In this document: positions 1-64,000 of the stretch, one piece after another | How positions within the stretch are numbered: the stretch's first letter is position 1 | Layout of the letters: every line of letters begins with the position of its first letter | Assembly: GCA_029262695.1 (NCBI GenBank) | Contig: JAJCYV010000010.1 | Coordinates: forward strand, 1-64,000 | Direction of reading: 5' to 3' | From: Chloroflexota bacterium | Lineage (GTDB): Bacteria; Chloroflexota; Dehalococcoidia; SM23-28-2; RBG-16-64-32 | Length of the DNA stretch: 64,000 bases | Translations under genes and position numbers: made by a program | The notes under the pieces: model-generated | What the model saw: only the letters and a program-made list of their open reading frames with translations | The model's database searches: none | Told to the model about the DNA's origin: nothing

Positions 1-150
1 CTCGACGTCTCGCGCCAGGGCCATGCCGTACTGGTAGCCGGAGCAGCCGCCACCGGCGACGAACACGCGCAGACCGGTGTCCTCGGGAAGGCCCTTTTCC
101 TTGAACATATCTTTCGCCTTGGCGGCGGCCTTTTCGGAGACGGTCAGCAT
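1..150 (-). CDS. HesB/IscA-family iron-sulfur cluster assembly protein (N-terminal 50 residues, cut by window edge)
   Basis: The first 50 residues of an A-type iron-sulfur carrier are present; the rest lies outside the window. The start is the ATG at 150. The visible part contains the typical N-terminal helix and the GGCSGYQYG segment, whose Cys is the first of the three conserved cluster-binding cysteines of the IscA/ErpA/HesB family. Proteins of this family hold or transfer Fe-S clusters to apo-enzymes in the cytoplasm. The 77 bp between this start and the HAD gene are AT-richer than the surroundings and probably hold the promoter. Which A-type subfamily it is cannot be decided from this fragment. 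Confidence 0.9.
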   Translation of the reverse strand, partial: MLTVSEKAAAKAKDMFKEKGLPEDTGLRVFVAGGGCSGYQYGMALARDVE

Positions 151-227
151 GGCTGCAACCCCAGTCTTAAAGTAAGCGTTCGGTTCCTATATTTTGACAA
201 ACAGAGGGCGGGGTGTCAACGAGGGCG

Positions 228-860
228 CTAGACGTCCAGGCCGATGGAGCGCAGGTCTGCGGCAAACTGCTGGTAGCCGGTGAAGTGGAAGCCGTGCATG
301 CCGATGTCGCGCGCGGCAGCGGCGTAGGCGCTCACGTCGTCGGTGAACACGGACGCTTCCGGCTCGGCGCCGGCCGCTTCGAGCGCATGGTGGAAGATCG
401 CCGGGTCGGGCTTGGCTACGCCGACGTCTCCCGAGCCGATACGGACGTCGAAGATCGGGACGAGATGCGGCATCTCGGCGCGCAACCGCTCCTCCATGCC
501 CGGGATCGTGTTGGAGATGATGCCGGTCGTGTAGCCGGAGGACTGCAGTTTGCCGACGAGCGCGACCATGTCCTTATCGAGCAGGCGCTCCGACGTCTGC
601 CAGGCGTTCATGAAGTCGTCGACGATGTCGGCGGCCATCCGCTTCGCGGCCGCCGTGCGGATCGATTCGAACCACTCCTCACGCGTGCAAGCGCCGACCT
701 GGAAGTCGCGGTAGGTGCTCTCGCGGTAGAGGCAGTCGAAGAGCGTGCGCTCGGGCAGTCCGAACTGCGCCTCGACGGCGGCGTGGTCGATGCCGTCCAT
801 GTGGGTGAGCATGACGCCGCCGAAGTCGAAGAATACCGCTTTGATGGTCACGAGCGTCAT
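228..860 (-). CDS. HAD superfamily hydrolase (subfamily IA-like)
   Basis: A 210-residue cytoplasmic haloacid dehalogenase-like hydrolase. The nucleophile motif near residue 12 reads FFDFGGVM, so the first Asp is present but the second Asp of DxD is Gly, as in YihX-like and epoxide-hydrolase-N-like HADs. A helical cap follows. The Thr/Ser motif is near IISNT (about 115-120), the Lys is in VAKPDP (about 150), and the acidic motif is FTDDV (about 173). The length fits subfamily IA. The substrate is unknown; phosphatase or dehalogenase-like activity are both possible. It is read divergently from nothing close by and ends 77 bp before the HesB gene. Confidence 0.85.
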   Translation of the reverse strand: MTLVTIKAVFFDFGGVMLTHMDGIDHAAVEAQFGLPERTLFDCLYRESTYRDFQVGACTREEWFESIRTAAAKRMAADIVDDFMNAWQTSERLLDKDMVALVGKLQSSGYTTGIISNTIPGMEERLRAEMPHLVPIFDVRIGSGDVGVAKPDPAIFHHALEAAGAEPEASVFTDDVSAYAAAARDIGMHGFHFTGYQQFAADLRSIGLDV

Positions 861-910
861 CTTAGCGGGCGCGGGGGAGTGACGCCAGCGTTGGCCGTTA
901 ACGAAGGGCT

Positions 911-986
911 GTCAACGGATTCCGGGAACGGATAAACGGAATCGGCTGTGGTGCCGCATCCGCTGATCCGTTAGCCATCCGTTGAC
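911..986. repeat. Dispersed intergenic repeat with inverted ends (GTCAACGGAT family)
   Basis: GTCAACGGAT at 911-920 is matched by its reverse complement ATCCGTTGAC at 977-986. The core at about 911-940 (CAACGGATTCCGGGAACGG followed by ATAAACGGA) recurs with small changes at 32844-32873 and 61913-61943. All three copies lie between genes. No coding function is visible. Confidence 0.6.
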
Positions 987-998
987 GGCCCTCCACCC

Positions 999-2684
999 CT
1001 ACAGCCCCTTGTAGCGGTGGGCGATGGGCAGGCGGCGGTCGCGGCCGAACGCTTTGGGCGTGATCTTGACGCCGGGCGGAGACTGGCGCCGCTTGTACTC
1101 GTTGACGTTGATCATGCGCACGATCCGCTCGACGGTCGCCTCGTCGTGGCCCATGGCGACGATCTCGGCGACGCCGAGGTCGTTCTCGACGTACTCCTCG
1201 ATGATGGCGTCGAGCACTTCGTACGGCGGCAGCGTGTCCTGATCCAGCTGGCCCGGCTTGAGTTCAGCGCTGGGCGGCTTGGTGATCACAGACTCGGGGA
1301 TGACCGGCCGCTCGCCGGCCGAGTTGCGGTAGCGGGCGAGGCGGTAGACCAGCGTCTTCGGCACGTCCTTGATCACGGCGTAGCCTCCGGACATATCGCC
1401 GTAGAGGGTGGCGTAACCGGTGGCGAACTCGCTTTTGTTGCCGGTGGTCAGGACGATCCAGCCGACCTTGTTCGACAGCGCCATGATGACGTTGCCCCGG
1501 ATGCGCGACTGGATGTTCTCCTCGGCCGTGCCTGCCTCACCGCCGTCCAGCTCGGCGAACGGCCGCTCCAGCATCGACAGGTAGGCGGAGTGCGCCGACT
1601 CGATCGGCACGACGAGGAAGCGCACGCCCAGGTTGTCCGCCAGGTCCTGCGCGTCCTTGATGCTGCCCTCGGAGGAGTAGCGCGAAGGCATGCCGATTCC
1701 GACCACGTTTTCGGCGCCGAGGGCGTCAACCGCGACGGCAGCGACGAGGCTGGAGTCGATGCCGCCGGAGAGCGCGACGAGCACCTTGCTGAAGCCCGTC
1801 TTCCTCAGGTAGTCCCGTGTGCCCGTGACAAGCGCCTGGTAGACCTCGGCCTCGAAGGAAGCGGAAGGCTCCACCCGCGGCTTTACTGGCGGCCTGTCGG
1901 CGGCCGTAGGGCCGCTCACGAAGGTGTGCCCGGCCGCGGGCGTCACATCGGGCAGGTCGATGTCGCAGACGAGCAGGTCTTCGCCGAACATCACGGCGCG
2001 CGCCGCCAGCTCCCCGGACGGGTCGAGGACCATCGAGCCACCGTCGAACACGAGTTCGTCCTGGCCGCCCACCTGGTTCGTGTAGCAGACCCAGACGCCG
2101 TAGTCGCGGGCGCGCCGGGCGAGCATCTCCTGGCGCTCGGCGTACTTGCCGGCGTAGTAGGGCGAGCCGTTGATGTTGATGACGACCTTCGCGCCGGCGG
2201 CTGCCTGCTCCTCGGCCGGGTCGCCCGGGAACCAGATGTCCTCGCAGATGTTCACGCCGACGGCAACGCCGCCGATCGTGTAGACGGGGCACTCTTCGCC
2301 GACGACGAAGTAGCGCATCTCGTCGAAGACGCCGTAGTTGGGCAGCCGCTGCTTGCGATACGTGGCGGCGAGCCGACCGTCGTGCACGATCGCCGCCGCG
2401 TTGTAGATGCCAGCCTCGTCGGTGTCCACGAAGCCGATGACGGCGCTCAGGCCGGTGCAGGCGGCGGCGGCGGCGTCGAGGGCGCGCCGGGCGTCCTCGA
2501 TGAAGCGCGGGCGCAGGAGCAGGTCTTCCGGCGGGTAGCCGGTGATCGTCAGCTCCGGGAAGGCGACGACGTCGACGCCGGCCTCGCGGGCGCGAGCGGC
2601 GAAATCGGCGACCAGGCTGACGTTGCCGTCGAGATCGCCGACAGTGGTGTTGAGCTGGGCGAGGCCGACGCGAAGTGTGCTCAT
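999..2684 (-). CDS. nadE: NAD(+) synthase, glutamine-hydrolysing
   Basis: A 561-residue two-domain enzyme that makes NAD+ from deamido-NAD+, ATP and glutamine, the last step of NAD synthesis. Residues about 1-265 form a nitrilase-type glutaminase domain with the Glu-Lys-Cys triad: Glu44 in FPELTITGYPPED, Lys in YRKQRLPNYGVFDE, and Cys in NICEDIWFPG. Residues about 280-561 are the synthetase domain with the ATP-pyrophosphatase loop SGGIDSSL near residue 306 and the TTGNKSE motif. The length is standard for the fused bacterial enzyme. The ATG at 2684 is chosen because it gives the canonical N-terminus. A 17-bp palindrome lies 12 bp upstream of the start and may be an operator. Confidence 0.97.
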   Translation of the reverse strand: MSTLRVGLAQLNTTVGDLDGNVSLVADFAARAREAGVDVVAFPELTITGYPPEDLLLRPRFIEDARRALDAAAAACTGLSAVIGFVDTDEAGIYNAAAIVHDGRLAATYRKQRLPNYGVFDEMRYFVVGEECPVYTIGGVAVGVNICEDIWFPGDPAEEQAAAGAKVVININGSPYYAGKYAERQEMLARRARDYGVWVCYTNQVGGQDELVFDGGSMVLDPSGELAARAVMFGEDLLVCDIDLPDVTPAAGHTFVSGPTAADRPPVKPRVEPSASFEAEVYQALVTGTRDYLRKTGFSKVLVALSGGIDSSLVAAVAVDALGAENVVGIGMPSRYSSEGSIKDAQDLADNLGVRFLVVPIESAHSAYLSMLERPFAELDGGEAGTAEENIQSRIRGNVIMALSNKVGWIVLTTGNKSEFATGYATLYGDMSGGYAVIKDVPKTLVYRLARYRNSAGERPVIPESVITKPPSAELKPGQLDQDTLPPYEVLDAIIEEYVENDLGVAEIVAMGHDEATVERIVRMINVNEYKRRQSPPGVKITPKAFGRDRRLPIAHRYKGL

Positions 2685-2696
2685 GCTTCCATGCTT

Positions 2697-2713
2697 AGTG
2701 TACTACGTACACT
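2697..2713. promoter_or_regulatory. Candidate operator palindrome upstream of nadE
   Basis: AGTGTAC-TAC-GTACACT is a perfect 7-bp inverted repeat with a 3-bp centre, placed 12 bp before the nadE start. Read on the minus strand it contains TACACT, a plausible -10 box, so a bound dimeric repressor could block nadE. The regulator is not identified. Confidence 0.4.
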
Positions 2714-2880
2714 TACCGCCCGTTCGTACCCCATATCGCACGCATTCTGCCCTTCCGGAGGGCGCCATGTCCATTCTGGCGCGGTCCGCGTCCGCTTGAC
2801 CCTCATACGCCCCTGTGATATTTCCTACAAACGTGTGTGGGCCCGGCTGTACGGTGCCCCCTCGAGTCCCAGGAGTACGC

Positions 2881-3948
2881 ATGGAATATATTCAGACGAT
2901 CCTCTTTCAGATACCGGCCTCGCAGCTTGATCAAGCCGCCGAGGCGGACGGCCTGCTCGCGCAGCTAGACGGGCACCGCCAACACCTCCAGGGTGTCAGC
3001 GGCTTCCGCGACCTGCGCATCACGCGTTCGATCAACAACGAGGGCAACGTCCTCGTCGTCGTCGAGACGCGCTGGGCGGACGACAGCAGCCTCGTGCGCT
3101 ACGAGACGCAGGAGCCGAACGCGGCCGCGATCGTGCGGGCTCACGAGGGCATCCTCGTCCGCGACAGCCTGCAAGTGCTGGACATGGAGGCGCTGCGCAC
3201 AGAGGCGTCGTTCAAGCAGTCGAAAGCGGCCGAGACCGCCCGGGAGCGCGTCGTGCTGCCGATCGCGATCCCTCTCGGCGTGCTGGCATTCGCGCTGTTG
3301 GCGATCTACGGCCTGTCGCGCGTCTACCTTGAGATACGGGGCGACGGCGCGGTGGCGCTGGCAGCCGCCCTGGCGATCGGCGTCCTGCTTTTCGCCTTTT
3401 ACTTCGTGGCCAATCCGCGCGCGCCTGGCTGGCAGATCGCAGGCGTCATTGCGGCCGTAGCGATCGCGCTTGCCGGCGGCACCACATGGGCGCTGATCGA
3501 GGAGGACGAGCCGCGCACCGAGGCAAACGGCGGAGAGCCGACCGACGGAGAACCAACGGACGGCGAGCCGACCGATGGCGAGCCGACGGGCGGTGATCCG
3601 TCCGATGGCGGCCTCCTCATCATGAACGACAACCTCGTGCCCGAGAACTTCTTTGAGTACGAGGGCACCCGGAACCCTGACATCTCGGTTCCACTCGGCC
3701 AGGAAGTGACGTTTCAACTCGAGAACCGCGGCACGGCGATTCACAACGTGCAGGTGAACGGTACCGACGACACGTACGCGGTCGACATTTGCGAGCCCGG
3801 CGACGCATCGCGGTTCTGCTCCGATCCGGGCCTATTGTTTGGCTCCGACACGGGCACGCTGACGGTCCAGTTTGACGAGCCGGGCACCTACAACTTCCGC
3901 TGCGACCTCCACTTCCTCGAGATGGTGGGCACGCTGGTCGTCGAATAG
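2881..3948 (+). CDS. ABM-like domain / three-TM / cupredoxin fusion protein
   Basis: A 355-residue predicted membrane protein. Residues about 1-110 resemble a dimeric alpha/beta-barrel domain of the antibiotic-monooxygenase (ABM) type. Three hydrophobic segments follow at about 124-146, 156-177 and 184-205, then a hydrophilic linker of TDGEP repeats (about 216-243). The C-terminal domain (about 245-355) is a cupredoxin with all four type 1 copper ligands visible: His288, Cys341, His344 and Met348. An odd number of TM segments puts the barrel in the cytoplasm and the copper domain outside. The ATG at 2881 follows AGGAG; longer readings lack a start with a ribosome site. It faces the cytochrome oxidase operon across a terminator. 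Electron transfer to the oxidase is an inference. Confidence 0.8.
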   Translation: MEYIQTILFQIPASQLDQAAEADGLLAQLDGHRQHLQGVSGFRDLRITRSINNEGNVLVVVETRWADDSSLVRYETQEPNAAAIVRAHEGILVRDSLQVLDMEALRTEASFKQSKAAETARERVVLPIAIPLGVLAFALLAIYGLSRVYLEIRGDGAVALAAALAIGVLLFAFYFVANPRAPGWQIAGVIAAVAIALAGGTTWALIEEDEPRTEANGGEPTDGEPTDGEPTDGEPTGGDPSDGGLLIMNDNLVPENFFEYEGTRNPDISVPLGQEVTFQLENRGTAIHNVQVNGTDDTYAVDICEPGDASRFCSDPGLLFGSDTGTLTVQFDEPGTYNFRCDLHFLEMVGTLVVE

Positions 3949-3974
3949 CTGGAAGAGTCTGGGTGAAGAACAAG

Positions 3975-4001
3975 AGAGCTCCGCTGCGGCGGGGCTCTTT
4001 T
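3975..4001 (+). terminator. Rho-independent terminator after the cupredoxin gene
   Basis: A 10-bp stem (3975-3984 with 3989-3998, one G-U pair) with loop TGCG is followed by TTTT. It lies between the convergent cupredoxin gene and ctaG. Confidence 0.85.
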
Positions 4002-4010
4002 CGTTGGGGG

Positions 4011-4877
4011 CTAGTGGTTGGGTTTGAGGCCGACGGGGCCAGGCTCTTCATTGCTGTCGGCCCAGGGCAGCCCCCGCCCCCGCGACTCTTCCTCCGCGTA
4101 CCACTTGAAGAAGGCGAAGGCGATGAACCCCCAGAGGATGAGGCTGCCGACGCCCTTCATGATGAAGGCGGCGAGCTGCTGATCCTCGACGGGATCGAGG
4201 CCCCAGATCTGCGGCGCCTGCTCGTAGAAGTCGTAAACCGCGGTGCGGGAAAAGGTGATGAACGAGGCGATGACGGCGGGAATCAGCGACTGCACGAACA
4301 GGTACGCCATCTGGTAGGGGTAGCTCAGTTGCGGCAGGCCCGGCACCTTCGTAATGATGGGCCACCACATCATCAGCGCCACGGTAACGGTCAAAACGTG
4401 CACGAAGAAGTGGAACGACTCGTTCCGCAGCTGATAGTCGAAGACGTGCGGCAGGTGGATGATGACGAGAGTCATGTTGAAGGCGAAGATCGCGATCAGC
4501 GGATTGAAGACAATTTTCGCCACCGACCGCACGCCCTTGCGGTCGAACAGCGCCCGGAAGAGCCACGTCGGGATGCCGGCGAGGAGCAGCGGCGGCGCGA
4601 CGAGTGCGAACAACAGAAGCTGCACCGTATGCATGCTGAGCAGGTGCTCCTCGCCGATGTCGTGGACCGGCGAGCCGCCCGCGATGAAGAGCGTGAGGAC
4701 GCCGAGGCAGAAGAAGATGACGTGGTTCCGCGAGACCGCTCCGGCATCAGGCAAACGCGGGCGCCAGACCTGGAGCGCGTACCAGTAACAGACGAGCAGG
4801 CCGACGCAGACGACGATAGTTTCGGGGTGTACGTGCCAGTTCAGGACTTCCTGGCCGTTCGCGTGCAGTAGGATCAT
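4011..4877 (-). CDS. ctaG: Cytochrome c oxidase assembly protein CtaG (caa3 type)
   Basis: A 288-residue polytopic membrane protein of the Bacillus CtaG family, which is needed for copper insertion or assembly of caa3-type oxidases. Several long hydrophobic segments are visible, and the family hallmarks HPET near residue 17, the SPVHDIGEEHLLSMH segment near 70-85 and the conserved loop with LLAGIPTW (about 95-105) are present. It is the last gene of the oxidase operon, 43 bp after the subunit IV gene. It is unrelated to the periplasmic Cox11-type CtaG of proteobacteria. Confidence 0.9.
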   Translation of the reverse strand: MILLHANGQEVLNWHVHPETIVVCVGLLVCYWYALQVWRPRLPDAGAVSRNHVIFFCLGVLTLFIAGGSPVHDIGEEHLLSMHTVQLLLFALVAPPLLLAGIPTWLFRALFDRKGVRSVAKIVFNPLIAIFAFNMTLVIIHLPHVFDYQLRNESFHFFVHVLTVTVALMMWWPIITKVPGLPQLSYPYQMAYLFVQSLIPAVIASFITFSRTAVYDFYEQAPQIWGLDPVEDQQLAAFIMKGVGSLILWGFIAFAFFKWYAEEESRGRGLPWADSNEEPGPVGLKPNH

Positions 4878-4920
4878 TCCGGTTCCGCCGATCGCCGTCT
4901 CCTTGCGGAGGCGGCCACTC

Positions 4921-5271
4921 TCAGGTTAAGCTCCCGTGCTCCACTGCGACGATCACGATGAAGACAGCGAACGAAAGCACCATACCGCTGCCAAAGAGGA
5001 TCGCGAAGAGGCTGGTGTCGAACTTCAAGTGCATGAACCAGAGCACGACCAGCCCGAACTTCACTACGGAAAGCATACAGAGCAGCGTGACCAGCAGCGT
5101 GAAGTCCAGATCGAGGTAGTAAAGGGCGACCTCGACCGCCGTGACGATGGCGAGTATGACGCCGATCTGCACGTACTCCAGCGCGCTCGGGTGCTTCTCG
5201 TCGTGCGCGTCGTCCGCGTCCTCTCTGATGAGCGGTTCGCCGCGCTTCTTTCGGTACTCAGCCAGCGTCAT
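4921..5271 (-). CDS. Cytochrome c oxidase subunit IV, prokaryotic type
   Basis: A 116-residue protein with a hydrophilic N-terminus (about 1-28) and three predicted membrane helices, matching the small CtaF/CyoD-like subunit of haem-copper oxidases. The motif LWFMHLKFD between helices 2 and 3 is characteristic of the family. It lies 10 bp downstream of ctaE and is surely cotranscribed. The subunit stabilises the core complex and carries no redox centre. Confidence 0.9.
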   Translation of the reverse strand: MTLAEYRKKRGEPLIREDADDAHDEKHPSALEYVQIGVILAIVTAVEVALYYLDLDFTLLVTLLCMLSVVKFGLVVLWFMHLKFDTSLFAILFGSGMVLSFAVFIVIVAVEHGSLT

Positions 5272-5281
5272 GGTCGTACCC

Positions 5282-5875
5282 CTAAGGTTGTATCAGGTAG
5301 ATGAGCGTGAAGATTACGATCCAGACGATGTCGACGAAGTGCCAGTAGAGGCCGGCCAACTCCACCGTCAGGCTGTCCTTCTGCTGGATGCCGCCGCGCA
5401 TCGAAACGATGAACATCGACATGAGTATAAAGACGCCGACGGTGACGTGCGCTCCGTGGAAGCCGGTCAGGACGTAGAACGTCGTCCCGAAGAGGTTCGT
5501 GCTTAGCGATAGGCCCTCGTGGTGGAACTCCGTGAACTCGTACACCTGACCCGCTACGAAGAGCGTGCCCAGGACAGCGGTGGTCAAGAGCCAGATCCGC
5601 ATGTTTCGCACGTTGCCGCGCTGAATCGCGGCCAGCGCCAGCACCATCGTCACGCTGCTCATCAGCAGGACGAACGCGCTGACGGACGTGAAGGGGATAT
5701 CGAACAAGTCCTCCGGATACGGACCGACGACGCTGCGGCCGCGGTAAAGCAGGTAGGCGGCGATGAACGCGCCGAAGAAGAGGCAATCGGACGCCAGGAA
5801 GAGCCACATCAGCAGCTTCTTGTTGTCGATGCCCGTCGACGTTTCGAGGTGGTCGGTCGCGGCGGCGTGGGCCAC
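5282..5875 (-). CDS. ctaE: Cytochrome c oxidase subunit III
   Basis: A 197-residue membrane protein with five predicted helices, the usual size for bacterial subunit III. Landmarks include WLFLASDCLFFGAF near residue 24, the GFHGAHVTVG segment near 136-145 and the C-terminal YWHFVDIVW motif. The start is GTG at 5875 and overlaps the ctaD stop codon by one base (TAGTG), which implies translational coupling. Subunit III supports proton uptake and the stability of subunit I in the aa3 complex. Confidence 0.95.
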   Translation of the reverse strand: MAHAAATDHLETSTGIDNKKLLMWLFLASDCLFFGAFIAAYLLYRGRSVVGPYPEDLFDIPFTSVSAFVLLMSSVTMVLALAAIQRGNVRNMRIWLLTTAVLGTLFVAGQVYEFTEFHHEGLSLSTNLFGTTFYVLTGFHGAHVTVGVFILMSMFIVSMRGGIQQKDSLTVELAGLYWHFVDIVWIVIFTLIYLIQP

Positions 5876-7800
5876 TAGTCTTCCTCCGTGGCGGGTTCCA
5901 TCACCCAGCCGAACAACCCGATCAGGATGAGGGCGAAGCCCACCGGCACGAGCGCGTAGTCGTAGATCAGGCCCGTCGCGACGATCGGGAAGCCGATTGA
6001 GGCGATGAGCGGCATGTATGACGGCGACGGCATGTGGATGCCGTGACCGTGCTCATCGTCATCGCCGTGCTCTTCCTCCGGCTCAACGACGCCTCCGGCG
6101 AGCACAGGGACGACGCGGCCGGTCTCGTCCTCGCGGTACTTCGTGTTCCAGAAGTGATCGCGCGAATCGACCGTCGGGATCTCCTTGAAGTTGTACTCCG
6201 GCGGCGGCGACGGGAGCGACCACTCCAGTGTGCGAGCGTCCCACGGGTCAGGTCCCGACTCCTTGCCGCGGCGCAGGCTGAGGAAGAAGTTGTAGAGGAA
6301 GACGAGGACGGAGAGGGCGATGAGGAACGCGCCGACGGTGGACATCAGGTTCCAGAAGTCCCAGCCCATATCGCTGTTGTAGGTGTAGACGCGGCGGGGC
6401 ATGCCCAGCAGGCCGGAGATGTGCATCGGGAAGAAAGTGAGGTTGAAGCCGATGAGCATGAGCCAGAAGTTGAGGTGTCCCAGCGGCTCGTTCATCAGCT
6501 TGCCCGTGAACTTCGGGAACCAGTAGTAGATGCCGCCGAAGAGGGCCATGATGGCGCCGCCGAAGAGCACGTAGTGGAAGTGCGCGACGACGTAGTAGCT
6601 GGAATTCTGCTGGTAGTCGGACGGCACCATCGAGTGCGTGACGCCGCTGAGGCCCCCGATCGTGAACATCGCCACGGTGCCGACAGCGAACATGAGCGGC
6701 GCCCGGAAGCGGATCGACCCGCCCCATAAGGTGCCCATCCAGTTGAAGACCTTCACCCCCGTCGGCACCGCGATCAAGATCGTCGAGATGCCGAAGGCGG
6801 AGTTGGCCACCGTCCCCAGGCCCGTCGTATACATGTGGTGCACCCAGACGCCCCAGCTCATGAAGCCGATCGCGACTCCGGAGAAGACGACGAACGCGTA
6901 GCCGAACAGGGGCTTCCGCGAGAACGTGGGCAGGATCTCCGAGAGAATGCCGAACGCCGGCAGGATGAGGATGTAGACCTCCGGGTGGCCGAAGAGCCAG
7001 AACATGTGCTGCCAGAGCAGCGGGTTGCCGCCGGCCTCCGCGTTGAAATAGTTGGCATCGAAGAGGCGATCAAACGTGAGCTCGAAGAGCGCGACGGCGA
7101 TGACCGGCATCGCGAAGATGATCAGGAACGACGTGACGAGCGTCATCCAGACGAACACCGGCATGCGGAAGAGCGTCATGCCCGGCGCGCGCATGTTGAG
7201 AATGGTGACGATGAAGTTGAACCCGCCGGCAAGAGAGGCGATGCCGAACATCTGGAGACCGAGCATCCAGAAGTCCATCCCGTGTCCCGGCGCGAATTCG
7301 CGCAGGCTCAGCGGCGCGTAGCCAAACCAGCCGCCGCCGGGCGCCCCCAGGTCGCCGTTCAGGATGTCGCCGGTGAAGAAGCTGGCGTTGAGAAAGATAG
7401 CGCCCGCCAGGAACGTCCAGTAGCTGAAGGCGTTGAGGCGCGGAAACGCCACGTCCCGGGCGCCGATCATCAGCGGCACCATCAGATTGAAGAATGCCGA
7501 ACTCAACGGCATCACGACGAGGAAGACCATCGTCGTGCCGTGCATCGTGAACAGGCGGTTGTAGGCGTCCGGGTCAAGGAAGTTGGCGTCCGGCTGAGCC
7601 AGCTGCAGGCGAAGGAGCAGAGCCTCTACACCGCCGACGATGAAGAAGACGACGGCGCTGATGCCGTAAAGGATGCCGATGCGTTTGTGGTCGACGGTGG
7701 CGATCCAGCTCCAGATGCTGCTGGAGTTCTCCGCGGCGCGGCGGGCGCCCTTGAGCGCCTCGGACAGGGGGCTGCGTTTCGGTACGGCGATCGACGCCAT
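5875..7800 (-). CDS. ctaD: Cytochrome c oxidase subunit I (A1-type haem-copper oxidase)
   Basis: A 641-residue catalytic subunit that reduces O2 to water and pumps protons. The CuB and cross-linked Tyr motif GHPEVY is present with the A1-type Glu, together with VHHMY for CuB and the haem a/a3 histidines in VAHFHYV. Hydrophobic helices span most of the protein. The C-terminal part is longer than a minimal subunit I: an acidic and His-rich loop (EEEHGDDDEHGHG, about 575-590) precedes two more hydrophobic stretches and a short tail. It is followed directly by ctaE (one-base overlap) and preceded by ctaC with a 13-bp gap. Confidence 0.98.
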   Translation of the reverse strand: MASIAVPKRSPLSEALKGARRAAENSSSIWSWIATVDHKRIGILYGISAVVFFIVGGVEALLLRLQLAQPDANFLDPDAYNRLFTMHGTTMVFLVVMPLSSAFFNLMVPLMIGARDVAFPRLNAFSYWTFLAGAIFLNASFFTGDILNGDLGAPGGGWFGYAPLSLREFAPGHGMDFWMLGLQMFGIASLAGGFNFIVTILNMRAPGMTLFRMPVFVWMTLVTSFLIIFAMPVIAVALFELTFDRLFDANYFNAEAGGNPLLWQHMFWLFGHPEVYILILPAFGILSEILPTFSRKPLFGYAFVVFSGVAIGFMSWGVWVHHMYTTGLGTVANSAFGISTILIAVPTGVKVFNWMGTLWGGSIRFRAPLMFAVGTVAMFTIGGLSGVTHSMVPSDYQQNSSYYVVAHFHYVLFGGAIMALFGGIYYWFPKFTGKLMNEPLGHLNFWLMLIGFNLTFFPMHISGLLGMPRRVYTYNSDMGWDFWNLMSTVGAFLIALSVLVFLYNFFLSLRRGKESGPDPWDARTLEWSLPSPPPEYNFKEIPTVDSRDHFWNTKYREDETGRVVPVLAGGVVEPEEEHGDDDEHGHGIHMPSPSYMPLIASIGFPIVATGLIYDYALVPVGFALILIGLFGWVMEPATEED

Positions 7801-7813
7801 TAGTCAGTCCCCA

Positions 7814-8587
7814 TTACTGCAGCATCTCCGCCGCCCAGGCGTCCAGCTCTTCCTGCGGCTGAGCGGTCACTTTCATCGTCATGTCGGCGTGGAACAGGCC
7901 GCAGAACTCCGCGCACTGGCCGGAGAACGTCCCCGGTTCGTCAGCCCTGAGCCAGAGCACGTTCGTCCGGCCCGGGATGACGTCCAGCTTGCCGCCGAGC
8001 TTGGGCAGCCAGAAGCTGTGGATGACATCGACAGAATGCAGGTAGAACGCCACTTCGCGGCCGGCCGGTATGTGAAACCCGCTCTGATCGAAGACGGACA
8101 GCGGCTTACCGTCTTCGTCCGTGTACTCCGGATACTGGAACTCCCAGGTGAAGCGCTGGGCGATGACGTCCACGCGGAAGGCGTCCTCGGACGGCGGGCG
8201 GCCGAGGTCGTAGATCGTCGCCACCATCGGAATGCCGATGGCGAGCAGGAGGATGGCCGGCGCGATCGTCCAGGCCAGCTCCAGGCGGGTGTTGCCGTGG
8301 ACCTGCGGCGGTACGTGCTCCGGGTCACGCTCGCGGAAGCGCAGCATGATGACGAGCAGCCCACCGAGCACGATTGTCATGATTACGATCGCCGGCCACA
8401 TCGACCAATAGAAGACGTCGGCTTGCTTGTCTGCCACCTCGCCTTTGGGATCGAACGTGTTCTGCGGCGTGTCGGTGTCGCAGCCGCTCAGGAAGAGGGC
8501 GAGCAGGCCGAGGAGAAAGAGGGCCGGGATGAAGGTCCTCAGCCGCCGCAGATGTCCGAGAGTCAGCGTCGTTCCGTTGCGCCTCAT
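7814..8587 (-). CDS. ctaC: Cytochrome c oxidase subunit II, lipoprotein
   Basis: A 257-residue subunit that accepts electrons at its binuclear CuA site. The N-terminus has a lipoprotein signal ending in LFLSGC, followed by two membrane helices. The CuA ligands are seen in SGQCAEFCGLFHADM near the C-terminus together with an upstream His in DVIHSFW. There is no CxxCH, so the C-terminal cytochrome c domain of caa3 enzymes is absent and an external donor is required. The ATG at 8587 is chosen because it starts the signal peptide and lies 2 bp after the ctaB stop; the longer reading would overlap ctaB. Confidence 0.95.
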   Translation of the reverse strand: MRRNGTTLTLGHLRRLRTFIPALFLLGLLALFLSGCDTDTPQNTFDPKGEVADKQADVFYWSMWPAIVIMTIVLGGLLVIMLRFRERDPEHVPPQVHGNTRLELAWTIAPAILLLAIGIPMVATIYDLGRPPSEDAFRVDVIAQRFTWEFQYPEYTDEDGKPLSVFDQSGFHIPAGREVAFYLHSVDVIHSFWLPKLGGKLDVIPGRTNVLWLRADEPGTFSGQCAEFCGLFHADMTMKVTAQPQEELDAWAAEMLQ

Positions 8588-8589
8588 CG

Positions 8590-9492
8590 CTACAGCAGCC
8601 CTTCGACGGCGATGGCGCCGAACAGCAAGGCCAGGTAGACGAGCGAGTAGCGGAAGAGGTCGGAGGCGCGGCGCGCGGAACCCTCGCGCCACAACCGCAG
8701 CGCGAAGAAGAGGAAGGCGCCGCCGAGCAGGCCCGCCGATGTGAAGAAGAAGGCGCTGGCGCCGGCGACGAAAGCAAGCGCGACGGTACTGGCGACCAGC
8801 GCCAGAGAGTGCAGGAGGATCTGGCGCTTCGTCTCGTCAGGTCCGGACACGACCGGCAGCATGGGAACGCCGGCGCGCTTGTAGTCGCTGCTGTAGTTGA
8901 GCGCCAGCGCCCAGAAGTGCGGCGGCGTCCAGAGAGTAACGATGGCGAACATGAGCAGGGCTTCGGCGCCGATGGTGTTGGTGACCGCCGCCCAGCCGAT
9001 GACGGGAGGCAGCGCACCGGCTGCGCCGCCGATGACGATGTTCATCGGCGTGGTGCGCTTTAGCAGGAGCGTGTAGACGACGACGTAGAAGGCAAAAGCG
9101 CCGACTGTGAGGAAGGCGGCGAGCGCGTTGACGAACACCTGCATGAAGAAGAACCCGCCCACGCCAAGCACGAGGCCGAAGATCGCCGCCTTTTCCGGCT
9201 CCACCTGCCCGGAGGGCACGGGGCGGCCCTGAGTACGCAGCATCAACTCGTCGATGTCGCGGTCGAAGTACATATTCAGGGCGTTGGCGCCGCCGGCGAC
9301 GACGGAGCCACCCAGCACCGTGGCCAGGATTAGCCAGACCGAGGGCAGGCCGCCCTCAGCGAGGATCATCGCCGGGATTGTGGTGACGACGAGCATCCCG
9401 ATGATGCGCGGCTTCGTCAGCCGCAGATAGGCCGCGAAGGTCGCGCGCGCGTCGCGTGCGACACGTCCCGTCGTGGTTACTGTACTCGCCAA
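8590..9492 (-). CDS. ctaB: Protohaem IX farnesyltransferase (haem O synthase)
   Basis: A 300-residue UbiA-family prenyltransferase with about nine membrane helices. The first Asp-rich motif NMYFDRDIDELMLRT (about residues 73-87) and the second loop with DYKRAGVPMLPV are both visible. It attaches farnesyl to haem b to make haem O, the precursor of haem A. Gaps of 2 bp on both sides place it firmly in the operon between ctaA and ctaC. Confidence 0.96.
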   Translation of the reverse strand: MASTVTTTGRVARDARATFAAYLRLTKPRIIGMLVVTTIPAMILAEGGLPSVWLILATVLGGSVVAGGANALNMYFDRDIDELMLRTQGRPVPSGQVEPEKAAIFGLVLGVGGFFFMQVFVNALAAFLTVGAFAFYVVVYTLLLKRTTPMNIVIGGAAGALPPVIGWAAVTNTIGAEALLMFAIVTLWTPPHFWALALNYSSDYKRAGVPMLPVVSGPDETKRQILLHSLALVASTVALAFVAGASAFFFTSAGLLGGAFLFFALRLWREGSARRASDLFRYSLVYLALLFGAIAVEGLL

Positions 9493-9494
9493 AA

Positions 9495-10445
9495 TCAGGG
9501 TTCTCCGTAAACGTGCTCAGTGCGGGTCAGCGCCCATACAAGAGAGAACACTAGCATGGCCCACACGGCGGACGCCAGCGCCAGGTGAACGATGCGCACC
9601 CACGTCGCCAGATCGAGCCAAACGTTGGCCGCGCCGAAGAGGGACTGGCCGACGTAGACGGCGAAAGCCGCCGTCAGTCCCCAGACTATGGGCGGCGCCG
9701 CGCGCCTGCGGAGGGCGACCAGGAGCGCGCCGGCGAGGACGACGCCAGCGATGCCGGCGACGACGCGATGCACCCAGTGCAGGTAGCCCGCCTGGCTGTC
9801 TGCCGGCAAGAGCTTGCCGTCGAAGAGCGGCCAGTCGGGATAGGCCAGCCCGGCGTCGGTCTGGGAGACGAAGGCGCCGAGGACGATCACGGCGTAGACG
9901 CCGGCGAGGCCGATCACTGACAGCGGTGCCAGTTTCGAGAGAGACGGCCGTTCGTCGGTCCAGGCGCTGACCGCGATGAATATCAGCAGCGAGATCAGCG
10001 CCAGGGCGATAGTCAGGTGGATAGCGACGACACCAGCGGCGGTCTCGGTGCCGACCGTTATGCCGCCGACGATGACCTGGGCGGCTAGCAAGATCACGGT
10101 CAGCACACCCGCCCACTTCATAGCCGCGCGGTGCCTGTAAAGCCGCCACACCTGCAGCACGACGCCGAGGATCATGAACCCGACGAGCGAGGCGACGAGC
10201 CGGTGAGTGAACTCGATCCACACCTTCGTCTCCGCGGGGGGAATCACCTGCCCGTGGCAGAGCGGCCAGTCGGGACAGGCGGTGCCGGAGTCGGTCGCAC
10301 GGACAACGCCGCCAAGGACGATCAGGCCGTAGGTCGCGAGGACGGTAATCAGGCCGAGTATGCGCAGGTCGAGCAGGGCAGATCCGTACTGCTTCAGGGC
10401 GGAGCCGGCGGTGGGGCGACGGCGCACGGCCGTCGAGTTCTCCAT
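9495..10445 (-). CDS. ctaA: Haem A synthase (CtaA/COX15 family)
   Basis: A 316-residue membrane protein with eight predicted helices. It oxidises haem O to haem A. Two internal halves each show the pattern GG/GAFV-x-T/SDxGxAxPDWPL, namely VRATDSGTACPDWPLCHG near residue 48 and VSQTDAGLAYPDWPLFDG near 215, as expected for this duplicated fold. The conserved EFTHR and HWVHR histidines are present. It is the first gene of the oxidase operon, about 65 nt downstream of the predicted transcription start. Confidence 0.95.
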   Translation of the reverse strand: MENSTAVRRRPTAGSALKQYGSALLDLRILGLITVLATYGLIVLGGVVRATDSGTACPDWPLCHGQVIPPAETKVWIEFTHRLVASLVGFMILGVVLQVWRLYRHRAAMKWAGVLTVILLAAQVIVGGITVGTETAAGVVAIHLTIALALISLLIFIAVSAWTDERPSLSKLAPLSVIGLAGVYAVIVLGAFVSQTDAGLAYPDWPLFDGKLLPADSQAGYLHWVHRVVAGIAGVVLAGALLVALRRRAAPPIVWGLTAAFAVYVGQSLFGAANVWLDLATWVRIVHLALASAVWAMLVFSLVWALTRTEHVYGEP

Positions 10446-10517
10446 GGAGCTAATCCGCCAGGCGCCCGCACCACGCGGAACGACGGATGGCCGTCATTGT
10501 CATGATCATTGCGTGGA

Positions 10518-10546
10518 ATATCACAAAGGCTGGCGGCTCTTGTCAA
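10518..10546 (-). promoter_or_regulatory. Promoter of the cytochrome oxidase operon
   Basis: Read on the minus strand, TTGACA (10546-10541) and TGATAT (10523-10518) are separated by exactly 17 bp. The -35 box is perfect. The start site would fall near 10510, giving a leader of about 65 nt before ctaA. Confidence 0.75.
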
Positions 10547-10564
10547 GGCGGCAGCTTTCTCCCC

Positions 10565-10593
10565 TTGCCCTTACGCACGGTCCCCACGATACT
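10565..10593 (+). promoter_or_regulatory. Promoter of the gene at 10626
   Basis: TTGCCC (10565-10570) and GATACT (10588-10593) are spaced by 17 bp, about 33 bp before the start codon. It is divergent from the oxidase promoter, 18 bp away. Confidence 0.45.
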
Positions 10594-10625
10594 TCCACCT
10601 GAACCGAACCTACCAGGAGCTGACG

Positions 10626-11261
10626 ATGACAGACGAGCAAGAGACGAGCACGGACGAAGCGGGAGCTGTTGACAGGGCAACCGCCGGGATCAAGAACAAC
10701 CTGCCCAGGAGTCTCCTCCTGTCAGACGTCGTGGGAGAACCGCCCGCACCGGGCCAACCCGGGGCTTACGTGCCTCCGACGACGGCGCTGCGCACGGAGT
10801 CGCGCCAGCTCATCCACGACCGCGCTCTCAACGACATTGCGCGCCTGCGCTTCGGCTTTCCGACCGAGAAGTACCCCGACTACAAGGCGTTCTTGAATCA
10901 TCCCTCCCGGACGATGGGCGTGGCGATGGACGGCGGCCTCGTGGCTTATCCGGACATCGTCGTCGTGCAGCACCCTGAGAACAACTGCAAGGTCGTGGCC
11001 GAGGTGGAGACGAACGAGACGGTGCGCGAGGCGGTGGCGCGCTTCGAGTGGCTGCCGTACGCGGACCTGGCGCCGCTGTACCTCTACGTGCCGGTGGGCA
11101 AGGGAGACGAGGCGCTGGGGCTCTGCCGTCAGCTGGACATCCCGGTCGTCGGCGTTCGCACGTGGCGCTACGTCGCCGGCTACGACGAACCTGAGATCAA
11201 CGATCACTATGAAGTCCCCAGCGGACCCGAAGACATGCTGCCGCGCGCGCTGCGGGGGTAG
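10626..11261 (+). CDS. Conserved hypothetical protein with nuclease-like core
   Basis: A 211-residue soluble protein that I do not recognise as a named family. The ATG at 10626 follows a good ribosome site (AGGAG). The first 50 residues are hydrophilic and probably flexible. The middle (about 95-175) has a beta-alpha pattern with YPDIVVV, then VVAEVET, then a helix and LYLYVPVGKGDEA and LDIPVVGVRTWR. This order recalls a PD-(D/E)XK restriction-like fold, but the expected Lys in ExK is Glu (EVE), so activity is uncertain. It is transcribed away from the oxidase operon and ends at a hairpin facing greA. The role is unknown. Confidence 0.75.
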   Translation: MTDEQETSTDEAGAVDRATAGIKNNLPRSLLLSDVVGEPPAPGQPGAYVPPTTALRTESRQLIHDRALNDIARLRFGFPTEKYPDYKAFLNHPSRTMGVAMDGGLVAYPDIVVVQHPENNCKVVAEVETNETVREAVARFEWLPYADLAPLYLYVPVGKGDEALGLCRQLDIPVVGVRTWRYVAGYDEPEINDHYEVPSGPEDMLPRALRG

Positions 11262-11361
11262 CCGCGCTCCCTGACCCACGGACAATAAGAACCGGCGGCA
11301 GACGGGCTGGTTCGCCAGCCACATCGCCCGTTACTGGGACGTGTGCCCATCTACTGCCGGT

Positions 11362-11390
11362 TGGTGCAACGACGCCCTATCGTTGCACCA
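11362..11390. terminator. Strong hairpin between convergent genes
   Basis: TGGTGCAACGA (11362-11372) pairs perfectly with TCGTTGCACCA (11380-11390) around a 7-nt loop. There is no U-tract on either side. Its place between two convergent genes suggests a bidirectional transcript end, but the terminator role is inferred. Confidence 0.5.
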
Positions 11391-11432
11391 GATAATACGC
11401 TGGCTGAGTGGCGCAGGGATTCGCCGGGCCGG

Positions 11433-12224
11433 TCAGTCCTTGACGGACTCGACGCGCAGCTTCATCACGCGGGCCGGCGCGTCGACCTCGACCTCGTCGC
11501 CTGCGACGCAGTCGATGAGGGCCTTGCCCACGGGCGACACGCTGGAGATCTTGCCTTCGGCAGCGTTGGCCTCGGTCGGGCCGACGATCGAGTACTGAGT
11601 CTCCCGCCCGGAGCCGAGATTGGTCACGGTGACGGTGCAGCCAACGCGCACGCGCCCGGTGCCGCCAGCGCCGACGATCACGGCCCGCTTGAGCATCTCT
11701 TCGATGTGGCGTATGCGGGCCTCGATGTGGCCCTGTTCGTCCTTGGCCGCGTCCAGCGGGGAATTCTCACGGAAGTCCTTGTCGAGCATCGCTCGGCGGA
11801 TGTCCTCGCGGACGGTGAGCCGCTGCTCCATTAGGGACTCCAGCTCCGCCTTGAGGGCGTCCACGCCTTCCTGTGTAAGTTCGACGTCGGACGGTCCAGC
11901 GCCAGCCGCCGCTGCCGCCTTCGTCGCCTTCGTGGCCTTCTTCAGGCGCAGGTGGGGCCCGAGGTTCTGCTCCAGCACGCCCTGCTTCTTCAGAAAGACG
12001 AAGAATCCCCGCACCTGGGCGGCGCGGCGGGACGTCTCAGGGGTCGAAGGGCCCATCGCTACGGCGTACGTCGCCACGTCGTGTCCCCGGATGGCGTCGA
12101 GCGGCTTGTCGGAGCCATACCAGCGGCTGAGACGATCGAGTTCAGCGACCGCCGCCTGTCGGGCAGGGCCCTTCACGGTCTCGATGTAAGAGGCGACTGC
12201 CTCACCTAAGGTAAATTCGGACAC
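11433..12224 (-). CDS. greA: GreA-type transcript cleavage factor with N-terminal integrase-like SAM domain
   Basis: A 263-residue protein starting at a GTG. Residues about 1-95 resemble the core-binding (SAM-like) domain of tyrosine recombinases: five short helices with WYGSDKPLDAIRGHDVATY and RGFFVFLKKQGVLEQN. An Ala-rich linker follows. Residues about 113-190 form the GreA coiled coil with the tip motif KDFRENSPLDAA, where Asp150 and Glu153 match the catalytic acidic pair. Residues 192-263 are the FKBP-like domain with the GKISSVSPVGKAL signature. Gre factors enter the RNA polymerase secondary channel and trigger RNA cleavage in backtracked complexes. A second GreA at 49495 lacks the acidic pair. 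There is no catalytic recombinase domain, so recombination is not implied. Confidence 0.85.
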   Translation of the reverse strand: MSEFTLGEAVASYIETVKGPARQAAVAELDRLSRWYGSDKPLDAIRGHDVATYAVAMGPSTPETSRRAAQVRGFFVFLKKQGVLEQNLGPHLRLKKATKATKAAAAAGAGPSDVELTQEGVDALKAELESLMEQRLTVREDIRRAMLDKDFRENSPLDAAKDEQGHIEARIRHIEEMLKRAVIVGAGGTGRVRVGCTVTVTNLGSGRETQYSIVGPTEANAAEGKISSVSPVGKALIDCVAGDEVEVDAPARVMKLRVESVKD

Positions 12225-12273
12225 GGCTACGCATTCTAGGAACGGGCGCGCCGAAATGTCAACGCGGCGGCTG

Positions 12274-13206
12274 CTACGGGAGGAAGCCGGGAGGCGCCCG
12301 GTTTTCCGCAGTGGCAGTCGGCACGGGCAGCGGAGTGGCCGTTGGCGCCGCGGTCGTTTCGCCGCCGCTGGGAGCGGGAGTCGGCTGGACCGGAGTGTCC
12401 GTGGGCTCGGCCGGAGTGGCTGTCGGCCCGGCCGGAGAGGCCGTTGGCTCCGGCGAGTTGGTCGGAGTCGGAGTCGGAGAGTCGTCTGGAACGGCCGGGC
12501 CGGGCAGTTCGACGCCGGCGATCGCAGCGATACCACGTACCGACGTGTCGATCGCATCGATGACAGCTTGATCCTCAGCGATCCCGGGGGCGTCGCCGGA
12601 TGCGGATGTGAGGAGATGAAGCGTGTCGGGCAAGATTGCTTCAAGCTCGCCCGCGCTGGCCTGGATGTCCTTATCGGAGGAGCTCTCCAGCAGCGTAAAC
12701 AGGCGCGAAAGCTCTTCAAGGTCTGCGCTCTCATACACGCCGCTGTTGTCGATCTTGTCGTTGACTGAATCCACCTGCTCCCGCACTTGTAAGACGACGG
12801 TTCCGCCCAGCGGGTCGCCTTCGCTGCCACCCAGCTCGATGCTGCCGACGGTGATCGCCACTACGGCAACGGCGACAGCCGCAGCCGCGGCGAAGCCACC
12901 GAAGAGGGGATTGCGAAAGAGGCCGGCCAGCCAGCCGCGGTTCTCGAAGCTGCCTTCGAGGTGGCGGAGGTTGCGGCGCGCGGCGGCATCCGCGAGGAAG
13001 CGGCTGCGTACGCGCTGCTGAACGGCGGCCGGAGGTGTGTATGACTGGAAGCTGTCGGAGATGCTGAGAGCGGTGCGCAGCAGCGGCTCGAGCTCTTCGG
13101 CCTGTGCCGGGTAGAGCGCGAGTGACTGCTTGAGGCTCCGGCGTCCTGCGAGGCCGGCCTCGATGCACTCCTCTAGTATCTCGTTAAGCTTTTTCACTCT
13201 TCTCAT
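12274..13206 (-). CDS. DUF5667-type membrane protein, likely partner of the ECF sigma factor
   Basis: A 310-residue single-pass membrane protein. Residues about 1-85 are helical and include LNEILEECIEAGLAG and a YPAQAEELEPLLRTA segment of the type found in DUF5667 proteins encoded next to sigma factors. A hydrophobic helix lies at about 107-130 (FGGFAAAAAVAVAVVAITVG). An extracellular domain of about 110 residues follows, with a VNDKIDN segment, and the tail is Pro/Thr-rich. The start overlaps the sigma gene by 23 bp, so the two are cotranslated. No zinc HxxxCxxC anti-sigma motif is seen. An anti-sigma or sensor role is inferred from context. Confidence 0.75.
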   Translation of the reverse strand: MRRVKKLNEILEECIEAGLAGRRSLKQSLALYPAQAEELEPLLRTALSISDSFQSYTPPAAVQQRVRSRFLADAAARRNLRHLEGSFENRGWLAGLFRNPLFGGFAAAAAVAVAVVAITVGSIELGGSEGDPLGGTVVLQVREQVDSVNDKIDNSGVYESADLEELSRLFTLLESSSDKDIQASAGELEAILPDTLHLLTSASGDAPGIAEDQAVIDAIDTSVRGIAAIAGVELPGPAVPDDSPTPTPTNSPEPTASPAGPTATPAEPTDTPVQPTPAPSGGETTAAPTATPLPVPTATAENRAPPGFLP

Positions 13207-13783
13207 ACACCTTGCGTCTGGGTTGCTTTTTGGGCTGACCCATCATTTCTCTTAGCTTTACTATCGCCTTGTGTTGTATGACCTTTACGTTGCCTTCTCC
13301 CTTGCCCATTGCACGAGCGGTTTCCGCAACCGTGAGACCTGCGGCAAACCGCAGGGAGATCACTTGCCGCTGAGCGTCCGGCAGGGTTTTCGCTGCCTGC
13401 ATCACTTCGCTTAAGGCCACGCGGCTCTCGACGAGCTCCTCGGGCCCTGCTGCGTCGATCGGCATGCCGTCGTTCAGCTGGCTGGACCGGCCCCTGGCGG
13501 TTTCCTTACGGCGCTGGCTGATGATCGCGTTATGTGCGATGCGGAAAAGCCAGGCTGAGAAGGGTGCTTCGCGGTGCTGGAAGCGTTTGATGGCCTCAAG
13601 CACGCGCATGAAGACTTCTTCCGTCAGGTCCTCGGCGTCGTATGTGTTGCCCGTGCGGGCAAGTATGTAACGGTACAGCCGAGGGAAATAGGTCTGATAC
13701 AGCTCTGACAGCGCGGCCTGATCGCCGGCTTTGGCCGCGTCTACGAGAAGGCGTTCGGCCTGAGCATCGCTATTAGGGCTCAC
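13184..13783 (-). CDS. RNA polymerase sigma-70 factor, ECF subfamily
   Basis: A 199-residue alternative sigma factor. Region 2 (about 20-95) includes YFPRLYRYILARTG, DAEDLTEEVFMRV and FSAWLFRIAHNAI. Region 4 (about 130-185) includes LPDAQRQVISLRFAAGLTVAETARAMG and a recognition helix ending VKVIQHKAIVKLRE. The C-terminus is basic. The start is GTG at 13783, preceded by GGGAGGA. It overlaps the downstream membrane protein gene. A sortase and a CAP-domain protein lie just upstream, so envelope genes are plausible targets, but this is inference. Confidence 0.93.
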   Translation of the reverse strand: MSPNSDAQAERLLVDAAKAGDQAALSELYQTYFPRLYRYILARTGNTYDAEDLTEEVFMRVLEAIKRFQHREAPFSAWLFRIAHNAIISQRRKETARGRSSQLNDGMPIDAAGPEELVESRVALSEVMQAAKTLPDAQRQVISLRFAAGLTVAETARAMGKGEGNVKVIQHKAIVKLREMMGQPKKQPRRKVYEKSEKA

Positions 13784-13947
13784 TGGGCAATCCTCCCATT
13801 AAGCCCCCCAAATTGGCTTGAGTGGCGGTTGCCCGTGTATCTTACCCTATTTTCCCCGTCACTCGATAGAACGCAGTCTAATGTGGAAAAGTTACCTCGA
13901 TAACACACTAAATTTGAGTCCCGGCCGCGTTGGCGCTCGTATTCACG

Positions 13948-13977
13948 TTGTGTTTACTGAAACTCAACTGCTATCCT
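13948..13977 (+). promoter_or_regulatory. Promoter of the sortase gene
   Basis: TTGTGT (13948-13953) and TATCCT (13972-13977) are spaced by 18 bp. The GTG at 13984 begins 6 nt after the -10 box, which is the geometry of a leaderless transcript. Confidence 0.45.
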
Positions 13978-13983
13978 CTGCCC

Positions 13984-14733
13984 GTGAAGGCCTCTCGCAT
14001 GTTCACTGGTAGGCGGCGCCTGTTGCTGGGCATCAGCATCGGCGTGGCGTCTGCCGCGGCGCTCGTCCTTGCTGTCGTCGTCATCATCTCCAGCGCCGTC
14101 AGTGATGACCTCGGACTCCCCAGCGACGGCTCTCTGGCCGAAATTCTGGAGGAGGATTCGCCGAGCGCCGACGGAGGAGTCGCTGGCAACGACGAGCCGG
14201 AACTCGTCGTCTCGGTCATCCCCCATGGTCCCCTGCCTGTTCGCGTTGACATACCTGGCATCTACATCGACGCTCCGGTCATCACGCTCGGCCTGGGCGC
14301 GGAAGCCATTCCGGACGTGCCCGAGCGGCCGGACCAGATCGCCTGGTACAACTTTAGCGCAACCCCGGGTCAGAATAACAATGCCGTCTTCAGCGGACAT
14401 GTTGATTGGCAAACACCACGAGGCGACCCGATTCCGGGCGTCTTCTACCGTCTCCGTGAGCTTCACGTCGGTGACACGATCACCGTGATGCTGGAAAACG
14501 ACGAGGTGCTGGAGTACCAGGTGACCGGTAACGTGGCCACCAACTACGATGACCCCAACGTCGTCCGCTCGATGGAACCGGCGATTCGCGACGTCATCAC
14601 GTTGATCACCTGCGGCGGCTCGTGGGAGTACGACCCGGCGAAGGACAACGGTGGCAACTATAGCCATCGTGTCGTCGTGCGTGCGGAGCGCGTTCAGACC
14701 GCCGCCGCGGCTGCGGTTCCGGCTATCGACTAG
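13984..14733 (+). CDS. Sortase family protein (class D/F-like)
   Basis: A 249-residue membrane-anchored transpeptidase. The N-terminus is basic and followed by a hydrophobic helix at about 10-37. The catalytic domain (about 75-240) has His139 in SGHVDW, Cys210 in TLITCGG and Arg229 in YSHRVVVRA, so the full His-Cys-Arg set is present. The GTG at 13984 is chosen because it lies 6 nt behind a TATCCT box; the ATG at 13999 is an alternative. No protein with a clear sortase sorting signal is encoded nearby. The 3' end overlaps the convergent CAP gene by 11 bp. Confidence 0.88.
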   Translation: MKASRMFTGRRRLLLGISIGVASAAALVLAVVVIISSAVSDDLGLPSDGSLAEILEEDSPSADGGVAGNDEPELVVSVIPHGPLPVRVDIPGIYIDAPVITLGLGAEAIPDVPERPDQIAWYNFSATPGQNNNAVFSGHVDWQTPRGDPIPGVFYRLRELHVGDTITVMLENDEVLEYQVTGNVATNYDDPNVVRSMEPAIRDVITLITCGGSWEYDPAKDNGGNYSHRVVVRAERVQTAAAAAVPAID

Positions 14734-15697
14734 CCGGCGCGAAGACGAGCCTCACGCTGCGGACGGCACCAACGAACGTTCGGCGCCCACTGTCCGGGGT
14801 GTCCCACCTGTCGCTGACCGTCCGCAACGAGTGCCACCAGGAAGTGGTGGAGTCCTGCGGCACGGTAGTCTTGAGTTCAGGCGTCGGTGTCATGACAGGT
14901 ATTCTCGCCGGCTTGCTTTCCAATACCTCTGCCGGCGTTGCGGTCGGAGTGTTCGTCGGTGCCGGCGGTGGCGGCGGTTGCTGCGGTGGCGGCGGCGGCG
15001 CTTCGACAGGCTCCTCGGCACGGTCGTCTGCGGCCGGGGCTGCGGTGGCGGTCGGCAGCGGCTCGCTTACGGGCGCCGGTGGCGGCGGTGGCGGCGGTGC
15101 GCTGTGGCCGCCGAACTCCGTTGCCCAGTACCAACCGAAGACCGAGCCCTCGTCGAACTTGCGCGCGATGCCGATGACTGTGTAGTGGTCACCCAGCATG
15201 TTGGCGTTGTGCCCGGGCGATCCCGTCCACATCTGGAACGATGCCTGTGCGCCTTCCGTTCCGGCAACGAGGTTCTCTCCCCGCCAGGTGTTGTAGGCGT
15301 AACCTATCTGGTCCATGCGCACGAACGGGTCGCGCCCCAGCGAGTCCGTGTGGCTGAAGTAGTTGTTGGAGGCCATGTCATCGGCCATCCAGAGCGCGAC
15401 ATCGTTGAGCTGGGGATCGAGGGCCAGTGTCCCGAGGCCGTTCGCCGCGCGATAATCGTTGATGATGCTCAAGAACGACTGCTCCTCGGAATCGAGCGCC
15501 CTCGCCTCTCTCGTATCGACGGCGACCAGCGCGGCGACGGCCAACACCGCCAGCAGCGGTATCACGGCGAAAAAGCGAGCAATCGTGAGCCATTGGTGGC
15601 TCGATATGCTCTCCCTATCTCGTGTTTTGCCCTCTAACGGGGCCTCGCGCTTGCGCAGCGCGCGTGGAGGCGTGCGGTCACGGCTACCGTTTGTCAT
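14723..15697 (-). CDS. Secreted CAP-domain (SCP/PR-1) protein
   Basis: A 324-residue protein with an N-terminal signal anchor at about 40-60. The CAP domain spans about 75-205: it begins IINDYRAANGLGTLALDP, contains WMADDMASNNYFSHTDSLG with a conserved His, GENLV, and HNANMLGDHYTVIGI. The C-terminal third is low-complexity Pro/Ala/Thr sequence with runs of Pro and ends in a basic tail. Bacterial CAP proteins are extracytoplasmic and their biochemical role is mostly unknown. It starts 38 bp from rsmG in the opposite direction. Confidence 0.88.
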   Translation of the reverse strand: MTNGSRDRTPPRALRKREAPLEGKTRDRESISSHQWLTIARFFAVIPLLAVLAVAALVAVDTREARALDSEEQSFLSIINDYRAANGLGTLALDPQLNDVALWMADDMASNNYFSHTDSLGRDPFVRMDQIGYAYNTWRGENLVAGTEGAQASFQMWTGSPGHNANMLGDHYTVIGIARKFDEGSVFGWYWATEFGGHSAPPPPPPPAPVSEPLPTATAAPAADDRAEEPVEAPPPPPQQPPPPPAPTNTPTATPAEVLESKPARIPVMTPTPELKTTVPQDSTTSWWHSLRTVSDRWDTPDSGRRTFVGAVRSVRLVFAPASR

Positions 15698-15735
15698 TCA
15701 AAGGGCAAGACGAGCCCCACCTGGCCTCGTTTCGA

Positions 15736-16449
15736 ATGGATAGTCTCGCGGCAGTGTTGAAGGAGTTAAGCCTTCGTTTGGCGCCGGAGAAGACCGCCGC
15801 GCTCGCTCGCTACGCCGCGATGATCCGTGCTGAACGCGAACGCACCGCGCTCGTCTCCCGCGGGAGCATGGACGCGATTGAGCAACGGCACTTCGCGGAG
15901 TCGCTCGCGCTGCTCGCGGCGCTGGACGACCGGGAGCTGCTCCGGTCGCCGGCGCTCGACATCGGCAGCGGCGCCGGGTTTCCGGGGCTGCCGATCAAGA
16001 TTGCCCGGCCGGACCTGCGCCTGACGATGCTCGAGTCGAACGAAAAGAAGGCAGCGTTCCTGGAACGGGTGATCGCCGAGCTGTCCATCGAGGGTGCAGG
16101 CGTCGTCACGGCGCGCGCGGAGGAGGCCGCCCGGCTGCCGGAGCACCGCGCCGCTTACGCGCTGGTGCTGGCGCGAGCGGTGGCGCCGCTTCGGGTGCTG
16201 GCGGAGCTGGCGCTTCCGTTCCTGGCGACCGGCGGCGTGCTGGCGGCGCCGAAGGGCAGCAGCGCGCCGAGAGAGATCCGCGAGGCGCAGGCAGCTCTGG
16301 AGGAGCTGGGCGGGACGGTGGAGGAGACGACGCGCCTGAAGGCGCCGGCGCAGGGACGGGCGCCCACACTCCTGATCGTTCGAAAGACGGGCGAAACGCC
16401 GGCGCGCTACCCACGACGGCCCGGTATTCCGCGCAAACGTCCGTTATAG
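15736..16449 (+). CDS. rsmG: 16S rRNA (guanine(527)-N7)-methyltransferase RsmG
   Basis: A 237-residue Rossmann-fold methyltransferase that makes m7G527 in 16S rRNA with S-adenosylmethionine. The SAM motif DIGSGAGFPGLP lies at about 75-86, followed by LTMLESNEKKAAFLERV and the catalytic region VLARAVAPLRVL. The start at 15736 gives the standard N-terminus and avoids overlap with the divergent CAP gene. The C-terminus is a little long and basic (PRRPGIPRKRPL). Loss of RsmG is a known cause of low-level streptomycin resistance in other bacteria. Confidence 0.95.
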   Translation: MDSLAAVLKELSLRLAPEKTAALARYAAMIRAERERTALVSRGSMDAIEQRHFAESLALLAALDDRELLRSPALDIGSGAGFPGLPIKIARPDLRLTMLESNEKKAAFLERVIAELSIEGAGVVTARAEEAARLPEHRAAYALVLARAVAPLRVLAELALPFLATGGVLAAPKGSSAPREIREAQAALEELGGTVEETTRLKAPAQGRAPTLLIVRKTGETPARYPRRPGIPRKRPL

Positions 16450-16507
16450 CGCCCTGCGAGGGGATTCAGACGCTCGTCGGTGATACAATAGCGACAATCT
16501 ACGGCTT

Positions 16508-17146
16508 ATGACGCGACTTACCCGGCGCTCCCCGATCGGAAGCAATGGCGCGCAGACGATGGGCTGGCTCGGCCGCCTCGTCCGACTCGACTACACCGTT
16601 TTTGAGGAGCTGCGTTCCGATCGCTCAGCGACCCCAACCGCCCTCTTCATCGTCCTCACCGCGGGCGTGATCGCCGGCCTCGGCACCTGGCTGTGGGCGC
16701 TGCAGCACGACGACTTCTCAGGAGTCGACGTCATGGAAGTGCTGCTCAAAGCCGTCATCATCGGCAGCATCGTACAGACGGCGGTCTGGTTCGCCTGGGT
16801 CTACATCACGTACATGCTGGCGGCGCGCGTCTTCGGCTCGGTCGTGCTCTTTGGCGAGCTAACGCGAGTGATGGGGTTCGCCTTCGCGCCGGTCGCGCTG
16901 AGCCTGCTGATAGCGATCGCGCCGCTGGCGGTGCCGTTCGGCCTGCTGGCGTTCGGTATAACGCTGATGCTGACGACGGCAGCGGTGGAGCAGGTGGCGG
17001 AGATCGAACCGCGGCAGGCGATGCTGTCTACTCTGGGTGGGTTCGCTGTCTTCCTCATTTTCATGGGCGCGTTCGCCAACGTGATGGAAGTCGCCACTTT
17101 CGGTGGCCTGGCGCCCGGCATCCTCTTCTTCTCACTCGACCTCTAG
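16508..17146 (+). CDS. Yip1-family membrane protein
   Basis: A 212-residue integral membrane protein with five predicted helices beginning at about residue 45. The order of helices and the ELTRVMGFAFAPVAL segment match bacterial Yip1-domain proteins, whose function is unknown. The N-terminus before MGWLGRLVRLD may be non-native: an ATG at 16559 would also fit. A TACAAT box is centred about 20 nt before the annotated start. Confidence 0.7.
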   Translation: MTRLTRRSPIGSNGAQTMGWLGRLVRLDYTVFEELRSDRSATPTALFIVLTAGVIAGLGTWLWALQHDDFSGVDVMEVLLKAVIIGSIVQTAVWFAWVYITYMLAARVFGSVVLFGELTRVMGFAFAPVALSLLIAIAPLAVPFGLLAFGITLMLTTAAVEQVAEIEPRQAMLSTLGGFAVFLIFMGAFANVMEVATFGGLAPGILFFSLDL

Positions 17147-17224
17147 GTCATCGCCGCCACGCTGCGATAAGCTGGCCGCATTCAGCCACGCAATCAGGCT
17201 GACCAAGGAGAGGAGATTCGCCCC

Positions 17225-18109
17225 ATGAAGGTTGGACTGCAGATCCCGTACTTCACCTGGCCCGGAGGCGCTGTGGAGATGGGAGGAAGACTGGCGGACA
17301 TCGCCCGGACGGCCGAGGACGCCGGCTTCGACTCCGCCTGGGTGATGGACCACTACTTCCAGATCCCGATGGTCGGCCCTGCCGAAGCCGACATGCTCGA
17401 GGCCTATACTACGCTGGGTTTCCTCGCCGGGCAGACGGAGCGGATCACGCTGGGCACGATGGTCACGGGCGTCACCTACCGTCATCCCGGCGTCCTGATC
17501 AAGCAGGTGACGACGCTCGACGTGCTTTCTGGCGGGCGCGCCTGGCTGGGCATCGGCGCCGCCTGGTTCGACCGGGAACACGAGGGGTTGGGCGTGCCAT
17601 TCCCGCCGCTCAAGGAACGCTTTGAGCGTCTGGAGGAGGCGTTGCAGATCGCCCACCAGATGTGGGACCCGGACGACAACGGGGCGTTCGACGGCAAGTA
17701 CTACCAGCTGAAGGAGACGCTGAACGTCCCGGCTCCCCTCTCCAGGCCGCACCCGCGCATCCTCATCGGCGGCACGGGCGAGAAGAAGACGCTGCGCTTC
17801 GTCGCCAAGTACGCCGACGCCTGCAACATCGTCGGCATGCAGGGCGAGGACTTCGTCCGCCAGAAGCTCGACGTCCTGCGCGGCCACTGCGATCGTGAGG
17901 GCCGCAACTACGACGACATCGAGAAGACGGTGCTGTTCGTGATGAACCCGGGACCGAACGGCGAGAACGCCGGTCAGCTGGTTGAGCAGTTCGGGAAGCT
18001 GGCCGAGGCCGGCGCGCAGACGGTGATCGGAGCCGTGATGGGGGTCGAGGGCCTGAAGCCACTGGAGGCGATGGGCAAGGACGTCATCCCGCAGGTCTCG
18101 AGCCTCTAG
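17225..18109 (+). CDS. LLM-class F420-dependent oxidoreductase
   Basis: A 294-residue TIM-barrel protein of the luciferase-like family, Rv1855c-like group. The N-terminus MKVGLQIPYF, DSAWVMDHYF, the TERITLGTMVTGVTYRHP segment and GRAWLGIGAAWFD are typical. A strong ribosome site (GGAGAGGAG) precedes the ATG. The family uses coenzyme F420 or FMN; F420 is likelier given the second F420-type enzyme at 33803. The substrate is unknown. The MFS gene follows by 12 bp, so the pair is probably one operon. Confidence 0.88.
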   Translation: MKVGLQIPYFTWPGGAVEMGGRLADIARTAEDAGFDSAWVMDHYFQIPMVGPAEADMLEAYTTLGFLAGQTERITLGTMVTGVTYRHPGVLIKQVTTLDVLSGGRAWLGIGAAWFDREHEGLGVPFPPLKERFERLEEALQIAHQMWDPDDNGAFDGKYYQLKETLNVPAPLSRPHPRILIGGTGEKKTLRFVAKYADACNIVGMQGEDFVRQKLDVLRGHCDREGRNYDDIEKTVLFVMNPGPNGENAGQLVEQFGKLAEAGAQTVIGAVMGVEGLKPLEAMGKDVIPQVSSL

Positions 18110-18121
18110 AGGCGTGTCGCG

Positions 18122-19615
18122 ATGAAGCTCGGACGAGTGGAGTACAAGTGGATCGTCGGCGGCGTCTTCGTCTTCGGGCTTTTCATGGAGCTGCTGGACA
18201 TGACGATCGTCAACGTCGCCCTGCCCGAGCTTGCCCGCTCGCTCGAAGTCGACCCGGAGTCCGCGGCGACGGATATCCAGTGGGTCGTCACAGGCTACCT
18301 GCTCAGTCTCGCCGTTTTCATCCCGATCTCCGGCTGGCTGGGAGACCGCTTCGGGACGAAGGCGATCTTCATGACCGCGCTCTTCGTCTTCACCAGCGCT
18401 TCGCTGGCCAGCGGCCTGGCCTGGAGCCTCGAATCGCTGATCGCGTTCCGTGTGCTCCAGGGCGTTGGCGGCGGCATGCTGACGCCGGTGGGCACGGCGA
18501 TGCTCTTCCGCGCCTTCCCGCCGCACGAACGCGCGAAAGCGTCCTCGATCCTGATGATCCCCATGGTCGTCGGGCCTGCCAGCGGCCCGGTTCTTGGCGG
18601 CTACCTGGTGGAGTTCCATAGCTGGCGCTGGATCTTTCTGATCAACATCCCGGTCGGCGTGCTCGGTCTGATCTTCGCGGGGCTATTCCTGAAAGAGGAG
18701 CGGCAAGACGCACCGGGACGGCTGGACCTGCCGGGACTGGTGCTGGCCGGCGTGGGCCTCTCGGCGCTGCTCTACGCGCTCGCCCAGGCCGGGCAGAATG
18801 GGATCGGTGACACTCAGGTGCTGGCCATCGGCGGCGCCGGCCTTGCAACACTGGCGGCCTTCACCGTGGTCGAGTACCTCTCGGAAGAGCCGATGATCGA
18901 CGTGCGGCTCTTCGCGAACAAGCTCTTCTCCGCAGCGAACGTGGTGCAGCTCGTCGGCTTCGCGGCGCTGATGGGCGGCCTGTTCCTGTTGCCGCTCCTC
19001 CTGCAGGCGGAGATGGGCCTGTCTCCATTCGAGTCCGGCCTGACGACGTTCCCACAGGCGATCGGCATTGTACTCATGGTGCAGATCGGCAGCCGGATGT
19101 ACGGACGTGTCGGGCCGAGACGGATGATGATGGTGGGCCTCGCCGGCATTACGGCGACGACGCTGGCGTTCCTCTGGGTCGACCTGGAGACGAGCCAGTG
19201 GACAATCCGCGGGATCATGTTCGTCCGCGGCTGCTTCTTCTCGTTCCTCATCATCTCCCTGCAGACGGCGACGTTCGCGACGATCAGCCCGCCGATGATG
19301 GGCCGCGCCAGCGCCATCTCCAGCGCGGGGCGGCAGGTGGGCGCGAGCTTCGGCGTGGCGCTCCTGGCGACGGTGCTGACGAGCCGCCTGGCAGCACACG
19401 ACACGGCACTTGGCCCGGCGGCCGACACGGGTGCGGCGCTCGACGCGTTCCACGAGGCGTTCCTCGTCGCGGCAGTGCTGGCGGCGGTCGGGGCGATCGC
19501 GGCGCTGCTGGTGAGCGACAAGGACGCCGCGGTCTCCATGAACCTCGTAGAGGAGCCGGTGGGCGAACCGCCGGATGCCGAGGGCGCAGCCGCGCCAGTC
19601 AGCGCCGGCCGCTAG
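18122..19615 (+). CDS. DHA2-family MFS drug exporter
   Basis: A 497-residue major facilitator of the EmrB/QacA type, with about 14 predicted helices. Motif A appears as GWLGDRFGTKAIF, motif C as PMVVGPASGPVLGGYLVE, and the first helix carries the acidic pair of LLDMTIVNVALP that is typical of DHA2 proton antiporters. The C-terminal 40 residues are hydrophilic. The substrate is unknown; export of drugs or amphiphiles is the family norm. It follows the F420 oxidoreductase by 12 bp. Confidence 0.93.
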   Translation: MKLGRVEYKWIVGGVFVFGLFMELLDMTIVNVALPELARSLEVDPESAATDIQWVVTGYLLSLAVFIPISGWLGDRFGTKAIFMTALFVFTSASLASGLAWSLESLIAFRVLQGVGGGMLTPVGTAMLFRAFPPHERAKASSILMIPMVVGPASGPVLGGYLVEFHSWRWIFLINIPVGVLGLIFAGLFLKEERQDAPGRLDLPGLVLAGVGLSALLYALAQAGQNGIGDTQVLAIGGAGLATLAAFTVVEYLSEEPMIDVRLFANKLFSAANVVQLVGFAALMGGLFLLPLLLQAEMGLSPFESGLTTFPQAIGIVLMVQIGSRMYGRVGPRRMMMVGLAGITATTLAFLWVDLETSQWTIRGIMFVRGCFFSFLIISLQTATFATISPPMMGRASAISSAGRQVGASFGVALLATVLTSRLAAHDTALGPAADTGAALDAFHEAFLVAAVLAAVGAIAALLVSDKDAAVSMNLVEEPVGEPPDAEGAAAPVSAGR

Positions 19616-19761
19616 GGCTTGCTCGCAGCTCCGGCGGCTTCCCGGCGCTCCGCCCGGCCAGACACCGCGCCGATAACCGACTTACCAGAAGTGAGTCGTA
19701 GGACCCGTCCAGGATCGAAGCCGCGCCGTATAAGCGATTGGAGGGAGAGAAGGAGGACCCG

Positions 19762-19938
19762 GTGAACCTTAAAGCATGCGGCCGCTGCGGAGGCGACCAG
19801 ATCAGCGAAGAACTACTTGGCGAGACCGAAATGGTCTGCCTCCAGTGCGGTCACAGGGCGTTCGCACCCGCGAACACGCTCCCCCGCTACATTACGGTGG
19901 CCCGCCAGAGGGCGCGCCGCGCTCGCCTGGCGGCCTGA
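19762..19938 (+). CDS. Small zinc-ribbon protein
   Basis: A 58-residue basic protein. CGRCGG at about 6-11 and CLQCGH at about 26-31 give two CxxC knuckles spaced as in a zinc ribbon. The C-terminus is Arg-rich and could bind nucleic acid. The GTG at 19762 follows AAGGAGG, a near-perfect ribosome site; a TTG eight codons upstream is less likely. No close neighbour suggests a role. Confidence 0.7.
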   Translation: MNLKACGRCGGDQISEELLGETEMVCLQCGHRAFAPANTLPRYITVARQRARRARLAA

Positions 19939-20073
19939 AGCCAGCCGTCTCGGCCGAACCGGACTCCAGCCTCAGGGGCCTAGAGCACCTTGCGCGGTTC
20001 GTCGTGACGGCGAGAGCAGCGTGAAGCTCAGAGTTTGGAACCCGGTGAGAGCACGGCTCAGCCACCACCGCGT

Positions 20074-20604
20074 CTACTCGTCCGCCCCTCCTAAGTATCC
20101 CCTCGCACCCTGTAGACCCTTGAGGCACGCGATCTCACCGCCGTGCAACCGGATGTGGTGGTTTGCGTGTAGGTCGTAGACATCGAGGCCCGTCCACATG
20201 CCGAGCCTAACTGGTTGCATCTGGAAACGGCGCTCAAGTTCGGCCGGGTTAAGCTCATCAACGAGGCGCTCGACCGAGTCTCTCACAGCACAGCCGTACT
20301 CTCGCAACACCGTCCAATCGAATTCGGCGCCCCACTCGTCTGGGATGAGTGAGCCGAGTTGTGCGACGTCCTCCGTCACGCCGAGCTTCGCACTCCATCC
20401 GGCGAGCAGCGGATCGCGGCCGTGGAAGTGCCGCATGATGTCAACGTCTGCCCAGATGACCGCGTGCGCGTAATTCGCAGCGATTGAGTTCGCTCTGCCC
20501 GGCGGCCGCCAGCGCGCCTGTTCCGGCGTGACGTCGCTTACCGTCAGCTCCAGCCATTGATATGTGCGGCGGCACTGCCACCGCAGCAGCTCGATCGCGT
20601 CCAT
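20074..20604 (-). CDS. DinB-family protein
   Basis: A 176-residue four-helix-bundle protein of the DinB/YfiT type. Three likely metal-binding histidines are visible: one in NYAHAVIW (about 47) and two in the C-terminal DLHANHHIRLHGGEI segment (about 148-158). Members include mycothiol- or bacillithiol-dependent transferases and many of unknown role. GC content looks slightly lower than in the flanking genes. No partner gene is evident. Confidence 0.85.
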   Translation of the reverse strand: MDAIELLRWQCRRTYQWLELTVSDVTPEQARWRPPGRANSIAANYAHAVIWADVDIMRHFHGRDPLLAGWSAKLGVTEDVAQLGSLIPDEWGAEFDWTVLREYGCAVRDSVERLVDELNPAELERRFQMQPVRLGMWTGLDVYDLHANHHIRLHGGEIACLKGLQGARGYLGGADE

Positions 20605-20877
20605 CTTGCACCCCTGGTCTTCTCGAATGTCCGCGCCCGACTATAACCCGAACCCGAAGACCTGTAACGCTCAAACAGCCGATTCAAACACGGCCTCGTG
20701 CTCAATCCTACGGACGACGGCTAGTAACATTCCTTGACGCTGTGCCAGCGCCGCCGACCCGACATCACGAGCACCGCTGGAGTCCGGCTCTTCATGTCCG
20801 CCGCGCCTTGACCGGCCTCTTAGCGTGTGCTCAACTAGGCGCGCAAACATTGCCCCAACACCGATCGGAGAAAGCCC

Positions 20878-21933
20878 TTGAAAGCCTGTATCAAGACCGA
20901 AAACGGCAAGACCGAGATGATGGACGTCCCGATCCCGGAGGCCGGACCCGGTGAGATCGTCGTCAAGATGAGCATGTGCACCGTCTGCGGCAGCGATATG
21001 CACTTCCTCGACGAATACGCGAGCGAGTTGCTCGCGTTCGCTTACCCGGGCATCATGCGCCCCGAGGGTCTGCCGATGGGACACGAAGGCGTCGGCACCG
21101 TCCATGCCGTCGGCGAAGGCGTCAGGAAGTTCAAGGAAGGTGAGCGTGTGATGTCGTCATGCTTCGTCGGCTGCGGGAGCTGCCACGAGTGTATGTCCGG
21201 CGACCTTGGCGTCTGCTCCGGCGGCGGCCGCGTGCTCTTCGGCTGCCAGGCGGAGTACTACGCGGTTCCCTTTGCGGACCAGAGCGCGACGAAGGTACCC
21301 GATTCCGTGAGCGACGAGCACGCGATCCTCGCCTCCGACATTATGTCGACGGGCTTCGGCGCGATCGAGCGCGGCGAGGGCGGCCTCGGTTCCTCCGTGG
21401 CGGTCTTCGCGCAGGGCCCCGTCGGTCTCATGGCGACGGCCGGCGCGCGGGCCCTCGGTTGCGGCCTCATCATCGGCGTCGACACGATGGACGACCGGCT
21501 CGAGGTCTCGAAGAAGTTCGGCGCCAACGTCACGATCAACGCCAAGGAAGAGGACGCCGTCACCAAGATCCTGCAGCTGACCGGCGGCGGCGTCGACGTG
21601 GCCGTGGAGGCCGTCGGCACGCAGGCGACGTTCGAGGCAGCGACCCGCGCAGTGCGGCGCGGGGGCGTCGTGTCGTCGATCGGCGTCTACGGGCTGACGC
21701 CGCAGATATCGATGCCGACGATGGCGCCTTCGTTCCTGCACCGCAAGGTCGTGACCACGCTTTGCCCATCGGGCGCTGACCGCATGGAGTACCTGATGGG
21801 GCTCCTGGAGTATGGCGACATCAACCTGGAGCCCCTATTTACTCACAAGATGAATCTGGACGACATGGCGAAGGCCTACGACCTGTTCCGCGACAAGACG
21901 GAGGGCGTGCTCAAGATCGCGATCACGCCTTAG
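20878..21933 (+). CDS. Zinc-dependent alcohol dehydrogenase family protein
   Basis: A 351-residue medium-chain dehydrogenase. Catalytic zinc ligands are Cys in TVCGSD (about 37) and His in MGHEGVG (about 64). The structural zinc loop has four cysteines between CGSCHEC and GVC (about 101-115). The NAD(P)-binding region has AQGPVGLMATAGARALG and an Asp at the end of the second strand (VDTMDDR), which favours NAD. The start is TTG at 20878 with GGAG 7 nt upstream; no in-frame ATG gives the complete N-terminus. It is followed by a terminator hairpin. The substrate is unknown. Confidence 0.92.
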   Translation: MKACIKTENGKTEMMDVPIPEAGPGEIVVKMSMCTVCGSDMHFLDEYASELLAFAYPGIMRPEGLPMGHEGVGTVHAVGEGVRKFKEGERVMSSCFVGCGSCHECMSGDLGVCSGGGRVLFGCQAEYYAVPFADQSATKVPDSVSDEHAILASDIMSTGFGAIERGEGGLGSSVAVFAQGPVGLMATAGARALGCGLIIGVDTMDDRLEVSKKFGANVTINAKEEDAVTKILQLTGGGVDVAVEAVGTQATFEAATRAVRRGGVVSSIGVYGLTPQISMPTMAPSFLHRKVVTTLCPSGADRMEYLMGLLEYGDINLEPLFTHKMNLDDMAKAYDLFRDKTEGVLKIAITP

Positions 21934-21949
21934 GCAGCGGCGAACCGAT

Positions 21950-21981
21950 AGAGGGGGGCGGCCATCCGGTCGCCCCCCTCT
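21950..21981 (+). terminator. Terminator hairpin after the alcohol dehydrogenase gene
   Basis: AGAGGGGGGCG (21950-21960) pairs perfectly with CGCCCCCCTCT (21971-21981) across a 10-nt loop. The following TGTTCTT is only moderately T-rich. Confidence 0.75.
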
Positions 21982-22050
21982 GGTGTTCTTCCGCTGGAGA
22001 GTCGCCAGGAAGTCGCTCCAGCCGAAACACAGGTCTGGTAGGCTAGAAAC

Positions 22051-22464
22051 ATGAAGTGTCCACGAGACCAGACCGAACTCAAGATCGAGCATCACATGGG
22101 CATCGAGGTCGATCACTGCCCGGACTGCAACGGCCGTTGGCTGGACCATCACCAGCTGGACCACCTCGAAGCGACCGTGCCCTCGACCGAAGAGGAGCGC
22201 CGCGCCACGATCATGTATGGCGAGCGGACAGGCGACCTCAAGTGTCCGACCTGCGATCGCAAGATGACCGTCTTCCAGTACCGCGCCTACCACCTGGAGC
22301 TGGACACCTGCCCCGACGAGCACGGCTACTGGCTGGACGCCGGCGAAGATGGCCACGTGCGCGACATCATCGAAGAGCGGGTGAAGGGCCTGGCGCGGGC
22401 GGCTGACGCGGAGGCCGGCTGGGGACGCTTCCTGGGTGGCCTACGCGGGAAGAAGAAGCGCTAG
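22051..22464 (+). CDS. Double TFIIB-type zinc-ribbon protein
   Basis: A 137-residue protein with two related zinc-ribbon units. The first (about 3-30) has CPRD and CPDCNGRWLD; the second (about 61-95) has CPTC and a CPDEHGYWLD knuckle. In each unit one expected Cys is replaced (Asp or Glu/His), as is common in this family. The C-terminus is basic (RGKKKR). TAGGCT at 22039-22044 ends 6 nt before the ATG, so the mRNA may be leaderless. The role is unknown. It overlaps the convergent PHP gene by 4 bp. Confidence 0.8.
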   Translation: MKCPRDQTELKIEHHMGIEVDHCPDCNGRWLDHHQLDHLEATVPSTEEERRATIMYGERTGDLKCPTCDRKMTVFQYRAYHLELDTCPDEHGYWLDAGEDGHVRDIIEERVKGLARAADAEAGWGRFLGGLRGKKKR

Positions 22465-23156
22465 CTGGATACTGCTTCGCCCAGCGGCGCGTAGTCGCCG
22501 GGCGAGACGCGCCTGACGGCCTCGAAGCGGCCAGCGCGTAGCTCCTGGAGCATCTCTTCTTCCGACGCGACGTCCTTCTCGAACATCGTCGCGTAGCGCC
22601 CGACTTCGAGCGGCATGTGCGAGTCGCTACCGCCGACGCGCGGCAGCCCCACGTGAGCGGCGACTTCCTGTGCCAGGTTGTTCTCGCGCTCAATACAGCC
22701 GCCGTTCAGGACCTCGACGGCATCGACCATCGAGAACACGGGGTGCTCCGCCATCTCTTCGATCGAGAGCATCTGCGCCTCGCGGCGGTCGCCGAAGAGC
22801 AGGCTGGACGGTCCGGGGAAGTAGCGGAACGGATGGTTGATGACCATGAAGCCGCCGTGGTCTTCGACGGCGCGTCGCAGGTCGCTGGCGTAGCGCAGGC
22901 CCTTCACCTCCGGGGGCAGGCCGAAGACGCCGATGTGGCCCATGTCGGTGGACCACTCGCGGGCGTTGAAGGCGAAGAGGCCGTGCTCCTCGCGGAAGTG
23001 CGCGATCTCGTCCGGGCGCCACATGTGCATGTGCTCGGTGATCGCTACGCCGCTGAGGCCCGATGCGAGCGCTTGTTCCCCCAGGCGCCTGGGTGATATG
23101 TCGCTATCCATCGATCCGACGACCGTATGGATGTGCATGTCGATTACGCTGCCCAT
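22461..23156 (-). CDS. PHP-domain metal-dependent phosphoesterase
   Basis: A 231-residue protein of the polymerase and histidinol phosphatase fold. Metal-binding motifs are visible in order: DMHIHT (about 6-11), ITEHMHM (about 39-45), VINHPF (about 99) and GSDSHMP (about 187). These are the signatures of trinuclear phosphoesterases related to RNase AM/YciV and histidinol phosphatase. The substrate cannot be read from the sequence. It is divergent from the 2H phosphoesterase gene with 149 bp between. Confidence 0.85.
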   Translation of the reverse strand: MGSVIDMHIHTVVGSMDSDISPRRLGEQALASGLSGVAITEHMHMWRPDEIAHFREEHGLFAFNAREWSTDMGHIGVFGLPPEVKGLRYASDLRRAVEDHGGFMVINHPFRYFPGPSSLLFGDRREAQMLSIEEMAEHPVFSMVDAVEVLNGGCIERENNLAQEVAAHVGLPRVGGSDSHMPLEVGRYATMFEKDVASEEEMLQELRAGRFEAVRRVSPGDYAPLGEAVSS

Positions 23157-23305
23157 GGACCTCCGTTCAACGGGGATGTTAGGACGCTCTCAGGCGTCAC
23201 GGCGTCGTTCACGATAGCACAACCCTCACGTCAGCGGGAAGGATTGTCCCTTGAAGCGAGCGGACGGCTCTGCACCTAAGGAATCGCACGGTTACACTGT
23301 GCGCG

Positions 23306-23998
23306 ATGCAAGAACTGTCGACCGATTTCGATGGCGCGTGGCGGCGCTTCCAGGGCGCGGAGTCGCTGCGGCTGCTGGAGTCGACGCTGGAGTGGGAGTG
23401 GACGCGCGGGCGCACGGACTTCTTCGCGTTCTTGATCGCCGTGTCCGATGAGGCGGTGCGGGAGTACGCGTCGCGGATGATCGAGCAGGTGGCGGACGTT
23501 CCGGGCGTCGACCCGTACCCGGAGCGCTACTGGCACGTGACGATCAAGGGCATCGGGTTCCTGGCGGAGGAGCCTTCGGGGGAGGACGAGGTATCGCCGG
23601 CGGAGATCGAGCGGCTGGCGGAGGCGGTGCGGCCGGCGCTGGAGTCGCGGGCGCCTTTCGAGGTGACGGTGGGGCCGGTGAACGCGTTCGCGGAGGTGGT
23701 GCTGCTGGAGGCGCACGACGGCGGGGCGACCCGCTGCCTGAACTCGGCCCTGATGGAGGCGACGCCGGAGCTGCCGCGATACGCCGTGGACGGCGAGACG
23801 TACCTGCCGCACGTGAGCATTGCGCGGTTCTCGTCGAACGAGGGGCTGCCGGAGCTGAAGGAGAGGCTAGCCGGCCTGCGCGAGACGGCGGAGCCGGGGC
23901 CGACGTTCACGGCGACGGAGGCGCTGCTGATCCGCGCGCACCTGGCCCGAGAAGCGCCGACGTTCGACCTGGTGGCGGCGTACCCGCTGCGCGGGTGA
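23306..23998 (+). CDS. 2H phosphoesterase / RNA ligase-like protein
   Basis: A 230-residue protein with the two HxT/S motifs of the 2H superfamily: WHVTIKG (about residue 74) and LPHVSIARF (about residue 170), spaced as in LigT and cyclic phosphodiesterases. The family hydrolyses or forms 2'-5' linkages and cyclic phosphates in RNA. TACACT at 23293-23298 ends 7 nt before the ATG, so a leaderless mRNA is likely. The nearest neighbours are not RNA genes, so the substrate is open. Confidence 0.8.
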   Translation: MQELSTDFDGAWRRFQGAESLRLLESTLEWEWTRGRTDFFAFLIAVSDEAVREYASRMIEQVADVPGVDPYPERYWHVTIKGIGFLAEEPSGEDEVSPAEIERLAEAVRPALESRAPFEVTVGPVNAFAEVVLLEAHDGGATRCLNSALMEATPELPRYAVDGETYLPHVSIARFSSNEGLPELKERLAGLRETAEPGPTFTATEALLIRAHLAREAPTFDLVAAYPLRG

Positions 23999-24301
23999 GA
24001 CAGGGGACAGGAGACAAGGGGGCGTTTGATTGTCTTGCGGCGGTTGTACCTGTCCTTTGATTGGATTTCGGCATTTGTTGTTTTTCGGCGTGGTTCTTGT
24101 ATCTGAAGGCGGACGTTTCGTTTGATTGATCCGCGAGCAGGGACGCGGGCGCGGGCGGGCATAAGGGCGCGGTGAGGGCGAGCATGGCAGGGAGAGGCTA
24201 GGGGATGCGGGGTGTTAGGTGGAAGGGGAGAGTGGCAGTTCCATCCGCTCTGCTTAGGCAGTGACAGAACGGCCTTGGCGCTCTGCCGACGCAGTGCCAA
24301 C
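23999..24301. other. Intergenic region of lower GC
   Basis: About 300 bp without a convincing gene. The first part has the direct repeat ACAGGGGACAGGAGACA and a T-rich stretch around 24060-24130, and GC is clearly lower than in the flanking genes. I see no strong hairpin, RNA gene or mobile element end. Confidence 0.5.
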
Positions 24302-24526
24302 ATGCGTGATGCAATGTTCGTTATCGTCATTCGAGGAGGCACGCTGCAGGAAGTTTACGATGCGCCGCCGCGAGGCCGGAACCTCAACCGTGATGAGTTC
24401 TGGCTAGTCGACTGGGACGACATCCAGTCCGGAGATCACGCGAAGCCGTTCGACCCAGTTGTATCTGACGTCTTACCCGAAGAGATAGCACAACAGCTAG
24501 CGGGCGGGCGGGCAAGTCCTAGCTGA
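24302..24526 (+). CDS. Small hypothetical protein
   Basis: A 74-residue protein of unknown function. It starts MFVIVIRGGTLQEVYD after four residues, a beta-strand followed by a short acidic and aromatic region (FWLVDWDDIQSGD). The pattern resembles small proteins found next to mobile or defence genes, but I cannot name a family. It converges with the EVE-nuclease gene and overlaps it by 8 bp. Base composition is lower in GC than the chromosome average here, like its neighbour. A start at a later in-frame ATG (24314) is equally possible. Confidence 0.5.
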   Translation: MRDAMFVIVIRGGTLQEVYDAPPRGRNLNRDEFWLVDWDDIQSGDHAKPFDPVVSDVLPEEIAQQLAGGRASPS

Positions 24527-25478
24527 TCCCGAACTGCATCAAGAGGTCTTCGAAGGCCGCTGGCCTTTCCGGGAACGATAGCGTGAAGTCCCGCACGAGA
24601 ACCCCTGCACCGTCGGCGTACTGGCGAACCTTCGGCGACGCCACGGACGCTAGCAGCACAGTACCGGCGCACTCCGAGCCCAGAGTCGTGCGATAGCTCG
24701 TCAGTTGATCCACATCCGCTTTCCGGGCCGCCCGTCTCTTGACCTCTATGACAACTTTCTTGGAAACACCCTTGGGAGTGGCTTCCTTCACCAGCAGGTC
24801 AACATGCCCCTCCGGAAACGCCTTCTCGCTTAGGACCTCAAGATCGTCAACCTTGTGATCCGCGAGACCCGTGCCTACCAGTAGCGTCGACAGGTTCTTC
24901 CCACGCGAGACGTATGACCGCACGATCGCCTGAAGAAAGAGCTCTTTGAAGAGGTATACTTCGGGTTCTTTCGCTTGTGATTTTTCGCTGGTCAGCAGCG
25001 GCGTGAATGTCGCAGCGCCACCGAGATCCAGGCTTTCGCATTCTTGTTCAGCCAAGGTTCCCATCTCCGACACCGCTTGGAGCGTCGTCTGGTCAGCCTG
25101 AAAGTGGGTCTTGCGGTATCCGCCTCGTAGCAGGAGATTCTCGCCAACGTACGCGAACTCCATTCTGACCAATCGCTCATCGAAGGTCCTGATCGGACGC
25201 AGTTGTGCCCGGAAGGGGAAGTAGTATGTCCGGCCCGACGGTTCAAACGTAACCGACGGCCAAGGCGGCAAGTCCTGGGCGTTCAGGTAGCAAGTCTTCG
25301 TCACAACCTCGTAGAGATTGAAGACTCTCGCGCCGTAAAGGAAGGAAACGAAGTCGCCCTCGCGGATGTCCAAGTATGTCCAGAGACCGCTTGCGCTACT
25401 GGTGAATCCCGCCAGACCGTACCGCAGACAGAGGTCAAGGTTTTCCCTGTTAGACACGGCGACTAGAAAGTAGGACAT
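24519..25478 (-). CDS. EVE-like domain fused to a PD-(D/E)XK nuclease
   Basis: A 319-residue protein. Residues about 1-125 (MSYFLVAVSNRENL, GLWTYLDIREGDFVSFLYGA, YEVV) look like an EVE/PUA-like domain, a fold that binds modified bases. Residues about 170-300 carry a NucS/RecB-like nuclease core: Glu and Asp in EGHVDLLV (about 218-225), the ExK in VVIEVKRRAA (about 240-249), then a QLTSYRTTLG helix. All key nuclease residues appear intact. GC content is visibly lower than in the surrounding genes, which suggests acquisition. Cleavage of modified foreign DNA is a reasonable hypothesis, not a demonstrated role. The MBL gene starts upstream of nothing here; the gene lies 15 bp from the MBL stop. 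Confidence 0.75.
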   Translation of the reverse strand: MSYFLVAVSNRENLDLCLRYGLAGFTSSASGLWTYLDIREGDFVSFLYGARVFNLYEVVTKTCYLNAQDLPPWPSVTFEPSGRTYYFPFRAQLRPIRTFDERLVRMEFAYVGENLLLRGGYRKTHFQADQTTLQAVSEMGTLAEQECESLDLGGAATFTPLLTSEKSQAKEPEVYLFKELFLQAIVRSYVSRGKNLSTLLVGTGLADHKVDDLEVLSEKAFPEGHVDLLVKEATPKGVSKKVVIEVKRRAARKADVDQLTSYRTTLGSECAGTVLLASVASPKVRQYADGAGVLVRDFTLSFPERPAAFEDLLMQFGIS

Positions 25479-25493
25479 GGCAGCCTTGAAATC

Positions 25494-26423
25494 CTACGCC
25501 AGGCACTGCGGCATTTCGCCGCCGTTGTAGGCGATCATGTCGGGCATTACGGCGGGCATTGGGAGGGGGGTGCCGGGCGGGTCGCCGTTGAGTTCGCTGT
25601 AGGCGCGGTGGAGGTTGGCGACGAAGCGCTCGCTGTCGTGGAGGGCCGCGTGCGGGCCGAGGTCGGTCTCGCGGGCGAGGTCGAGCGGCGGGAGGCCGGC
25701 GTCGTGGCCGCGGCGGGCGGTCTCCTCGACGAAGTGCAGGTAGGACTCGACGGCGTCGAGGGCCTCGACGCCGCAGACGGGGCCGTGGCCGGGGACGATG
25801 CGCTCCGGGGCGAGGGCGCGGACGGTGTCGAGGGCGCGCAGGGAGCCGGCGAGTGAGCCGAAGACGCAGAAGGGGGTGCCGCCGTTGAAGACGACGTCGC
25901 CGGCGATGACGGTGCGGCGCTGCGGCAGCCAGACGATGATGTCGTTCGTCGTGTGCGCGGGGCCGACGTAGATGAGCTGCAGCTCGAGGTCGCCGGCGTA
26001 GAGCGTGAGGCGCTCGTCGAAGGTGACGGACGGCGGCGTGACGACGATCTCGCCCCAGTCGACGTCCGGCCAGAGCGCGGTGGTGCCGAGGCCGGTGGCG
26101 ATGACCTCCTCGCGGCACTTCTCGTGGCCGACGATGGTGACGCCGGGGCCGAAGACGAAGTTGCCGTGAGTGTGGTCGCCGTGGTGGTGGGTGTTGACGA
26201 GGGTGCGCACGGGGCGGTCGCCAGAAGTCTTTCGCACGGCGTCGGCGAGGGCGCGGGAGCGGCGCTCCGTGAAGCAGGTGTCGACGAGGGTTACGGAGTC
26301 GCCGGCGGTGATGAAGGCGGCGTTGTTGAGGCCCCACTGGCCGTGGAGTTGGAGGTAGGCGAAGACGCCGTCGGTTACCTCTTCGAGGGCCGGCTCGGGG
26401 ACGTTCGTGGCGGTGTTCGGCAT
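25494..26423 (-). CDS. MBL-fold metallo-hydrolase
   Basis: A 309-residue metallo-beta-lactamase-fold hydrolase. The metal motif THHHGDHTHGN lies at about 77-87; further ligands are in GPAHTTNDIIVW (about 154), IAGDVVF (about 174) and VPGHGPVCG (about 209). The N-terminus starts MPNTATNVPEPALEEVTDG. Members of this group include quinone-related and lactonase-like enzymes; the substrate is unknown. Two partial copies of the gene start lie upstream at 26557-26611 and 26688-26742, each cut off next to a short dispersed repeat. Confidence 0.92.
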   Translation of the reverse strand: MPNTATNVPEPALEEVTDGVFAYLQLHGQWGLNNAAFITAGDSVTLVDTCFTERRSRALADAVRKTSGDRPVRTLVNTHHHGDHTHGNFVFGPGVTIVGHEKCREEVIATGLGTTALWPDVDWGEIVVTPPSVTFDERLTLYAGDLELQLIYVGPAHTTNDIIVWLPQRRTVIAGDVVFNGGTPFCVFGSLAGSLRALDTVRALAPERIVPGHGPVCGVEALDAVESYLHFVEETARRGHDAGLPPLDLARETDLGPHAALHDSERFVANLHRAYSELNGDPPGTPLPMPAVMPDMIAYNGGEMPQCLA

Positions 26424-26556
26424 CGAGACGTGGCTCCTTACTGGCGGCCCTTCGACGCGGAGCCGTCGCTGACGCGCCGGCTCCAGCTCAGGACGAACGG
26501 ATTGGGAGAGCGGGCGCTAGCACGCCGGCGCCGGCTCAGGACGAACGGAACCGGAC

Positions 26557-26611
26557 CGTCGGTGACTTCTTCGAGGGCAGGTTCGGGGACGGTGGGATGA
26601 GGTTCTGTCAT
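26557..26611 (-). pseudogene. Remnant of an MBL gene start, copy 1
   Basis: Read on the minus strand it encodes MTEPHPTVPEPALEEVTDG, nearly the first 19 residues of the MBL protein at 25494-26423. Similarity stops just before a CTCAGGACGAACGG element. The upstream bases (ATCGGAGCGTGG on the plus strand) are also shared with the intact gene start in part. Confidence 0.55.
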
Positions 26612-26624
26612 CGGAGCGTGGTCC

Positions 26625-26651
26625 GGGCCGTTCGCGAACGGCCCCTACGCG
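26625..26651 (+). repeat. CCCCTACG-tailed palindrome, first of two local copies
   Basis: GGGCCGTTCGCGAACGGCCC is an almost perfect palindrome followed by the tail CTACGCG. The identical unit recurs at 26756-26782, inside a roughly 131-bp direct duplication that also contains the MBL gene-start remnants. Confidence 0.75.
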
Positions 26652-26687
26652 TGGGTAGAGGCCGGCTCAGGACGAACGGGACCGGGC

Positions 26688-26742
26688 CGCCGGTGACCTC
26701 TTCGTGGGCGGGTTCGGGGACGGTGGGATGTTTGTCTGTCAT
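26688..26742 (-). pseudogene. Remnant of an MBL gene start, copy 2
   Basis: Read on the minus strand it encodes MTDKHPTVPEPAHEEVTGG, a second decayed copy of the MBL N-terminus. Like copy 1 it ends at a CTCAGGACGAACGG element (26666-26680). Confidence 0.55.
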
Positions 26743-26755
26743 CGGAGCGTGGTCC

Positions 26756-26782
26756 GGGCCGTTCGCGAACGGCCCCTACGCG
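26756..26782 (+). repeat. CCCCTACG-tailed palindrome, second local copy
   Basis: Same sequence as the unit at 26625-26651. It runs directly into the 15-bp tandem array. Confidence 0.75.
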
Positions 26783-26785
26783 TGG

Positions 26786-26911
26786 GGCGCAGCAAGCGGG
26801 GGCGCAGCAAGCGGGGGCGCAGCAAGCGGGGGCGCAGCAAGCGAGGGCGCAGCAAGCGGGGGCGCAGCAAGCGAGGGCGCAGCAAGCGAGGGCGCAGCAA
26901 GCGGCGCCCCT
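26786..26911 (+). repeat. 15-bp tandem array (8 units) ending in a palindrome tail
   Basis: Eight units of GGCGCAGCAAGCGGG (or GAG at the end) begin at 26786, 26801, 26816, 26831, 26846, 26861, 26876 and 26891. The last unit ends GCGGC and is followed by GCCCCTAC, which turns it into a complete element of the type GGGCGC-AGCAAGCG-GCGCCC-CTACG seen singly at 30381. The stop codon of the crotonase gene on the minus strand lies in the tail. Confidence 0.9.
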
Positions 26912-27737
26912 ACTGGCCGACGAAGGCCGGCTTGCGCTTCTCGACGAAGGCTTTGGCGGCTTCCTGGTGGTCCTGCGAGGTGGCGGAGAGGATCATGTTC
27001 AGCGCCTCCTGGTCGAGGAGGGTGGCGAGGTCGACGCTGGCGGAGCGGTTGAGGTTCTCTTTCATGCGCCCGTAGGCGAGGGTCGGCCCGCTGGCGAGCT
27101 GCTGGGCGAGGGCCATCGTCTCGGACTCGAGGTCTTCCGGCGGGACGATCTGGCTGGCGAGGCCCATGCGGTAGGCGCGGTGGGCGTCGAGGATCTCGCC
27201 GGTGAAGTAGAGGCGGCGGGCCTGCTCGTTGCCGACGAGGCGCGGGAGGAACCAGGAGCCGCCGAAGTCGCCGCTGAAGCCGACGTTGCGGAAGACGGTG
27301 CCCATCTTGGCGTTTTCGGAGGCGATGCGGATGTCGCAGGCGAGGGCGAGGCTGAGGCCGGCGCCGACGGCGTGGCCGTTGACGGCGGCGATGGTGGGCT
27401 TGGGCATCGTGTGCAGGGCGAGGCTGGTCGCGCGCTGGGCGAGGCGCAGCATCTGGACGCGGCTGGCGACGATGCCGGCCATGGACTTCGGCTTGCCGTC
27501 CTCACCCGCGATGCCGATGCCGCCGGAGGCCATCGCCTTGACGTCGCCGCCGGCGCAGAAGGCGCGCCCGGCGCCGGTGAGGACGACGCAGCGCACGTCC
27601 TCGTTGAGCGCACAGTCGGCGAGGTGATCGGCGAGGAGCGGCATGAGTTCGCCGCCCATGGCGTTGAGGCTATCGGGCCGGTTGAGGGTGATCCAGGCGA
27701 CGCCGCCTTCTTTGATTTCGAAAAGTACGTCTGACAT
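26910..27737 (-). CDS. Enoyl-CoA hydratase/isomerase (crotonase) family protein, 1
   Basis: A 275-residue crotonase. The oxyanion-hole segments LNAMGGELMP and GAGRAFCAGGDVKAM (about 55-70) and the second loop AVNGHAVGAGLSLALACD (about 119-136) are typical. FRNVGFSGDFGGSWFLPRLVG lies at the position of the catalytic glutamates; the Glu of the first site is not obvious, so hydratase versus isomerase activity is open. The protein acts on acyl-CoA thioesters. Its stop codon lies inside the tail of the 15-bp repeat array, so the array abuts the coding sequence. Confidence 0.9.
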   Translation of the reverse strand: MSDVLFEIKEGGVAWITLNRPDSLNAMGGELMPLLADHLADCALNEDVRCVVLTGAGRAFCAGGDVKAMASGGIGIAGEDGKPKSMAGIVASRVQMLRLAQRATSLALHTMPKPTIAAVNGHAVGAGLSLALACDIRIASENAKMGTVFRNVGFSGDFGGSWFLPRLVGNEQARRLYFTGEILDAHRAYRMGLASQIVPPEDLESETMALAQQLASGPTLAYGRMKENLNRSASVDLATLLDQEALNMILSATSQDHQEAAKAFVEKRKPAFVGQ

Positions 27738-27832
27738 TGGGGGCCTCCTTTGGACGGCAGCTCCCGCGCCGCCGCCTTTCTTCGAGGAAGTATACCGGAA
27801 ATGGAAAGTTGGGCGGGTGCTACGCTGATCTG

Positions 27833-28249
27833 GTGACGGAGCGGAGGCTGGACCACGCGGCGGAGTTCTCGAAGGCCGTGGGCGAGTTCAACTCGTGGCG
27901 CTTCTACGACTGCCACGAGACGCTGGAGGACGTCTGGCGCGAGTGCGGCGGCAAGGCGCTGTCCGGCGACGACCGGGACGAGCTTGCGGACTTCTACCAG
28001 GGTGTGATCAAGGCGGCGGCCGGTCTGCACCATGTGCTGCGCGGCAACCACGGTGGCGCGATGAAGGTGCTGGGCGACGTGCCGCGGCTGCTGGAGGCGT
28101 ACCGGCCGCGGACGCTGGGGCTGGACGTCGACCGGCTGCTGGCGGACGTGGAGCGCGTGATCGCCGAGGTGCGGGCGCTGGGGCCGGAGGGCATCGGGGA
28201 GTTCGACCGGGAGCAGGTGTTTCCGCTGGTGGTGGAGAGCGGCGACTAG
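27833..28249 (+). CDS. DUF309-family protein
   Basis: A 138-residue helical protein. The segment RFYDCHETLEDVWREC (about 22-37) and DFYQGVIKAAAGLHHVLRGNHGGAMK (about 51-75, given here in part) match the DUF309 signature of His/Glu-containing helices. The start is GTG at 27833; TACGCT at 27821-27826 ends 6 nt before it, so the transcript may be leaderless. The function is unknown. An ATG-free upstream extension is not supported. Confidence 0.82.
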   Translation: MTERRLDHAAEFSKAVGEFNSWRFYDCHETLEDVWRECGGKALSGDDRDELADFYQGVIKAAAGLHHVLRGNHGGAMKVLGDVPRLLEAYRPRTLGLDVDRLLADVERVIAEVRALGPEGIGEFDREQVFPLVVESGD

Positions 28250-28278
28250 GGTCAGCAAGGCCCGACCCCCACCCAGCC

Positions 28279-28603
28279 GGGCGCATCGCGATGCGCCCCT
28301 ACGGCGGATGCCCGATGCGCACCCGCACATGGTGAGGTTCTCGAACCGCGGCCGGCAGGTTCGGTGCTCCGCTCATCCTTCGAGAGTCCTACGGATCCGT
28401 CCGGACCTCAGGACGAGCGGGACGGGGCGACTCCCCACCCTCCGGCGAGCCTGCCCGACGGGTCCGTGGGAAAGGCATGCAGCGACGAGGGGAATGGTGC
28501 GGCGCTGGGCGCAGCACGCTGCGCCCCCTAACGCCGGTCCGGACACCGACGTCGGCGTCAGTCAGACCGCATCGCGCCTGCGGTGGGCGCTGCGCCCCTA
28601 CGG
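28279..28603 (+). repeat. Repeat-filled intergenic region
   Basis: The 356 bp between the DUF309 gene and the next crotonase contain no gene. Three CCCCTACG-type palindromes are present: 28279-28305 (GGGCGC-ATCGCGAT-GCGCCC-CTACG), 28507-28533 (tail CTAACG) and 28585-28603. A degenerate TCAGGACGAACGG-type element lies at about 28377-28425. Confidence 0.8.
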
Positions 28604-28605
28604 GG

Positions 28606-29451
28606 CTACGGGGTTTCGCCGTAGTCGGACCAGGGGGCGTCGCGGCGGCGGACGGCTTCGCGGAAGCCTTCCTTCATCGCCATGTCGCGCCAGTCGATGC
28701 CGTCGGGCGTGTGGCGGGCGACGCCGTCCATCATCGTGCCGATCATCTGGGTCGTGCGCAGGCCCATGTTCTCGTACGCCTGGTTGACGAGCAGCTTACT
28801 CATGGCGAGCTGGCTGGAGGGGACCGTGGCGAGGCGCGCGGCCAGCTCGTCGACGGCGGCGGGCAGGTCGGCTTCGGGGAGCGCGGCGGACGCCAGGCCG
28901 GCGCGGGCGGCCTCTACACCGGTGAGCGATTGTCCGGTGAGCATGAGGCGCTTGGCGGTTTCGAGGCCGAGGCGGTAGACCCACATGACGGTCGTCGGTT
29001 GGCCCCAGACGCGGGCGGGCGGATAGCCGATGCGGACGTCCTCCGCTGTGTAGATGAGGTCGCAGCAGAGGGCCATATCGGTGCCGCCGCCGACGCACCA
29101 GCCGTGGAGCTGGGCGATCGTCGGCTTCGGACTCTCCCAGAGCGACATGAACGCTCGCACGTTGCGGGACATGCCGAGGTAGTCGCGCACGGGGTCCCAG
29201 CCGCCGGACATCGACCGCTGGGTCGCGTCCTCGGCCTTCGTGCCCCAGTCGAGGTCGTAGCCGGCGCAGAAGGCGCGGCCGGCGCCGGAAAGGACGATGA
29301 CGCGCACAGAGTCGTCCTCGTTGGCAGCGAGAACGGCCTCGCGCAGCTCGCGGGTGAGGTCGAGCGTAATGGCGTTGAGGCGCTGCGGGCGGTTGAGAGT
29401 GATGCGGGCGACACCGCCGTCTGCGGAGTAAAGGATGGTCTTGTAGGTCAT
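28606..29451 (-). CDS. Enoyl-CoA hydratase/isomerase (crotonase) family protein, 2
   Basis: A 281-residue crotonase-fold protein starting MTYKTILYSADGGVARITLN. The oxyanion-hole motif SGAGRAFCAGYDLDWG lies at about 58-73 and QLHGWCVGGGTDMALCCDL at about 113-131. YPPARVWGQPTT occupies the catalytic loop. It is only distantly similar to the crotonase at 26910. The ATG at 29451 gives the family N-terminus; an open extension upstream is not coding-like. Acyl-CoA substrate unknown. A lone tandem repeat-rich spacer separates it from the DUF309 gene. Confidence 0.9.
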   Translation of the reverse strand: MTYKTILYSADGGVARITLNRPQRLNAITLDLTRELREAVLAANEDDSVRVIVLSGAGRAFCAGYDLDWGTKAEDATQRSMSGGWDPVRDYLGMSRNVRAFMSLWESPKPTIAQLHGWCVGGGTDMALCCDLIYTAEDVRIGYPPARVWGQPTTVMWVYRLGLETAKRLMLTGQSLTGVEAARAGLASAALPEADLPAAVDELAARLATVPSSQLAMSKLLVNQAYENMGLRTTQMIGTMMDGVARHTPDGIDWRDMAMKEGFREAVRRRDAPWSDYGETP

Positions 29452-29665
29452 GGTTGGCCCTCCGGAATGTCCTGGCGCCAGTATAGCGTCAGGATGGCGG
29501 CGTATCGGCGGGCGGCTCCGGCTTGATGGAGGCTTGCAGGGTCGAGATGAGCGTCGCGTAACGTGGGACGCCCGCGGCAGAGGCATGTGGGAACTGGTAT
29601 CTGATTCGAGCCTAGCATTTCGACGTTTGACGTTACAGGCGTGAGGAGGGCCGTATACTGCCGCC

Positions 29666-30349
29666 ATGCGACTGGAGCGGTTACACGAGTGGGACGTGAC
29701 GCCGACGGAGGCGATCGCGTCCCAGAAGGAGCTGGCGCCGCGGGTCGTCCGCGAGGGCGATCCCGGTGACGTGCGGCTCGTCGCTGCGGCCGATCTGGCG
29801 TTCGTCGACAGGCGCTGGCCGCGGCAGCCGACGCGCGGACGAGCGGCCGTCGTGCTCATGCGCTACCCGGAGCTGGAGGTGGTCGAGGAGCAGGTGGTGG
29901 AGGGCGACGTTAGCTTTCCATATGTGCCGGGGCTGCTCTCGTTTCGCGAGGCGCCGCTGCTGGCGCAGGCGTTCGACCGCCTGGAGGGCAGGCCGGACCT
30001 GCTGCTGATCGACGGGCAGGGGTACGCCCACCCGCGGCGCTTCGGCATCGCCTCGCACATCGGGCTGATGGCGGGCCTGCCGACGATCGGCTGCGCGAAG
30101 AGCCGGCTGTGTGGCGAGGACTCGGAGCCGGGCCCCGGACGGGGGTCGAAAGCGGAGCTGCGACAGGGGGGCGAAGTGATCGGGACGGTGCTGCGGACGC
30201 GGGACGGCGTGAAGCCGCTCTACGTATCGGTGGGACACATGATCGGCCTTGAGGCGGCGGCCGAGTGGGTGCTGCGGCTGGCACCGAGGTTCCGGCTGCC
30301 CGAGCCGATCCGGGCGGCGGACGCGCTTTCGAAGGGACGGCGCGAGTGA
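29666..30349 (+). CDS. nfi: Endonuclease V
   Basis: A 227-residue nuclease that cuts DNA or RNA one nucleotide 3' of deaminated bases such as inosine. The three acidic metal ligands are visible: Asp in AAADLAF (about 43), Glu in PGLLSFREAPL (about 96) and Asp in LLIDGQGYAHPRRFGIASHIG (about 117; the segment is quoted to show the family signature in part). The wedge motif PYVPG is present. TATACT at 29654-29659 ends 6 nt before the ATG, so a leaderless mRNA is likely. Length and order match bacterial EndoV. Confidence 0.93.
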   Translation: MRLERLHEWDVTPTEAIASQKELAPRVVREGDPGDVRLVAAADLAFVDRRWPRQPTRGRAAVVLMRYPELEVVEEQVVEGDVSFPYVPGLLSFREAPLLAQAFDRLEGRPDLLLIDGQGYAHPRRFGIASHIGLMAGLPTIGCAKSRLCGEDSEPGPGRGSKAELRQGGEVIGTVLRTRDGVKPLYVSVGHMIGLEAAAEWVLRLAPRFRLPEPIRAADALSKGRRE

Positions 30350-30380
30350 GTGCGGGATGTGGTTGGGCGACGTAGGGTAG

Positions 30381-30407
30381 GACGCAGCAAGCGGCGCCCC
30401 TACGCGG
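30381..30407 (+). repeat. CCCCTACG-tailed palindrome
   Basis: GACGC-AGCAAGCG-GCGCC-CCTACGCGGG. It is a single copy of the unit whose left part is amplified at 26786-26911. Confidence 0.75.
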
Positions 30408-30479
30408 GTTCAGCGGTGCGGCGACGCGTTCGCCCGTACGCGGCGGCGCTCGTATAATCGAAGTGGCGGAGACTATCTG

Positions 30480-31578
30480 ATGCAAGAGACACGAGAGACC
30501 CTGAGCGAGCTGAAGCAACGCATCGAACACGTCCTCCGCCGTCTTTGACGTCCCTGCCCGCGAAGCAGAGATAGCGAAACTGGAGAAGCAGTCCGCGGAG
30601 CCGGGCTTCTGGGACGACCAGAAGGCCGCGCAGGCAGCGATGCGCCGGCTGGCCGACGCCCGCGAAGAGGTGGAGACCTGGCGCGGCGTCGAGGCCAAGA
30701 TTACGGACCTGGCGGGCCTTCTTGAGCTGGCCGAGGCGGAGGCCGACGCGGAGGTGGCAGAGGAGGTGGCAACCGAGACGGCGGCGCTGGCGCTGCGCTT
30801 CGCGGACATGCAGCTGGACCTGGCGCTGGGCGGTGAGTACGACCGCCGCAGCGCGATCCTGGCGATTCACGCCGGCGCCGGCGGTACGGACTCGCAGGAC
30901 TGGGCGGAGATGCTGCTGCGGATGTACCTGCGCTGGACGGAGGACCGCAAGTACGAGACGAAGGTGCTCGACATGATGCCGGGCGAAGAAGCCGGGATCA
31001 AGAGCGCGACGGTGGAGGTCCGCGGCCGCAACGCCTTCGGTTACCTGAAGGGAGAGCGCGGCGTTCACCGGCTGGTGCGCATCTCGCCGTTCGACTCCTC
31101 GAAGTCGCGCCACACGTCGTTCGCGCTGGCCGAGGTGATGCCGGAGGTGGAGAGCGCGGCGGAAGTGAACATCGACGCGGACGACCTGCGGATCGACGTC
31201 TTCCGGGCGGGCGGGCACGGCGGCCAGAACGTGCAGAAGAACTCGACCGCGGTGCGCATAACGCACATCCCTACCGGGCTTGTGGTTTCGTGCCAGAACG
31301 AGCGCTCCCAGGGGCGGAACAAGGAGTCGGCGCTGAAGGTGCTGGAGGCGCGCCTGCTGGAACGAGAGCTGGCGCGGCAGGCCGCAGAGCGCGCCGATCT
31401 GAAGGGCAAGCACGTGTCGGCGGAGTGGGGCAATCAGATCCGCTCCTACGTGCTCCACCCGTACAAGATGGTGAAGGACCACCGCACTGGATATGAGACA
31501 AGCAACGCCGAAGCCGTGCTCGATGGCGAGCTGGACGAGCTGCTGCGCGACTACCAGAAGGCGACGATTGGCGATTAG
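30480..31578 (+). CDS. prfB: Peptide chain release factor 2, programmed +1 frameshift
   Basis: RF2 recognises UGA and UAA stop codons. Translation starts at ATG 30480 and meets an in-frame TGA at 30546 after 22 codons, in the context CGT CTT TGA C. A +1 shift at CTT continues at GAC 30547 and gives a 365-residue product, the usual RF2 length. The stop-recognition motif ISPFDSS and the peptidyl-hydrolysis GGQ in GGHGGQNVQK are present. The shift site is the classic CTTTGAC, but the AGGGGG-like internal ribosome site found just upstream in E. coli is not seen; the preceding bases are CCTCCGCC. A TATAAT box lies at 30453-30458. Confidence 0.95.
30543..30549 (+). promoter_or_regulatory. RF2 autoregulatory frameshift site (CTTTGAC)
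   Basis: CTT-TGA-C is the slippery codon and in-frame stop that allow RF2 to control its own synthesis: low RF2 slows termination and favours the +1 shift. The frame before and after is open and RF2-like on both sides. Confidence 0.92.
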
Positions 31579-32839
31579 CGTGCGCCTCTGGGCGGCGTTC
31601 GCGGCGATCGCCGCTTTCCTCGCCCTGGCGCCGGCGGTGGGAGCGCAGAGCGCGCCGGAGATCGTCGACGGTGGCGTGACGAACAGCTTCCCCGACGGAA
31701 TGGAGTTCGCCGTCAGCGTTTCGAGCGACTCGCCGATCGAGGAGTTGCGCCTGCGCTACACCGTGCTGCCGGACGGCACGGCGGCGATCGGCCAGCCGGA
31801 GTTCGAGCCGGGCACGACGGTGGAGACGACGTTCACGCTGGCGGGCAACAATCCGCCGCAGATCTACCTGCCGCCGGGCACGGTGATCGACTACTACTGG
31901 GAGGCGACGGACGAGGACGGCGATGAGTCGCGCAGCGAGACGCAAACGTTCTTCTACGACGACGCGCGCTTCGACTGGGAGAGTGTGAGCGGGGACGGCG
32001 TGAGGATCTACTACTACACCGGCTCGGCCGACGACGCGCAGGAGATGCACGACGTCGCGCTGGAGTCAATTTCGGAGATGTCGGCGCTGTTGGAGACGAC
32101 CGTGCCGTTCGAGGTGGAGGTCTGGATCTACGACTCTACGGACGACATGCGTCCGGCGCTGCAGTCCCGCAGCGAGACCTACGAAAGCCAGATCATCACG
32201 GCCGGCGTGCGCGTCGCCAGCAACACCGTGCTCGTGCTGGGCAACGCCTCGTTCGACACGCTGCGACACGAGCTGACGCACGTGGTCACGAAGCAGGCCG
32301 GCGAGAGCGCGTTCGGATCGTTGCCGGCGTGGCTGGACGAGGGCACGGCGGTCTACGGCCAGTCGAGCCCCGGTGGCTTCGGGAGCGCGATTGAGAGCGC
32401 GATCAGCCGCGGCAACGTGCTCTCGGTGCGCGAGGTGTCCTCGTACCCCGGCGACCCGGACAAGGTGAACCTCTTCTACGGCGAAGGCTGGAGCCTCGTG
32501 TCATACCTGATCGATGAGTACGGCGAGGGTCAGTTCGCGGAGCTGTTCGCGGAGGTGAAGTCGGGAAAGCGGATTGAGAGCGCGCTGCAGGCGGTGTACG
32601 GCTTCGGGCAGGACGGCCTGGAGGACGAATGGCGCGCCGTCAACGACCTGCCGGCGCGTGCGACGCCCGCGGCCACTGATCCGGACCAGCCGGAGACGCC
32701 CGCACCCCCCGATCCGGATCAGCCGGACGATGATGACGGCGGCTCTTCGCTGGCGCTGGCGATCGGACTGGCGGTGGGAGTGATCGCCGTGGCGGTGGTG
32801 GTGGGCCTCGGCGGGGTGCTGGTGGCACGCCGGCTGTAG
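31568..32839 (+). CDS. Secreted or membrane-anchored metallopeptidase (peptidase MA-like)
   Basis: A 423-residue extracytoplasmic protein. A signal peptide spans about 1-28 (ending AVGAQS). A beta-rich region precedes a gluzincin-like active site: His234, Glu235 and His238 in RHELTHVV, and Glu258 in AWLDEG as third zinc ligand. A Pro/Asp-rich stretch and a C-terminal hydrophobic helix (about 393-418) ending VARRL suggest anchoring. The TTG at 31568 is 8 nt behind AGAAGG and overlaps the prfB stop by 11 bp; GTG at 31580 is an alternative. The substrate is unknown. Confidence 0.85.
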   Translation: MAISVRLWAAFAAIAAFLALAPAVGAQSAPEIVDGGVTNSFPDGMEFAVSVSSDSPIEELRLRYTVLPDGTAAIGQPEFEPGTTVETTFTLAGNNPPQIYLPPGTVIDYYWEATDEDGDESRSETQTFFYDDARFDWESVSGDGVRIYYYTGSADDAQEMHDVALESISEMSALLETTVPFEVEVWIYDSTDDMRPALQSRSETYESQIITAGVRVASNTVLVLGNASFDTLRHELTHVVTKQAGESAFGSLPAWLDEGTAVYGQSSPGGFGSAIESAISRGNVLSVREVSSYPGDPDKVNLFYGEGWSLVSYLIDEYGEGQFAELFAEVKSGKRIESALQAVYGFGQDGLEDEWRAVNDLPARATPAATDPDQPETPAPPDPDQPDDDDGGSSLALAIGLAVGVIAVAVVVGLGGVLVARRL

Positions 32840-32843
32840 GCTG

Positions 32844-32873
32844 GCAACGGATTCGGGAACGGATAAACGGATT
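32844..32873. repeat. Dispersed repeat, GTCAACGGAT family, copy 2
   Basis: GGCAACGGATTCGGGAACGG followed by ATAAACGGATT. It lies directly behind the metallopeptidase stop codon and matches 911-940 and 61913-61943. Confidence 0.65.
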
Positions 32874-32906
32874 CTTTGTGCAAGTGCCGCGTGCTGGCGC
32901 GTGCGG

Positions 32907-33761
32907 CTACGCGAGGAAGTCGCGGATCAGGCCGGCGATCGCATCCGGGCGCTCCATCGGCGCGAGGTGACCGGCGTCGGGGACGGTCTCGAGGCGGCCG
33001 TTGGGGATGCGCGCGGCGACGGACTCGGCGATCAGGCCGAGGAAGTCCTCGGTGTGCTGGCCGCGGATCACGAGTACCGGCGCCTTGATGCGGGGCAGGG
33101 ATTCCCAGATATCGAGGGAGGCGCTGTTGGCGAAGATTTCGCCTTCGATCTCGCCGGGGCACTTGAGCTGCAGGCGGCCATCCTCGCGCTGGAACGTGCC
33201 GTGCTCAACGTAGAGGCGGAGCGCCTCGTCCGGCCAAAGTTCGAATAGCGAGCGCGCGCGATAGTGCGTGAAGGCGTCGGCGGGGGAGTCGAAGACGGCG
33301 CGACGGCGGCGCGCGCCCTCGGACATCTCGTCGCGGCGGCTTTCGTCGGGATGGTAGCCGCCGGGCATCACGATCGGCTCGATCGCGATGATGCGCGTGA
33401 AGTACTTGGGCCGCTCGGCAGCGAGGTAGAGTCCCGAGGCAGCGCCGGCCGAGTGTCCGACGAACGGCACGTCGCTCAGCGCGAGGCCGTCGAGCCACCC
33501 GCGCAGGTCCTCGACGAAGCGCGACCAGTGGTAGTTGCCGCCTTCGGGAGGAGGCTTGTCCGTGTCGCCGTGGCCGCGAGTGTCGGGGGCGTAAGCGGTG
33601 TGGTCGCCGGCCAGGCGCTCGGCCACGGGCTGCCACTGGCGCGCGAGGAAGCCTGTGGCGTGGTTGAGGACGACGGCCGGTGCGTCTTCGCGGCCGGACC
33701 ACTTCAAGTAGTGAGCGCGGATGCCGGTGGGGAGTTCGGCGTGGTGGTCAGTGGGCGACAT
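32907..33761 (-). CDS. Alpha/beta hydrolase
   Basis: A 284-residue alpha/beta-hydrolase. The oxyanion loop NHATGF (about 33), DTRGHGDTDKP (about 60), the nucleophile elbow GHSAGAASG (about 101, Ser nucleophile) and the catalytic His in DAGHLAPMERP (about 264) are present; the acid is probably in VIRGQHTEDF (about 232). It lies downstream of the F420 oxidoreductase gene in the same direction (41 bp) and may form a small operon with it and recJ. The substrate is not known. Confidence 0.92.
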   Translation of the reverse strand: MSPTDHHAELPTGIRAHYLKWSGREDAPAVVLNHATGFLARQWQPVAERLAGDHTAYAPDTRGHGDTDKPPPEGGNYHWSRFVEDLRGWLDGLALSDVPFVGHSAGAASGLYLAAERPKYFTRIIAIEPIVMPGGYHPDESRRDEMSEGARRRRAVFDSPADAFTHYRARSLFELWPDEALRLYVEHGTFQREDGRLQLKCPGEIEGEIFANSASLDIWESLPRIKAPVLVIRGQHTEDFLGLIAESVAARIPNGRLETVPDAGHLAPMERPDAIAGLIRDFLA

Positions 33762-33802
33762 GGAGGTGAGTGTATCGCCCGCGCGCCGGTGTGGAAACGC
33801 CG

Positions 33803-34237
33803 CTAGGCCGCCTGGATGAGGAACGTCGGGTGGTTGGCGGCGATCCCCTGGTACTGCTCGAGCGGGTCGTCCGGTTCGAGTCCGAACTCACCCTTGACGA
33901 TCTTGTTCTCGCCGACGTACTGCCTGATGATCGCGGCGCGCCCTTCGACCGGGAGTTCCTCCAGTCGAACGGTTTCGGAGTCCCCGCCTCGGCGCAGGGT
34001 AGCGCGGCCGTCATCAGCGCGGACGTTGCGCACCCACTGCGTCTCGCCCCGCGGCGAGACGAGGTAACGCAGGCCGTCGATCTCGGTCCAGTTGACGGCT
34101 GTGGAGTGCATTCGGCCGGACGCCCGGCCCTTGTGTTCCAGGCGCACCATCTGCTTCGGCCCGAGCCCGCGGGCGGCCATCCAGCCGAGGAAGCTGTTCA
34201 TCTTTTTGGTGAGCGTGCCTGGCTTCTTGTAGACCAT
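33803..34237 (-). CDS. Deazaflavin (F420)-dependent nitroreductase-family protein
   Basis: A 144-residue split-barrel protein like the mycobacterial Ddn/FDOR-A group. Features are KMNSFLGWMAARGLG near the N-terminus, RLEHKGRASGRMHSTAVNW, and GLRYLVSPRGETQWVRNVRA, where the RG..Q.W..N pattern binds F420. These enzymes use F420H2 to reduce various substrates. Together with the LLM protein at 17225 it implies F420 synthesis elsewhere in the genome. It lies 32 bp downstream of recJ. Confidence 0.9.
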   Translation of the reverse strand: MVYKKPGTLTKKMNSFLGWMAARGLGPKQMVRLEHKGRASGRMHSTAVNWTEIDGLRYLVSPRGETQWVRNVRADDGRATLRRGGDSETVRLEELPVEGRAAIIRQYVGENKIVKGEFGLEPDDPLEQYQGIAANHPTFLIQAA

Positions 34238-34269
34238 CGTGGACCTCCGTGTGCGCGTGCAGTGTTCGG

Positions 34270-35997
34270 CTACGAGGCCGAGGCGGATGACGGTGCGAAG
34301 TCGAGGAGGCGGAGCTCCATCGCCCCGTTCGAACCGCGGTCGGCGCCAAAAGTATACACGGCGTCCAGTCGCGCGCCCGGCGCGACATCCTGCGGGCCGA
34401 CGCCGAAGGCGACCGCGGGCCAGGTGACCCGGCCATCGCGCAGGGTGAGTCGCAGGTGCTCGCCGGCGGCGCCCATCGTGCGCACGTCGGCAACCTCGAG
34501 GTTGCGGCTCAAGAAGACCGGCTCCGGGTTGCCGATGCCGAACGGAGCGAGGCGGGCGAGTGACGCGATCAGCTTGCCGTCGACGCGGCTGAGCGGTATG
34601 GCGGCGTCGATATCGAGGACGGGGACGAGTTCGATGCCGGCGAGGTCTTCGGCCGCGCGGGCCACCAGCGCTTCCTTGAGCGCGGGCAGGTTGGCGTTTT
34701 CGGCGGTGAAGCCGGCGGCGGCGCGGTGGCCGCCGAAGCGGACCATGAGTTCGGGGCGGGTGCGCAGGGCGGCGGTGATGTCGAACTCCGGGATGCTGCG
34801 ACAGCTGGCGCGGCTCGTGCTCTCGCCCTCTTCGTAGACGACGGCGGGCCGGTAGTGGTCGTCCATCAAGCGTGCGGCGACGAGGCCGACGATGCCTGAG
34901 GGGATGTCCGGGTGGCCGACGAAGATCAGCGGTGCGTCCGGGTCTTCGGCCGCGACGAGGTCTCGGGCGAGATCACGGGCGGCGGCGGTCGCGGCCTGGC
35001 GCTGACGGTTGAGATCGGAGAGGTGGAGCGCCATGTCGCGCGCGCGGTCCGGGTCGGTCTCGAGCAAGAGGTCGAGGGCGCGGCGGGCGTGATCGAGGCG
35101 TCCCGCGGCGTTCAATCGCGGGCCGATGACGAATCCGATGGTGGAGGCGTCGGCGCGTGCCGGATCGCTGCCGGCTGATTCCATGAGCGCCCGGAGGCCG
35201 GGCCGGGCCGTTCGGGCGAGCGCGCGGATACCTTCGCGGACGAGCCAGCGGTTTTCTCCTCGCAACGGCACCATGTCGCAGACGGTGCTGAGCGCCACGA
35301 GGTCGAGGTAGCGCTCGGGGACGAACGGCCGGCCGAGGCGATCAGAGAGAGCGGCGGCGAGCTTGAAGGCGAGACCGCCGGAGGCGAGTTCCTGCTCCGG
35401 ATACCGGGCTCCGGGGCGCTTCGGGTTGACGAGCGCGACCGCTGGGGGCAGTTCGGGCGGCACGGTGTGGTGGTCGAGAACGATGGTGTCGACGCCGAGG
35501 CTACGTGCGCCCTCGATCTCTTCGACGGAGCTGGTGCCGCAATCGACGGTGATGATTAGCGTTGCGCCCTCTTCGTGGAGCGAGGCGATGGCTGCGCTAT
35601 TGACGCCGTAGCCCTCGCTGAAGCGGTCCGGGATATAGGGAATCACCTTCGCGCCAGCCTCGCCGAGCGCCTCGATGAGGATGGCGGCGGCAGTGACACC
35701 GTCGACGTCAAAGTCGCCGTAGACGGCGATCAACTCGCCGCCTTCAACGGCCCGCACGATGCGATCGAGCGCCGGCTCGATGTCCGGCAGCAGGAGTGCG
35801 TCGTGCGCCGGGTCGCGCGCCTCGTTGAAGGCCCGTGCTTCGGCGACGGTGCGGACGCCGCGGTGCCACATCAGGTGGCGGACGAGGGGCTGTTGCGGCG
35901 CGCCTTCGAGCGCGCCGTCCGGGAATCGACCGCGCAGGCGCCAGCGCTTGCCGGTCGCTGTCTGTGTGGGCATGGTGGCCAGCGGCATCGCGGTCAT
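34270..35997 (-). CDS. recJ: Single-stranded-DNA-specific exonuclease RecJ
   Basis: A 575-residue DHH-family 5'-3' exonuclease used in recombination and mismatch repair. Motif I is YGDFDVDGVTAA, motif II ITVDCGTSS, motif III VLDHHTVPPELP, and the DHHA1 motif is FGGHRAAAGF. An OB-fold-like C-terminal part follows. Three in-frame ATGs (35997, 35988, 35973) are possible starts and none has a strong ribosome site; the first is used here. Length agrees with other RecJ proteins. It heads a likely operon with the F420 enzyme and the alpha/beta hydrolase. Confidence 0.93.
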   Translation of the reverse strand: MTAMPLATMPTQTATGKRWRLRGRFPDGALEGAPQQPLVRHLMWHRGVRTVAEARAFNEARDPAHDALLLPDIEPALDRIVRAVEGGELIAVYGDFDVDGVTAAAILIEALGEAGAKVIPYIPDRFSEGYGVNSAAIASLHEEGATLIITVDCGTSSVEEIEGARSLGVDTIVLDHHTVPPELPPAVALVNPKRPGARYPEQELASGGLAFKLAAALSDRLGRPFVPERYLDLVALSTVCDMVPLRGENRWLVREGIRALARTARPGLRALMESAGSDPARADASTIGFVIGPRLNAAGRLDHARRALDLLLETDPDRARDMALHLSDLNRQRQAATAAARDLARDLVAAEDPDAPLIFVGHPDIPSGIVGLVAARLMDDHYRPAVVYEEGESTSRASCRSIPEFDITAALRTRPELMVRFGGHRAAAGFTAENANLPALKEALVARAAEDLAGIELVPVLDIDAAIPLSRVDGKLIASLARLAPFGIGNPEPVFLSRNLEVADVRTMGAAGEHLRLTLRDGRVTWPAVAFGVGPQDVAPGARLDAVYTFGADRGSNGAMELRLLDFAPSSASAS

Positions 35998-36067
35998 TAT
36001 CGGGTGTCGGCGGGCGATCGGGAAAGGGCAGGTGGCGGTGGGTTGTGGAGAAGCCCTCACCCCCCGG

Positions 36068-36160
36068 CCCCCTCTCCCGTACCGGGAGAGGGGGAGACAG
36101 CGGTACGGGAGAGCGGGGCGACAGCGGTGCGGGAGAGGGAGGGGCGTTCGAGTTGCGTGA
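36068..36160. repeat. CCCTCTCCCG hairpin with direct repeats
   Basis: CCCCCTCTCCCG (36068-36079) pairs perfectly with CGGGAGAGGGGG (36083-36094). It is followed by three related units of the form GACAGCGGTACGGGAGAG. No U-tract; this looks like a dispersed repeat rather than a terminator. Confidence 0.7.
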
Positions 36161-36211
36161 GAAGGCGGATGCTGGCACCCTTATCAGAGTTGTTGACCTG
36201 TCTTATGGCCA

Positions 36212-37228
36212 ATGACCGGACGTTCTGCGCCGGGTCCGAGGGCGCCCTACCGCGCGGTGAAGAAGCGCGGTTTCCCGGACGCGGCGACGGGAGGACACCA
36301 TACTGCGACGAATAGCGGGGGACACGCTCTGATAGCGAGACACGCGACCGTCGTCGGGCTCTGCATCCTGGCAGTAGTCGTACCGGCGATCCCCGGCATT
36401 GAGGACCTCGCCCCGGGCCCCGGGCGCTCCATCTCCACGGAAAGGAGCGCCGAGAGTTTCTTGTCCGCACCCTCGTGCTCTGAGGCGAGAGCCGACCTTT
36501 GCCTGGAGCCGGAACCGCAAACTACGCCCGTCCCGCTGGCGTTCGAGCAGTCCGCGCGCAGGGCGACGGCCGAGACGGAGGAGGAGGAGTCTCCGGCCAC
36601 CAGTCCGGAAGCGGAGGCCGAGCCCCCGGCAGAAGCATGGGGCGCCATGGAGATCCGCCCGGGCGACACGCTGATCGCTCTCGCCAACTGGTTCGAGCTG
36701 TCGCCGTTCGACATCGCGGTCGTGAACGGTGCCGCCGTCGACGACTTCCTCATCATCGGCCGGACGCTTGTAGTGCCGATCCCGGAGTCACAGTTCGTGA
36801 TGCCGCCGGTGCCGGACATCTCCGTGCCGGTGGAGGAACCGGTCGCCATTACGCCCCCGCCCGAGCCGGAGCCGACACCACCGCCGGTGGTCGTCGCGCC
36901 GCCGGAGCCCGCGCCAGAACCTGAGCCGCCGCCAACTCCGCCGCCGGCATCCAGCGGGCCGTGGACGAAGGAAGAAGTGGTCGAGGCGATCTGCTCGCTG
37001 CCCTGGCCGTGCGAGAAGATGGTCGCGATAGCGTCCTGCGAGTCCGGCCTGCGGCCGGACGCCGTCAACCCGATCGGGTACTACGGGATCTTCCAGATCA
37101 ACTACGTGTTCGACGGGTGGGACAACCCCTGGACGAACGCCCAGGTGGCGTACTACGACAAGTACCTGCCGATGCTCAACTGGAGCGGCGACGGACTGTC
37201 GCCGTGGCCGGTCTGCCGGTACTACTGA
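36212..37228 (+). CDS. LysM-domain protein with C-terminal lysozyme-like domain
   Basis: A 338-residue predicted exported protein. A hydrophobic stretch at about 40-62 (IARHATVVGLCILAVVV) is a signal or anchor. One LysM domain, which binds peptidoglycan, covers about 148-193 (RPGDTLIALANWFELSPFDI; IGRTLVVPIP). A Pro-rich linker follows. The last 85 residues form a small transglycosylase-like domain with the catalytic-type Glu in IASCESGLRPDAVN, then YYGIFQI and a C-terminal GLSPWPVCRYY. Cleavage of peptidoglycan is likely. The exact start is uncertain because the first 35 residues are not typical of a signal peptide. Confidence 0.83.
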   Translation: MTGRSAPGPRAPYRAVKKRGFPDAATGGHHTATNSGGHALIARHATVVGLCILAVVVPAIPGIEDLAPGPGRSISTERSAESFLSAPSCSEARADLCLEPEPQTTPVPLAFEQSARRATAETEEEESPATSPEAEAEPPAEAWGAMEIRPGDTLIALANWFELSPFDIAVVNGAAVDDFLIIGRTLVVPIPESQFVMPPVPDISVPVEEPVAITPPPEPEPTPPPVVVAPPEPAPEPEPPPTPPPASSGPWTKEEVVEAICSLPWPCEKMVAIASCESGLRPDAVNPIGYYGIFQINYVFDGWDNPWTNAQVAYYDKYLPMLNWSGDGLSPWPVCRYY

Positions 37229-37249
37229 GCGCGGGCCAATCTGGCCGGC

Positions 37250-38896
37250 CTACTCCTGCTGGCCGGACGCCGATTGCAGCATCTGCAGCAGGTCTGGACG
37301 GCCACCAGCGAGCGACTCCGGATGTGACTCGCCGCGGAGACCGCGCATCGCCAGCGGGATGAGCGGCAGGAGGTCGCCGGCGATGGCGCCCGCGGAGCCC
37401 ATCTCGTCGCGAAGCCTCTGAGCGGCGAGGCCGCCGACGTAGAGGCCAAGGCAGGCGGCGTCGAAGGGGTCGACACCCTGCGCGACGAAGCCGGCGATCG
37501 TGCCAGCGAGGACGTCGCCGGTGCCGGCGGTGGCGAGCGCGGGGTTCGTGAAGGGGCTGATAGCCGCGCGGCCGTCCGGTGAGGCGACGATGCTGGGGGC
37601 GCCTTTGAGGAGCACGTTCACGCCCCACGCGGCGGCGTACTTGCGGGCCGTGCCGGGGCGATCGGCCTGCACTTCGGCGATGGAAAGGCCCGTCAGGCGT
37701 GCCATCTCGCCGGGGTGCGGGGTGAGGACGGCCGGGACGTTGACCAGCGACGGCCAATCCTCGATGCGCGCCAGGTTGTTGAGGCCGTCGGCGTCGATGA
37801 CGACGGCGTGCAGGGCGCGATCGGAGTCTTCGGGTGGCTCAGTGTTGAGCGGCGGAACGAGCGCGCGGACGAACGCCTGCACGTAGCCGCTCTGCGAGAG
37901 GCCGGGGCCGACGAGCAGGCATTCGTAGCCACGGCGTAGCGCGCGGAGGACGGCGTGGGCTTCCTGCGCTGAGAGCTCGCCCTCCTTGTCGTCCAGCGGC
38001 TCGAACGTCGTCTCGCTGAGCCTGGCGGCGAGAATGGGGTGGACCGAACGGGCGCAGGCGAGAGTGACGAGGCCGGCGCCGGTGCGCATGGCGCCCATGC
38101 AGGCGAGATAGGCGGCGCCCGTGTAGCGGGGCGATCCGGCCACGATGAGCGCGCTGCCGAACGTGCCCTTGTGAGCGTCGTCCGGGCGTCGTGGCAGGTG
38201 CTCCTGTGCCCAGCGGCGCGTGATCAGCTCGGTCTTAACGGACGAGGCGAGCTCCGCCGGCACTCCGATGTCGACGATCTCGACTTCGCCGGCATAACCG
38301 GCGCCGGGCAGGACGTGCAGGCCGACCTTGGCGAACCCGAGCGCAACCGTCCTGTCGGCGGCGACTGTGAGCGGGTCCACGCCGCCGGTATCGGCGTCGA
38401 GCCCGCTGGGCAGGTCGACGGCCAGCAGGCGTGGCGGCAGGCGGCGCTCGCGGGCCTCCTTCAGCCGGGCGAGGACGATGGCGAGGTCGCCTTCGATGGG
38501 CCGGGCGCTGCCGGTGCCGAGGAGAGAATCGATGACGAGTTCGGCGCCGCCAAGCGCGTCGGCGAGGCTCTTTTCCCAGCCGTTCTCGCCGGCGGTGATG
38601 ACCGGAACCTGGCGCTCGACGAGCGCGGCGTGGTTCGCGTCGTCGTCGGGGCGCGGCTTGAGCAGGAAGACGATGACGTCGGCCGCCCACTCTTTGAGGT
38701 GACGGGCGGCGACGAGGCCGTCGCCGCCGTTGTTGCCGGGGCCGCAGAGGACGAGGATGCGCCGCTCGGCGATCTCGCCCAGGGCGAGCCAGGCTTCCTG
38801 TGCCGCGGCGAGGCCGGCGTTCTCCATGAGCTGCGGCACGGTGACGCCGGCATCGGCCTCCAGGCGCATCATTTCGGCGACGGTGACGAGCTTCAC
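37250..38896 (-). CDS. nnr: Bifunctional NAD(P)H-hydrate epimerase / ADP-dependent NAD(P)H-hydrate dehydratase
   Basis: A 548-residue repair enzyme for damaged NADH and NADPH. Residues about 1-215 are the YjeF-N epimerase domain with CGPGNNGGDGLVAARHL and VDLPSGLDADTG. Residues about 230-530 are the ribokinase-like dehydratase with AGSPRYTGAAYLA, LTPHPGEMARLTG, LLKGAPSIVASPDG and NPALATAGTGDVLAGTIAG. All family motifs are intact and the fusion is the common bacterial form. It is convergent with the LysM gene (21 bp). Confidence 0.96.
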   Translation of the reverse strand: MKLVTVAEMMRLEADAGVTVPQLMENAGLAAAQEAWLALGEIAERRILVLCGPGNNGGDGLVAARHLKEWAADVIVFLLKPRPDDDANHAALVERQVPVITAGENGWEKSLADALGGAELVIDSLLGTGSARPIEGDLAIVLARLKEARERRLPPRLLAVDLPSGLDADTGGVDPLTVAADRTVALGFAKVGLHVLPGAGYAGEVEIVDIGVPAELASSVKTELITRRWAQEHLPRRPDDAHKGTFGSALIVAGSPRYTGAAYLACMGAMRTGAGLVTLACARSVHPILAARLSETTFEPLDDKEGELSAQEAHAVLRALRRGYECLLVGPGLSQSGYVQAFVRALVPPLNTEPPEDSDRALHAVVIDADGLNNLARIEDWPSLVNVPAVLTPHPGEMARLTGLSIAEVQADRPGTARKYAAAWGVNVLLKGAPSIVASPDGRAAISPFTNPALATAGTGDVLAGTIAGFVAQGVDPFDAACLGLYVGGLAAQRLRDEMGSAGAIAGDLLPLIPLAMRGLRGESHPESLAGGRPDLLQMLQSASGQQE

Positions 38897-38909
38897 GGGG
38901 CGATGGTAC

Positions 38910-38985
38910 CAGTGGACAGCGGCTAGTGGACAGTGGACAGCGGCTAGTGGACAGCGGCTAGTGGACAGTGGACAGCGGTTAGTGG
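38910..38985. repeat. Tandem AGTGGACAGCGGCT repeat
   Basis: About five imperfect units built from AGTGGAC and AGCGGCT fill the gap between nnr and the beta-helix gene. No hairpin or coding sequence is seen. Confidence 0.8.
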
Positions 38986-38992
38986 CGATCCC

Positions 38993-40567
38993 TTACGCCG
39001 GAACGCATGGCGGCTCGATGATGCCGGCCAGCCGCCGGAGCAGAATCAGCGCGTCCACGATATCGACGTCTCCGTCGCAGTCGAGGTCGCCCAGCGCGAC
39101 GCATTCCGGAACCCCGAGCGAACCGACGAAGCGCAACAAGGCCAGCTCGTCGTAGGGCGACAGGGCCCCGTCGCAGTCCACGTCGCCGGAAAGCGCTGCC
39201 GGCGGTGGCGCGGCCGCCCCCGCCTCGTACGCACCGATGTCGCAGCCCCCGGAAGGGCGCACGGCGCCCCGCTGATCCGCCGCGGGGCACTCTGCGTCGT
39301 CGGCCGCGCCGATCGCGGGACTGGCCGCGAGGAGCGCGTGCGTCAGCGTGGGACCGCCGTTGTCCGCGAGTTCGCCGAGCAGCGGATCGACGCCGGACAG
39401 ATCGCCAGGCCCGGAGAGCCCGCAGCTACCGTCGCTGTCGAGGTTGTGGCCGAGCGATTGCGGCGGGACGTAGAATCCGACCTGCGGGCAGTTACCACCC
39501 TGATTGTCTGCCACCACGGTGTTGATCAGAGTCGTCACGCTGCCATCATTCCTGGTAAAGATTCCGCCCGCCTCCGACGATGCTTCGTTGCCCGCAACCG
39601 TTGAGTTGATCATGATAATCGTCCCGTCATCCTTGTTGGATATCCCCCCACCTCCGGGGCTCCCTCCCTGCGGATCCGCACGGTTGTCCGAAATGGTGGA
39701 GTTGATGATGACCAGGAAACTGCCCGCACCAAAGTTGTGAATCCCCCCTGCGCCTTCGGCCTGTCCACCCGTCGTGTTCGCCGTAATCAGGCTGTCCCGC
39801 ACGGTCATCGACCCGTGGTTTGCGATGCCCCCGCCGCCTGTCGTATCCCCATGGTTCGAAGAAATCATCAATCGCTCCAGGATCGCGAGCCCGCCCCTGT
39901 TATACACGCCCCCGCCCGGGCCAGTGAGGGCCGCGATGTTGCCTTCTATCAGGCTGTCGCTGAGACGCAGCGTGCCGCCGTTGTTGCAGACGCCGCCGCC
40001 GCCGCGCCGGAATGTGTTGTCCCGGATCACCACGTGTGACACCGTCAAGTCGCCGGCGTTGCGTATTCCTCCTCCGCAGGTCTCGTCGAACGACAGGATC
40101 GCGGACATAAATACGTCGTGAATCGTCAGGTCCCGCACCGACACTACACCTTCCCGGACATCGAATATGCGATCCACGGCAAACGCGTCTTCAGTGATTC
40201 CGGTGTCCGACGCGCCGGCGCCGACGATGGTCAGGTCGTCGGTGATGTCCAGATCACCGACCGCCGACTCATTCTCCTCGTAGCCATCGCGCGTCAAGAC
40301 GTAGTCGCCGGCAGGCAGGATCACCGTTTGGTGGCCGGGCAGGACGTTGGTTTCCTGGACGGCGGCACGCAGTGTGCACAGGCCGCCTGCAGCCGCACAA
40401 AGGCCGTCGCCGGGGGTCACATCGACGGCGTCGTCAGTTGAGGTGACGTCGAACGTCTGACCGCCAGGCTGGGTAGAGGTCGCGGGGGGCGGGCTCCCGG
40501 CTAGCGCGATCCCAATGACCACGCTTGTCAGCGCCAACAGCGCCGTCCGCTTGAGATACGAAATCAT
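38993..40567 (-). CDS. Secreted beta-helix protein with CSLREA-like start and dockerin-like end
   Basis: A 524-residue exported protein. A signal peptide covers about 1-28. A CSLREA-type region follows, with DVTPGDGLCAAAGGLCTLRAA near 55-75. Residues about 85-400 are a right-handed parallel beta-helix with many Asn/Gly turn motifs (NNGGTLRLSDSLIEGN; NSTISDNRAD), then the 'choice-of-anchor' type segment NGGPTLTHALLAASPAIG. The last 60 residues contain two EF-hand-like loops (GDVDCDGALSPYDEL, GDLDCDGDVDIVDAL), a dockerin type I-like repeat. A strong ribosome site (GAGGGGGG) decides the ATG at 40567. Surface adhesion or complex anchoring is likely; a cohesin partner is not in the window. Confidence 0.87.
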   Translation of the reverse strand: MISYLKRTALLALTSVVIGIALAGSPPPATSTQPGGQTFDVTSTDDAVDVTPGDGLCAAAGGLCTLRAAVQETNVLPGHQTVILPAGDYVLTRDGYEENESAVGDLDITDDLTIVGAGASDTGITEDAFAVDRIFDVREGVVSVRDLTIHDVFMSAILSFDETCGGGIRNAGDLTVSHVVIRDNTFRRGGGGVCNNGGTLRLSDSLIEGNIAALTGPGGGVYNRGGLAILERLMISSNHGDTTGGGGIANHGSMTVRDSLITANTTGGQAEGAGGIHNFGAGSFLVIINSTISDNRADPQGGSPGGGGISNKDDGTIIMINSTVAGNEASSEAGGIFTRNDGSVTTLINTVVADNQGGNCPQVGFYVPPQSLGHNLDSDGSCGLSGPGDLSGVDPLLGELADNGGPTLTHALLAASPAIGAADDAECPAADQRGAVRPSGGCDIGAYEAGAAAPPPAALSGDVDCDGALSPYDELALLRFVGSLGVPECVALGDLDCDGDVDIVDALILLRRLAGIIEPPCVPA

Positions 40568-40631
40568 CGGCGTACCCCCCTCGTGCATTACGAGTTTCCG
40601 GGGCAATTCTAACACCGGTCGGGCGTGATTG

Positions 40632-40820
40632 CTCCGCTCGCCGTTCGAGAGCCTCAGGGTGAGCGGAACGGGGGCATGGGTGGCGTGGGTGACGGGCGGG
40701 CGACCGCCGGTCGCCCCTACGCGGGGCGTCGCGGCAGGTCAGGCTTCAGCCTGACCTGCGATGGGCACTGAGCCCCAGCCGCTCCCCGCCGGGCGGTTCG
40801 CGACCCGCCCCTACGCGGGG
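40632..40820 (+). repeat. Cluster of short palindromic repeats
   Basis: From left to right: a CTCAGGGTGAGCGG element (about 40632-40670); GGGCGAC-CGCCG-GTCGCCC-CTACGCG (40698-40723); a perfect 11-bp inverted repeat CAGGTCAGGCT-TC-AGCCTGACCTG (40735-40758); and GGGCGG-TTCGCGA-CCCGCC-CCTACGCG (40791-40817). No gene is present. Confidence 0.85.
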
Positions 40821-40838
40821 CGGCGCGCCCGAGGGGTG

Positions 40839-40917
40839 CTAGGCGGAGGTGGCGGCGTATTTTTCGGGGGCGCGGACGAACTGGCGCAGGCAGGCGTCGG
40901 TGCAGAAGGCGTGGTCT
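40839..40917 (-). pseudogene. Duplicated 3' fragment of the cyclase-YHS gene
   Basis: On the minus strand it encodes DHAFCTDACLRQFVRAPEKY followed by AATSA and a stop, nearly identical to the C-terminal YHS residues of the gene at 41015. Upstream it runs into repeat sequence with no open start, so it is a remnant. Confidence 0.7.
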
Positions 40918-40924
40918 GGGTGCC

Positions 40925-41000
40925 CCGTTCGCACCTTCGATACCTCAGGGCGAACGGGACGCGGTGCGCGAGGCGGCGCGGCGAGTCAGGCTAAAGCCTG
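40925..41000. repeat. Two dispersed repeats before the cyclase stop codon
   Basis: A CGTTCGCACC...CTCAGGGCGAACGG element lies at about 40925-40960 and GTCAGGCT-AA-AGCCTGAC at 40983-41000. The latter is related to 40735-40758. Confidence 0.75.
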
Positions 41001-41014
41001 ACCTTCGAAGGGCG

Positions 41015-42418
41015 CTAGACGGCGGTGTACTTCTCGGGGGCGCGGACGAACTGGCGCAGGCAGGCGTCGGTGCAGAAGGCGTAGTCGACGCCCTCGATCG
41101 TGAGATGCGCGGCGACTTCGCCCTTTCCCATCTCCATGCCGCAGACCGGGTCGGTCACTTTTTCGATCGTCTCGGCGGCGGCGGGGCGTGGTTCGAACAG
41201 CTCGACTTCGGCGGCGAGGCCTTTGAGGCGCTGCTTGCCGATCCGTGTCCACTCCACGCCCTCGAGTTCGCGGGCGCGGTCGCGCACCTCGGACGAGACG
41301 AGGACCTGGTGGCGGTCGGCGCGGTCGGCGAGGCGTGAGGCGATGTTGACGTTGGAGCCGATGTAGTCGCCCTCTCGGTAGAGCACAGGCCCGTAGTGGA
41401 GGCCGACGCGGATGGCGGGGAACTGCGGCTCGGCGGTAGCGCGGTGCTGCAGCTCGAGCGCGGCGGAGACGGCGGAGTAGCACTCCGGGAAGACGATCAT
41501 GAAGCCGTCGCCGATCTGCTTGACGACGCGGCCGTGGCAACGAATGTTGGCGACGCGTACCATTTCGGCGAAGCGAGAGACGATCTCGGCCGCCTTGAGG
41601 TCGCCCATCGCCTCGGCCAGGGGGGTGAAGCTGGCGAGGTCGACGAACATGATCGCCTGGCGGACCTGGCCGGGGATCTCCGGCTGTTCGGCGAGGCCGG
41701 ACTCTTCTTCGAGGTGCATGAGCATGTCGTCCCAGGCGGCCTGGATCGCGCCCTTGCGGAAGAAGAACATGAGCGCCGGCTCAATAAGCGGCTCGACCTG
41801 GCTGAAGGTGCGCTCCAGGCGCTTGTCTGCGTCCTCCCCAGGCGCCTCCGTCACGGCCGGCTGGTGGAGGTAGAAGTGGGATGTGCGGTGGCCAACCTCT
41901 GCGGCGCGACGCATGAGGTCGGCGTAGACGCGCAGGATCTGGATCAGGGCCTCCGCCGGAAAGCCGGAGTCGAGGGCGACCTTGAGCGATCGCAGAAAGC
42001 CGAGGTCTTCCTCGTCGAGCATTCCGCTACTATCGGCGACTCCTGTCGCCTCAGTAAACGCCTTCGTCTGCTCAGCGTCGAGGCCGGTGAGTTCGACGGA
42101 CTCGGCCAGCGTGAAGGTGGGGCCGGAGAGGTGGCGCGTCATCTCGTCCAGGTAGTAGCTGCGCATCGTGTCGGGCTGATGGAGGACGTTGCGGATGTCG
42201 TCGAGTGAGTGCCCGTAGTGGAGCAGCTGGTGAATGAGGCGCACGCGTCCGACATCCTCGGGGCTGAAGACGTCTTCGCCCTCGAGGCCGATCAGTCCGC
42301 AGGTGCGCCAGGCTTCGAGCCTGGTCGCGGGTTCGGCCGTGCGGCCGGCGAGTTCCTCCAGGGAGAGCGACGCGGTGGAGAGCGGGGCGGCGCCGTGGTG
42401 GTGGGGTGAGCAGGTCAT
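41015..42418 (-). CDS. MerR-like / class III adenylate cyclase / YHS three-domain protein
   Basis: A 467-residue soluble protein. Residues about 18-95 resemble a MerR-type winged helix (ATRLEAWRTCGLIG, FSPEDVGRVRLIHQLLHYGHSLDDI). A helical middle (about 100-250) follows. The cyclase domain spans about 258-420: the metal Asp in MFVDLASFT, Lys-x-x-GDG in VVKQIGDGFMIVF, adenine-type Asp in GDYIGSNVN, and Asn/Arg in NVNIASRL are all present, so an active adenylate cyclase is predicted. The end (about 423-467) is a YHS domain, DPVCGMEM and FCTDACLRQFV, likely to bind metal. A four-bp ATGA overlap couples it to acpS. Metal-regulated cAMP synthesis is a hypothesis. Confidence 0.82.
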   Translation of the reverse strand: MTCSPHHHGAAPLSTASLSLEELAGRTAEPATRLEAWRTCGLIGLEGEDVFSPEDVGRVRLIHQLLHYGHSLDDIRNVLHQPDTMRSYYLDEMTRHLSGPTFTLAESVELTGLDAEQTKAFTEATGVADSSGMLDEEDLGFLRSLKVALDSGFPAEALIQILRVYADLMRRAAEVGHRTSHFYLHQPAVTEAPGEDADKRLERTFSQVEPLIEPALMFFFRKGAIQAAWDDMLMHLEEESGLAEQPEIPGQVRQAIMFVDLASFTPLAEAMGDLKAAEIVSRFAEMVRVANIRCHGRVVKQIGDGFMIVFPECYSAVSAALELQHRATAEPQFPAIRVGLHYGPVLYREGDYIGSNVNIASRLADRADRHQVLVSSEVRDRARELEGVEWTRIGKQRLKGLAAEVELFEPRPAAAETIEKVTDPVCGMEMGKGEVAAHLTIEGVDYAFCTDACLRQFVRAPEKYTAV

Positions 42419-42858
42419 GTAAGTTGCCCCCTTTCGCGGAGGATTGCGGCGAACCGCTCGCGCCAGTGCTCGCGGTCGGGTTCGAGGTCGTGAGAAACGC
42501 CGACGACCATGGCGACGGCAAGCTGGCGGCTGTGGCTGAGGCTGATGTCGATGCCCTGGAGCGCGATGCGCTCGGCCCTGGCCTGCGCCCTGCCGTGCAG
42601 GTAGACGAGCGGCTTGCCGCGGTGGTTGGGGAGGATCTCGATCTCGCGCCAGGCGACGCCGTGAGCGCCTGTGCCCAGTGCCTTCATCACGGCCTCCTTG
42701 CCGGCGAAGCGCGCCGCCAGCTCGCTCACACGGCCGCGGCAGAAGGCGACTTCGAGCGGCGTGTAGACACGATCGAGGAAGCGATCGCCGAATTTGGCCA
42801 ACGAAGCCTCGATACGAGCGATTTCGATTATGTCGACACCGGCAGCGCCCTGTTTCAT
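42415..42858 (-). CDS. acpS: Holo-[acyl-carrier-protein] synthase
   Basis: A 147-residue phosphopantetheinyl transferase that activates acyl carrier protein with the arm of coenzyme A. The magnesium and CoA motif GVDIIEIARIEA is at about 7-18; the second motif FAGKEAVMKALG lies at about 51-62, and ISLSHSRQLAVA is near 102-113. Slightly longer than the usual 120-125 residues because of the C-terminal tail. The stop overlaps the start of the cyclase gene (ATGA). Confidence 0.92.
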   Translation of the reverse strand: MKQGAAGVDIIEIARIEASLAKFGDRFLDRVYTPLEVAFCRGRVSELAARFAGKEAVMKALGTGAHGVAWREIEILPNHRGKPLVYLHGRAQARAERIALQGIDISLSHSRQLAVAMVVGVSHDLEPDREHWRERFAAILRERGQLT

Positions 42859-42991
42859 ACGCTCGATTCTATCGCGCGGGCGAGGGCACAGTCAGTGACC
42901 GGCTTCACGGCGCCGCAACCAGCAGCGCCGCATCGGCTAAACTAGAATCCATGCCAGGCGGACGTGCAAGCAGTAGAGGAAGAGCCAGACG

Positions 42992-43477
42992 ATGCCTTCG
43001 GTGACCGTCTCGATCTCGATCCCGGCGACGCCGGAGAAGGTGTGGGCGGTGGTGTCCGACGTCGCCAACGCGCAGCGCTGGAACAAGGCGTGGAGCCGCA
43101 TTGAGCTGACGACGGCGCTCAGCGAGGGCCGCGGCACGCGGTTTCGCGCCCACGTCGACGATGAGGACGGCGCAGGCCATGCGTTTGAATTCGAGATCAC
43201 GGAATGGCTGGCGCCGGAGCACATCGTCTTCACGCCTATCCGCGACCCGGATGAGGAGCTGTACCAGATCTCGCTGGACTGGCACGCGTTCCGGATCGTG
43301 CCCCTGGACGGCGAGAATAGCCGCGTGGACCTGACGGCGCAGGCGACGACGCGCGGCCTGCGCGGACGGTTCGCGGGCCTGCTGCTCTGGCCGGGGCACC
43401 AGAGGCCGGGCCTGGAGGAGGCGCTGAGCTCGCTGGCGGAGTTGTTCGGCGTCGAGCCAGCCGACGACCCGTCCTGA
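42992..43477 (+). CDS. SRPBCC-family (polyketide cyclase/START-like) protein
   Basis: A 161-residue ligand-binding helix-grip protein. The N-terminus MPSVTVSISIPATPEKVWAVV and DVANAQRWNKAWSRIELT are typical of the polyketide cyclase/dehydrase group, and RVDLTAQATTRGLRGRF is the usual antiparallel strand region. It may bind a small hydrophobic ligand; enzymatic activity is not evident. A ribosome site (AGAGGAAGAG) precedes the ATG. The start lies within a 17-codon upstream reading frame beginning at ATG 42951. The metallopeptidase gene follows with no gap. Confidence 0.82.
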   Translation: MPSVTVSISIPATPEKVWAVVSDVANAQRWNKAWSRIELTTALSEGRGTRFRAHVDDEDGAGHAFEFEITEWLAPEHIVFTPIRDPDEELYQISLDWHAFRIVPLDGENSRVDLTAQATTRGLRGRFAGLLLWPGHQRPGLEEALSSLAELFGVEPADDPS

Positions 43478-43478
43478 G

Positions 43479-45401
43479 ATGCGCGTAACGTCAGCCTGCC
43501 TGCTGGCGCTGGCGGCTCTGCTGTTCCTCGGGAGCGGCGAGAGAGCGCGCGCGGACGATCTGGCGGAGATCACTTCAAGCGTCAACTACGAGGTGCGCGC
43601 CGAAGAGGACGACGTTCTCGTGACGTGGGACGTCTCGTTCACGAACAACGATCCGGACTTCTTCATCTTCGCCCTGCCCGTGCCGGTGCTGGCCGGCGCG
43701 ACTGACGTCACCGCTTCCTCCGCCGCCGGAGCGCCGCTCTCCACGAGCGCCGAGCCGACGGAGATCGACCTGATCGACTTCCAGTTCGTCTCGTTCGACC
43801 GCAACGTCTTCTTCGGTGGGGTCTACGACTTCACACTCTCGTACGTCGTGCCTGAGGCGCGCCAGAGCGGGCTGGTTGTGACGCCGTTCTACGTCTTCTT
43901 GCCGCTCCTGGCGTTAGGCGACGAAGCGACCGTGACGACGACTGCTCCCGACTCCTCGCCGTGGCTCTCAACCGTCGAGCCGGTCGACTGCGAAAGAGCA
44001 GACGACGCACTTGCCTGCTCCGGCTCAGAGGGTGTTTATTTCGCCGGCAATCTGGAGGTGAGGCAGCCGAACGCAACGCAGACCGACAGCTTCGACCTCT
44101 CGATCGGCGGCAACGAGGTCACGGCGTCGATCGAGTACTTCCAGGGCGAGGACGCCGCCGCCGCGCATCAGCGGGAAGTGATCGAAGCGACGCTGCCCTT
44201 GATCGCCGATGTTTACGGGTTTCCGTATCCGGGCGCGCCCAGCATCGCGATCGTACACAGCGGACGGCAGTCCGTCCTTGGATACGAGGGTCTGGCCGAG
44301 TGCACGTCTGGACTCTGCGAGATCCTGATCTCGCCGGGGGCGCGCGACTATACGCTCGTGCACGAACTGGCGCACGTGTGGTCCGGCGTTTTCGCGGCGC
44401 GCTGGCTCAGCGAAGGGTTTGCGGACTGGGTGACGACGCAGGTTGTGGACCGGGCGCCGGAGGGACTTCTCACAGGCGACCTGACGCCGACGTCGCCCGC
44501 CGCTGTGCCGCTGCAGCTCGACGAATGGGGAGATGCGGGACCCTTGATAGGCGCTCCCCCGGAGCAGCTCGCGACGGCGCTTGCGGGGTACGACTACTCG
44601 CTGCGGTTCTTGCGGACGCTGGCGGATGAAGTGGGCGCGGAGACGCTGCGGGAGGTTAACCGGACGCTGGCAGAGAGCGGCGAACCAGCCGACAGCCGGC
44701 GCTACATGGACGTGCTGGAGGACGTGAGCGGCCGTGACGTCGACTCGCTGTTCTTGGTCTGGGTCTTCTCGGAGTCGTCGCGGCCGCTGGTTGAGGAGCG
44801 GAGGGAGGCCCGCGACCGCTTCGCGGAGATCGAGTCACGGCTGATCGACGAAGGCGTGTCGGAAGAGTCCCTCGATGCGGCGTGGGAAGCGATCCTCGAC
44901 TGGCGGTTCGCCGGAGCGCGGAGCGAGATGGATGCGGTGGAAGCAAACATCGGCCGCGCGCTTGAGCTTCAGGACGAGCTGCGCGGCCTCAAGGACGACG
45001 CCGATGCGCTGGGGCTGGCGGTGCCGGAGTCGATCGCCGCAGCGATCAGCAGCTGGGATTTCGACGGGGCGGACGATCTGATCGAATCCGCGCGTGAGGC
45101 GATGGGCGCGTACGGTGTGGCGCGGGAGCGTCTGGACGAGCCGCGAAACCTGTGGCAGCGGTTCGGGCTGCTGGGCGACGACCCGGAGGGCGAGTTGGCG
45201 AAGGCGCGCGATGCCTTCGAGGAGGGCCGCTTCGGGCGCTCGCAAGACCGCTCAGCGGCGGCTATCGACATAGTCGACGACGCGTCGCGCTCGGCGATGC
45301 TGCGTTTGCTGGTGGTTGCCGGGATCTTCTCCGCGCTCGCGGTCGCGATCGGAGCGGCGTACTGGACCGCGATGCTGCAGCGGCGGCGGGCCGAGCCCTA
45401 G
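43479..45401 (+). CDS. Membrane-anchored metallopeptidase-like protein
   Basis: A 640-residue exported protein. A signal peptide spans about 1-25. A beta-rich N-terminal part (about 27-215) precedes a gluzincin-like active site with His295, Glu296 and His299 in VHELAHVW and Glu312 in WLSEGFADW. Residues about 430-600 are helical and probably coiled (RDRFAEIESRLIDEG, ELQDELRGLKDDA). The C-terminus has one hydrophobic helix (about 605-632). It starts one base after the SRPBCC stop codon, so both are cotranslated. Substrate unknown; it is a second protein of this type, besides the one at 31568, but differs in architecture. Confidence 0.83.
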   Translation: MRVTSACLLALAALLFLGSGERARADDLAEITSSVNYEVRAEEDDVLVTWDVSFTNNDPDFFIFALPVPVLAGATDVTASSAAGAPLSTSAEPTEIDLIDFQFVSFDRNVFFGGVYDFTLSYVVPEARQSGLVVTPFYVFLPLLALGDEATVTTTAPDSSPWLSTVEPVDCERADDALACSGSEGVYFAGNLEVRQPNATQTDSFDLSIGGNEVTASIEYFQGEDAAAAHQREVIEATLPLIADVYGFPYPGAPSIAIVHSGRQSVLGYEGLAECTSGLCEILISPGARDYTLVHELAHVWSGVFAARWLSEGFADWVTTQVVDRAPEGLLTGDLTPTSPAAVPLQLDEWGDAGPLIGAPPEQLATALAGYDYSLRFLRTLADEVGAETLREVNRTLAESGEPADSRRYMDVLEDVSGRDVDSLFLVWVFSESSRPLVEERREARDRFAEIESRLIDEGVSEESLDAAWEAILDWRFAGARSEMDAVEANIGRALELQDELRGLKDDADALGLAVPESIAAAISSWDFDGADDLIESAREAMGAYGVARERLDEPRNLWQRFGLLGDDPEGELAKARDAFEEGRFGRSQDRSAAAIDIVDDASRSAMLRLLVVAGIFSALAVAIGAAYWTAMLQRRRAEP

Positions 45402-45416
45402 CCCCGTCGGGGCTAG
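45398..45416. terminator. Bidirectional hairpin containing both stop codons
   Basis: CTAGCCCC (45398-45405) and GGGGCTAG (45409-45416) form an 8-bp stem with a 3-nt loop. The stop codon of the plus-strand peptidase (45399-45401) and that of the minus-strand coiled-coil gene (45413-45415) both lie in the arms. No U-tract is seen. Confidence 0.65.
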
Positions 45417-45943
45417 TCCTTAGGGCGTTCGGCGGAGCGGATCTCAAGCGCGTCGACGCCGCGGCGAACGGTGGTGAGAAAGCCCTCCAGTTCGCCCTCG
45501 AGCTTGCGCAGAGTCTGCAGGGCGTAGACGTCTGACTCGCGCATCTGCTCGTGGCTGGTCTGCTGGGCCTCGTCGAGCCGGGCGCGGGCCTGCTCTTCAG
45601 AGCTACGGCCGAGTTCGGTGGCCCGGCTCTGCGCCTCGGCGACGAGTTCGGCGGCGCGCTCGTGGGCGGCTTTCACGACCTCGGTCTCGGCGAGACGGGC
45701 CTCCAGTTGCTCTCTGGCGTGGGCGAGGAGCTGCTCCGCCTCATCCCTGGCCTCGCGCAGGAGCTGGTCGCGCCGCTCGACGACTTCGCGCGCGTCGTAG
45801 ACTTCGCGCGGGACGGCGACGCGCATGCGGTCGACGATGTCGGCGAGCTTGCCGCGATTGACGACGACGCCGCCACCGACCGGCAGCTTGCGCGCTTCGC
45901 TGAGAAGCTCTTCCAGGCGATCGATGAGGTGGAGTATGTCCAA
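45413..45943 (-). CDS. Coiled-coil protein (ATP synthase b/V-type H subunit-like)
   Basis: A 176-residue soluble protein, almost entirely alpha-helical from about residue 55 onward. Long runs of Glu, Ala and Arg with heptad spacing (ARDEAEQLLAHAREQLEA; HERAAELVAEAQSRATELG) predict a coiled coil. The first 50 residues (IDRLEELLSEARKL; KLADIVDRMRVAVPREVYDARE) resemble the N-terminus of DivIVA-like proteins of Chloroflexota and Actinomycetota. A scaffold or cell-division role is possible but unproved. It follows coaD by 9 bp. Confidence 0.75.
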   Translation of the reverse strand: MDILHLIDRLEELLSEARKLPVGGGVVVNRGKLADIVDRMRVAVPREVYDAREVVERRDQLLREARDEAEQLLAHAREQLEARLAETEVVKAAHERAAELVAEAQSRATELGRSSEEQARARLDEAQQTSHEQMRESDVYALQTLRKLEGELEGFLTTVRRGVDALEIRSAERPKD

Positions 45944-45952
45944 GAGACGCCT

Positions 45953-46432
45953 CTAGTGCTTGAACTTCTTATCGAGCATGCCAACGACTTGCGCGGGAAC
46001 GAGTTCGCCAACGTCGTAGCCCAGGCTGGCAACCTCGCGGATGCGATGGCCGCTGATGTGGAGGTGTTCGAGGCTGGCCATCAGGTAGACGGACTCGATC
46101 TCCGGGGCCATCGTCTTGTTCATGAGCGCCATATCCAGTTCCGCCTCGAAGTCCGTGACGGCGCGAATGCCCCGCACGAGGACGCTGGCCTCTTCCGTAC
46201 GCGCGAAGTCGACGACGAGGCCTTTGAACGCCTTCACGGTGACGTTGGGCAGGTGCTTGACGGCGTCGCTGAACATTGAGACGCGCTCTGAGGTGGAGAA
46301 GAGGCAGGCCTTGGGCGCGAGGTCATAGACGGCGACAACAACGTTCGCGAAGAGGCTGGCTGCGCGCTGCGTGATGTCGACGTGGCCGTTAGTAACCGGG
46401 TCGAACCTGCCGGGGTAGAGTGCGGTCGCCAA
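45953..46432 (-). CDS. coaD: Phosphopantetheine adenylyltransferase
   Basis: A 159-residue nucleotidyltransferase that makes dephospho-CoA from 4'-phosphopantetheine and ATP. The nucleotide motif YPGRFDPVTNGHVDI lies at 6-20, RGIRAVTDFEAELDMALMN at about 88-106, and the ISGHRIREVASLG loop (SSxxIR-type) at about 126-138. Length is standard. It lies 15 bp downstream of rsmD, a common pairing in bacteria. Confidence 0.97.
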   Translation of the reverse strand: MATALYPGRFDPVTNGHVDITQRAASLFANVVVAVYDLAPKACLFSTSERVSMFSDAVKHLPNVTVKAFKGLVVDFARTEEASVLVRGIRAVTDFEAELDMALMNKTMAPEIESVYLMASLEHLHISGHRIREVASLGYDVGELVPAQVVGMLDKKFKH

Positions 46433-46447
46433 GCCGTTACCTCCTCG

Positions 46448-47014
46448 TCAATCGGGCCGGTAGATAGAGACTGAACTGTCGCCGTGACGCAATGAGCGTA
46501 CCAGCGAAAACGCGCCGATGGCAGCGGCTGCCTCTGCGCGCGTGCTGTGTTCGAAGGCGATCGTGCCGTAATCGCCGTCGATGGCGCCAGATTCTGCGAG
46601 GCGCTCCAGGAGCGCCACGGCTGCGGAGCCGGCGTAGGGTGGGTCAGCAAGAACCAGCGTGAAGGGTCCGGTGAGGCGGGCGAGCGCGCGTTCGGCAGGC
46701 GCGACGGTGAGTTCGGCGGCATCGCTGAAGCCGGTCGCGGCGAGGTTTTCGCGGATGATGGCGGCCATGGCGCGGTCTTTTTCGACGAAGTGGCACGATT
46801 CGCCGCCGCGGCTCAGCGCTTCGATGCCCAGCGCCCCCGTGCCGGCGTAGAGATCGAGGGTGCGGGTGAAGTCCGCCCCGAGCGCGGAGAGCGCGTCGAA
46901 GAGGGCGCCGCGAACGAGGTCGGAGCTAGGCCGTACGGCTGAGGCGCCGCCGCGCGGGCGGCCCGGCGGGCCTTTGAGCTGCCTGCCGCGGGCGCTACCG
47001 GCGATCACGCGCAC
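46448..47014 (-). CDS. rsmD: 16S rRNA (guanine(966)-N2)-methyltransferase RsmD
   Basis: A 188-residue methyltransferase that modifies G966 in 16S rRNA. The N-terminal MRVIAGSARGRQLKGPPG (first residue from GTG at 47014) is the family signature, with RPSSDLVRGALFDAL, the SAM motif LDLYAGTGALGIEALSRG and the catalytic ADPPYA. The GTG start gives this N-terminus; longer readings into the upstream GH18 gene are not plausible. It lies 10 bp downstream of the GH18 gene and 15 bp upstream of coaD. Confidence 0.94.
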   Translation of the reverse strand: MRVIAGSARGRQLKGPPGRPRGGASAVRPSSDLVRGALFDALSALGADFTRTLDLYAGTGALGIEALSRGGESCHFVEKDRAMAAIIRENLAATGFSDAAELTVAPAERALARLTGPFTLVLADPPYAGSAAVALLERLAESGAIDGDYGTIAFEHSTRAEAAAAIGAFSLVRSLRHGDSSVSIYRPD

Positions 47015-47024
47015 CTCCCATGCC

Positions 47025-49280
47025 TCACTCTTCGAGCACGACGAATATGTTCGCGCCGTCGTCGCCAAAGCCTGTTTCGTCCGACTCCGGGTCTATGACG
47101 GTGCCCCTGACCGTGATCACGTGGGGCGCATCGTCGGCCTTGGGTTCGGTCGGAGCGGCGACGTCATAGAGGCACTGGACCTCGTCGGCGCCGCCGTCCA
47201 GGACGTCGGGGCCGTCCGGGGCGTCGCCGTCGTCCGGCGGTATGACGAGGCCGATGATGCTGCCGCCGCCTTCGCTGGAGCAGATGATGCCCGGGCCGTG
47301 GAAGAAGTCCTCGAAGTCGGTGATCGTCACGGGGACGTCGAAGTCGTTGTCGAACGTGATCAGGTAGGTGACGGTCGATCCCGGTGTCACGATCTCGTCG
47401 TTGCTGAAGGTGCCGTTGTCGTCGTTGCCGTCGGCCAGTACGCCTACTTCGATGCGCTGGTCGCTGGGGGCGTCCGTCTCGGTGGGTTCGGGCGTCGCGG
47501 TCTCGGACGGTTCCGGCGTTTCGGGGGCGAACGTCTCAAGCGGGGAGGGCTCCGGCTCATCGGTCTCGTTGACGAAGACGAATATCTCCTGCCCGAAGCG
47601 GCGATCGCCGTCGCTGACGACGAGGACGATGGCGTAAGTGCCTGCGGAAGGGGCGATCCACGTCGCGCTGGTGCCGGCGCCGGCGCCGAGGTCGCCACCG
47701 TCGGGCGCCTGCCAGATCGGCAGCAGCATCGTCTCGCTGGGCCGGCGCAGCGAGACGGTTGAGGTGATCACGAGTTCGTTGACGCGACCCCAGACGTTGG
47801 CGACGTCCGACTCTGCGGAAGCATCGGAGACGGCGACGCCGCCGAGGCCGTAGGCCTGTACGAGTTCGAGCTTGAAGCCGACGCTGTATGAGTTTTCGAT
47901 GTAGATGCGACGGCGATCAGTGCCGCCGGTGGTGAAGGTAACGGCCGCCGCTTCGTTGGCCCAGGCCATGGGCGACGCGCCTTCGGCCTCGGCCAGGCTC
48001 TCGGCGACGAGGCGGACCGTGGCGCCGGGGATGATGTCGTCGGGGTTGTCCGGCTCTCGCACGGCGGCGGCTGAGGCCAGCACCATCGCGTTCTGGTAGC
48101 CGATGGCGCGTGCCACGTTGCCTGTCTCGATGCTGAACGGGTTGACGACGAGGAGGATCTTCCGCGGCGCCACGTTCTGCGTGAGGCGCGCGATGCTGTC
48201 CGGCATGTTGTCCCAGTAGGAGACGGGGTCGGCGATGGGCAGCACCTTGATGTAGTCTACGAGTTCGCCCAGCCGTTCCCAGTCGTAGGCGGAGCGTTGA
48301 TCGCCGGGCGGCGGCAGCGTCAGGCTGAGGCGGTGGCCGCTCTGGCCGAAGGCGTCCGCGAGGGCGCTGACGAAGGCGGTGAATTCGCCGCCGAGGTTGG
48401 CGTCGACCGCCGAGTATTCAAGGTCGATGCCGTCGAAGCCGCCGTTCTCCACGAGCGTCGCGATCTGCTGCACGTGTGAGGCGCGCAGACTTTCGTCAGC
48501 GAGGATGTCGTCGACGACGGCCGCGGTGTCGGTGCTGCTGCCGACGATCGTCGGGACGTGCTGGACGCTGCCGCTGGTATCGACCGTGGTCGCGCTGCCG
48601 AGGACTGAGCCGTCGGAGGCAGGGCTGAAGTCCCGCGGGCTGACGATATTGGGGCGGGCGTCGTCGTGAAGCGAGGCGCCGGCCGGTAGCGAGGCGGAGA
48701 CGGTATAGGTCTGGGCGAGTACCTGGAGGACGGCGAGGTTCCGTGGCACGGCGGAGAAGCTGCCGCAGGAGACGAGGCCGCTGCCTGTTGTGGAGCTGGA
48801 GCCGAGGCAACCCTGGGAGGCGAACTCCTGCGACGGCATCACTTGCGACTCCGCGATCCGTTGCCAGCGGCCGTCCAGGTGGCTGTAGAAGCCGAGGACG
48901 GCGTCACCGGAGACGCTGATTGTGAGCGGCAGAGCGATCGTCACCGGAATCGCTTCCTCAGTGTCGAATTCGATGTAGGCGCTGGCCGCGGCAAGGCCCG
49001 GTGGCAGACCCGGTATGGCAGTAAGGCGGCCGCTGACGCCATCGGCGACCTGTATGGTCTGGCCGCCGCCGTTATCGCTGCCGCCGCCGAGGACTGAGGA
49101 GAAGACGAAGACGAGGATGATGACGATGGCGAGGAAGGCGATCGTGCCGCCGATGATGATCGGGGCTGGATCGCGCTCCGGGCGTTGTTTCAGGAGGCGC
49201 TCAAACGGGCCTTCGGGCCGCGGCAGATCGCGGCGCGGGGGCCGACGAGGCGGCTCATCGCGGGGGGGCTTATCACGCAT
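47025..49280 (-). CDS. Membrane-anchored GH18-like glycoside hydrolase with Pro/Thr linker
   Basis: A 751-residue protein. The first 38 residues are basic and Pro-rich and are followed by a TM helix (about 40-65), so the bulk is outside. A beta region leads to a GH18 TIM-barrel domain (about 235-500). The catalytic motif is NGGFDGIDLEYSAVD near 305, where Asp-x-Asp-x-Glu residues of the family are present. After the barrel come an Ig-like region with WIAPSAGTYAIVLVVSDGD, a Thr/Pro/Glu linker, and a C-terminal domain of about 140 residues. It probably degrades or remodels a GlcNAc-containing polymer. It heads the rsmD-coaD operon. Confidence 0.83.
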   Translation of the reverse strand: MRDKPPRDEPPRRPPRRDLPRPEGPFERLLKQRPERDPAPIIIGGTIAFLAIVIILVFVFSSVLGGGSDNGGGQTIQVADGVSGRLTAIPGLPPGLAAASAYIEFDTEEAIPVTIALPLTISVSGDAVLGFYSHLDGRWQRIAESQVMPSQEFASQGCLGSSSTTGSGLVSCGSFSAVPRNLAVLQVLAQTYTVSASLPAGASLHDDARPNIVSPRDFSPASDGSVLGSATTVDTSGSVQHVPTIVGSSTDTAAVVDDILADESLRASHVQQIATLVENGGFDGIDLEYSAVDANLGGEFTAFVSALADAFGQSGHRLSLTLPPPGDQRSAYDWERLGELVDYIKVLPIADPVSYWDNMPDSIARLTQNVAPRKILLVVNPFSIETGNVARAIGYQNAMVLASAAAVREPDNPDDIIPGATVRLVAESLAEAEGASPMAWANEAAAVTFTTGGTDRRRIYIENSYSVGFKLELVQAYGLGGVAVSDASAESDVANVWGRVNELVITSTVSLRRPSETMLLPIWQAPDGGDLGAGAGTSATWIAPSAGTYAIVLVVSDGDRRFGQEIFVFVNETDEPEPSPLETFAPETPEPSETATPEPTETDAPSDQRIEVGVLADGNDDNGTFSNDEIVTPGSTVTYLITFDNDFDVPVTITDFEDFFHGPGIICSSEGGGSIIGLVIPPDDGDAPDGPDVLDGGADEVQCLYDVAAPTEPKADDAPHVITVRGTVIDPESDETGFGDDGANIFVVLEE

Positions 49281-49402
49281 TCGTAGTAGGGGTCGCTACT
49301 TCTGAACTAGATACGGCAGTGGGGCGCGCAGAAACGCCATATCGGAAGTTAGCGGTAGTGTAACACAGCGCCTGCGGAGGAAAAACAACGCCACGGGACG
49401 GC

Positions 49403-49431
49403 TTTACAGCGACCGCCAGCTTACCTATAAT
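49403..49431 (+). promoter_or_regulatory. Promoter of the greA paralogue
   Basis: TTTACA (49403-49408) and TATAAT (49426-49431) are separated by 17 bp. This is the best consensus promoter on the plus strand in the window. The leader is about 57 nt. Confidence 0.8.
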
Positions 49432-49494
49432 TCCCCTACACCATTGAACGACTGTGGGCGTCGCCTGCAGTCTATTTTTTACGGCAGGTTGGAT

Positions 49495-49962
49495 ATGACG
49501 ATCAAAGAAGTGCCCGTTACAAAAGATGGCCTGGCGAAGATCGAAAAGGAGCTGGACGAGCTCGTGAACATTCGCCGGCCGGAGCTGGCGCAGCGGATTC
49601 ACGACTCCAAGGAGCTGGTCGGCCCGCAGAACACGCCCGAGTATGAGGACGCCCGCGCCGAGCAGGCGTTCATTGAGGGCCGCATCATGGAGCTTGAGGA
49701 CATGATCGAGAACGCCGTGATCATCGAGGAGACACACGACCACCAGAAGGTTTCGCTGGGCTCTAAGGTCAAGGTCAAGAACCAGGATGGAAAGACGGTC
49801 ATCTACACGATCGTCGGCGTGGCGGAGACGGACCCGAAGGCGGGCAAGATCAGCAACGAATCGCCGGTGGGCGGGGCGCTGCTGGGCCGCACCGTGGGCG
49901 AGGAGTTTGAGGTCGAGGCGCCGGCCGGCACGCTGACCTGGAAGATCGTGGCCGTCGACTAG
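49495..49962 (+). CDS. GreA-family transcription factor with altered coiled-coil tip
   Basis: A 155-residue protein of normal GreA length. The coiled coil spans about 8-75 and the FKBP-like domain about 85-155, with the signature KAGKISNESPVGGALLG. At the tip, where E. coli GreA has Asp41 and Glu44 (GDLxEN), this protein reads LVGPQN, with Val42 and Gln45, plus one extra residue before PEYEDARAEQ. It therefore probably does not stimulate RNA cleavage in the usual way. It may compete with the intact fusion GreA at 11433 for the RNA polymerase channel. The ATG at 49495 is about 63 bp downstream of a strong promoter. Confidence 0.88.
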   Translation: MTIKEVPVTKDGLAKIEKELDELVNIRRPELAQRIHDSKELVGPQNTPEYEDARAEQAFIEGRIMELEDMIENAVIIEETHDHQKVSLGSKVKVKNQDGKTVIYTIVGVAETDPKAGKISNESPVGGALLGRTVGEEFEVEAPAGTLTWKIVAVD

Positions 49963-49990
49963 CGATACGCCTGACCTAAGGCTAGAATCA

Positions 49991-50024
49991 GGCGGGGCCT
50001 CGCAAGGGCCCCGCCGATCTTTTT
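49991..50024 (+). terminator. Terminator between greA and lysS
   Basis: GGCGGGGCC (49991-49999) pairs with GGCCCCGCC (50007-50015) across a 7-nt loop and is followed by GATCTTTTT. It overlaps the region just before the lysS ribosome site (GGAG, 50025-50028), so it could also act as an attenuator. Confidence 0.85.
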
Positions 50025-50033
50025 GGAGCACCA

Positions 50034-51497
50034 ATGTCTGAAGACGAGCTGATCGCGCTGCGCAAGGAGAAGTTGGAGCGCCTGCGTGCGCGCGGGATCG
50101 ACCCCTATCCGCACCGTTTTTCTCCATCGCACACTGCGGCGGAAGCGGCCGCACTGACGCCCGAAGACGGCACGGGGCCCGAGGCCACCGTTGCCGGACG
50201 GGTGACGGCGATGCGCGATATGGGCAAGGCGATGTTCATCGACGTACGAGATGGCAGCGGACGGATCCAGGCCTACTTCAAGCAGGGCAAGATCAGCGAG
50301 GACGCCTTTGCCGTGCTCAAGGAGATCGACCTTGGCGACTTCGTTGGCGTCAGCGGGCCGCTGTTCCGGACGAGGACGAAGGAGGCGACGGTCGAGGCGC
50401 ACGAGCTGACGGTGCTGGCGAAGGCGCTGCGGCCCCCGCCGGAGAAGTACCACGGCCTGCAGGACGTGGAGTCCCGGTATCGCCACCGATATCTCGACCT
50501 GATGGCGAACGACGAGGCGCGCCGCCTTTTTGAGCTGCGTTCTAAGGCGGTCTCGGCCGTGCGCCGTTACCTGGACGATCAGGGCTACCTGGAGGTCGAG
50601 ACGCCGATCCTGCAGGGCACGGCCGGCGGCGCGGCGGCGCGCCCGTTCACGACGCACCACAACGCGCTGGACCGCGACTTCTTCCTGCGCGTCTCGCTGG
50701 AGCTGCACCTGAAGCGGCTGGTCATCGGCGGTTTCGACCGCGTGTACGAGATGGGCCGCATCTTTCGCAACGAGGGCGTCTCCACGAAGTACAACCCCGA
50801 GTTCACGATGATCGAGCTTTACGAGGCGTACGCCGACTACAACCGGATGATGGAGCTCCTTGAAGGGCTGGTTGCCACCATCGCCCGCGACGTCCTCGGC
50901 TCGACGAAGGTGCAGGCCGGCGACGAAACGATCGACCTTTCGCCGCCGTGGCCGCGCATCCCACTGCGGGAGGCGATCCGCGAGCGCTGCGGCGTCGACT
51001 TCATGGCGCACGACGATGTCGAGTCGCTGCGCGAGGCGACGGCCGGCACGGGCGTACACGTCGAGCCCGTGTGGGGCCGCGGCAAGCTGATCGACGAGCT
51101 GCTGACGGCGCACGTTGAGCCACACTTGCAGCAACCGACGTTCATGACCGACTTCCCCGTCGAGCTATCGCCTCTGGCCAAGCGCAAGGTGGACGAGCCC
51201 GGCCTGGTGGAGCGGTTCGAGACGTTCATCTTCGGACGCGAGGTGGCAAACGCTTTCACGGAGCTGAACGATCCGATCGACCAGCGGGAGCGCTTCGAGG
51301 AGCAGGCGAGGCTGCGCGCGGCCGGCGACGACGAAGCAGAGGTGGCGGACGAAGATTTCCTGGTGGCGCTGGAGCACGGCATGCCGCCGACGGGCGGGAT
51401 GGGGATCGGCATCGACCGGCTGCTGATGGGGATCACGGGTGTCGCCTCGATCCGCGAGGTGATCCTGTTCCCGGCGCTTCGTGAGCGCGCCGAGTGA
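50034..51497 (+). CDS. lysS: Lysyl-tRNA synthetase, class II
   Basis: A 487-residue class II aminoacyl-tRNA synthetase that charges tRNA-Lys. The OB-fold anticodon-binding domain (about 55-145) has VAGRVTAMRDMGKAMFIDVRD. Class II motif 1 is in YLEVETPILQGTAGGAAARPF, motif 2 in FDRVYEMGRIFRNEGVSTKYNPEFT (quoted separately here: VYEMGRIFRNEG), and motif 3 in GMGIGIDRLLMG near the C-terminus. Length is standard. It is coupled to the downstream HAD gene by a 4-bp GTGA overlap. Confidence 0.97.
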   Translation: MSEDELIALRKEKLERLRARGIDPYPHRFSPSHTAAEAAALTPEDGTGPEATVAGRVTAMRDMGKAMFIDVRDGSGRIQAYFKQGKISEDAFAVLKEIDLGDFVGVSGPLFRTRTKEATVEAHELTVLAKALRPPPEKYHGLQDVESRYRHRYLDLMANDEARRLFELRSKAVSAVRRYLDDQGYLEVETPILQGTAGGAAARPFTTHHNALDRDFFLRVSLELHLKRLVIGGFDRVYEMGRIFRNEGVSTKYNPEFTMIELYEAYADYNRMMELLEGLVATIARDVLGSTKVQAGDETIDLSPPWPRIPLREAIRERCGVDFMAHDDVESLREATAGTGVHVEPVWGRGKLIDELLTAHVEPHLQQPTFMTDFPVELSPLAKRKVDEPGLVERFETFIFGREVANAFTELNDPIDQRERFEEQARLRAAGDDEAEVADEDFLVALEHGMPPTGGMGIGIDRLLMGITGVASIREVILFPALRERAE

Positions 51498-52147
51498 CCT
51501 CCCGGTACCGTGCGGTCGTATTCGACCTGGACGGCGTTCTGTGGGACGGCGAGCCGCTGTACCACGAAGCGTTCAACATCGTGCTGCGGCCGCTGGGACA
51601 CGAGGTGGCGTCGGAGGAGTACGAGCAGATCATCGGCAGCTCCGTCGACGCCGCGTGGGACTGGGTGATCGGCCGCTTCGAGCTGACGACGCCGCCCGAT
51701 CAGCTGCAGGCCGCTTACGACGCGATCGTGCTGGACCTCCTCTCGCAGCCGGTGGAGCCGCTGCCGGGCGTGCGCGAGACGATCGCGCGGCTGAAGTCGA
51801 TCCCGGTGCCGGTGGGGTTAGCGTCGGCGTCGCTGCGGCAGTGGGTGGACGCGACGCTTACGGGTATCGGGCTCGACGGCGAGTTCGACACCACGGTCTC
51901 CGCGAGTGAGGTGGAGCGCGCCAAGCCGGCGCCGGACCTGTACCTGATGGCGGCGGAGAAGCTGGGCGTCCCGGCCGCCGAGTGTATTGCCGTCGAGGAC
52001 ACGCGCACGGGCGTGGCTTCAGCGCGCGCGGCCGGGATGTTCGTCGTGCAGGTGCGCGCGGCGTCAACCGCACTGCCACCGATCGCAGAGGCGGACGCGG
52101 TTATCGAGTCGTACGCGGAGTTCGACTTCGGGCCCCTCGGCGGGTAA
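51494..52147 (+). CDS. HAD-superfamily hydrolase, beta-phosphoglucomutase-like
   Basis: A 217-residue subfamily I HAD protein. Motif I is VVFDLDGVLWDGEPLYHEAF with both Asps of DxD. Motif II (Ser/Thr) is in VGLASASLRQWVD, motif III Lys in RAKPAPDLYLMA, and motif IV in CIAVEDTRTGVASARAAG. A helical cap occupies about 20-80. The start is GTG at 51494, overlapping the lysS stop codon. Sugar-phosphate phosphatase or mutase activity is likely; the substrate is unknown. Confidence 0.92.
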   Translation: MTSRYRAVVFDLDGVLWDGEPLYHEAFNIVLRPLGHEVASEEYEQIIGSSVDAAWDWVIGRFELTTPPDQLQAAYDAIVLDLLSQPVEPLPGVRETIARLKSIPVPVGLASASLRQWVDATLTGIGLDGEFDTTVSASEVERAKPAPDLYLMAAEKLGVPAAECIAVEDTRTGVASARAAGMFVVQVRAASTALPPIAEADAVIESYAEFDFGPLGG

Positions 52148-52169
52148 CGTTCGTCGCGAGGACGAACGC

Positions 52170-52892
52170 ATGTCGAATCTGCCGCGAACCGATGTCGCCG
52201 ATCTGCCGGACGAAGAGCGCCACGTGGCGGAGGCCTTGATCGCAGCACTCGGCGATGACCTGGCGGCGCTGGCGTGGCAGGGCTCCTGGGCGCGCGGCGA
52301 AGCGAACGAGGAGAGCGACCACGACCTCTTTGTCGTGATGCGGCGGCTGGACTCGGAGCTGCTGGGGAAGCTGGCCGCGGCGTTTTCCGGCAAGCAGGCG
52401 CAATGGTCTACGTACATCAAGACCGAGGAGGAGCTGCGCAACTATCCAGCACACGGACGGTGCCAGTTCCACTATGGCATGGTACTGGTTTACGGCGATT
52501 TCGAGCCGCCACCGCTTGAGCGAGAGAACCTTCTGGCAGACATACGATACTTCGTAACCGAAATTGCACACGACGCGCGCTACCGGGTGATTCACGAAGC
52601 CGGGCCGGAGGAAGCAAGCGATGATCCCGGAAGGCACGGCCGCGTCCTCTACTACCGGGCGAAGATGGCGTTGCTGGCCATGAAGTCGCGCGAGATCTTG
52701 CATGGTCGCGGCTACCCTGAGACGCGTGAGGCGCTGCGCGAGCGGACTACTGATGAGGTAGAGCTGGCGCTGATCGACCTGGTGGACCTGTGGCCGGAGT
52801 TCAAGCCGCTGTACGAGGCAGACTTCGTACCGATGGCGCTCCTGCTGGACCGTTTCGTGAGGAAGCTGGTCTCGGAGCTGCCGGCGGAATGA
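52170..52892 (+). CDS. Nucleotidyltransferase-fold protein
   Basis: A 240-residue protein. The polymerase-beta-type signature is visible near residues 39-55: QGSWARGEANEESDHDLFVV, with GS, ARG and the two Asps of the metal site. The C-terminal half is helical (RVLYYRAKMALLAMKSREILHGRG), as in HEPN- or aminoglycoside-type transferases. It may modify a small molecule or a tRNA; the substrate is not known. The ATG at 52170 is chosen because earlier reading runs through the HAD gene. It overlaps the Nudix gene by four bases (ATGA). Confidence 0.78.
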   Translation: MSNLPRTDVADLPDEERHVAEALIAALGDDLAALAWQGSWARGEANEESDHDLFVVMRRLDSELLGKLAAAFSGKQAQWSTYIKTEEELRNYPAHGRCQFHYGMVLVYGDFEPPPLERENLLADIRYFVTEIAHDARYRVIHEAGPEEASDDPGRHGRVLYYRAKMALLAMKSREILHGRGYPETREALRERTTDEVELALIDLVDLWPEFKPLYEADFVPMALLLDRFVRKLVSELPAE

Positions 52893-53380
52893 GGAAGCAC
52901 TTCACGGCGACGGCGTTCGTCGTGCGCGGCGACGCGACGTTGCTGCACTGGCACAAGCGGATCGGGCAGTGGATGCCGCCCGGCGGCCACATCGAGGCGG
53001 ACGAGGAGCCGGCGGAGGCGGCGCTGCGAGAGGTGCGCGAGGAGACGGGGCTGGTCTGCGAGGTGGTGGCGACGTCGCCGGAACACGCGTTCGCGCAGCC
53101 ACAGCAGCTCCCGGCGCCATACGCGATACTCCTCGAGGACATCCCCGGCCCATCCGAGCCCCACAAGCACATCGACCTGATCTACTTCGTGCGGCCCGTG
53201 GACGGCGCGGAGCACGGCCCGGTGGACGACCCGACGCTGCGCTGGGTGAGCGAGGCGGTGCTGCGAGACGATCCGCCGATGGACCCCGGCCTGCCGGACG
53301 CGCCCGCCGCCGGGGTGCCGGAGGACGTGCGCGTCCTGGCGCTGGCGGCGATCGCTGCGGTGGGTTCGCGATCGGGCTGA
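52889..53380 (+). CDS. Nudix hydrolase
   Basis: A 163-residue Nudix-fold hydrolase. The Nudix box is complete: GGHIEADEEP at its start, then REVREETGL, giving the pattern Gx5Ex7REUxEExGU at about residues 31-53. Nudix enzymes cleave nucleoside diphosphates linked to another moiety. The C-terminal extension (about 110-163) is Pro/Ala-rich. The start ATG at 52889 overlaps the stop of the nucleotidyltransferase gene, so lysS, HAD, nucleotidyltransferase and Nudix form a tight cluster. Confidence 0.92.
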   Translation: MRKHFTATAFVVRGDATLLHWHKRIGQWMPPGGHIEADEEPAEAALREVREETGLVCEVVATSPEHAFAQPQQLPAPYAILLEDIPGPSEPHKHIDLIYFVRPVDGAEHGPVDDPTLRWVSEAVLRDDPPMDPGLPDAPAAGVPEDVRVLALAAIAAVGSRSG

Positions 53381-53389
53381 GGGAGGGCG

Positions 53390-53872
53390 TCAGGGAAGCA
53401 GGACGAGAGGCACCTGGCCGACGTGGACCGGGCTTCCGTCGCGGGCGCTTGACTCGAAGACCCAGAGGCAGGCCGGCGTCGGCGCGGTGACCGCGAACGC
53501 GACGTCGTGGGTGAAGGGGCCGATGATGCCGATGTCAGGCTGCTGCGCCATCCCGAACACCTCGACCAGCGCGGTGCCGTTCTCGGCGTAGATCGCGATC
53601 TGGTACGTGGCCTCGAAGTAGTTGACCTGGCCGCTGACGGTGACCGGGCTCGTGACCTCCGACGAGGGCGCCGGCTGGTCGAGGACCTGGAAGTCGGCGG
53701 TGGCCGGATCAGGATTCGGGAGGCAGACGTTGGGGAACGGCGTCGGGGAAGGCGATCCGGTGAGCGAGGGGGCGTCTGACGGAGTCGACGTCGCTCCGTC
53801 GTCGTCATCGCCGCAGGCGGCGACACCGAGGAGGGCCACGGCGGCGAGTGTGAGGGCCAGGAAACGGGGCAT
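53390..53872 (-). CDS. Gmad2-domain lipoprotein
   Basis: A 160-residue lipoprotein. The signal peptide ends in LLGVAACG, with Cys at about 20 for lipidation, followed by an acidic and Thr/Ser/Pro linker. Residues about 58-160 match the Gmad2 Ig-like fold of spore-germination proteins (DFQVLDQPAPSSEVTSPVTV; ARDGSPVHVGQVPLVLL). The role in a non-sporulating organism is unknown; surface attachment or a binding module is likely. AAGGAG lies 6 nt before the ATG at 53872. Converges with the Nudix gene. Confidence 0.8.
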   Translation of the reverse strand: MPRFLALTLAAVALLGVAACGDDDDGATSTPSDAPSLTGSPSPTPFPNVCLPNPDPATADFQVLDQPAPSSEVTSPVTVSGQVNYFEATYQIAIYAENGTALVEVFGMAQQPDIGIIGPFTHDVAFAVTAPTPACLWVFESSARDGSPVHVGQVPLVLLP

Positions 53873-53998
53873 CGGCTGCTCCTTCCGGCTGAACGCGGTC
53901 TTGTTGTCACCTATCAGAACGCGCGCGGCGCGGTGCAGGTTGCGTCTCGCGTCAGCCAGTGCGCTCGTTGAGTGTTGTCGATGACGCTGAGCACTCGG

Positions 53999-54029
53999 AC
54001 TCTCGTTCGTCCTGAGGGAATCGAAGGAG
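53999..54029 (-). repeat. TCAGGACGAACGA element, inverted copy
   Basis: TCGTTCGTCCTGAGGGAATC followed by GAAGGA is the reverse complement of the core of the direct repeats at 54141 and 54589. The remaining space from 53873 to 54140 has no gene. Confidence 0.75.
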
Positions 54030-54140
54030 CCGTCTTCGCGATTAGCGGAGGCTGAGCGCATCGAATCCATGGCGCCATGACGGCACGACCGCCCGCTGGT
54101 GTGAAACTCTAACGCACGCCGGGATCGTCGTACCACGAAC

Positions 54141-54210
54141 GCGCTCCGTCTTCGAGCATCTCAGACTCCGCTCGCCTTGATTCGATCCTTCGATTCACTC
54201 AGGACGAACG
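54141..54210 (+). repeat. Left direct repeat flanking the GIY-YIG gene
   Basis: A 70-bp sequence beginning GCGCTCCGTC and ending AGGACGAACG. It recurs at 54589-54657 with about six differences and one deletion. Confidence 0.85.
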
Positions 54211-54218
54211 AAGGGAAC

Positions 54219-54497
54219 CTAGAAGTGTCGCGCCAGTTCACGCAGGAGCGTCCAGTTCCCCTTGATGAGTGCCTCCTTCTTCGCACGCGACCATCCCTTC
54301 AGCTGACGCTCACGGGCGAGCGCCTCTTCCCTCGTCGAAAACTCATCGGAGAAGACGAGCGTGAGTGGTCGTCGCTTACGCGTGTAGGACGACACGGCTC
54401 CGAGATTGTGCTCAGCGAAGCGCTTCTCGAGGTCTTCGGTATGGCCGATGTAGTACGAGCCGTCGACACAGCGGAGGATGTAGAGCCAGAAGGTCAT
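54219..54497 (-). CDS. GIY-YIG nuclease-superfamily protein
   Basis: A 92-residue single-domain protein of the YhbQ/UPF0213-like group. The GIY-YIG strands read WLYILRCVDGSYYIGHTED (about 4-22, WLYIL and YYIG are the motif pair), the catalytic Arg is in LEKRFAEHN (about 26), and the metal Glu in FSTREEALARERQLKGW (about 57). The domain resembles UvrC N-terminal and homing nucleases, but most such small proteins have no known target. It lies between two 70-bp direct repeats, so it may belong to a mobile cassette. Confidence 0.9.
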   Translation of the reverse strand: MTFWLYILRCVDGSYYIGHTEDLEKRFAEHNLGAVSSYTRKRRPLTLVFSDEFSTREEALARERQLKGWSRAKKEALIKGNWTLLRELARHF

Positions 54498-54588
54498 TCA
54501 GGGCCTCCCTTCTTCGCGAGATTGTGCAGTTTAGCCTTGATATCGCGAACGAATGAATGGCACTGCGCAGCGTTTTGGGCGCCCGCCC

Positions 54589-54657
54589 GCGCTCCGTCTT
54601 CGAGGGCCTCAGACTCCGCTTACCTTGATTCGATCCTTCGATCCCTCAGGACGAACG
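54589..54657 (+). repeat. Right direct repeat flanking the GIY-YIG gene
   Basis: Matches 54141-54210 over its whole length. Distance between the repeat starts is 448 bp. Confidence 0.85.
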
Positions 54658-54704
54658 GGGGCCTGCGCTTGACCCTTTGCGGTCATCCCTGACACTCTTG
54701 TCGC

Positions 54705-56012
54705 ATGCTTGACATCCGGCTGTTGCGGGAGGAGGCCGACAGCGTGCGGCGGGCGCTGGCCCTGCGGAACACGGGAGCGCCGCTGGACGAGGCGATCGCC
54801 GCCGACGCGGAGCGGCGCGAGCTGCTGATCGAAGTCGAGGGTCTGCGGGCCGAGAAGAACACGGTCTCGAAGGAGATCGGCGAGCTGTCGCGGGCGATGA
54901 AGGGCCCCGACACGAAGGAAGCGAAGCACGCCGAGCACCGCCGGTCTGACCTGATGTCGCGCTCGTCGTTCATCGGCGACAAGCTGGACTCTCTGGAGGG
55001 GCGCCTGGGCGAGCTGAACGAGAAGCTGCAGGCGGCGCTGCTGGAGATACCGAACATCCCGGACGACTCGGTGCCGGAGGGCGCGGACGAGAGCGGCAAC
55101 GTGCTCGTACGGCAGTCGGGCGAGCCGGAGCCGCTGGCGTTCGAGGCGAGGCCGCACTGGGAGCTGGGCGAGTCGCTGGACATCATCGACTTCGTGCGCG
55201 GAGTGAAGCTGGCGGGCAGCCGCTTCTACGTGCTCAAGGGTGCCGGCGCGCGCATGGAACGGGCGCTGATCGCCTGGATGCTGGACTTCCACACGGCACG
55301 CGGCTACACGGAGGTGTACCCGCCGGCGATGATCAAGGAGGAGAACCTCTGGGCGGGCGGCTGGCTGCCGAAGTTCGGCGAGAACATGTTCCGCGACGCT
55401 GAGGACGACTACTGGTGGATACCGACCGCCGAAGTGGCGCTGACGACGATGCACAAGGACGAGATCCTGGAGCCAGGCGCACTTTCGATCGACTACGTGG
55501 CGTACACACCGTGCTTCCGACGCGAGAAGTTCTCGGCGGGGCGCGACGTGCGCGGGATCAAGCGCGGGTTCCAGTTCGACAAGGTGGAGCTGTACCGCTT
55601 CGTGGAGCCCGCCGAGTCGGCGGAGGCGCTGGAGGCGATGACGGCGCAGGCGGCCGACGTGGCGAAGGAGCTTGGCCTGACGTACCGCGTGCTCGAGCTG
55701 TGCACGGGCGATCTCGGCTTCAACGCGGCGAAGACGTACGACATCGAGGTCTGGGCGCCGGGCTCGGACGAGTGGCTGGAGTGCTCCTCGGTGTCGAACT
55801 GCACGGATTTCCAGGCGCGCCGGGCGAACATCCGCTACCGCACCGAAAAGGGCGCGAAGCCGGAGCATCCGCACACGCTGAACGGCTCCGGACTGGCGAT
55901 ACCGCGGACGCTGATCGCGGTGCTGGAGAACTACCAGCAGGCGGACGGCAGCATCGTCGTGCCGGAGGTGTTGCGCCCGTATATGGGCGGCCTCGAGCGT
56001 ATCGAGGCGTAG
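54705..56012 (+). CDS. serS: Seryl-tRNA synthetase
   Basis: A 435-residue class II synthetase that charges tRNA-Ser. The N-terminal coiled-coil arm (about 30-105; [19 protein letters not shown]) binds the long variable arm of tRNA-Ser. Class II motifs are present: motif 1 around [23 protein letters not shown] (quoted in part), motif 2 [26 protein letters not shown] (in part, around RREKFSAG) and motif 3 [22 protein letters not shown] (54669-54674) and GACACT (54691-54696) are 16 bp apart and the ATG is 8 nt downstream, so the mRNA has almost no leader. Confidence 0.97.
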
Positions 56013-56046
56013 CGGCGCGGCGCGGGCGTGCCCCCGCCCCGCCCCC

Positions 56047-56134
56047 GGGCGCATCGCGATGCGCCCCTACGCGGATGTTGTCGCCGTCGGACCGCCCCGC
56101 CCCCCCCCCCGAGCGTATCGCGATGCGCCCCGAC
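56047..56134 (+). repeat. Two CCCCTACG-type palindromes
   Basis: GGGCGC-ATCGCGAT-GCGCCC-CTACGCGG at 56047-56074 and a degenerate copy GAGCGTATCGCGATGCGCCC ending CGACG at 56111-56134. They lie between serS and the DUF1786 gene. Confidence 0.8.
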
Positions 56135-56161
56135 GACGGTTCCGGCTCCTATAATCGAGAC

Positions 56162-57304
56162 ATGCGGATACTTGCGGTTGACGTTGGGACGGGGACGCAG
56201 GACATTGTGCTGTTCGACTCTGAGGGGCCGATTGAGAACGCCCTGCAGCTGATCATGCCGGCGCCGACGCAGATCGCGGCGCGGCGCATCCGGCGCGCGA
56301 CTGACGCCGGGCGGGCGGTGGTTCTTACGGGCGTGATCGCCGGCGGCGGGCCCTGCCACTGGGCGCTGGAAGACCACCTGCGCGCCGGGCACGCGGCGTT
56401 AGCGACGCCGGAAGCGGCGACGACGTTCGATGACGACCTGGAGAACGTGGAGCGAATGGGCGTGACGGTGGTGTCGGAAGAAGAGGCGGTACGCGCGGAT
56501 GGCGAACAGATCCTGCTGCGCGACCTGGACCTGGGTGCGATCCGTTCGGCGCTGGCAGCGTTCGACGTGGCGGGCGACTTCGACGGCATCGCCGTCGGCT
56601 GCCTGGACCACGGGGCGGCGCCGGCGGGCTACTCCGACCGGCTCTTCCGCTTCGATCACCTGAAGCGCGTGGTCGAGGCGCGGAACGATCTGCGCGCGTT
56701 CGCCTGCCTGCCCGATGAGCTGCCGGAGTACCTGACGCGGGCGCGGGCGCTCGTATCGTGCGTCGACTCAGGGGCGCCGGTGGTGTTCCTGGACACGGGC
56801 CCCGCGGCGGCGCTCGGCGCGCTACAGGACACCAACGTTGGGGAGCATGAGCCGCAGCTGGTGCTGAACCTGGGGAACATGCACGCGCTCTGCTTCCACC
56901 TGCGCGGAACGCAGATCGTTGCGCTCTACGAGCACCACACCGGCGAAGTGACGGCGGAGCAGATCGAGACGTTTACGGAGCGGCTGGCCGTCGGGACGCT
57001 GGAGCACGAGGAGATCTTCGGGAGCAAGGGCCACGGGGCGTTCCACGCGGGTGGCGAGAAGGACCGAGAACCCAGAACCGAGAGCCCAGGACCCAGGACC
57101 GAGAACCTGACCCAGGACCTTTTGGTGGCGGTGACGGGGCCGCGGCGAGGGATGCTGCGCGGGTCACACCTGTCGCCGTACTTCGCGGCGCCGCACGGGG
57201 ACATGATGGTCTCCGGCTGCTTCGGCCTGCTCTGGGCGTTCGCGGAGAAGCACCCTGCGGCGCGGGACGAGGTGCTGACGGCGCTGGGCGTGGGAGAGAC
57301 CTAG
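56162..57304 (+). CDS. DUF1786-family protein with in-frame repeat insertion
   Basis: A 380-residue protein of the DUF1786 family, often linked to radical-SAM (pyruvate-formate-lyase activating-like) genes. It has an actin/ASKHA-like start, MRILAVDVGTGTQDIVLFD, and later LDTGPAAALGAL and LVLNLGNMHALCFH. Residues about 300-319 (REPRTESPGPRTENLTQDL) are charged and come from a repetitive DNA stretch at 57059-57119 that looks like an insertion. TATAAT at 56150-56155 ends 6 nt before the ATG, so a leaderless mRNA is likely. The function is unknown. Confidence 0.82.
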   Translation: MRILAVDVGTGTQDIVLFDSEGPIENALQLIMPAPTQIAARRIRRATDAGRAVVLTGVIAGGGPCHWALEDHLRAGHAALATPEAATTFDDDLENVERMGVTVVSEEEAVRADGEQILLRDLDLGAIRSALAAFDVAGDFDGIAVGCLDHGAAPAGYSDRLFRFDHLKRVVEARNDLRAFACLPDELPEYLTRARALVSCVDSGAPVVFLDTGPAAALGALQDTNVGEHEPQLVLNLGNMHALCFHLRGTQIVALYEHHTGEVTAEQIETFTERLAVGTLEHEEIFGSKGHGAFHAGGEKDREPRTESPGPRTENLTQDLLVAVTGPRRGMLRGSHLSPYFAAPHGDMMVSGCFGLLWAFAEKHPAARDEVLTALGVGET

Positions 57305-58344
57305 GCCTTGGCCGCAGACGGCGGGTGGATGCGGGCGAGCGCATCTTCGCTGGCGATGACGATTAGACGGTCGCCTTCGAGCAGCTGAGTGCCAACAGGT
57401 GGAGCCACGGTTAGTTCGCCGTTCTTCTTCTGGACACCAAGGACGGACACATCAGGCACGCCGCCGAGCAGGTCGCCGACGCTGCCACCGGCGCCGGTGC
57501 CCACGCTCGCTTCGATCTCCGCGAGGACTCCCTGCCCGCCTTCGGCCGCCGCCGGCGTGTCGACGAACTCCGCCAGCATCGGCTGCATGGAGGAGAGAGC
57601 CATCTGGCGGCCAACGCTGGCGTAGGGTGAGAAGACGCGCCGGGCGCCCGCGCGGGTCATTCGCGGCCGGCTCTCGGACTGGGATGCCCGCGCCACGACG
57701 TAAAGGTCGGGATTGAGTGCTTTCGTGGCGAGAATGATAAAGGTGTTGCCCTCGTCGGAGTCGGAAGCGGCGAGGAGGCAGGCTGCACGGCCGACTCCGG
57801 CCTCGGTCAGTGTCTCGTCGCTGGTAGCGTCACCGATGAGCATCAAATAGCCGGCGCGACTTCCGCGGGCGATCGCCTCCTGGTTCGACTCCACCACCAC
57901 GAAGTCAACGTGGCGGGCCTTGAATTCTCGCGCGATCTCTGCTCCGACGCGACCGAAGCCGCAGAGGATGTAGTGGTCACGCAGGTGCTCGATCTGACGT
58001 TTCATGCGCTGACTCCCCAGTATAGAGGCGAACTCGCCCTCGACCAGAAACTGGAAGACGGCGATGAGGGCGTAGAAGATGGCGCCAATGCCAGTGACGG
58101 CGAGGGCGATGGTGAAGACGCGCCCTTCATCGGACAGCTCCTTCACTTCGGCGAATCCGATCGTCGTCAGGACGATGACGGTCATGTAGAGGGCGTCGAG
58201 AAATCCCCAGTGCTCGATGATCATGTAGCCGACGGTGCCGATGGCGGCCAGCGAGGCGATGGCGACGCCGGAGCGGATGATGTTCGGCGGCAACGAGTAG
58301 AAGAAGGCCCGCAGATCGCGCATTACGTGCGAGAAGCGATGCAC
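57301..58344 (-). CDS. Potassium channel protein with TrkA (RCK) domains
   Basis: A 347-residue two-TM channel. The first TM is at about 25-45, the pore helix and selectivity filter read TVIVLTTIGFAEV (about 55-67; TIGF replaces the classic TVGY), and the second TM is at about 78-105. The RCK/TrkA-N domain starts at HYILCGFGRVGAEIA (about 123-137) with the nucleotide motif GxGxxG. A TrkA-C region follows (about 265-340). It is 8 bp downstream of the VWA gene, so both are probably one transcript. The 3' end overlaps the convergent DUF1786 gene by 4 bp. Confidence 0.92.
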   Translation of the reverse strand: MHRFSHVMRDLRAFFYSLPPNIIRSGVAIASLAAIGTVGYMIIEHWGFLDALYMTVIVLTTIGFAEVKELSDEGRVFTIALAVTGIGAIFYALIAVFQFLVEGEFASILGSQRMKRQIEHLRDHYILCGFGRVGAEIAREFKARHVDFVVVESNQEAIARGSRAGYLMLIGDATSDETLTEAGVGRAACLLAASDSDEGNTFIILATKALNPDLYVVARASQSESRPRMTRAGARRVFSPYASVGRQMALSSMQPMLAEFVDTPAAAEGGQGVLAEIEASVGTGAGGSVGDLLGGVPDVSVLGVQKKNGELTVAPPVGTQLLEGDRLIVIASEDALARIHPPSAAKA

Positions 58345-58352
58345 GTGAGGGA

Positions 58353-60446
58353 TCAGGCGGCGCGCTCGCCGAAGCGCTTGCGCTTCTGCGAGACGTAGTC
58401 GACGAGGATGTACTGGCCCAGGCTTTCGGGCGTGGTGTAGAAGACGCGGCCCTTGTTCATCTTGGCGATCTGGTTCACGAACTCCTTCAGGTAGTAGTTG
58501 CGATCCAACATGAAGGTGTTGATGACGATGTCTTTCTGCGTGCAGCGGCGCACTTCCTTGAGCGTCTCGCGGATCGTGATCGGGCTGGGCGGATAGGCGA
58601 AGTAGGAGCGGCCGTGCTCGAGGTGCGCGGTCGGCTCGCCGTCGGAGATCATGATGATCTGGCGGGTGCCGCCCTTGTGCCGGGCGAGGAAGCGCTGGGC
58701 GAGCATGAACGCGTGGTGCATGTTGGTGCCGAGGACCGATTCGTCCCAGCGCACGTACGGCAGCTCCTCAGCCTTTAGCTCGCGGGCGTAAGCGGAGAAG
58801 CCGACGATGTAGAGGCTGTCCTTCGGGAACTGGGTACGGATGAGGTTGTTCAGCGCGAGCGCCACCTTCTTCGCTGCCTGGAAGCTGCCGCGCAGGGCCA
58901 TCGACCAGGAGAGGTCGAGCATCATAACGGTCGCCGTCTGGGTCAGCGTTTCGGAGCGGTAGACGGAGAAGTCTTCCTGCTGGAGTTTGACTGGGACCTG
59001 GGGCCCCTCGCGGAAGACGCCGTTCATGATCGTCTCGCCAAGGTTGAGGTGGAACGGATCGCCGAACTCGTATGGTTTCGTGTCGTCGGCGCGTTCACCG
59101 CCGTGGCCCTTATCGCGCTGCGGGTGCTTTCCCTGGGTCGACTTTTTGAGCTGAGAGTAGACCTCGCCCAGCGCCCTTTCGCCGATCTTGCGGACGCCGC
59201 GCGGCGTTAGCTCCCAGGCGTTCCCCTTGCGACGGATGTAGCCGGCGTCTTCCAGCGCCTGGAGGAAGTCCTTGAGCTGGTCCAGCGTGTCGGCGGCCTC
59301 GTCACCGAGGATTTCGCGGAGCTTGTCTTCGTCGATGTCGTTGAGGCTGCCGCCGTACTGGGTGCGGTCGAGCTGCGTTTCCAGGTCGTCCATCTCCTGG
59401 AGGTCGCCCATCAGGCTCATCGCCTGCATGAGGTCCAGCTCCTCGTCGCCGCGGAAGGGGTAGGACTGTGCTTCACGCTCGGAGCCGAGGATATCGAGGT
59501 TGATCGCCAGCTCCTGCATCTCGCGCTGAAGTTCGGCGTCGTCGACCTTGTCCATGAGGAGGTCCTGGAGTTGACGGCGGGCCTCCGGCGGCAGGCTGTC
59601 GAGGAGGCCCCGCATGGCAGCGATGCCGGCCTGCATCTGTTCGATCAGCTCATCGATGTTCTGGGGCGGGTTGTCGCCGAAGAGGTCGCCGTACTTCTCC
59701 ATGAAGCCGTCGAAGTCGGGCTCGCCGCCGGCCATCTTCTCGGAGAGCATCTTGTTGAGGTCGTGCATCATCTGCTTCATGCGCGCCATGTCTTCGGGGC
59801 TCATGCTGGCGATCTGCTGCTGGAGGTCTTTGAAGAAGCCGTCCATCAGGGTCTGCTTCAGCATCTCCATTAGCTCCTGGTACTTGGCGGCTGCTTCCGG
59901 GTCCATGAATTCGTACTCTTGCAGGCCCTTTACCTTGCCGCCGGCGTCCTCCGGCAGGGCCTCCAGCTGTTGCTTCTTCCTGTCCACGATGTTCTTCAGC
60001 ATCCTGGCCAGGCGCTCGCCTTCTTCGGCGGTGTCCTCTTGCTGGGAGCTGTCCGCGGCTGGCACTGCGTCCTCGAACGCCCGCAGCGGGTTCTCCCCCT
60101 CACCGAGCTGGCTCTCCGCCTCGGCAAGCTTGCGGTCGAGGGTGCCGGTCTCGAGCTCCATGACTTCGTCAAGGCGCTTCTGGATGTCCTCGAAGACGGA
60201 TGCGAGGTTGTACTGATCGAGCTTCTGGCGGCGCTGCTGGCGGAGCTGCTGGAGGAGGTCTCGCAGGCCCTGCATGCGGTCGCCCATGGGGTTGCGCATG
60301 CCGCGCTGCATGAGGTTGCGCAGAGCGTGCTCCAGGTCGCCGAAGTTCATCAGGTCATCGGTGAGGCCGGCGAGGATCTCGTCGGGGTCCAGGGGGCCGA
60401 TGTCCTGGGTGCCGTCCCACTGGTAGTAGCGAAAGTACTCACTCAT
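58353..60446 (-). CDS. VWA-domain protein, probable partner of the AAA+ ATPase
   Basis: A 697-residue cytoplasmic protein. The first 320 residues are rich in Gln, Glu and Met and largely helical (LRDLLQQLRQQRRQKLD, LARMLKNIVDRKKQQLEAL). The C-terminal VWA domain (about 500-697) has the MIDAS motif DLSWSM near 511, a Thr in LGTNMHHAFMLA and Asp in MISDGEPTAH. Such proteins work with MoxR- or magnesium chelatase I-like ATPases, one of which starts at 62846. TATAAT at 60472-60467 and AAGGAG 7 nt before the ATG give a clear expression signal. Its client is unknown. Confidence 0.85.
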   Translation of the reverse strand: MSEYFRYYQWDGTQDIGPLDPDEILAGLTDDLMNFGDLEHALRNLMQRGMRNPMGDRMQGLRDLLQQLRQQRRQKLDQYNLASVFEDIQKRLDEVMELETGTLDRKLAEAESQLGEGENPLRAFEDAVPAADSSQQEDTAEEGERLARMLKNIVDRKKQQLEALPEDAGGKVKGLQEYEFMDPEAAAKYQELMEMLKQTLMDGFFKDLQQQIASMSPEDMARMKQMMHDLNKMLSEKMAGGEPDFDGFMEKYGDLFGDNPPQNIDELIEQMQAGIAAMRGLLDSLPPEARRQLQDLLMDKVDDAELQREMQELAINLDILGSEREAQSYPFRGDEELDLMQAMSLMGDLQEMDDLETQLDRTQYGGSLNDIDEDKLREILGDEAADTLDQLKDFLQALEDAGYIRRKGNAWELTPRGVRKIGERALGEVYSQLKKSTQGKHPQRDKGHGGERADDTKPYEFGDPFHLNLGETIMNGVFREGPQVPVKLQQEDFSVYRSETLTQTATVMMLDLSWSMALRGSFQAAKKVALALNNLIRTQFPKDSLYIVGFSAYARELKAEELPYVRWDESVLGTNMHHAFMLAQRFLARHKGGTRQIIMISDGEPTAHLEHGRSYFAYPPSPITIRETLKEVRRCTQKDIVINTFMLDRNYYLKEFVNQIAKMNKGRVFYTTPESLGQYILVDYVSQKRKRFGERAA

Positions 60447-60559
60447 GCAGTTGCTCCTTGCGGGACATTATACGGGATGGCCGAAGGGCCACTCCCAGAA
60501 TGAGATACGTGTCACATAAGGCACGAACGCCGGCGTGACGGGCGTGAGATAATCGGCGT

Positions 60560-61900
60560 ATGGATCTGAAGATGCAGTACGCAACGGCCAGCGACGGCGT
60601 GCGAATCGCGTACGGAACGGCGGGCGACGGGCCAACGGTTGTCCGGGTGCCGAGCCTGCCGTTCAGCCATAGCCAGCGGGAATGGGAGAACGGCAGCGAT
60701 TTCTACGAAAAGCTGGCCGACAAATGGCGCATCGTTCAGTTCGATCCACGCGGGATTGGCCTGTCAGAGCGGAACGTTGATGACTTCTCGCTGGAGAAGC
60801 GAATGCTGGACATCGACGCCGTGCTGGACAAGCTGGACGTTGGAGCAGTTCCGCTGCACGGGATCGGCTGGAGCGGACCGCTGGTGGTGACGTACGCGGT
60901 GCGGCACCCGGAGCGCGTATCGCACCTGATCCTGGACGACTCCCACGCGCGGACCCAGGATTTCATGAACATGCCGCAGATCCGCGCGCTTGACCAGCTG
61001 ACCGGACAGTGGGACACGTTCCTGGAGTACCTGGTGTACATGATCTATGGCTACGGCCGTGAGCAGGCAGCGCCGATCGTGGAATACATGCGGGCGTGCG
61101 TGTCACCCGAGGGCGCGCAGCTCATCTTCGAGAACGCCCGCGGTGACGACGTGTCCGACCTGTTGCCGCAGGTGACGCAACCGTCGCTCGTCGTGCAGCA
61201 CAAGGGGATGACAGACCAGTCTGAGGAGTCGGGGCGGGAGCTTGCCGCGCTCATGCCGAATGCCAGCCTCGTTATGCTGGACGGCCAGGCAGCGGACGAC
61301 ACCGACCGCATCATTCACGCGATCGCCGACTTCCTGGGCACGGAGCACGCCGAGCACCACGCCCCGAAGACGGCCGCGACGCCCCCTTCGACGGCCTCCG
61401 GAGTGCGGACGATTCTCTTCACGGACCTGGTGAGCCACTCGGAGATGATGTCCCGGCTGGGTGACGAGCAGGGGCGAAAGGTGCTGCGCGAGCACGAAGA
61501 TGTGACGCGGCGCCTGTTGAGCGAGTACGGCGGCGACGAGGTGAAGTCGATGGGTGACGGGTTCATGGCCTCGTTCGGCTCGGTGACGAAGGGTGTGGAG
61601 TGCGCTATCGCGCTGCAAAGGGCGTTCGCCAGGCACAACGAGAGCGGCGACGAGCCGCTGACCGTCCGTGTCGGCCTGAACGTGGGAGAGCCGATAGAGG
61701 ACGGCGGCGACCTGTTCGGGGCGACGGTGATCATGGCGGCGCGCATTGCGGCCAAGGCCGAGGCGGCCGAGATACTGGTGGCGAACGCCGTCCGCGAGCT
61801 ATCGGCGGGTAAGGGTTTTCTGTTCGCCGACCGCGGCGACTTCGTGGCGAAGGGCTTCGAGGAGCCGGTGCGCGTGTACGAAGTGCGCTGGCGCGACTAG
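60560..61900 (+). CDS. Alpha/beta hydrolase fused to class III nucleotidyl cyclase
   Basis: A 446-residue soluble fusion. Residues about 1-265 are an alpha/beta hydrolase with FDPRGIGLSE and the nucleophile region HGIGWSGPLVV near 98; the usual G-x-S-x-G ends with Pro instead of Gly. Residues about 285-446 are the cyclase domain: the metal Asp in LFTDLVSHSEMM, Lys and Asp in VKSMGDGFMASF. The transition-state Asn of NxxxR appears replaced by Ile in TVIMAARIA, while the Arg is kept, so activity needs testing. GATAAT (60548-60553) ends 6 nt before the ATG, consistent with a leaderless transcript. It may sense a ligand through the hydrolase-like domain. Confidence 0.85.
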   Translation: MDLKMQYATASDGVRIAYGTAGDGPTVVRVPSLPFSHSQREWENGSDFYEKLADKWRIVQFDPRGIGLSERNVDDFSLEKRMLDIDAVLDKLDVGAVPLHGIGWSGPLVVTYAVRHPERVSHLILDDSHARTQDFMNMPQIRALDQLTGQWDTFLEYLVYMIYGYGREQAAPIVEYMRACVSPEGAQLIFENARGDDVSDLLPQVTQPSLVVQHKGMTDQSEESGRELAALMPNASLVMLDGQAADDTDRIIHAIADFLGTEHAEHHAPKTAATPPSTASGVRTILFTDLVSHSEMMSRLGDEQGRKVLREHEDVTRRLLSEYGGDEVKSMGDGFMASFGSVTKGVECAIALQRAFARHNESGDEPLTVRVGLNVGEPIEDGGDLFGATVIMAARIAAKAEAAEILVANAVRELSAGKGFLFADRGDFVAKGFEEPVRVYEVRWRD

Positions 61901-61912
61901 CGCGCTCTGTCT

Positions 61913-61943
61913 GTCAACGGATCGGGGAGCGGATAAACGGATT
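61913..61943. repeat. Dispersed repeat, GTCAACGGAT family, copy 3
   Basis: GTCAACGGATCGGGGAGCGG followed by ATAAACGGATT. It lies directly behind the hydrolase-cyclase stop codon. Confidence 0.65.
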
Positions 61944-61985
61944 GCGTTGTGCTGCGCCCTTGCGACAGCACGAGCCGGCTGTGTC

Positions 61986-62714
61986 CTACGGGCCCGTCGG
62001 GGTGCTGGGCGGGATCAGCGCGCGGACTTCATCCTCCATGCGCTGTTTCGCCTCCGGGATGGTGGTGCCATCGCGGAGGGCGAAGGGCTTGCCGATGGTG
62101 ACGTGCACGGCCGCCGGGCGCGACGCCGGCTCGCCGGGCGGCAGGATGTTGCTGGCGCCCTGGATATGCAGCGGCAGGACAGGAACGCGCTGACCGAGGG
62201 CGAGGATGGCGGGGCCGCCGCGGAACGGCAGTAGCCCGCCGCTGCGGGAGCGCTGGCCCTCCGGGAAGATGAGGAGCGACCAGTGGTGGTGCAGAAGCCA
62301 CTGCGAGTAGGCGAGCGCTTCGCGGCCGCCGCCGCGGGTGATCGGGAAGGCGTTGTAGCGCAGCGAGTGGAGCATCCCCTTGACCCGGTCGCGGTACATG
62401 CGGTCGGCGGCGGCGACGATCGCCGTGCGGCCCCAGAGGTCGCGGGGCAGGGCGTTGAGGACGATGACGGTGTCGAAGTGGCTGGTGTGGTTGGCGATGA
62501 TGAGGAGCGGGTTTTCGGCGCCTTCCAGGTTCTCCTGCCCCTCGATCGTGAGCGGGCGGCAGAACGCCTTGATGTGCTTGTCGACGTCCCAGCGGCGGAG
62601 GGCGCGGCGGTAGAGGCGTGCGGGCAGGCTCAGCGCCCAGCGATGCGGCTGTGCTTCGACGAGACCGGCCTGCGCGCGCCGTTCAGCCGGGCTTAGAGAT
62701 GCGTCCTGCTGCAT
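61986..62714 (-). CDS. 1-acyl-sn-glycerol-3-phosphate acyltransferase-like protein
   Basis: A 242-residue PlsC-family acyltransferase. The catalytic motif NHTSHFD (HxxxxD) lies near 74-80, and motif III FPEGQRS near 150. Further conserved blocks are AFPITRGGGREAL and VPVLPLHIQGA. It lacks a clear N-terminal TM helix but may associate with the membrane. It could acylate lysophosphatidate in phospholipid synthesis or another acceptor. The ATG at 62714 follows AGGG; the longer reading has no ribosome site. It lies downstream of the AAA+ gene. Confidence 0.9.
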   Translation of the reverse strand: MQQDASLSPAERRAQAGLVEAQPHRWALSLPARLYRRALRRWDVDKHIKAFCRPLTIEGQENLEGAENPLLIIANHTSHFDTVIVLNALPRDLWGRTAIVAAADRMYRDRVKGMLHSLRYNAFPITRGGGREALAYSQWLLHHHWSLLIFPEGQRSRSGGLLPFRGGPAILALGQRVPVLPLHIQGASNILPPGEPASRPAAVHVTIGKPFALRDGTTIPEAKQRMEDEVRALIPPSTPTGP

Positions 62715-62800
62715 GGCTGCCCTCCCCTTGCCCCCCACTAGGTGAAAGTTCTCGAAGTATACAGGCTTGCGGAGAAATAGCAAGCCATCCCATCCCCGCC

Positions 62801-62829
62801 GGGCGCGGCGAGCAGCGCCCCTACGCGGG
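62801..62829 (+). repeat. CCCCTACG-tailed palindrome
   Basis: GGGCGC-GGCGAGCA-GCGCCC-CTACGCGGG, between plsC-like and AAA+ genes. Confidence 0.78.
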
Positions 62830-62845
62830 TGACTTTGCCGGAGCG

Positions 62846-64000
62846 TTAGCCGCGGTACTGGTAGCGGCCGCCGACGCGGTCTTTGTTGAGGCGCTTGTTG
62901 AGGTGGAGGCCTTCGAGGATGAACTCGACGGCGCCGGCCAGTTGCGGCTGGCTCTCGCCCGGCTTCAGCTTCTCGACGGCGGCTTCGAGGCCCTCGGCGT
63001 CCTTGAGCAGCTTCACGTACTCCTTCGAGGGTGTCATGTCGGAGACTTCGACGGAGTAGCCGGCCTTGAACCTGGCGACGATCGTCTCCAGTTCGCCGAG
63101 GCTGAAGTAGTGGTTGAAGACGGCGAGGACGGCGCCCTGGATGAGCCGATCTATGATCTGCTCTTCGCGGCCATCATCGACGGTCTCGAACTCGATCTTG
63201 CCGGTGAGCGACGGCAGCACGAACGGCAGGTCGCTGACGCGGGGCACGACTTCCTTGTCCTTGAGGCGGATGGCGCGGCGCATGGCGTTGGCGAGGAGCG
63301 CCTCGTAGTCGGCGATGGAAGCGCGGACGGAGACGCCGGAGCGCTGGTTGATGTCGGGGCTGCGGCGGGCGAGGCGGGTGATCTCGACGACGATCTCTTT
63401 CATGTACGACGGGACAGTGACGGCGCGGTCGATGTCGTCGTCGAAGTGGCTACGCTCCTGCTCGACGATGGCGATCTCGGACTCCGGGGTGCGCGGGTAG
63501 TGGGTGCGGATCTGGGCTCCGTAGCGGTCTTTCAGAGGGGTGATGATGCGGCCGCGGTTCGTGTAGTCCTCCGGGTTGGCGGAGGCGACGACGACGACGT
63601 CCAGCGGGAGGCGAATGCGATAGCCGCGGATCTGGACGTCGCGCTCTTCCATGATGTTGAGGAGGCCGACCTGGATGCGTTCGGCGAGGTCCGGCAGCTC
63701 GTTGATGCAGAAGATGCCGCGGTTGTGGCGCGGAATGAGGCCGTAGTGGATCGTCAGCTCGTCGGAGAGGTAGCGGCCCTCTGCGACCTTGATCGGGTCG
63801 ACTTCACCGATGAGGTCGGCGATCGTGATGTCCGGAGTGGCCAGCTTTTCGCCGTAACGGCGCTCGCGGCCCAGCCAGACGATCTCGACCTTGTCGCGGT
63901 CCTTCGCCACCAGGCCTCGGCAGCGGGCGCAAATGGGGTCGAACGGGTCGTCGTTGATCTCGCAGCCGGCGATGGCGGGGATCTCGTCGTCGAAGAGGTT
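62846..64000 (-). CDS. AAA+ ATPase, magnesium chelatase I/MoxR-like (N-terminus outside window)
   Basis: The C-terminal 384 residues are visible; the reading frame is still open at 64000, so the Walker A part lies outside. Near the visible start a Cys-rich insert (CEINDDPFDPICARCRG) looks like a zinc ribbon. The Walker B region reads RGIFCINELPDL, with Asn in place of the usual Asp before Glu, as seen in this subfamily. Sensor 1 is VVVASANPEDYTNRG and an Arg finger is likely in PLKDRYGAQIR. The C-terminal helical domain follows. It probably partners the VWA protein at 58353. Confidence 0.88.
   Translation of the reverse strand, partial: NLFDDEIPAIAGCEINDDPFDPICARCRGLVAKDRDKVEIVWLGRERRYGEKLATPDITIADLIGEVDPIKVAEGRYLSDELTIHYGLIPRHNRGIFCINELPDLAERIQVGLLNIMEERDVQIRGYRIRLPLDVVVVASANPEDYTNRGRIITPLKDRYGAQIRTHYPRTPESEIAIVEQERSHFDDDIDRAVTVPSYMKEIVVEITRLARRSPDINQRSGVSVRASIADYEALLANAMRRAIRLKDKEVVPRVSDLPFVLPSLTGKIEFETVDDGREEQIIDRLIQGAVLAVFNHYFSLGELETIVARFKAGYSVEVSDMTPSKEYVKLLKDAEGLEAAVEKLKPGESQPQLAGAVEFILEGLHLNKRLNKDRVGGRYQYRG

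Follow-up and report, generated by a model that had tools for sequence, protein, structure and literature searches.

We analysed a 64,000-nucleotide stretch of DNA from a Chloroflexota bacterium (contig JAJCYV010000010.1, positions 1 to 64,000 of the forward strand; hereafter the window) and found that it encodes a 467-residue class III adenylate cyclase in which two MerR-like units precede the catalytic domain and a YHS domain follows it (Table 1). Taken as a whole, the protein is likely to be a soluble class IIIc cyclase that would be activated by copper through the YHS domain and would receive a second input through a regulatory module like that of Rv1264. Each pair of modules is already known separately; their presence together on one cyclase is new to the sources we could search, as is the twofold MerR-likeness of the Rv1264 module.

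Table 1 Features of the cyclase locus, with positions in the window.
Feature	Position	Strand	Basis
Cyclase gene, 467 aa, class III adenylate cyclase (MerR-like ×2, cyclase, YHS)	41015..42418	-	ORF, Pfam, alignment, AlphaFold2 model
MerR-like helix-turn-helix unit 1, residues 18–80	42179..42367	-	Pfam MerR_1; profile matches to MerR, SoxR and CueR structures
MerR-like unit 2, residues 103–165, core-equivalent of the Rv1264 regulatory domain	41924..42112	-	hhalign; CarH match
Long helices, residues 155–239, linker from regulatory module to catalytic domain	41702..41956	-	AlphaFold2 model, mean pLDDT 86.8
Class III cyclase catalytic domain, residues 251–412, class IIIc Rv1264-like length	41183..41668	-	Pfam, alignment, Foldseek
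YHS domain, residues 421–464, putative metal ligands D423, C426, C449, C453	41027..41158	-	Pfam, motif
acpS, holo-ACP synthase (neighbour, outside the mechanism)	42415..42858	-	Pfam PF01648, TIGR00516
Four-base ATGA overlap between the acpS stop codon and the cyclase start codon	42415..42418	-	Sequence; recurs in close relatives
nnr, NAD(P)HX epimerase/dehydratase	37250..38896	-	Pfam; gene context in relatives

Domain architecture and catalytic domain

The open reading frame lies on the minus strand, with its ATG at 42418 and its stop codon at 41015–41017. Pfam matches above the curated cut-offs were obtained for MerR_1 (residues 19–80, E = 6e-7), Guanylate_cyc (residues 255–400, E = 8e-11) and YHS (residues 421–464, E = 1e-9), so that the three folds named in a preliminary description of this DNA (MerR-like, cyclase and YHS) are all present. 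PF16701 (Ad_Cy_reg) matches residues 57–215 slightly under its cut-off (E = 1.2e-5; 25.6 versus 28.6 bits). Identity as a GGDEF (diguanylate cyclase) domain was rejected: the Pfam overlap is weak (16.5 versus 23.8 bits), and class III is by a wide margin the stronger match. Measured against relatives of the same genus, dN/dS is 0.11–0.47 in every domain, meaning that amino-acid changes are rarer than synonymous ones, and the whole chain is therefore a maintained protein.

Class III cyclases canonically rely on six catalytic residues: two metal aspartates, a lysine and an aspartate for adenine, and an asparagine and an arginine for the transition state. All six, as the preliminary description had claimed, were found (D260, K300, D304, D351, N358 and R362), and they are invariant in the 23 aligned sequences. 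The dimerisation arm is short and, in that stretch, aligns without gaps to Rv1264, a class IIIc enzyme, which gives the class IIIc pattern. The modelled cyclase domain superposes on Ma1120 at 1.3–1.8 Å for the best pairs. From these sequence features, the 467-residue protein is predicted with high confidence to be an active cyclase making cAMP.

The 2.5-Mb genome encodes at least nine other cyclase domains of class III, one of them in the window at 61382–61885 (+) and others outside it, on contigs C1, C4, C8, C27, C36, C41 and C42 of the same assembly (G000), which points to heavy use of nucleotide cyclases.

The N-terminal module

In the PDB, Rv1264, the pH-sensing cyclase of Mycobacterium tuberculosis, gives the strongest match, both by sequence (E = 1e-25, residues 58–417) and by fold (Foldseek E = 1e-19 to 1e-22 for 1y10/1y11). 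In the AlphaFold2 model (mean pLDDT 86.8), the part before the cyclase domain forms two successive helix-turn-helix/helix/helix patterns, with helices at residues 20–27, 31–39, 53–67 and 72–79 in unit 1 and at residues 104–111, 115–125, 136–150 and 155–191 in unit 2. A separate model of the isolated N-terminus has the same two-unit pattern (pLDDT 87.3). An hhalign comparison of units 1 and 2, covering 64 columns, scores 59; no score exceeded 15 when the columns were shuffled 200 times, and other stretches of the same proteins gave no more than 13.5. These controls rule out a chance likeness and, on this profile comparison, the two units are homologous. Unit 1 further matches the profiles of MerR, SoxR and CueR and unit 2 that of CarH. 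A Pfam scan of the window protein's unit 2 by itself gave no match.

Unit 2 and the helix after it align with the Rv1264 regulatory domain (hhalign E = 3e-8, 97%), and the Rv1264 match starts inside the final helices of unit 1. Each of the 23 aligned sequences has a match to PF16701 (at E ≤ 0.1) as well as to Guanylate_cyc, and three of the four YHS-bearing relatives scanned singly reach the PF16701 cut-off (relatives at 28.6–43.7 bits). Foldseek searches with the isolated N-terminal model returned Rv1264N together with MerR-family structures; these matches are weak (best E = 1.6e-3, TM about 0.4), and with so poor an overlay the units may not be arranged as they are in Rv1264. The N-terminus is best described as an Rv1264-type cyclase regulatory module (PF16701) containing two MerR-like units. 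A module of this type appears to be built of MerR-like units, and the MerR and Ad_Cy_reg labels are then not rivals. The MerR-like fold proposed for this region was not refuted by fold prediction, as judged from the AlphaFold2 models and the structure matches of the isolated N-terminus; the second unit and the long Rv1264 match had both been overlooked earlier.

The YHS domain and a possible copper response

A D-x2-C-x22-C-x3-C motif is present in all 13 sequences that reach the YHS region. In the window protein, the spacing of its putative ligands equals that of D178, C181, C204 and C208 in the AC-YHS protein of Mycobacterium phlei (EID14989.1, 233 aa; J. U. Linder), and the chain has the AC-YHS architecture, in which one cyclase domain precedes a C-terminal YHS domain carrying this motif. 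The Pfam match and the conserved ligands support the metal-type YHS domain that had been proposed. The M. phlei enzyme is activated by micromolar copper (PMC4626032); of seven ions, no other turned it on with Mg. The same paper counts 26 cyclase-YHS proteins of 216–473 aa, so that some longer forms were already in databases, and in the part available it describes no N-terminal regulatory module on them. The union of cyclase and metal sensing in one chain had been put forward as new; cyclase-YHS enzymes are in fact known, and one is copper-activated.

By analogy with this enzyme, copper may activate the window cyclase through the YHS domain, a proposal in which we have moderate confidence. The metal is not readable from sequence, and some YHS/TRASH domains go with other metals and some with none, toluene-4-hydroxylase having a YHS domain without bound metal (PMC4626032). 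The domain might thus sense zinc, iron or thiol oxidation, or be only structural, with the rest of the protein behaving as in the main explanation. However, a ligand spacing identical to that of the copper-specific M. phlei enzyme and kept in 13 of 13 sequences, the constraint on the YHS domain (dN/dS) and the response of that enzyme to copper alone all weigh against this alternative, which we regard as rather unlikely while allowing it some weight.

Elsewhere in the genome (L067, contig C22 around 300,400), a P-type metal ATPase that carries the motif CPC is followed by a small YHS protein; this pair probably serves copper export and fits the copper reading of the cyclase. Within the window, the 66-base end of the YHS coding sequence (41021–41086) is repeated downstream at 40851–40916 with 94% identity, which looks like a recent partial duplication. 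Each 66-base copy is followed by a copy of the palindrome GTCAGGCTNNAGCCTGAC (40738–40755 and 40985–41002). This palindrome occurs at 19 places in the 2.53-Mb genome, compared with none for a reversed control pattern, and is a dispersed REP-like repeat.

Relatives and distribution

The full architecture was found at 12 further loci in 11 other genomes, which the titles of the matching records assign to Chloroflexota, class Dehalococcoidia; these proteins are 43–82% identical to the window protein. At E ≤ 1e-25, 17 of the 393 genomes from the class contain a match, and most of these belong to the same family as the window genome; at E ≤ 1e-30, only 8 of the 400 genomes from the phylum do so. 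Except for the window's own, the phylum matches comprise the N-terminal module and the cyclase with no recognised YHS domain. Two genomes encode a shorter, mycobacterial-like cyclase-YHS protein without a match to the N-terminal module (L042, L043), and at one locus from Actinobacteria (L023) only the end of a cyclase-YHS protein is visible and its N-terminus was not found. At one locus (L033, the same as L022) the first ~80 codons are not in frame with the remainder, perhaps owing to an error in the assembly. Genomes G598 and G537 each have a tandem duplication, with two cyclase-YHS genes in head-to-tail order flanked by acpS and nnr (L038/L045/L065 and L039/L047/L066).

Gene neighbourhood

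Wherever the position is visible, in 11 genomes from the window's family and one neighbouring family in the same order, the gene before the cyclase is acpS. The nnr gene comes after the cyclase in all nine genomes that reach that far; it lies close downstream in relatives with both genes in view and, in the window, after an extra gene. That gene (38993–40615, minus strand) is found between cyclase and nnr only in the window; its 540-aa product is repetitive and beta-helix-like in sequence and weakly matches dockerin. Elsewhere in the window, a Polyketide_cyc2 (SRPBCC-type) gene at 42992–43477 adjoins a gene at 43479–45401 (+) whose 640-aa product contains the metalloprotease motif HELAH and weakly matches Peptidase_M1.

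In seven genomes of the same order without the cyclase, acpS directly abuts nnr (L048–L053, L057), as it also does in genomes that carry a cyclase-YHS gene elsewhere (L054, L055). In genomes from outside the order (L059–L061), the gene for this protein has neighbours other than acpS. Because acpS abuts nnr in cyclase-free relatives and the protein is placed elsewhere outside the order, the simplest history is that the cyclase was inserted into an acpS–nnr housekeeping operon, the alternative being loss in the other genomes.

The overlap of the two reading frames had been read as a hint at control of lipid or polyketide synthesis. If the overlap were functional, the cyclase could sense the acyl-carrier or fatty-acid state and tune such synthesis, and the constant position of acpS, the stop/start overlap in close relatives and the reports of oleic acid between the domains of Rv1264 and of activation of Rv2212 by oleic acid (PMC12505454) would all fit. 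However, the seven cyclase-free genomes indicate that the underlying pair is acpS–nnr, the protein lies away from acpS outside the order, and no genes for the synthesis of fatty acids or polyketides were observed next to the cyclase. The ATGA overlap is real and kept within the order, but a functional coupling to acpS was rejected on this evidence and appears improbable.

Unlikely DNA binding by the N-terminal units

The preliminary description took the N-terminus for a MerR DNA-binding domain, of which the fold is retained here and the function is not. The wing is several residues shorter than in MerR and SoxR and its basic motif is replaced (for example, by EGEDVF), as are the helix-2 arginine and tyrosine that contact DNA in MerR regulators. 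Unit 1 has a negative net charge in most members, and unit 2 a net charge of −5 to −9 in all YHS-bearing members, whereas the computed net charge of the first 42 residues is +3 in MerR and +6 in SoxR, whose wing carries the basic motif. Because the wing is shortened, its motif replaced and the units mostly acidic, binding of a promoter or other DNA by the N-terminal units is unlikely as judged from sequence.

Were the protein a genuine DNA-binding MerR regulator with a cyclase attached, it would bind a promoter and make cAMP there in response to metal. Unit 1 does exceed the Pfam MerR_1 cut-off, matches MerR, SoxR and CueR, and shares the genome with just three other MerR_1 loci that were found. 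Set against this, in addition to the wing and the charges, the entire module is that of Rv1264, a cyclase regulatory domain, and the housekeeping neighbours suggest no target gene. As the main reading it was rejected on the wing, the charge and the Rv1264 match, and we consider it very improbable. There is also a slim chance that unit 1 keeps DNA or nucleoid binding and that cAMP is made locally at a promoter upon copper binding to the YHS domain, which would place a metal sensor, a DNA binder and a second-messenger source in one chain.

Proposed mechanism

In the preferred explanation, a copper-activated class IIIc cyclase with a second input, the YHS domain would bind a transition metal, most likely copper, via D423/C426/C449/C453, and the metal-bound domain would turn the catalytic dimer on in the manner of the M. 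phlei cyclase. The two MerR-like winged-helix units, through the long helices that follow, would set how the cyclase domains of the dimer meet; the module would respond perhaps to pH or fatty acid and would have no promoter-binding role. This second input is proposed with lower confidence, by analogy with the pH or fatty-acid control reported for Rv1264 and Rv2212 (PMC12505454). That the metal is copper, that it activates rather than inhibits, and what the second ligand might be, we likewise infer by analogy. The cAMP produced would act through cNMP-binding (CRP-like) proteins of the genome, a step proposed with moderate confidence, with four cNMP-binding loci as candidate receptors. Since the cyclase gene is inserted between acpS and nnr, it would be expressed together with them.

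A literature search combining MerR with adenylate cyclase found nothing relevant, and no relevant paper joining the Rv1264-type module with MerR was found in the open literature, the sole co-mention being unrelated by title and abstract. With an Rv1264 module and a YHS copper switch in one chain, dual-input control of a single cyclase becomes testable. The regulatory domain of Rv1264 is a Pfam family in its own right; the present protein suggests that it is composed of MerR-like winged helices, and that a transcription-factor module became an enzyme-control module.

Comparison with known systems

The M. phlei AC-YHS protein shares with the window protein a cyclase domain, then a C-terminal YHS domain with four identically spaced putative metal ligands; it has 233 residues and no N-terminal module, whereas a 250-residue Rv1264-type module stands before the cyclase in the window protein. 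With Rv1264 and other PF16701 cyclases such as Rv2212, the likeness covers unit 2, the long helices and the class IIIc domain, which align over ~360 residues, and in Rv1264 the six catalytic residues are identical. Rv1264 is without a YHS domain, however, and the window protein has a complete unit 1 and the added metal-type domain. Both N-terminal units share their fold and sequence profile with MerR, SoxR, CueR and CarH, as well as the long helix after unit 2; unlike these regulators, the window protein has a shortened wing without the basic motif, is mostly acidic in this region and lies in no promoter context.
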